The position numbers and the translations under genes are program-made. Source: a bacterium (lineage in GTDB: Bacteria; Bacillota_I; Bacilli_A; RFN20; UBA1709). Taken from it: 15,647 nucleotides of DNA. Every line of letters starts with the position of its first letter. Within the stretch, counting starts at the first letter, position 1. Location of the stretch: NCBI GenBank assembly GCA_012511355.1, contig JAAZGG010000179.1, positions 1-15,647 on the forward strand. Direction: 5' to 3'. Under the pieces are notes generated by a model, which worked only from the letters and a program-made list of their open reading frames with translations, ran no database searches and had not been told where the DNA came from. Of this stretch, positions 1 to 15,647 are shown in pieces.

Positions 1-220
1 AGCTAGAACTACGCGTTTTAACCTCTTTACACTCAATACAGACGATATCATTTAAAACACCTATGTAGCGTTTTTTATCAACTGCCATGTAACAAGCTTC
101 TATAACTTCTTTCCACGTTAAAAGAGCACCAGTCAAAACCACACAACCCTTTTCTTCATGGGCACTAACTTGGCCTTTAAAACGTTTGATTAACTTCTCG
201 TTGAGCTTTTCAATCGTCAT
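1..220 (-). CDS. Unidentified protein, N-terminal 73 residues only (gene runs off the left edge)
   Basis: An open frame on the minus strand starts with ATG at 220-218 and stays open to the window edge. It begins MTIEKLNEKLIKRFKGQVSA, and continues with a short beta-alpha-beta looking stretch (GCVVLTGALLTWKEVIEAC, then KKRYIGVLNDIVCIECKEV). The start lies 11 bases inside the end of the ATP-grasp gene (TGA at 212-210), so the two genes are probably co-transcribed and translationally coupled. A GGGAG lies just before the ATG. From memory, some Bacillota FAD-dependent oxidoreductases of the glycerol-3-phosphate dehydrogenase/LhgO type carry a small N-terminal domain of this kind (a 'VVLEGELDSW' style strand-turn-helix) before their Rossmann fold. 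The Rossmann motif itself would lie outside the window, so this identity is only a suggestion. That the frame is coding is well supported; the function is not. Confidence 0.6.
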   Translation of the reverse strand, partial: MTIEKLNEKLIKRFKGQVSAHEEKGCVVLTGALLTWKEVIEACYMAVDKKRYIGVLNDIVCIECKEVKTRSSS

Positions 221-1103
221 ATGCTCCCATCCTCGTCATTTCTTTTATAATATATTCTACATAAGTTCTCGCTACATTTTTCTTCGTAATCCTTTCAATT
301 TCATTAAAGAAGGCATTGGAATTAACTTCACAAACAAGGGGCTTACCATCTTTACCAATTAGAAGATCAATACCACAATAATCTAACTTTAAAAGGCTAG
401 CCACCCTTTCACTAACTTCCTTATATGCTTTAGGTAGTTGAATTGCATAACCAACACCGCCAAGACCAATATTAGAACGAAAATCGGTACTTGATTGCCG
501 TTTCATCCAAGCAAAAGCTTTACCACCAATAACAATTACACGAATATCCTTGCCATAACTACTTTTCACTAATTCTTGACAAAGATGGGGGACATACTTA
601 ACCTTATTTAATACCTTTCTAGCCTCTTCTTTATTTTCTACTAGATAAACTTGTTTCCCTAAGGACCCATAGGATTCTTTAATAACAAAGGGTAAACCAA
701 GTTCTTTAACCAAAGTTTCTAAATATTCCTCCCTAAGCTTAGCACCTTTGGTATAACAAAGAAGTCCTGGTATAGTCTTCGGCATTTGAATTCCTTGGTT
801 GCTAAGTGCAATATGAGTCAACATCTTATCATCACAAGTTATAATCGCCTCGGCTGGATTAAAAATTCTAAAACCCAATTTGTTCAGTAACGAAACCAAA
901 TATTTGTCCTTATCCAAATAAATAATTGCCACGTTTTGCAAACTAGAATAAGCTACACCATTTTCTATCCACGCCAAAAAGCCCTGACTACTTATTAGTC
1001 GACATTCGATTTTTTTCTTCTTAAACTCCGCTTGCAAACGCTCAATTTGACCCTTTTGAGCAGCTAAACGAGAGTAGGGATTACGAATAATAACTACTTG
1101 CAT
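210..1103 (-). CDS. ATP-grasp ligase, RimK/LysX/CofF-like
   Basis: This 297-residue protein belongs to the ATP-grasp superfamily of RimK-like ATP-dependent carboxylate-amine ligases, which activate a carboxylate as an acyl phosphate and join it to an amine. Visible landmarks are the nucleotide-binding Lys in PFVIKESYGSLGKQVYLV (K142), the RimK-type strand KDIRVIVIGGKAFAWMKR (186-201), a FRSNIGLGG loop (208-216) and the metal-binding end DYCGIDLLIG followed by CEVNSNAFFNEIE (E259, N261). Length is normal for the family. The N-terminal domain (about 1-100) is poorly conserved, as is usual because it helps set substrate specificity. The ATG at 1103 has a GAGG seven bases upstream and a TATAAT -10 box at 1127-1122. 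The downstream gene overlaps it by 11 bases. The substrate cannot be read from the sequence: ribosomal protein S6 glutamylation, a poly-glutamate cofactor tail or an amino-group carrier pathway are all possible, so I give no gene symbol. Confidence 0.85.
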   Translation of the reverse strand: MQVVIIRNPYSRLAAQKGQIERLQAEFKKKKIECRLISSQGFLAWIENGVAYSSLQNVAIIYLDKDKYLVSLLNKLGFRIFNPAEAIITCDDKMLTHIALSNQGIQMPKTIPGLLCYTKGAKLREEYLETLVKELGLPFVIKESYGSLGKQVYLVENKEEARKVLNKVKYVPHLCQELVKSSYGKDIRVIVIGGKAFAWMKRQSSTDFRSNIGLGGVGYAIQLPKAYKEVSERVASLLKLDYCGIDLLIGKDGKPLVCEVNSNAFFNEIERITKKNVARTYVEYIIKEMTRMGAYDD

Positions 1104-1121
1104 AACATAACCTCAAAAAGT

Positions 1122-1150
1122 ATTATACAACTTTTTTTAAAAAAAGTTGA
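1122..1150 (-). promoter_or_regulatory. Promoter of the ATP-grasp gene
   Basis: On the minus strand a perfect TATAAT occupies 1127-1122, about 20 bases upstream of the ATP-grasp start. The -35 region at 17-bp spacing (1150-1145) reads TCAACT, a poor match, and lies inside a perfect palindrome. This could mean an activator or repressor acts there. The promoter is divergent from the one serving the small membrane protein. Confidence 0.55.
1128..1149. repeat. Perfect 22-bp palindrome between divergent promoters
   Basis: The sequence is CAAC, seven T, seven A, GTTG, a perfect inverted repeat with no loop. The flanking genes point away from it, so it cannot be the transcription terminator of either. 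Its right arm contains the first three bases (1147-1149) of the plus-strand -35 box, and it abuts the minus-strand -10 box (1127-1122). That position suits an operator shared by both promoters, but in AT-rich DNA a chance origin or DNA-curvature role is possible. Confidence 0.5.
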
Positions 1151-1175
1151 TAAATACTGATAAAAGCATTAAAAT
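1147..1175 (+). promoter_or_regulatory. Promoter of the small membrane protein gene
   Basis: TTGATA (1147-1152), a 17-bp spacer and TAAAAT (1170-1175) make a good sigma-A type promoter. The expected start of transcription, near 1182, lies only about 20 bases before the start codon. The -35 box overlaps the right arm of the palindrome at 1128-1149. Confidence 0.65.
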
Positions 1176-1186
1176 GAATCTATACT

Positions 1187-1193
1187 GGGGGGG
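1187..1193 (+). promoter_or_regulatory. Seven-G ribosome binding site
   Basis: A homopolymeric run of seven G lies seven bases before the ATG at 1201. It can pair with the CCUCC anti-Shine-Dalgarno only through G-C and G-U pairs, and no other purine-rich site is near. It decides the choice of 1201 over the in-frame ATG at 1147, which lies inside the -35 box. Confidence 0.5.
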
Positions 1194-1200
1194 AATACTT

Positions 1201-1458
1201 ATGAACAAAGAAAGGCAGAGAAAACCATTTGTTTGGAAAATTGATTTAAAGAAAAAACCAAACACGAGAAGATTTGTCTGGTTTTGTATTTTTGCATTTC
1301 TTACTATTCTTGATCTAATCTTTGCTTTAATTATCGTAGCCAAAGGGACCTGGCAAGCCGGAAACACCTTTTTAATTGCCTTTCCTATCGTTTGTTTAAT
1401 CATAAACTTTTTTATTATTCGTGCTATTCTTTTAACTAGTCAGCCAGAAGATATTTAG
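1201..1458 (+). CDS. Small two-helix membrane protein, unknown function
   Basis: This is an 85-residue protein that I do not recognise. It has a very basic N-terminus (MNKERQRKPF and KKKPNTRR), two hydrophobic segments at about 25-47 and 56-78 separated by a short GTWQAGN loop, and a short acidic end (SQPEDI). The positive-inside rule puts the N-terminus in the cytoplasm and predicts a helical hairpin. I start it at 1201: a frame-compatible ATG at 1147 lies within the promoter, while 1201 has a G-rich ribosome binding site. Its last 23 bases overlap tail-to-tail with the ApbE-like gene on the other strand, and no terminator is visible between them. A good promoter and ribosome binding site make this a probable real gene; nothing in the context assigns a role. 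Confidence 0.7.
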   Translation: MNKERQRKPFVWKIDLKKKPNTRRFVWFCIFAFLTILDLIFALIIVAKGTWQAGNTFLIAFPIVCLIINFFIIRAILLTSQPEDI

Positions 1459-2713
1459 GATTATAACCAGAATCTTCTAAAACGGTAAACTCACCTTTAT
1501 AAATATAAATATCTTTATCATCCCCCTGTAAAGTATAAGCTAAAGACAATTGAGGATTTTCGTCCTCAATTTTTTTAACCTGATTATTTATACCATCAAT
1601 TGTATTAAACCCATAAATTGTTAAGTTAAAAAAACGTAACTGTACAATATCAAAATCGGTAGCAAAAAGATTGACAGTATTTATAATATTGTTAATCTTC
1701 CCACTTTTAACATCAATTTTTAAGTGTCGATAATAGTTCTTCTCCTCGTGATTAATTACTCGATAATAATCTTCTTGCTTAACACTATAAACTCTGCTCC
1801 GTGATAAAAGTTTGTACTTTTCACTACTAACAGACATTACTGGGCTTTCATAAGTTTGACTATCCAATTTATTGGAAATGGCATAGAAACAAGTTGAATC
1901 CGTCCCTAAATTGATAACTAATCCATCTGCGGTTTCAACAAAGCCCTTAGTATAGCCTTGCTCTTTAAGATTATTGCACAGCAATTTTATTTTGAACGCT
2001 TCATTTAAACTATTAAAATCCAAAATAGCACAATCTAGGCCTTCGGTTTCATAAAAATTCTTGAAGGCTAATGAAGTATTAAAAGTCACGCTTTTATTTT
2101 CATCATCAAAAAGCAAGGAAAAATTTGTTAAATCATCAACATAACTTGCTATTTCCTCTAAAAACGCCGCTTCTTCTAGATTGATTAGCGGGTCTCTTTC
2201 ATCGTCAGCGGCTAAAAGAATCCCTTCCCAACGATCAATTAGAATATTGGCAAAAAGGTTATAATTTTCTCTTAATAGAGTTAATTCATACGCTTCCTTC
2301 AACAACGGATATAACAAGGGGTGTAATTCCACCTCTTGTCCGATGTTTTGATTAACTAGAGCTAAGTTTTTATAAACTTCATAAGTATTTTCCGCATCAA
2401 CTAAAATATAGGCTTGTTTTAAGGCTAATGAATAAACATTTTTTAAATTTTTTAAAGCTATTTTAATTTCACTACTCTCACCATCTAAATAATATTCAAA
2501 CTTAACTCCGGCCCCATAAAAGGGTGCTTCTTCATCTTCTTTTTATTCTATTTTATAATAACCCGGCTTCTTTTCGGAGCAGGAATTAATAGCGCGAGCA
2601 AAACTTACAACAGCAACCGTTAAGGCAATCACAAAAAAGATAGCACGAATAATTAATCCTTTTCGTGAATACTTTTGAACCTCTATTTCTTGATGCTCAT
2701 CATTAATCGGCAT
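1436..2713 (-). pseudogene. ApbE-like (FAD:protein FMN transferase family) extracytoplasmic protein, broken by an in-frame TAA at codon 57
   Basis: One reading frame runs from ATG 2713 (GGAG about nine bases upstream) to TAG 1438-1436, but codon 57 (2545-2543) is TAA. The 56 residues before it hold a basic start, a membrane segment (LIIRAIFFVIALTVAVV) and a possible lipobox-like INSC. After the stop the same frame continues for 368 residues resembling ApbE: ALVNQNIGQEVELHPLLYPL matches the family's 'iN...G..vevs.el..ll' segment, then NYNLFANILIDRWEGIL, the central INLGTD, and NYYRHLKIDVKSGKI in place of 'yhHiidPkTGyP'. ApbE enzymes attach FMN to Thr of extracytoplasmic flavoproteins. Several signature residues are missing here: the AKG loop reads NEAF, and the DxxST metal site near the end reads DIVQL. 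No good restart site follows the TAA; GTG 2332 has a poorly placed AAGAG. It is either a nonsense-mutated, degenerate paralogue or a sequencing error. The family assignment is by eye. Confidence 0.6.
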
Positions 2714-2728
2714 TTCTGCTCACTCCGT

Positions 2729-2758
2729 AAAAATAACTAATCACGAGATTAGTTATTT
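2729..2758 (-). terminator. Terminator of the opp operon
   Basis: Arms 2731-2742 and 2747-2758 are perfect 12-bp complements around the four-base loop ACGA. Read on the minus strand the hairpin is followed by a T-run. It includes the oppF stop codon. The stem is AT-rich, so termination may be partial and could let some transcripts enter the ApbE-like gene 40 bases downstream, for which I see no clear promoter. Confidence 0.65.
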
Positions 2759-3706
2759 AGCCTCTTTTCTAAAACGCCAAGCTTTGTATCTAGCAATTTC
2801 TTCTTCATTACCATAGACAAAGTGTCCGCCACCAATATCAACTAGTTCCGGTTTAGAAGAACTATAATCATGAAGACTGGGATCATAGACAAAGAGTTTT
2901 TTGCTCTTTTCAATGATGGGATCAGGAACCGGAATCGCAGAGATTAAAGATCTAGTATAGGGGTGCAAAGGATATTTGAAAAGTTCTTCGGTTTCGGCAA
3001 TTTCCATTAATTTACCCTTATAGATAACGATAATACGATCACTGATAAAACGAACGATAGAAAGATCGTGGGCGATAAATAAATAGGTTAAATCTCTTTC
3101 AATTTGGAATTTCCTTAATAAATTTAAAACTTGGGCTCTAATAGAAACATCCAAAGCGGATATCGGTTCATCAGCCACGATAAACTCGGGTTCCATAACA
3201 ATAGATCTAGCAATACCAATTCTTTGTCTTTGACCACCCGAAAATTCGTGAGGATATCTTGTTAAATGCTCAGGCAACAAGCCAACTTCTCTAATAATGT
3301 TTTCAATTTTTTCAATTCTTTCTTTTTCATCCGTAAAAAGGCGGAAGTTATAAAGACCTTCAGAAATAATGTATTCAATTGTCGCCCGCTCATTTAAAGA
3401 GGCGGCAGGATCTTGGAAAATCATCTGTAATTTACGAATTACTTCACGGTCTTTTCCTTTAGATAATCTACCCGAAATGCGTTCACCTTTATAAAGAATT
3501 TCGCCCGCGGCTAATGGATTGATTCGGACGATGGCTCGTCCAATGGTGGTCTTACCCGAACCTGATTCTCCAACTAACGCTAAGGTTTCCCCTTTATAAA
3601 TATCAAAAGAAACATTATCAATGGCCTTAAAGGCATTTTTCCCACTGCCAAAAACAATATCAATGTTTTTAACCTGTAAAACTATTTCTCTTTTTTCTTG
3701 TTCCAT
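2753..3706 (-). CDS. oppF: Oligopeptide ABC importer ATP-binding protein OppF
   Basis: This 317-residue cytoplasmic ATPase subunit is the second nucleotide-binding domain of the peptide importer. Motifs are complete: Walker [10 protein letters not shown] (46-54), Q-loop Gln in MIFQDP (Q98), signature FSGGQRQR (155-162), Walker B FIVADEP (175-181), D-loop SALD and H-loop LFIAHD (H213). The Opp/Dpp-type C-terminal extension follows ([17 protein letters not shown], from about 247), but without the Cys cluster that binds an iron-sulfur centre in some relatives. Length is normal and there is no large insertion, unlike its partner OppD. Its ATG shares one base with the oppD stop codon (TAATG), which points to translational coupling. 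It is the last gene of the operon, and a terminator hairpin covers its stop codon. The substrate (oligopeptide rather than dipeptide) is inferred from operon layout and similarity. Confidence 0.92.
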
Positions 3707-5517
3707 TATAAGGCCTCCTCATCTTCAAAACCGGCGTGAACTTTGAGCATTTTTTCATGGAGATTTTGAATATTTTCGGGTGCTTCAACTTTCGGAGCCC
3801 GTGGATCTAAAAGCCAAGTTTTAGCAAAGTGCCCCTCACTAACTTCCATCATCGGAGCTTCTTTAACTAAATCTATGGCCAGCGCATATTGACTTCTCAA
3901 GGCAAAAGCATCACCAACAATTTTGTTATAAAGTGATGGTGGGGTTCCAGGAATTGAATAAAGTTCTTTACCGCGTTCCGATAATTGGGGAAGCGAGGAA
4001 AGAAGCGCCCAGGTATAGGGGTGTTTAGGATTATAGAAAATGTCTTCTACTGAACCAATTTCTACAATTTGTCCCGCATATAAAACCGCGACTCTTTCCG
4101 CTACGTTAGCTACAACGCCCAAGTCATGGGTAATATAAACAGTTGTAAAGCCAAACTTTTTCTGCAAGTCCTTAATCAAGCGAATAATTTGTGCTTGAAT
4201 GGTGACATCAAGTGCGGTCGTTGGTTCGTCACAAATCAAAATCTTCGGTTGACAAGATAGTGCAATCGCAATAACTATTCTCTGACGCATACCGCCTGAA
4301 TATTGGAAAGGATAATCATTGAAGCGGCCTTTTGGATCAGGAATGCCCACATCTTGCATAATTTCTAAAGCTCGTTGTTTTGCCTCTGAATAACCACACT
4401 TTTGATGCTTGAGAATAATGGTAATAATTTGCTTACCAATAGGGATAACTGGGTTTAGTGAAGTCATGGGGTCTTGGAATATGGTAGCAATCCTACGACC
4501 TCTGATTCTTTGCCAGTCTTTGGCGTATTTAATCTTGGCACAGTCAATGATGGCATAGCCATGCAGAGTCTTACCATCCTCACTACAACCTTGATATTGC
4601 ACCCTAAAAGTCGCGTTCTCAAAAATGCGATTAACTCTTTTTTCTTTACTAAAATCTGTGCCCTTGGTTAAAGCCTCTTTGAAGGCTTTAGAAAGTTTAA
4701 AATAAAAGCGAATTTTTGTATAAATAGGATAACGGCCAATAGATAAAACAACCTCTTTGGCCCAAATATCATTACGTTTAATAATGGTATCACTCAACTT
4801 ATAAGGATTGCCATTATCTTCCAAGTCATCGCCAGCGATTTTTAAGCGACGGGCTTCTTCAAGTTCGTGTAATCTTTGTTGATGTTCAGCCTTTAACTGC
4901 GTATTGGCCTCATAATCAGCCTTGCGTTTAGCAACTTTTTCATCGCGTTCTTTTTCTAATTCCTGCTGTTGAGCAATTAGTTCTTTAAAACGTTCCTGCG
5001 ATTCTTCTAACTCTAAAGCATCGTGTTCATCCCTTCGCGATAGGGTATCCATATAATTCCTTAAATCAATCAATTCGTCACTGATTTCTTTATTGGTTTC
5101 AGCATATTTTTCAAGTTCTTCCGCACTTAAACTTTGAGCCTGTAAAATTTCCTCTTTGAGTTTTTCAATCGCCTTATACTCAGCGCCTCCTCGTTCATAG
5201 GTTGAATAAAGATTGATTTTCTTTAATATTTTTTGATAAATAAGGGTATTTATTTTATCCATCTCTACCGAGGTTTTAGAAATTTCATCATCTTTAAAAA
5301 TGATAGTCCCATGGCTGATAAAGCCATTGGAATCCAGCATACCGGCAAAGGTTTTGGTTAAAACCGATTTCCCTGAACCTGACTCACCAACAATGGCTAA
5401 AGATTCATTTTCATATACCTGTAAAGTCACGTCACGAATCGCTGTTAGAATACGACCCCGAACATTGAACTTGACATCTACGTGTCTGAGGTTAAGTAAA
5501 ACTTTCTTTTCTTCCAT
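3706..5517 (-). CDS. oppD: Oligopeptide ABC importer ATP-binding protein OppD with a large insertion
   Basis: This is the first ATPase subunit of the importer. The ABC motifs are intact but widely split; residues are numbered from the GTG at 5526, so subtract 3 from the ATG: Walker A GESGSGKS (47-54), then about 250 extra residues, then Q-loop TIFQDP (Q351), signature YSGGMRQR (409-416), Walker B ILICDEP (429-435) and H-loop ITHD (H467). The Opp-type tail [15 protein letters not shown] follows. Typical OppD is about 330-360 residues, and this one is 603. The first part of the insertion (about 115-230) is rich in Glu, Lys and Gln with heptad-like spacing, probably a coiled coil; the second part (about 240-335) looks globular. 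I prefer ATG 5517 over GTG 5526, because the AGGGGG overlapping the oppC stop codon lies eight bases before the ATG but directly abuts the GTG. It is translationally coupled to oppF. Confidence 0.9.
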
Positions 5518-5529
5518 TTTACGCACCCC

Positions 5530-6549
5530 CTACATATGTGTCCTTGGATCAGAAGCATCAGCAAGATTCTGACCTACGACATACAAGATAATCGTTACAA
5601 TCGAAGCGATGGCAACAGGCGGCCAAAAGGCCCACGGGAACATGATAAAGGCCGTTTGGGCTTCTTGAATCATCCGCCCTAAGGAAGGCACCGTGGCGCT
5701 TAAACCAATACCAATGTATGATAAGAACACTTCAGCTCCAATGTAAGATGGTAGTTCACTAGCTAATATTGTGACAATAACCGAAGTTAAGAATGGAAGA
5801 ACGTTCTTGGTTACTACCCGAACAATTGGCGTTCCTAAACATTTAGAAGCGAGGTTATATTCTCGGTCACGAATAATAATGACCTGTGTTCTAAAGAAAT
5901 AGGCAATGCCCATCCAGCCTGTCATTGTCATGGCTAGTACAAAAGACCAGAAGCCACTGCCGATGACATAAACTAAGACAGAAACAACTAAAATATAGGG
6001 AACATTGGCGACAATATTATAAATAACCATCATAACGGCATCGAATTTTTTCGAATAACCCCAAACAGCGCCTAAAATAATGCCCACTGTCATGTTGATG
6101 GTTGCACAAACAATAGCTAGTAAAATTGATGTCTGTGTTGAAGCCCAAATACCATAAAAAATCGAATTGCCTATGGAACCTGTTCCCAAAAGATATTTCA
6201 AAGAAAAACCACCAAACATATTCATCGCCGCTGCTGGACTTTGATTGTAAGAATCTGTTAGATTAACGTTTTCATTTGGATTATAAGGACAAAACAATGG
6301 GAATATTAATGCCACAAGAATCATTAATATCAAAGAAGATAAAAGGACAATATTAGTTTTTTTCTTAAAGAATACTTTAAATACCGAGCGCCAATAAGAG
6401 TAACGCGGCGCGGTAATTTTTTCTGATTTTATAGTGTCGCTATCAATGAAATAAAATAAATCATCTTCTTTGACAACCCTAGGTTTTCTACTTCTTTTTA
6501 CCACCTTAACTTCTTTTGGTGTATCCTTTGTTTTTTTGTCTTTTAGCAT
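5530..6549 (-). CDS. oppC: Oligopeptide ABC importer permease OppC
   Basis: This 339-residue inner-membrane permease pairs with OppB to form the peptide channel. It has a charged cytoplasmic start rich in Lys, a first membrane segment (TNIVLLSSLILMILVALIF), an extracytoplasmic loop with CPYNPNENVNL, and then the five-helix permease core. The cytoplasmic coupling loop that contacts the ATPases reads YNLASKCLGTPIVRVVTKNV, in the place of the EAA motif, and the end carries ASDPRTHM, close to the 'DPR' ending common in this family. I start it at ATG 6549, one base after the oppB stop: AAAGGAGGT lies at ideal distance inside the last oppB codons. The longer frame from 6582 would overlap oppB and lacks such a site. 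Unlike OppB, it has no unusual extracellular domain. The tight spacing indicates one transcript with oppB and oppD. Confidence 0.9.
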   Translation of the reverse strand: MLKDKKTKDTPKEVKVVKRSRKPRVVKEDDLFYFIDSDTIKSEKITAPRYSYWRSVFKVFFKKKTNIVLLSSLILMILVALIFPLFCPYNPNENVNLTDSYNQSPAAAMNMFGGFSLKYLLGTGSIGNSIFYGIWASTQTSILLAIVCATINMTVGIILGAVWGYSKKFDAVMMVIYNIVANVPYILVVSVLVYVIGSGFWSFVLAMTMTGWMGIAYFFRTQVIIIRDREYNLASKCLGTPIVRVVTKNVLPFLTSVIVTILASELPSYIGAEVFLSYIGIGLSATVPSLGRMIQEAQTAFIMFPWAFWPPVAIASIVTIILYVVGQNLADASDPRTHM

Positions 6550-6550
6550 A

Positions 6551-8152
6551 CTAACGACCTCCTTTCTCGGTGAAAGAAACACGAGGATCGTATTTTGCTA
6601 ACAAAAGATCACCTAAAATTAAGGCCACTATTGAAAGGAAAGTGTAGAACACCGTTACCGCGACAATTAAGCCATTATCATGGAATGTGATAGCATCGGT
6701 TAATATTCGACCAATACCTGGCACACCATAAACCGACTCGGTAATAATGGCTCCTGTTAAACAAAATAAAATACTGGCTGGAATACCATGCACGAGATAA
6801 ATCATCGCGTTTTTAGAAATGTGTTTAGAGAAAATTTCTCTTTCACTCAAGCCTTCAGCCCTAGCAAATTTAACATAATCACTATTCATCTGGTCAATCA
6901 TATAACGACGCATCCACTTCATCAATCCACCGATAGATGGTAAGGCCAAAGAGATAGTCGGTAAAATATACGCCAGAATCGGCACCTGTGCGTTAGCAAA
7001 TTTATAAGGTAATTTAAATAAGGTTGTGCCAATTGTAGAGAAAATGAAGATATATGCTAGCGATGGAACGGCCATAATAAAGATAATATACATCATCCCT
7101 AATTTATCAACCAATTTATCTTTCTTTAGAGCCATAAAGATTCCAATTGGAAGGCCAAAGATATAGGCAACAATGGTAGCAATAATACCAATAACAAAGG
7201 AATTGCCAATTCTTGTCAGTCCGCCTATCCTTGCGCTTGGTTGAGTATAATTATCGTTATATTTTCCTTCTTCAAACTCTGAAAAAATCGGAGAATAAGT
7301 AACTGTGTGGAAATCATAAGCATTATTACTTTTAATTCCCGTTCCTATTTGAGCAGGATATTCTTGATCGCGATAAATGTAATCACCTGTCGCTTTTCCC
7401 ATAACGCCTTCGACAATCGGAGAACCTTCATATTGAGTGGAAGAAACACCTAAGCCAAAATGAACTATATTCTGGTGAATATAAGGAAAACTATCATCAA
7501 AATAAATTAGATATTTATGAGTTGTCCCTGAGCCGACTAAGGCCGGCATATTGGACATATCGTCCCAAACAACTTTAACATAGCGATCAGTTAAATTAGG
7601 ATCTTTAACATCATTAACTGTTTCAAAAGTTACCATTTGACCAAGGAAATTAAACAAGCGAATAAAAACGCTCTTTTGATGAACGGCAATTAAACGAGCC
7701 GTGCCTCCTTTAGCAACTCGTCCACCACTATATTCAACCCTTGGCATATAAACTATTTCATACTTTTTGGATCTATATTCAGCCAAAAACTGCTTGACAT
7801 AATCATTATTGATATCATCAACGTCTTTATAAACGGCGGCATTTATTGAGCCTAATGCTTGGTCATATTTGGCCTTTATGGTTGGATTATCAGCATAATC
7901 CTCGCCATATTCAGCTTTAAACTTTGTGAGTAAAAATGCATTATACTCTTCATAATCTAGATAATCATATTTTGCCCATTTATTGTACTCATACATTGTT
8001 CTATCATTAGCTGAGCGCTTGTTCCAAGCATCGTCGTTTTGGAAAATAACTTTTCTGTCGATCAAAGAGTAAACCAAAATCATCACGATACAAACAACCG
8101 CCAACAATGAGAAAATAGAGAATAAGATTCTTTTAAATAAGTACTTCTTCAT
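6551..8152 (-). CDS. oppB: Oligopeptide ABC importer permease OppB with a large extracellular domain
   Basis: At 533 residues this permease is about 200 longer than a usual OppB (around 310). The first membrane segment (about 8-30) is followed by a hydrophilic, Tyr- and Asp-rich region up to about residue 312, predicted to lie outside the cell, where normal OppB has a loop of 60-80 residues. The canonical core begins at about 314 (RIGNSFVIGIIATIVAYIFG) and contains the EAA coupling loop DYVKFARAEGLSEREIFSKH (425-444) and the GVPGIG turn (476-481). Near the end of the extra region, FDDSFPYIHQNI and FGLGVS may correspond to the usual 'GDLGxS' entry segment. The start ATG 8152 has AAGGAG nine bases upstream, displayed in a hairpin loop. 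A 208-base gap with strong stem-loops separates it from oppA. The extra domain could dock the unusual binding protein; that is inference. Confidence 0.9.
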   Translation of the reverse strand: MKKYLFKRILFSIFSLLAVVCIVMILVYSLIDRKVIFQNDDAWNKRSANDRTMYEYNKWAKYDYLDYEEYNAFLLTKFKAEYGEDYADNPTIKAKYDQALGSINAAVYKDVDDINNDYVKQFLAEYRSKKYEIVYMPRVEYSGGRVAKGGTARLIAVHQKSVFIRLFNFLGQMVTFETVNDVKDPNLTDRYVKVVWDDMSNMPALVGSGTTHKYLIYFDDSFPYIHQNIVHFGLGVSSTQYEGSPIVEGVMGKATGDYIYRDQEYPAQIGTGIKSNNAYDFHTVTYSPIFSEFEEGKYNDNYTQPSARIGGLTRIGNSFVIGIIATIVAYIFGLPIGIFMALKKDKLVDKLGMMYIIFIMAVPSLAYIFIFSTIGTTLFKLPYKFANAQVPILAYILPTISLALPSIGGLMKWMRRYMIDQMNSDYVKFARAEGLSEREIFSKHISKNAMIYLVHGIPASILFCLTGAIITESVYGVPGIGRILTDAITFHDNGLIVAVTVFYTFLSIVALILGDLLLAKYDPRVSFTEKGGR

Positions 8153-8154
8153 CT

Positions 8155-8174
8155 ATACCATCTCCTTTTGGTAT
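8155..8174 (-). promoter_or_regulatory. Hairpin displaying the oppB ribosome binding site
   Basis: On the minus-strand RNA, ATACCA (8174-8169) pairs with TGGTAT (8160-8155), leaving the eight-base loop AAAGGAGA that holds the Shine-Dalgarno sequence. The start codon follows two bases after the stem. The structure would present the site rather than bury it. The stem is only six pairs, so its stability is modest. Confidence 0.4.
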
Positions 8175-8178
8175 TTAA

Positions 8179-8222
8179 TAATCTTGAGAAAAATAGACTT
8201 CCAACTATTCTTTTCAAGATTA
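8179..8222 (-). promoter_or_regulatory. Long stem-loop between oppA and oppB
   Basis: On the minus-strand RNA the arms 8222-8205 and 8196-8179 form an 18-position stem with one A-C mismatch and one G-U pair around the loop TTGGAAGT. No T-run follows, so it is not a classic terminator. Position between a binding-protein gene and its permease genes fits an mRNA-stability or processing element that gives oppA mRNA excess, as known for other importer operons; this role is inferred. Confidence 0.55.
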
Positions 8223-8269
8223 AAATAGCCTATCTATTGTTTCTTTATTTTTACTATTTAACGAACATA

Positions 8270-8303
8270 AGGAGGGCATAGTAGCAAATAACCATGTCCT
8301 CCT
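8270..8303 (-). promoter_or_regulatory. Second stem-loop downstream of oppA
   Basis: AGGAGGGCAT (8270-8279) and ATGTCCTCCT (8294-8303) form ten pairs around a 14-base loop; on the minus-strand RNA one position is an A-C mismatch. The minus strand reads AGGAGGACATGG, a ribosome-binding-site look-alike only two bases before an ATG that opens a 13-codon frame. There is no T-run after it. With the hairpins at 8155-8222, this makes the 208-base oppA-oppB spacer mostly structured; I see no gene in it. Confidence 0.4.
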
Positions 8304-8360
8304 ATATGTGTGTAACTAGTCTAAATTATAATAATCAAAATTCATTGAATGTTTTGAATA

Positions 8361-10550
8361 TTAGAATAGACCGATGACTTTTGTCATGTAGCCTTCGCCG
8401 TTACCTCTGAAGGTATCAAGGTAGGTTGAAGGATCGCCATAGTCTGGTCCCCAACCAGAACCGTAGAAGATATCAAAGTTGCCAGAAGCACCATCTGGAG
8501 CTCTATAACCACAAGCATAGAAATCATCAGTTGTTGCGGTTTCAACTAGGTTAACTTGAACCTTATCGGCACCTAAAGCACCTTCAATTAGTTGCTTGAA
8601 TGACTGAGCTTGAGCGGTATTACCTGAACTCGGAGAGTAGTAAACGACATCTAGTTGAATTGGATAGGAAACGGTTGTTCCTAATTCTTGCATAGCATCG
8701 TACATTCTTGCTTTGGCCACATCTAAGTTGTACCAACCATCTTCCTTATCAGCAACCTGAATATGACTACCTAGATCTTCTAGATATTGTTGAACCATTT
8801 CGCCATAAGCAGTTCCGGCTGCAAAAGTATGAGCAAAGAATTTGTTGGTTGCGTCAGCCGCGGCGACAACTTCGCCTTCTAATCTAACGAACTCTGGGTG
8901 AACATACATATTTCTTAAGTTGGTCTTAGCTAATTCCGCTCCTCTGGTTACGCCATTCCAAGTTGTTCTATCCCAAGCATAGGCAATAGCCTTACGGAAG
9001 TTCTTATTCAATAAAGCTTTGGCGGTATCTACCTTGGCTTGACCATCCTTAGGTGATTTAGCATTGCCATTAGTGAGTTCAAACGTTCCTCTAGCAACGT
9101 TTAGACCACCAAAGAAGGATACAGAAGTGGTGTCAGAGATATAGACATAGCTTCCTTCGCTTGTAATATCATAGGTACCATCGGCTTTCTTGGTGCCGAA
9201 GAATCCGTCGGTTTGGGCTTTTTCAATTGTTCCAAGTGATTTGCTCAAACCAGTTCCAGCATATGTACCATCAACTACAGATTGGTATGTTTGTAGTGGG
9301 GTTTGTCCATCGTCATAAACCCAGGTTACAGAGTCCATGCGACGATCAGCTTCATCATAATATGGTTTTTCAGCTGTTCCGGTCTTTTCAATTTTAATCT
9401 CGGACTTGTCTGTTAACTTTGTTAAACGATAAGCACCGTTGTAAACGTTGCTGGTAACATCGGTAGCAAGACCGAATTTGTACGTAGCGGTGTCACGATT
9501 TGCATATTTGTCAACACCATAGACTCCACCAACCGCTTCGAAGTATTGTTTACAAATTGGCATGAAGCAAGAATAGGTTAACATTGTTGGGAAGTAAGAA
9601 GTCTCACGCTCTAGTTCAATGACTAATTGATGAGCATTGGCTCCAACTTTATAACCGACGTTGGCAAATGTTGGACTATCACCCTTACCATCTGTTTCTA
9701 GGTATTCGGAAACGCCTTTAACAACGCCTTCAACTAACCATTCTAGACCCGCCTTGGCATCAAGCATGTGCTGGAAGCCAGCTACAAAGTCTTCAGCTTT
9801 GACCTGTGAATAGACTTCACCAGTTGATTTGTACCAATAGGCATCTTCTCTGAGATTGAAAGTATACTTCTTACCACCATCAGAAACTACCCAATCTTTG
9901 GCAATCGCTGGTTTTAATTGGCTTAGACCATTGTACTCAACTAGACCATCAACACAGTTAACTAGAATTTCACTGTCAGTTTGATGTGAAGTATTGACGA
10001 TGTCAATTGTCACTGGGCCTGTACTGAAGGTAAGTTTGTAATCAGTAGCTAGTGTGTGTCCCCAGCCTGTCAACATGGTTGCAGGATCATAATCAGCGGG
10101 ATCACCACTATCAACTGCGGCTTGCCATGCAGCAAGTAACTGATTTCTTTGAGCATGCGTAATAAAACTTGTTTTTCCTGAGCCCTTTGTGGCGACCATG
10201 CTTTTGAAGCGATCTGTGTCACTACCCCATTGAACATAAGGAACTGTTCTGGGAGCAACTCTTGAAATCGTATAGGCGCCGCCATCCGTTGTTGTTGGAA
10301 CAAAAACAGCAGACTCTAGTAATAAGGCTTCAGCTTGAGCATAGAGAACAAATTTTTTGTCGACTGTATCTGCCTGAAGTGCTGCATCAAGCTTGGCTTC
10401 ATACGCGCCTAAAGCTTCTGTGTATGTAGTGCCTTCATCAGCGCGTGTATATGGAACCTCTGCGGAAGAGCTTGGTTTCTTCCCACAGGAAGCGAGTATA
10501 ACAGCTAAAGCTGATAAAAGCACTAAATAACCAAATTTAGATTTTTTCAT
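8361..10550 (-). CDS. oppA: Oligopeptide-binding lipoprotein OppA, apparently circularly permuted
   Basis: This 729-residue family-5 solute-binding protein is tethered outside the membrane and delivers peptides to OppBC. It has a lipoprotein signal with lipobox LASC (Cys22). Residues about 175-725 follow the normal order of the family: SEILVNCVDGLVEYNGLSQL, AIAKDWVVSDGGKKYTFNLR, VKAEDFVAGFQHMLDAK, NFRKAIAYAWDR and DIFYGSGWGPDYGDPSTYLD. The protein then ends at GYMTKVIGLF, about 100 residues early for this family. Those missing last elements seem to be at the front: residues 44-120 read LGAYEAKLDAAL, KKFVLYAQAEALLLESAVFV, GGAYTISRVAP and DRFKSMV, which resemble the usual C-terminal 'YdaLidkA...R..ly..AEalLl..apviPly' segment and its last strands. 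Residues 120-170 would be a linker. The 208 bases after the stop do not encode the missing part. Start ATG 10550 has AAAGGAGGA upstream. Family assignment is firm; the permutation is read by eye. Confidence 0.92.
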   Translation of the reverse strand: MKKSKFGYLVLLSALAVILASCGKKPSSSAEVPYTRADEGTTYTEALGAYEAKLDAALQADTVDKKFVLYAQAEALLLESAVFVPTTTDGGAYTISRVAPRTVPYVQWGSDTDRFKSMVATKGSGKTSFITHAQRNQLLAAWQAAVDSGDPADYDPATMLTGWGHTLATDYKLTFSTGPVTIDIVNTSHQTDSEILVNCVDGLVEYNGLSQLKPAIAKDWVVSDGGKKYTFNLREDAYWYKSTGEVYSQVKAEDFVAGFQHMLDAKAGLEWLVEGVVKGVSEYLETDGKGDSPTFANVGYKVGANAHQLVIELERETSYFPTMLTYSCFMPICKQYFEAVGGVYGVDKYANRDTATYKFGLATDVTSNVYNGAYRLTKLTDKSEIKIEKTGTAEKPYYDEADRRMDSVTWVYDDGQTPLQTYQSVVDGTYAGTGLSKSLGTIEKAQTDGFFGTKKADGTYDITSEGSYVYISDTTSVSFFGGLNVARGTFELTNGNAKSPKDGQAKVDTAKALLNKNFRKAIAYAWDRTTWNGVTRGAELAKTNLRNMYVHPEFVRLEGEVVAAADATNKFFAHTFAAGTAYGEMVQQYLEDLGSHIQVADKEDGWYNLDVAKARMYDAMQELGTTVSYPIQLDVVYYSPSSGNTAQAQSFKQLIEGALGADKVQVNLVETATTDDFYACGYRAPDGASGNFDIFYGSGWGPDYGDPSTYLDTFRGNGEGYMTKVIGLF

Positions 10551-10576
10551 GTGTTTTCCTCCTTTTCTAAATTTCC

Positions 10577-10593
10577 ACCTATTTTTAATAGGT
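10577..10593 (-). promoter_or_regulatory. Hairpin at the 5' end of the opp mRNA
   Basis: ACCTATT and AATAGGT form a perfect seven-pair stem with a three-base loop. The predicted transcription start is near 10594, so the hairpin would sit at the very 5' end of the message, a placement known to protect mRNAs from decay. The ribosome binding site lies downstream and stays free. Confidence 0.4.
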
Positions 10594-10600
10594 TGAGTTG

Positions 10601-10629
10601 ATTATAAACTTTTTTAATAGTCAATTCAA
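10601..10629 (-). promoter_or_regulatory. Promoter of the opp operon
   Basis: On the minus strand TTGAAT (10629-10624), a 17-bp spacer and TATAAT (10606-10601) form a near-consensus sigma-A promoter about 50 bases upstream of oppA. The TTGACT nearer the -10 box is only 12 bp away and therefore not the -35 element. A cre-like site lies just upstream. Confidence 0.75.
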
Positions 10630-10644
10630 TAAGAGCGGAAAAGG

Positions 10645-10660
10645 TTGGAAACGCTTTCAT
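10645..10660. promoter_or_regulatory. Candidate CcpA cre site upstream of the opp promoter
   Basis: The plus-strand 16-mer TTGGAAACGCTTTCAT matches the published-style degenerate cre consensus WTGNNARCGNWWWCAW at every position. It is centred near -58 relative to the predicted opp start. Sites upstream of -35 usually activate, while sites overlapping or downstream of the promoter repress, so carbon-status activation of peptide import is possible. No ccpA gene is in the window to confirm that the regulator exists. Confidence 0.55.
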
Positions 10661-10710
10661 ATGATTTTCTCGGTCTTTTATTGCTTGTTTATCATCTAAA
10701 AACCGCCCTT

Positions 10711-10738
10711 AAAATTAAAAAAGGAGGTTCTACCTCCT
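10711..10738 (-). terminator. Terminator of the HD-domain/ispF operon
   Basis: On the minus strand AGGAGGT (10738-10732) pairs with ACCTCCT (10728-10722) around a three-base loop, followed by a T-rich tail. It begins inside the stop codon of the HD-domain gene and separates that operon from the opp promoter region. Confidence 0.85.
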
Positions 10739-11957
10739 AAATGTAAACTACTATTTTACTATTCGCGTTAGTGACGTCTTTGGCGGCAATCACCTTAACA
10801 ATGGGTGATATTTTATTTAGTTCGACTAGTTCTCCACTCTCTTTTTTCTTAATAAGAATCGCATTGACATCATTGCGACCATATTTCTTATAAACTTGTT
10901 GTGATAATTCTCCGTAATGGAAATAATAGGCTGGGTCATAGCCTTTTTGAATGACACTTTGTTTAATGGCCGCGACCTCTTTTTCGGTTTTAATGTACTT
11001 ATATTTTAGATTATGGCGATTTAAAACACGTTCACTTAAATCCGCGAGAATTGGATCATCTTCTTCGCTGAAAGTGTGCATATAATAACCAATAACCCCA
11101 TCATCGAAAGTAATATAAGTCTTTAGATCTAATACCTCACCGCTAGCAAGGGGCTCTAAATAAGTATAGGGGTGCTTAAATTGATATCCACTTTTAAGCA
11201 AGTCAAAGTAACGTTTAAGTGTGCTCATCACCAAGACTTCATAGCAGTAAGCCTCAGGATGGAAATAGACTTGGGTATACATGTGGTAACGACCAAGGAT
11301 GATGTTTTCAATATTAGAGACATTGTTCTCTTTAAAGACTAAACGCCCCTCAATAGCCGTAATCCCTCTTAACAAGCGATCTAAATCAATATGACCGTAA
11401 GGCGTTCCTGTAAAATAAGCATCTCTTAGCAAAAAGTCTAAACGATCAACATCCAGCTGACTAGAGATTAATTGAACAGGAATAGGATTGGGATAAGTGT
11501 GGTTTATAACTTGAGCAATCTTGGCTGGTAAATTTTTATCGGCCATTTTTAAGACTCGATTTACTTCGGTGTCTCCCGTAATAATTAAACAACAATAATC
11601 CTCAAGCTTAATGCGGTGAATCATCTCAAAAGCGTGAGACAGTTGTCCATGTCCAATATCGTCTAGCAAGGCCGCACAAAGAGTAATAATCACTTCTTCT
11701 TCGCTTAAACTGGAGCGAACTTCTTGTGAACTTTCGAGGATGCGACGAGCGATTTCATAAGTCCCTAACGAATGCGTAAAACGAGAGTGTTCAGCTGTAG
11801 AAAAGACTTGTAACGTTCCCCCTAACTGGTGGATTCTTTTCATCCGTTGCATCTCTTTGGTATTAATTAAATCTACGATGATTTGATAATCAACATAGAC
11901 ATAACCATAGACCGGATCCCTAAAAACTTCCGTTCTTGCCAATTTCTTAAATTTCAT
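10737..11957 (-). CDS. HD-domain phosphohydrolase-like protein (YwfO/SAMHD1-type fold), His of the HD motif replaced
   Basis: This 406-residue protein resembles the HD-superfamily dNTP triphosphohydrolase-like proteins of Bacillota (YwfO and EF1143 type, related to SAMHD1). The order of motifs is clear: FRDPVYGYVYVDYQIIVDLI, then MKRIHQLGGTLQVFSTAEHS (39-58) with the first metal His in RFTHSLG (H62), the HD motif region ALLDDIGHGQLSHAFE (96-111) and the late Asp in QLDVDRLDFLLRDAYFTG (D169). Family members read LLHDIGHG, but here it is LLDDIGHG: Asp99 stands where the metal-binding His should be, a change explained by one base (GAC for CAC). Activity may therefore be altered or lost; a sequencing error is possible. 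The C-terminal half is less conserved and may mediate oligomerisation. Its ATG overlaps the ispF stop by four bases (ATGA), so the two are coupled. Confidence 0.85.
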   Translation of the reverse strand: MKFKKLARTEVFRDPVYGYVYVDYQIIVDLINTKEMQRMKRIHQLGGTLQVFSTAEHSRFTHSLGTYEIARRILESSQEVRSSLSEEEVIITLCAALLDDIGHGQLSHAFEMIHRIKLEDYCCLIITGDTEVNRVLKMADKNLPAKIAQVINHTYPNPIPVQLISSQLDVDRLDFLLRDAYFTGTPYGHIDLDRLLRGITAIEGRLVFKENNVSNIENIILGRYHMYTQVYFHPEAYCYEVLVMSTLKRYFDLLKSGYQFKHPYTYLEPLASGEVLDLKTYITFDDGVIGYYMHTFSEEDDPILADLSERVLNRHNLKYKYIKTEKEVAAIKQSVIQKGYDPAYYFHYGELSQQVYKKYGRNDVNAILIKKKESGELVELNKISPIVKVIAAKDVTNANSKIVVYI

Positions 11958-12442
11958 TTATTCTCTTCCTCTTTTTCAAGCAAAACCGTCGTCCAAACAA
12001 GGTAAGCTTTTTTATTACCGATACTGCCAATACCTTCATTGGTCCCAGCCTTGATATTGACCTTTTCTTTTTCAATTCCTAAAGCTTTAGCTACACTTTC
12101 TCTAACGGCTTCTTTGTAACTGCCAAGTTTGGGCTCTTCTAGAACAATCATCGTATCAATATTGCTGATTTTGTAAGCACTGTTTGCCAGTGTTTCTTTG
12201 CAAACCTTTAAAAAGTAAAGCGAACTTATCCCGCGATACTTCTCATCTTTATCACTAAAAGATTGCCCTAAATCTCCCTGACCGAGTGCCCCTAAAATTG
12301 CCTCGGCAATAGAATGACTCAAGGCATCGCCATCAGAATGCGAGATAGAACCAAAAGGCGCGGGAACCTCTACTCCGCCGATGCGTAGTTTTGCCCCTTT
12401 GCTTAAAGGATGAATATCAATAGAATTTCCGATTCGATACAT
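11954..12442 (-). CDS. ispF: 2-C-methyl-D-erythritol 2,4-cyclodiphosphate synthase
   Basis: IspF converts 4-diphosphocytidyl-2-C-methyl-D-erythritol 2-phosphate to the 2,4-cyclodiphosphate plus CMP in the cytoplasm, the fifth step of the non-mevalonate isoprenoid pathway. The 162-residue length is typical. The start RIGNSIDIHPL holds the metal ligands Asp9 and His11; HSDGDALSHSIAEAILGALG (35-54) holds the third ligand His43; GDLGQSFSDKDEKYRG is the family loop after it. The C-terminal segment normally reading 'KATTTE.lGf.G' is INIKAGTNEGIGSIG-like here (NIKAGTNEGIGSIG), somewhat divergent. The start ATG 12442 has AAGGAAAG upstream. It sits in the middle of a three-gene operon whose other members have no evident link to isoprenoids. 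Its presence implies the non-mevalonate pathway, although ispD, often adjacent or fused, is not here. Confidence 0.93.
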   Translation of the reverse strand: MYRIGNSIDIHPLSKGAKLRIGGVEVPAPFGSISHSDGDALSHSIAEAILGALGQGDLGQSFSDKDEKYRGISSLYFLKVCKETLANSAYKISNIDTMIVLEEPKLGSYKEAVRESVAKALGIEKEKVNIKAGTNEGIGSIGNKKAYLVWTTVLLEKEEENK

Positions 12443-12457
12443 AATTATCTTTCCTTT

Positions 12458-13045
12458 TTAATTGAGAATGCGGGTCTCAACCTCTTGACTGGCTTTAATT
12501 AATTTAATCATCGCTTTTATATTACGTAACAATTCTTTTTCTTTAGCAATTATCGTTTCTAAAAAACTCAACATTTTGGCCCCTTCTACAATTAAGATAT
12601 CGTAAACAAAAATATCAAAACCATATTTTTTACTTTGTCTTCTTAATTTATTTGGGATGTTTTCTTCAAAATCTGGATAAACAACATGAGCATCTACTGG
12701 CCGTAAGTGATTGATCCAGGTTTGGAAGTTTTCTAACTCAATTTCAGCAAGGTGTTCGGTATCATCTAAAAACCAATAGAGTTCTTGTTTTAGTTCGTGA
12801 TTTTTTGCGACAATTAGTCTTTCTTTTTCTCGGCGATGCATTTTTACATATGGGTACTCTAAAAGGCGCAAGAACTTGCGAAAAGCGAGCATATATTGAT
12901 CAATATCTTCAAAGGGTATGCTCTTAGTAATAGCTTCTAATTCTTTTTTGTTTCGCTGAAAATCTGAGATTTCAAGTTTGACATTTTCAATGTCTTCTAG
13001 ATACTCTTCGATGTTCAGATCAATCTTTTTTCTTTTATTGGTCAC
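12458..13045 (-). CDS. Uncharacterised helical protein
   Basis: I do not recognise this 195-residue protein. It is highly charged and predicted almost wholly helical, without a signal peptide or membrane segment, so cytoplasmic. Residues 10-45 (LNIEEYLEDIENVKLEISDF and after) and 150-195 (MLSFLETIIAKEKELLRNIK and after) have heptad-like spacing and could form coiled coils; the middle has an aromatic-rich stretch (LRLLEYPYVKMHRREKERL) and a less helical part (LRPVDAHVVYPDFEENIP). The start is GTG 13045, chosen because GGAGG lies seven bases before it and no ATG is suitably placed. It is the first gene of the operon, 15 bases ahead of ispF, with a good promoter upstream at 13092-13064. Context gives no firm role. 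Confidence 0.8.
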   Translation of the reverse strand: MTNKRKKIDLNIEEYLEDIENVKLEISDFQRNKKELEAITKSIPFEDIDQYMLAFRKFLRLLEYPYVKMHRREKERLIVAKNHELKQELYWFLDDTEHLAEIELENFQTWINHLRPVDAHVVYPDFEENIPNKLRRQSKKYGFDIFVYDILIVEGAKMLSFLETIIAKEKELLRNIKAMIKLIKASQEVETRILN

Positions 13046-13063
13046 TTGTTATCCTCCATGGAA

Positions 13064-13092
13064 AGTTTACTACATTCCACAAATAGTGACAA
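13064..13092 (-). promoter_or_regulatory. Promoter of the helical protein-ispF-HD operon
   Basis: TTGTCA (13092-13087), a 17-bp spacer and TAAACT (13069-13064) on the minus strand. It is divergent from the rubrerythrin promoter, with about 48 bases between the two -35 boxes that hold no further recognisable operator. Confidence 0.65.
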
Positions 13093-13140
13093 GCAAAAGG
13101 CCTAGTCCTTTATTTAACTTTCTTTTCTTAAGCATTCTAT

Positions 13141-13169
13141 TTGTCTATTGTTTTTTTGAATGTTATAAT
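13141..13169 (+). promoter_or_regulatory. Promoter of the rubrerythrin gene
   Basis: TTGTCT (13141-13146), a 17-bp spacer and a perfect TATAAT (13164-13169). The start of transcription would be near 13176, and a strong AAGGAGGG ribosome binding site (13184-13191) follows, consistent with high expression. Confidence 0.75.
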
Positions 13170-13197
13170 TAAAACGAATATATAAGGAGGGAAAAAT

Positions 13198-13737
13198 ATG
13201 AATTTAAAAGGTAGTAGAACTGAGAAAAATTTGATGACGGCTTTTGCTGGCGAGTCTGAGGCTCGCAATAAGTATACCTATTATGCTTCAAAAGCGAAAA
13301 AAGAAGGCTATAACCAAATTGCCGCTTTCTTTGAAGAAACCGCCGGCAATGAAAAAGAACACGCTGAACTTTGGTTTAAGGCCCTGCATGGTGGTGAAAT
13401 CCCCACAACGGCTGATAATCTTGAAGATGCCGCTAACGGTGAAAACTATGAGTGGACCACTATGTATGCCGAATTTGCTAAGGTCGCTAAAGAAGAAGGC
13501 TTTACTGAATTAGCCTATCTTTTCGACGAAGTTGCTAAGATTGAAAAAACACATGAGGAAAGATTTAGAAAATTAAAACAAAGTGTCGTTGAAGGTACCG
13601 TATTTAAGAAACGGGAAAAAACCGTTTGGATTTGTACCAACTGCGGTAAGCTTTGGGAAGGTACTGAACCCCCAATGCTCTGCCCAGTCTGTAAACACGA
13701 TCGCGGCTACTTTGTTGTCCGGGTTATAACCTGGTAA
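13198..13737 (+). CDS. rbr: Rubrerythrin
   Basis: Rubrerythrin is a cytoplasmic di-iron protein that reduces hydrogen peroxide to water in anaerobes, with electrons passing through its rubredoxin-like domain. At 179 residues this is slightly shorter than the classic 191. The four-helix ferritin-like domain carries the metal ligands: Glu in [11 protein letters not shown] (E19), ExxH in [10 protein letters not shown] (E52, H55), Glu in [14 protein letters not shown] (E92) and ExxH in IEKTHEERF (E116, H119). The C-terminal rubredoxin-like domain has both CxxC knuckles, WICTNCG (C146, C149) and LCPVCKH (C162, C165). It has its own promoter, a strong ribosome binding site and a terminator, so it is monocistronic. 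I looked for a PerR or Fur box over the promoter and found only an imperfect half-site. Its presence suggests an anaerobic or microaerophilic life. Confidence 0.96.
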
Positions 13738-13750
13738 AAGTACTTGACAG

Positions 13751-13781
13751 AAAGGATTGATTCAATCGGTCAATCCTTTTT
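13751..13781 (+). terminator. Rubrerythrin terminator
   Basis: AAAGGATTGA (13751-13760) pairs perfectly with TCAATCCTTT (13770-13779) around a nine-base loop, with T residues continuing to 13781. It lies 14 bases after the rubrerythrin stop codon. Confidence 0.85.
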
Positions 13782-13784
13782 AAG

Positions 13785-13813
13785 TTGAAATTTTTAGTCA
13801 ATAGATGAATAAT
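13785..13813 (+). promoter_or_regulatory. Probable promoter of the aminopeptidase gene
   Basis: TTGAAA (13785-13790), a 17-bp spacer and AATAAT (13808-13813), just after the rubrerythrin terminator. The predicted leader is short, about 17 bases, but includes the AGAGGT ribosome binding site. The -10 box is not perfect. Confidence 0.5.
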
Positions 13814-13836
13814 TGAAGAAGAAAAGAGGTAAAAAT

Positions 13837-15078
13837 ATGTATAGTAAAGAAATTTTAGAAAAATACGCCAATTTAATTGTTAAAACTGGCGCCAATGTGC
13901 AAAAAGATCAACCAGTCATTTTGCGGGCTTCACTAGATGCCAAGCCTTTAGCTCTTGAAGTTGTGAAAGAAGCCTACAAGGCCGGTGCTAAAAGTGTTCG
14001 CGTGGACTGGGGCGAACCCCAACTAGTCAAAATTCACTTTGACCATCAAAGTTTAGAAACCTTGACAGAAATTCCTGAATGGCTAGTGGAACGGGAGAAA
14101 TGGTATATCGACCGTGGTTGCTGCCTTATCTCCATCGCAACCTTAGATCCAGAAGCCATGGTGGGCGTTGATCCCGAAAAAATTAAAGCCACCCAAATCG
14201 CTATGATGACTAAGGCTCCTGAGATGATGAATTATACCATGGGCAACAAAGGTCAATGGACTATTGCTGCTTATCCCAATCTTGCTTGGGCGAAAAAATG
14301 CTTCCCAGATGACAGCGAAAAAGTAGCGCTTAAAAAGCTAGAAAACGCTATTCTCAAGTGTGTTCACATCACTAAGAATAATGACCCCATTCGGGCCTGG
14401 AAAATTCACAATAACCGGATGAAGAAAAATTGTTCTATTCTCAATCGCTTAGACCTTGCTGAACTCCATTATACAAATTCATTAGGTACAGACTTAAGGA
14501 TTAAACTCCCCGTTAATCATCTGTGGGCAGGCGGAAGCGAGAAAACCGCTGATGGCCGTAAGATTGTCTTTAATCCCAACATGCCAACTGAAGAAGTCTT
14601 CTCCATGCCCCATAAAGATGGTGTTAATGGTCGCGTTTATGCCACTAAACCCTTAGTTAATAACGGCAATATCATCGATGATTTTTGGTTAGAGTTCAAA
14701 GATGGTGCGGTAGTTAAATATGATGCCAAAGTTGGAAAAGAATATCTTAAGGCCTTATTAGAAACCGATCCTGGCAGTCGTCGTCTAGGTGAAGTCGCCC
14801 TCGTTCCTTTTGATTCACCAATTAACAAAAGTGGCATTCTCTTTTATAGTACCCTTTTTGATGAAAATGCTTCCTGCCACTTGGCCCTTGGAAGAGCTTA
14901 TCCTATGAACATCAAAAAAGGGACCACGATGAGTAAAGAAGCACTAGAAGAAGAAGGGGCCAATAGTTCCTTCATCCACGTTGACTTCATGGTTGGTTCA
15001 GAAGACCTTAATATCGTGGGTTTAACAAAAGATGGGGAAAAAGTTCAAATCTTTAAAAACGGCAATTTCGCTTTTTAA
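13837..15078 (+). CDS. M29-family metalloaminopeptidase (AmpS/PepS/aminopeptidase T type)
   Basis: This 413-residue cytoplasmic enzyme removes N-terminal amino acids from peptides using two metal ions. All five ligands expected for the M29 family are present: Glu253 in MPTEEVFSMPHKDGVNG, Glu319 in RRLGEVALVP, His348 in DENASCHLALGRAYP, and His381 and Asp383 in FIHVDFMVGS. The N-terminal domain (about 1-110) has the family's LIVKTGANVQKDQPVILRAS and the YKAGAKSVRVDW strand. Length is normal. I start at ATG 13837, six bases after AGAGGT; an in-frame TTG at 13813 overlaps the -10 box and would place the ribosome binding site inside the gene. Together with the Opp importer nearby, it could supply amino acids from imported peptides, though it is transcribed separately. 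Confidence 0.95.
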   Translation: MYSKEILEKYANLIVKTGANVQKDQPVILRASLDAKPLALEVVKEAYKAGAKSVRVDWGEPQLVKIHFDHQSLETLTEIPEWLVEREKWYIDRGCCLISIATLDPEAMVGVDPEKIKATQIAMMTKAPEMMNYTMGNKGQWTIAAYPNLAWAKKCFPDDSEKVALKKLENAILKCVHITKNNDPIRAWKIHNNRMKKNCSILNRLDLAELHYTNSLGTDLRIKLPVNHLWAGGSEKTADGRKIVFNPNMPTEEVFSMPHKDGVNGRVYATKPLVNNGNIIDDFWLEFKDGAVVKYDAKVGKEYLKALLETDPGSRRLGEVALVPFDSPINKSGILFYSTLFDENASCHLALGRAYPMNIKKGTTMSKEALEEEGANSSFIHVDFMVGSEDLNIVGLTKDGEKVQIFKNGNFAF

Positions 15079-15086
15079 AATTTAAG

Positions 15087-15112
15087 GACCAGTTGCAAAC
15101 TGGTCTTTTTTT
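15087..15112 (+). terminator. Aminopeptidase terminator
   Basis: GACCAGTT (15087-15094) pairs perfectly with AACTGGTC (15098-15105) around a three-base loop, followed by seven T. It lies nine bases after the stop codon. Confidence 0.92.
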
Positions 15113-15119
15113 ATATTAG

Positions 15120-15128
15120 TGCTATAAT
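15120..15128 (+). promoter_or_regulatory. Extended -10 promoter of the right-edge lipoprotein gene
   Basis: TGCTATAAT is a full extended -10 element (TGn plus TATAAT). No good -35 box is at 16-18 bp, because that position is taken by the terminator of the preceding gene; extended -10 promoters can work without one. The leader before the ATG at 15161 is about 25 bases and contains AAGGGA. Confidence 0.6.
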
Positions 15129-15160
15129 AGAAGTCACATAAAAGGAAAGAAGGGATAGTC

Positions 15161-15647
15161 ATGAAAAAAAGGATTATCTTTGCGGCCCTGCTACTTTCTT
15201 TATCAAGCCTATTAATAAGTTCGTGCAGCAAAAAAGAGCCACAACCAATAATTATTGATTACGAGATGAGAAACGCTTGTTATGAAGTTACTTTCGCTGA
15301 TCAAGATTACCAAATGAAAGAACTTGACACCTTCAATTTTGAGTTAAAAGCTGGAGCTAGTCAAAACAAACAAGCCTATACAAATAGAAAGAAAATCAAT
15401 AAAAAGAAAAAAGCTAACGATTATCAAGAAACAAATCAAGACATTCCTCCAGAATCCTTACCGATAATTGAACTACATGGCGTGGACAATTATTCTTCAA
15501 CTACAAGCGAAGTTCTAGTTACTTATGATTTTCTAGAAACCGGAGAAATTACTTGTGGTTCGTGTGAAAATGTTTTCATCGCCTATTCTAAAGATAACGG
15601 GGATTTCGAGAAATTTACCGGTGAAAACACCTTCAGCGAGACAGGAA
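15161..15647 (+). CDS. Putative lipoprotein, unknown function (gene runs off the right edge)
   Basis: An open frame from ATG 15161 stays open to the window edge (162 residues seen). It starts with a lipoprotein signal: MKKR, a hydrophobic core and lipobox ISSC (Cys22) followed by SKKEP, so the product should be anchored to the outer face of the membrane. The mature part has beta-rich looking segments (NACYEVTFADQDYQ, ELDTFNFELKAG), a Lys-rich linker (NRKKINKKKKANDYQ), and a CGSC pair (TCGSCENVFIAYSKDNGDF). I do not recognise the family. The missing C-terminus may hold the informative domain. It has its own promoter after a strong terminator, so it is independent of the aminopeptidase. Confidence 0.75.
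   Translation, partial: MKKRIIFAALLLSLSSLLISSCSKKEPQPIIIDYEMRNACYEVTFADQDYQMKELDTFNFELKAGASQNKQAYTNRKKINKKKKANDYQETNQDIPPESLPIIELHGVDNYSSTTSEVLVTYDFLETGEITCGSCENVFIAYSKDNGDFEKFTGENTFSETG

Follow-up and report, generated by a model that had tools for sequence, protein, structure and literature searches.

An oligopeptide-binding protein with its C-terminal segment at the N-terminus: a probable natural circular permutant of the Ami/Ali type

The oppA gene in the 15,647-nucleotide stretch of DNA analysed here (the window) lies at 8361..10550 on the minus strand and encodes a 729-aa lipoprotein, and sequence comparison confirms that its product is an OppA of the Ami/Ali type in which the ~100 residues of the C-terminal end are found at the N-terminus. 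The best explanation overall, to which we assign a probability of roughly 0.9 with its inferred packing and tree-based history included, is a naturally circularly permuted peptide receptor of an oppABCDF importer. A circular permutation had been proposed by a sequence-only reading of the window, and it is borne out both by four solved Ami/Ali proteins, to which the blocks match in swapped order, and by the many relatives that share this order.

On the same strand, oppA is followed by the permease genes oppB (6551..8152, minus; 533 aa, with the permease domain confined to aa 333-526) and oppC (5530..6582, minus) and by the ATPase genes oppD (3706..5526, minus; 606 aa) and oppF (2753..3706, minus; homologues are recognised in the operons of relatives), an order that makes up a complete oppABCDF importer. 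The oppA product is the sole SBP_bac_5 match found in the host assembly. Its residues 1-22 (10485..10550, minus) end in the lipobox LASC with Cys22, which we take, by the lipobox rule, to be a lipoprotein signal. The long stretch of OppB ahead of the permease domain, at about aa 30-310, is probably extracytoplasmic. The long insertion of OppD amounts to ~250 aa, and this protein matches a Mycoplasma-type OppD profile (561 aa) almost end to end. Stop-to-stop frames of OppD measure 586-753 aa in 23 permuted operons of the main clade described below and 614 aa in that of the variant L018, and 354-372 aa in seven linear operons outside group 2 (also below) and 373-634 aa in four group-2 operons. 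Two other ORFs of the window, at 1436..2332 (minus, 298 aa) and 12458..13045 (minus, 195 aa), gave zero Pfam matches at 0.001.

Family membership is indicated by the Pfam model SBP_bac_5 (PF00496), which covers the protein in one stretch (aa 212-720, profile positions 2-366 of 368) with 82.4 bits against a curated threshold of 32.4. The sequence-only reading had looked to this model for the segment order as well; the model stops short of the tail, so that it cannot show the order, and an annotation resting on it does not reveal segment order. The order came instead from phmmer and from a profile, A1, built from 16 permuted proteins including that of the window. In the phmmer search against solved structures, aa 171-717 were aligned with AmiA 16-500, which upholds the view that the body behind the front tail runs in normal order, and aa 47-111 were aligned with AmiA 524-590 (i-E 0.045) and aa 46-115 with AliC 519-589 (i-E 1.9e-5). 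The nearest solved homologues are AmiA and AliB/C/D, with E values of 1e-56 to 1e-62, the next match being at 1e-20. Profile A1 gives two stretches in each of AmiA, AliB, AliC and AliD (4/4); on AliB, profile positions 167-694 fall on residues 6-498 (i-E 5.7e-126) and positions 41-150 on residues 508-615 (i-E 1.7e-12), and on AmiA the two order-swapped blocks have i-E values of 5.7e-125 and 9.6e-13.

An independent test used one HMM of the body and one of the tail, both built from 22 linear proteins only. On the window protein, the tail HMM aligned aa 46-145 (envelope 27-148, 65 bits, i-E 3e-20 to 1.6e-19), and the body HMM gave an envelope of aa 166-728. The moved segment alone scored 71 bits against the tail HMM, compared with a maximum of 6.7 in 1000 shuffles among the 881 of 1001 rows listed. 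Per-column conservation of the tail in 108 permuted proteins was correlated with that in 22 linear proteins, the same that built the tail HMM (rho 0.44, p 2e-6), and shifts of 1-12 columns either way lowered rho to at most 0.29. Over the other stretches of the window with at least 12 residues between stops, the next best tail match had an i-E of 7 or more, from which it follows that the 208 bases downstream of oppA are without a tail, as had been claimed. A truncated gene with its tail lying downstream was rejected for the same lack of another tail match in the window. In terms of sequence, both blocks are homologous to their linear counterparts, their order is swapped and the tail is present once; the linear segment order typical of Ami/Ali-type proteins is absent, and the protein is filed as a permuted variant.

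The anatomy of the protein could be described in the terms of pneumococcal AliD, whose numbering is here that of chain 8qlc plus 25 (checked by hand on W498, D501, I603 and N608). In AliD, lobe 1 consists of Domain I (29-63, 191-296 and 583-617) and Domain II (64-190), lobe 2 is Domain III (297-582), and helix alpha19 (622-652), which is characteristic of Ali proteins, packs on lobe 1 (PMC11192437). The moved block begins with the end of Domain III in lobe 2 (aa 46-89; 10284..10415, minus), continues with the end of Domain I in lobe 1 (aa 90-122; 10185..10283, minus) and closes with the Ami/Ali hallmark alpha19 (aa 127-148; 10107..10172, minus). A new linker of ~17 residues (aa 149-165; 10056..10106, minus) joins the old C-terminus to the old N-terminal strand, and the body (aa 166-728; 8367..10055, minus) then runs in the normal order through the start of Domain I, Domain II, Domain I again and Domain III up to the cut. 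The sequence-only reading is amended here in its limits: the front tail does match the C-terminal end of the family, extending over about aa 46-148 rather than 44-120, and a linker does exist, at about aa 149-165 rather than 120-170, since aa 120-148 belong to the tail as alpha19. Likewise, the idea that the tail closes lobe I holds for the Domain I end and alpha19, which belong to lobe 1, while the first ~44 residues of the block end Domain III of lobe 2.

Pneumococcal AmiA, AliB, AliC and AliD share with the window protein the body, the tail, alpha19 and the GWxxD motif for the peptide N-terminus (PMC11192437). They are linear, whereas in the window protein the last ~105-125 residues come first and the chain both starts and ends in lobe 2. 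The motif reads GWGPDY at aa 699-704 (8439..8456, minus), in which W and D correspond to the residues by which AliD grips the N-terminus of its peptide, and G699, W700, P702 and D703 are invariant across the 16 permuted proteins of A1. Residue 728 is aligned with AliD 525 within Domain III, and a cut in this domain of lobe 2 implies that the lipid anchor would hang on lobe 2, having been shifted from Domain I in lobe 1. The AliD ligand contacts I603 and N608 (PMC11192437) fall in the moved block, suggesting that peptide binding presumably requires the block to be in place. Neither contact is conserved in the window protein, where by hand alignment the I603 position is a gap and the N608 position is D113.

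An AlphaFold model of the monomer computed with A1 shows one compact fold, predicted with confidence (mean pLDDT 86.6, pTM 0.86), in agreement with the sequence-only reading in that the front block is not predicted as a separate domain. Over aa 41-150 the ten-residue pLDDT means are 80-95, except for 52 at aa 101-110, and stretches of at least three residues below 50 are found at aa 1-30 and 104-109. The modelled helix 132-148 corresponds to alpha19, and the A1 profile match also runs through this region; the extra helix of the Ami/Ali type is thus present, though not C-terminal. The moved block would presumably pack in its native place, and a two-lobe clamp would close on peptides via the GWxxD motif before handing them over to OppBCDF. 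A domain-swapped oligomer, in which the front tail fills the gap in an adjacent molecule instead of the one in its own chain, could be considered in view of the lobe-swapped dimer in which AliC crystallised (PMC11192437), and swapping might be promoted by the new linker and spacer. The compact monomer model argues against such an arrangement while being compatible with it, and we regard it as quite unlikely. The front block might also be an extra tail-like domain, joined by its linker to a body that is merely a truncated binding protein; this is very improbable, as the block can be matched to the tail over almost its whole length, with the same conserved columns, and none of 179 distinct ORFs of relatives carries a second tail (domain E < 1e-3).

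Relatives were sought in the family (4 genomes), in the order (279 genomes), in 395 genomes drawn from the class and in 297 drawn from the order of the Clostridia record G620, and, among named genome contigs, the best 80 of at least 509 loci were kept. Scoring with the linear-only tail HMM divided the 179 distinct ORFs into 111 permuted, 58 linear (L018, described below, among these) and 10 undecided, and both linear and permuted homologues, whose search had been suggested by the sequence-only reading, were thus found; these relatives were fetched by likeness to a permuted query, A1, L023 or L018, and 111:58 is no estimate of prevalence. The order search alone gave 30 loci, namely 20 permuted, 5 linear including L018, and 5 undecided ones that are cut. 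L018 was scored linear because its tail comes last; besides it, L164 is the only one of the 58 linear ORFs with a tail match ending before profile position 100.

The end of the chain does not look like a truncation, for 105 of the 111 permuted chains stop 0-3 residues after the body model, a count that includes L084, whose reading frame is broken in two and which is represented by the front part, and L091 and L228, which are cut at the 3' end. The linker from tail to body has a median length of 15 residues in the permuted proteins, and the corresponding place is variable in length in linear ones. For 99 of 105 distinct permuted genes, the locus also carries OppB or OppC in the same orientation. 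The permuted OppA frame of L099 (also L157) measures 861 aa and includes an additional N-terminal stretch of ~170 residues. The permuted L235, which lies outside the 179-ORF counts, is a divergent OppA of 642 aa that lacks the GWxxD motif, on a 7-kb contig, and may be decayed or repurposed. Among the best 80 of at least 509 loci, the record labels of the hosts are Bacilli, Erysipelotrichaceae, Lachnospiraceae, Oscillospiraceae and Christensenellaceae, with a few Spirochaetales, Sphaerochaetaceae or Treponemataceae, and a plasmid collection gave zero matches at 1e-20.

These relatives also bear on an assembly or binning artefact, by which the order would have been scrambled in a single draft. 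The host assembly (887 kb) is indeed split into 201 contigs and 66.6% complete. However, the same order recurs in 111 of the 179 ORFs, in another genus of the same family at 47% identity, and, with a full operon, in a copy 55% identical over its length on a contig of 3,260,197 bases, which makes an artefact scarcely credible.

The anchoring of the permuted proteins is varied. A closed 5' end is present in 107 of the 111, and a lipobox-like pattern was found in 87 and was absent in 20 of these; the counts are based on the pattern alone except for three proteins looked at individually, L099 and L124 being stray matches among the 87 and L074, among the 20, having a plausible lipobox by eye. Tat-like signals occur in four permuted proteins (L128, L132, L138 and L159), each also holding a lipobox. 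In L124, and also in L158, a 1379-aa frame carries, by eye, leucine-rich and SLH-like repeats followed by a permuted OppA. The repeats led to the rejection of L124 as a tandem OppA copy, and its locus, with 6 kb downstream included, gave no OppB to OppF match. Collectively, the lipobox, Tat-like lipobox, lipobox-free and SLH-like forms indicate that the permutation is not tied to one anchoring mode, and with about 20 of 107 proteins lacking the lipobox pattern the anchor cannot be its general point.

The number of permutation events was addressed with trees of subsets, namely body trees of 101 of 151 segments (clustered at 72% identity), of 44 hand-picked rows and of 26 hand-picked rows, and an OppB+OppC+OppF tree of 34 of 36 operon loci, from which L238 and L241 were left out because a needed gene is missing. 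In the 44-row tree, the main permuted clade with L018 has a support of 99/95, and its sisters are the linear L019 and L004 (93/86), the latter cut by a contig end such that its tail falls outside the sequence. The permuted L023, L024 and L025, three proteins from draft genomes, cluster instead with the linear L026, L027 and L059 (100/100), and this cluster is referred to as group 2. Body identity between these permuted proteins and the three linear ones is 49-56% and tail identity 48-65%; identity to the five main-clade rows included in the comparison does not exceed 38%. A single clade of all permuted proteins plus L018 was rejected (AU p 0.00035), the AU-test groups having been chosen after viewing the 101-segment tree. 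With added linear relatives, the 26-row tree places group 2 among linear proteins (100/99), beside the linear L219 (99/97). The AU test leaves L023-L025 compatible with one clade or several (p 0.46 and 0.22). OppB, OppC and OppF of three group-2 operons form their own clade (100/100), in which the permuted L257 pairs with the linear L256 (100/99), so that there may have been more than one event inside group 2. From the trees, an independent second permutation is apparent at the same Domain III loop in another Opp lineage. As side observations, the OppB frames of the group-2 operons L237 and L257 have 414 and 420 aa, and the N-termini of L024 and L025 contain four-residue echoes of the body end, which are too short to prove duplication.

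An independent second event would be unnecessary if one ancient permutation had been undone several times, each time restoring the linear order. The segment order can change again, as L018 shows, and such returns would leave linker-like N-termini on linear proteins; the resemblance of the post-tail linker of L023-L025 to the N-terminus of linear relatives (GWISLANAGEN in L023, GFIDLANKNAN in L026 and GYTSLANTNEN in L217) consequently gives no direction. In opposition to this are the linear relatives that surround group 2 in the trees, the linear order of the solved Ami/Ali proteins and the larger number of changes that returns need, the fewest order changes on the trees being four, three of them forced by well-supported branches. 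We consider a history of returns unlikely. Under independent permutations, one event would have founded the large clade, and transfer between Bacilli and Clostridia probably accounts for the spread of that clade. In the OppB+OppC+OppF tree, permuted operons labelled Clostridia/Lachnospiraceae sit in two separate places among operons of the window's class, suggesting at least two transfers of permuted operons between classes; this tree does not separate the early-branching permuted operon L246 from linear ones.

The order has apparently changed once more in L018 (L018:1162-3246; a further record is L239), in which the signal is followed by alpha19, a linker of the permutant type, the body, a spacer rich in Ala, Pro and Glu, and the tail without alpha19. 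A main permuted clade without L018 was rejected by the body (AU p 0.005), and OppB, OppC and OppF, with OppA left out of the data, place L018 inside the permuted clade (100/98, 100/99 and 100/99), with nearest neighbours that vary between trees. On the simplest reading of the sequence, a permuted gene would have been opened a second time, at the junction of the Domain I segment with alpha19. L018 is a single gene from a single draft genome of 74% completeness, present there alone among 26 congeners and absent from the other 25.

As to the route, tandem duplication with subsequent trimming, proposed in the sequence-only reading, is a plausible origin and would be a likely one. Natural circular permutation via duplication and trimming is described for swaposin and for permuted DNA methyltransferases, and intermediates are known for the latter (PMC3320104). 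Both are unrelated to OppA, and, by contrast, a two-tailed intermediate is found in none of the 179 OppA-type ORFs.

Among importer receptors, TpMglB-2 (Tp0684) of Treponema pallidum (Type Ic, Cluster Bc) serves an ABC importer as its binding protein and is naturally permuted, with relatives reported in treponemes and gut Gram-positives (PMC4990184). It belongs to the sugar-binding proteins of cluster B, whereas SBP_bac_5 is the one significant match of the window protein in Pfam. The available passages of its account do not speak of convergent or repeated permutation (PMC4990184). A permuted sugar receptor is thus already known, and a family-5 counterpart was not found in the open-licence literature, among the matches listed. 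For the solved family-5 proteins of enteric bacteria, OppA and DppA, which are taken as linear, the body is homologous to that of the window protein with a weaker match. Salmonella OppA is described as having no alpha19 (PMC11192437).

The two orders of this receptor can be regarded as a natural experiment on how much rearrangement a protein chain tolerates with its family hallmarks retained. Since both occur in related genomes, they offer natural pairs for the study of folding, of anchoring to one lobe or the other (lobe 1 or lobe 2) and of the hand-over to the permease. The permuted topology of TpMglB-2 has been raised as a possible adaptation to anchoring (PMC4990184), and the mixed anchoring among permuted OppA proteins bears on that possibility. 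It appears fairly probable that family-5 receptors are topologically labile, with the same loop cut independently in two Opp lineages, the permuted form spread across classes together with its operon, and one descendant permuted again at another point. If this is true, the linear, permuted and re-permuted forms would constitute a natural series of one receptor.
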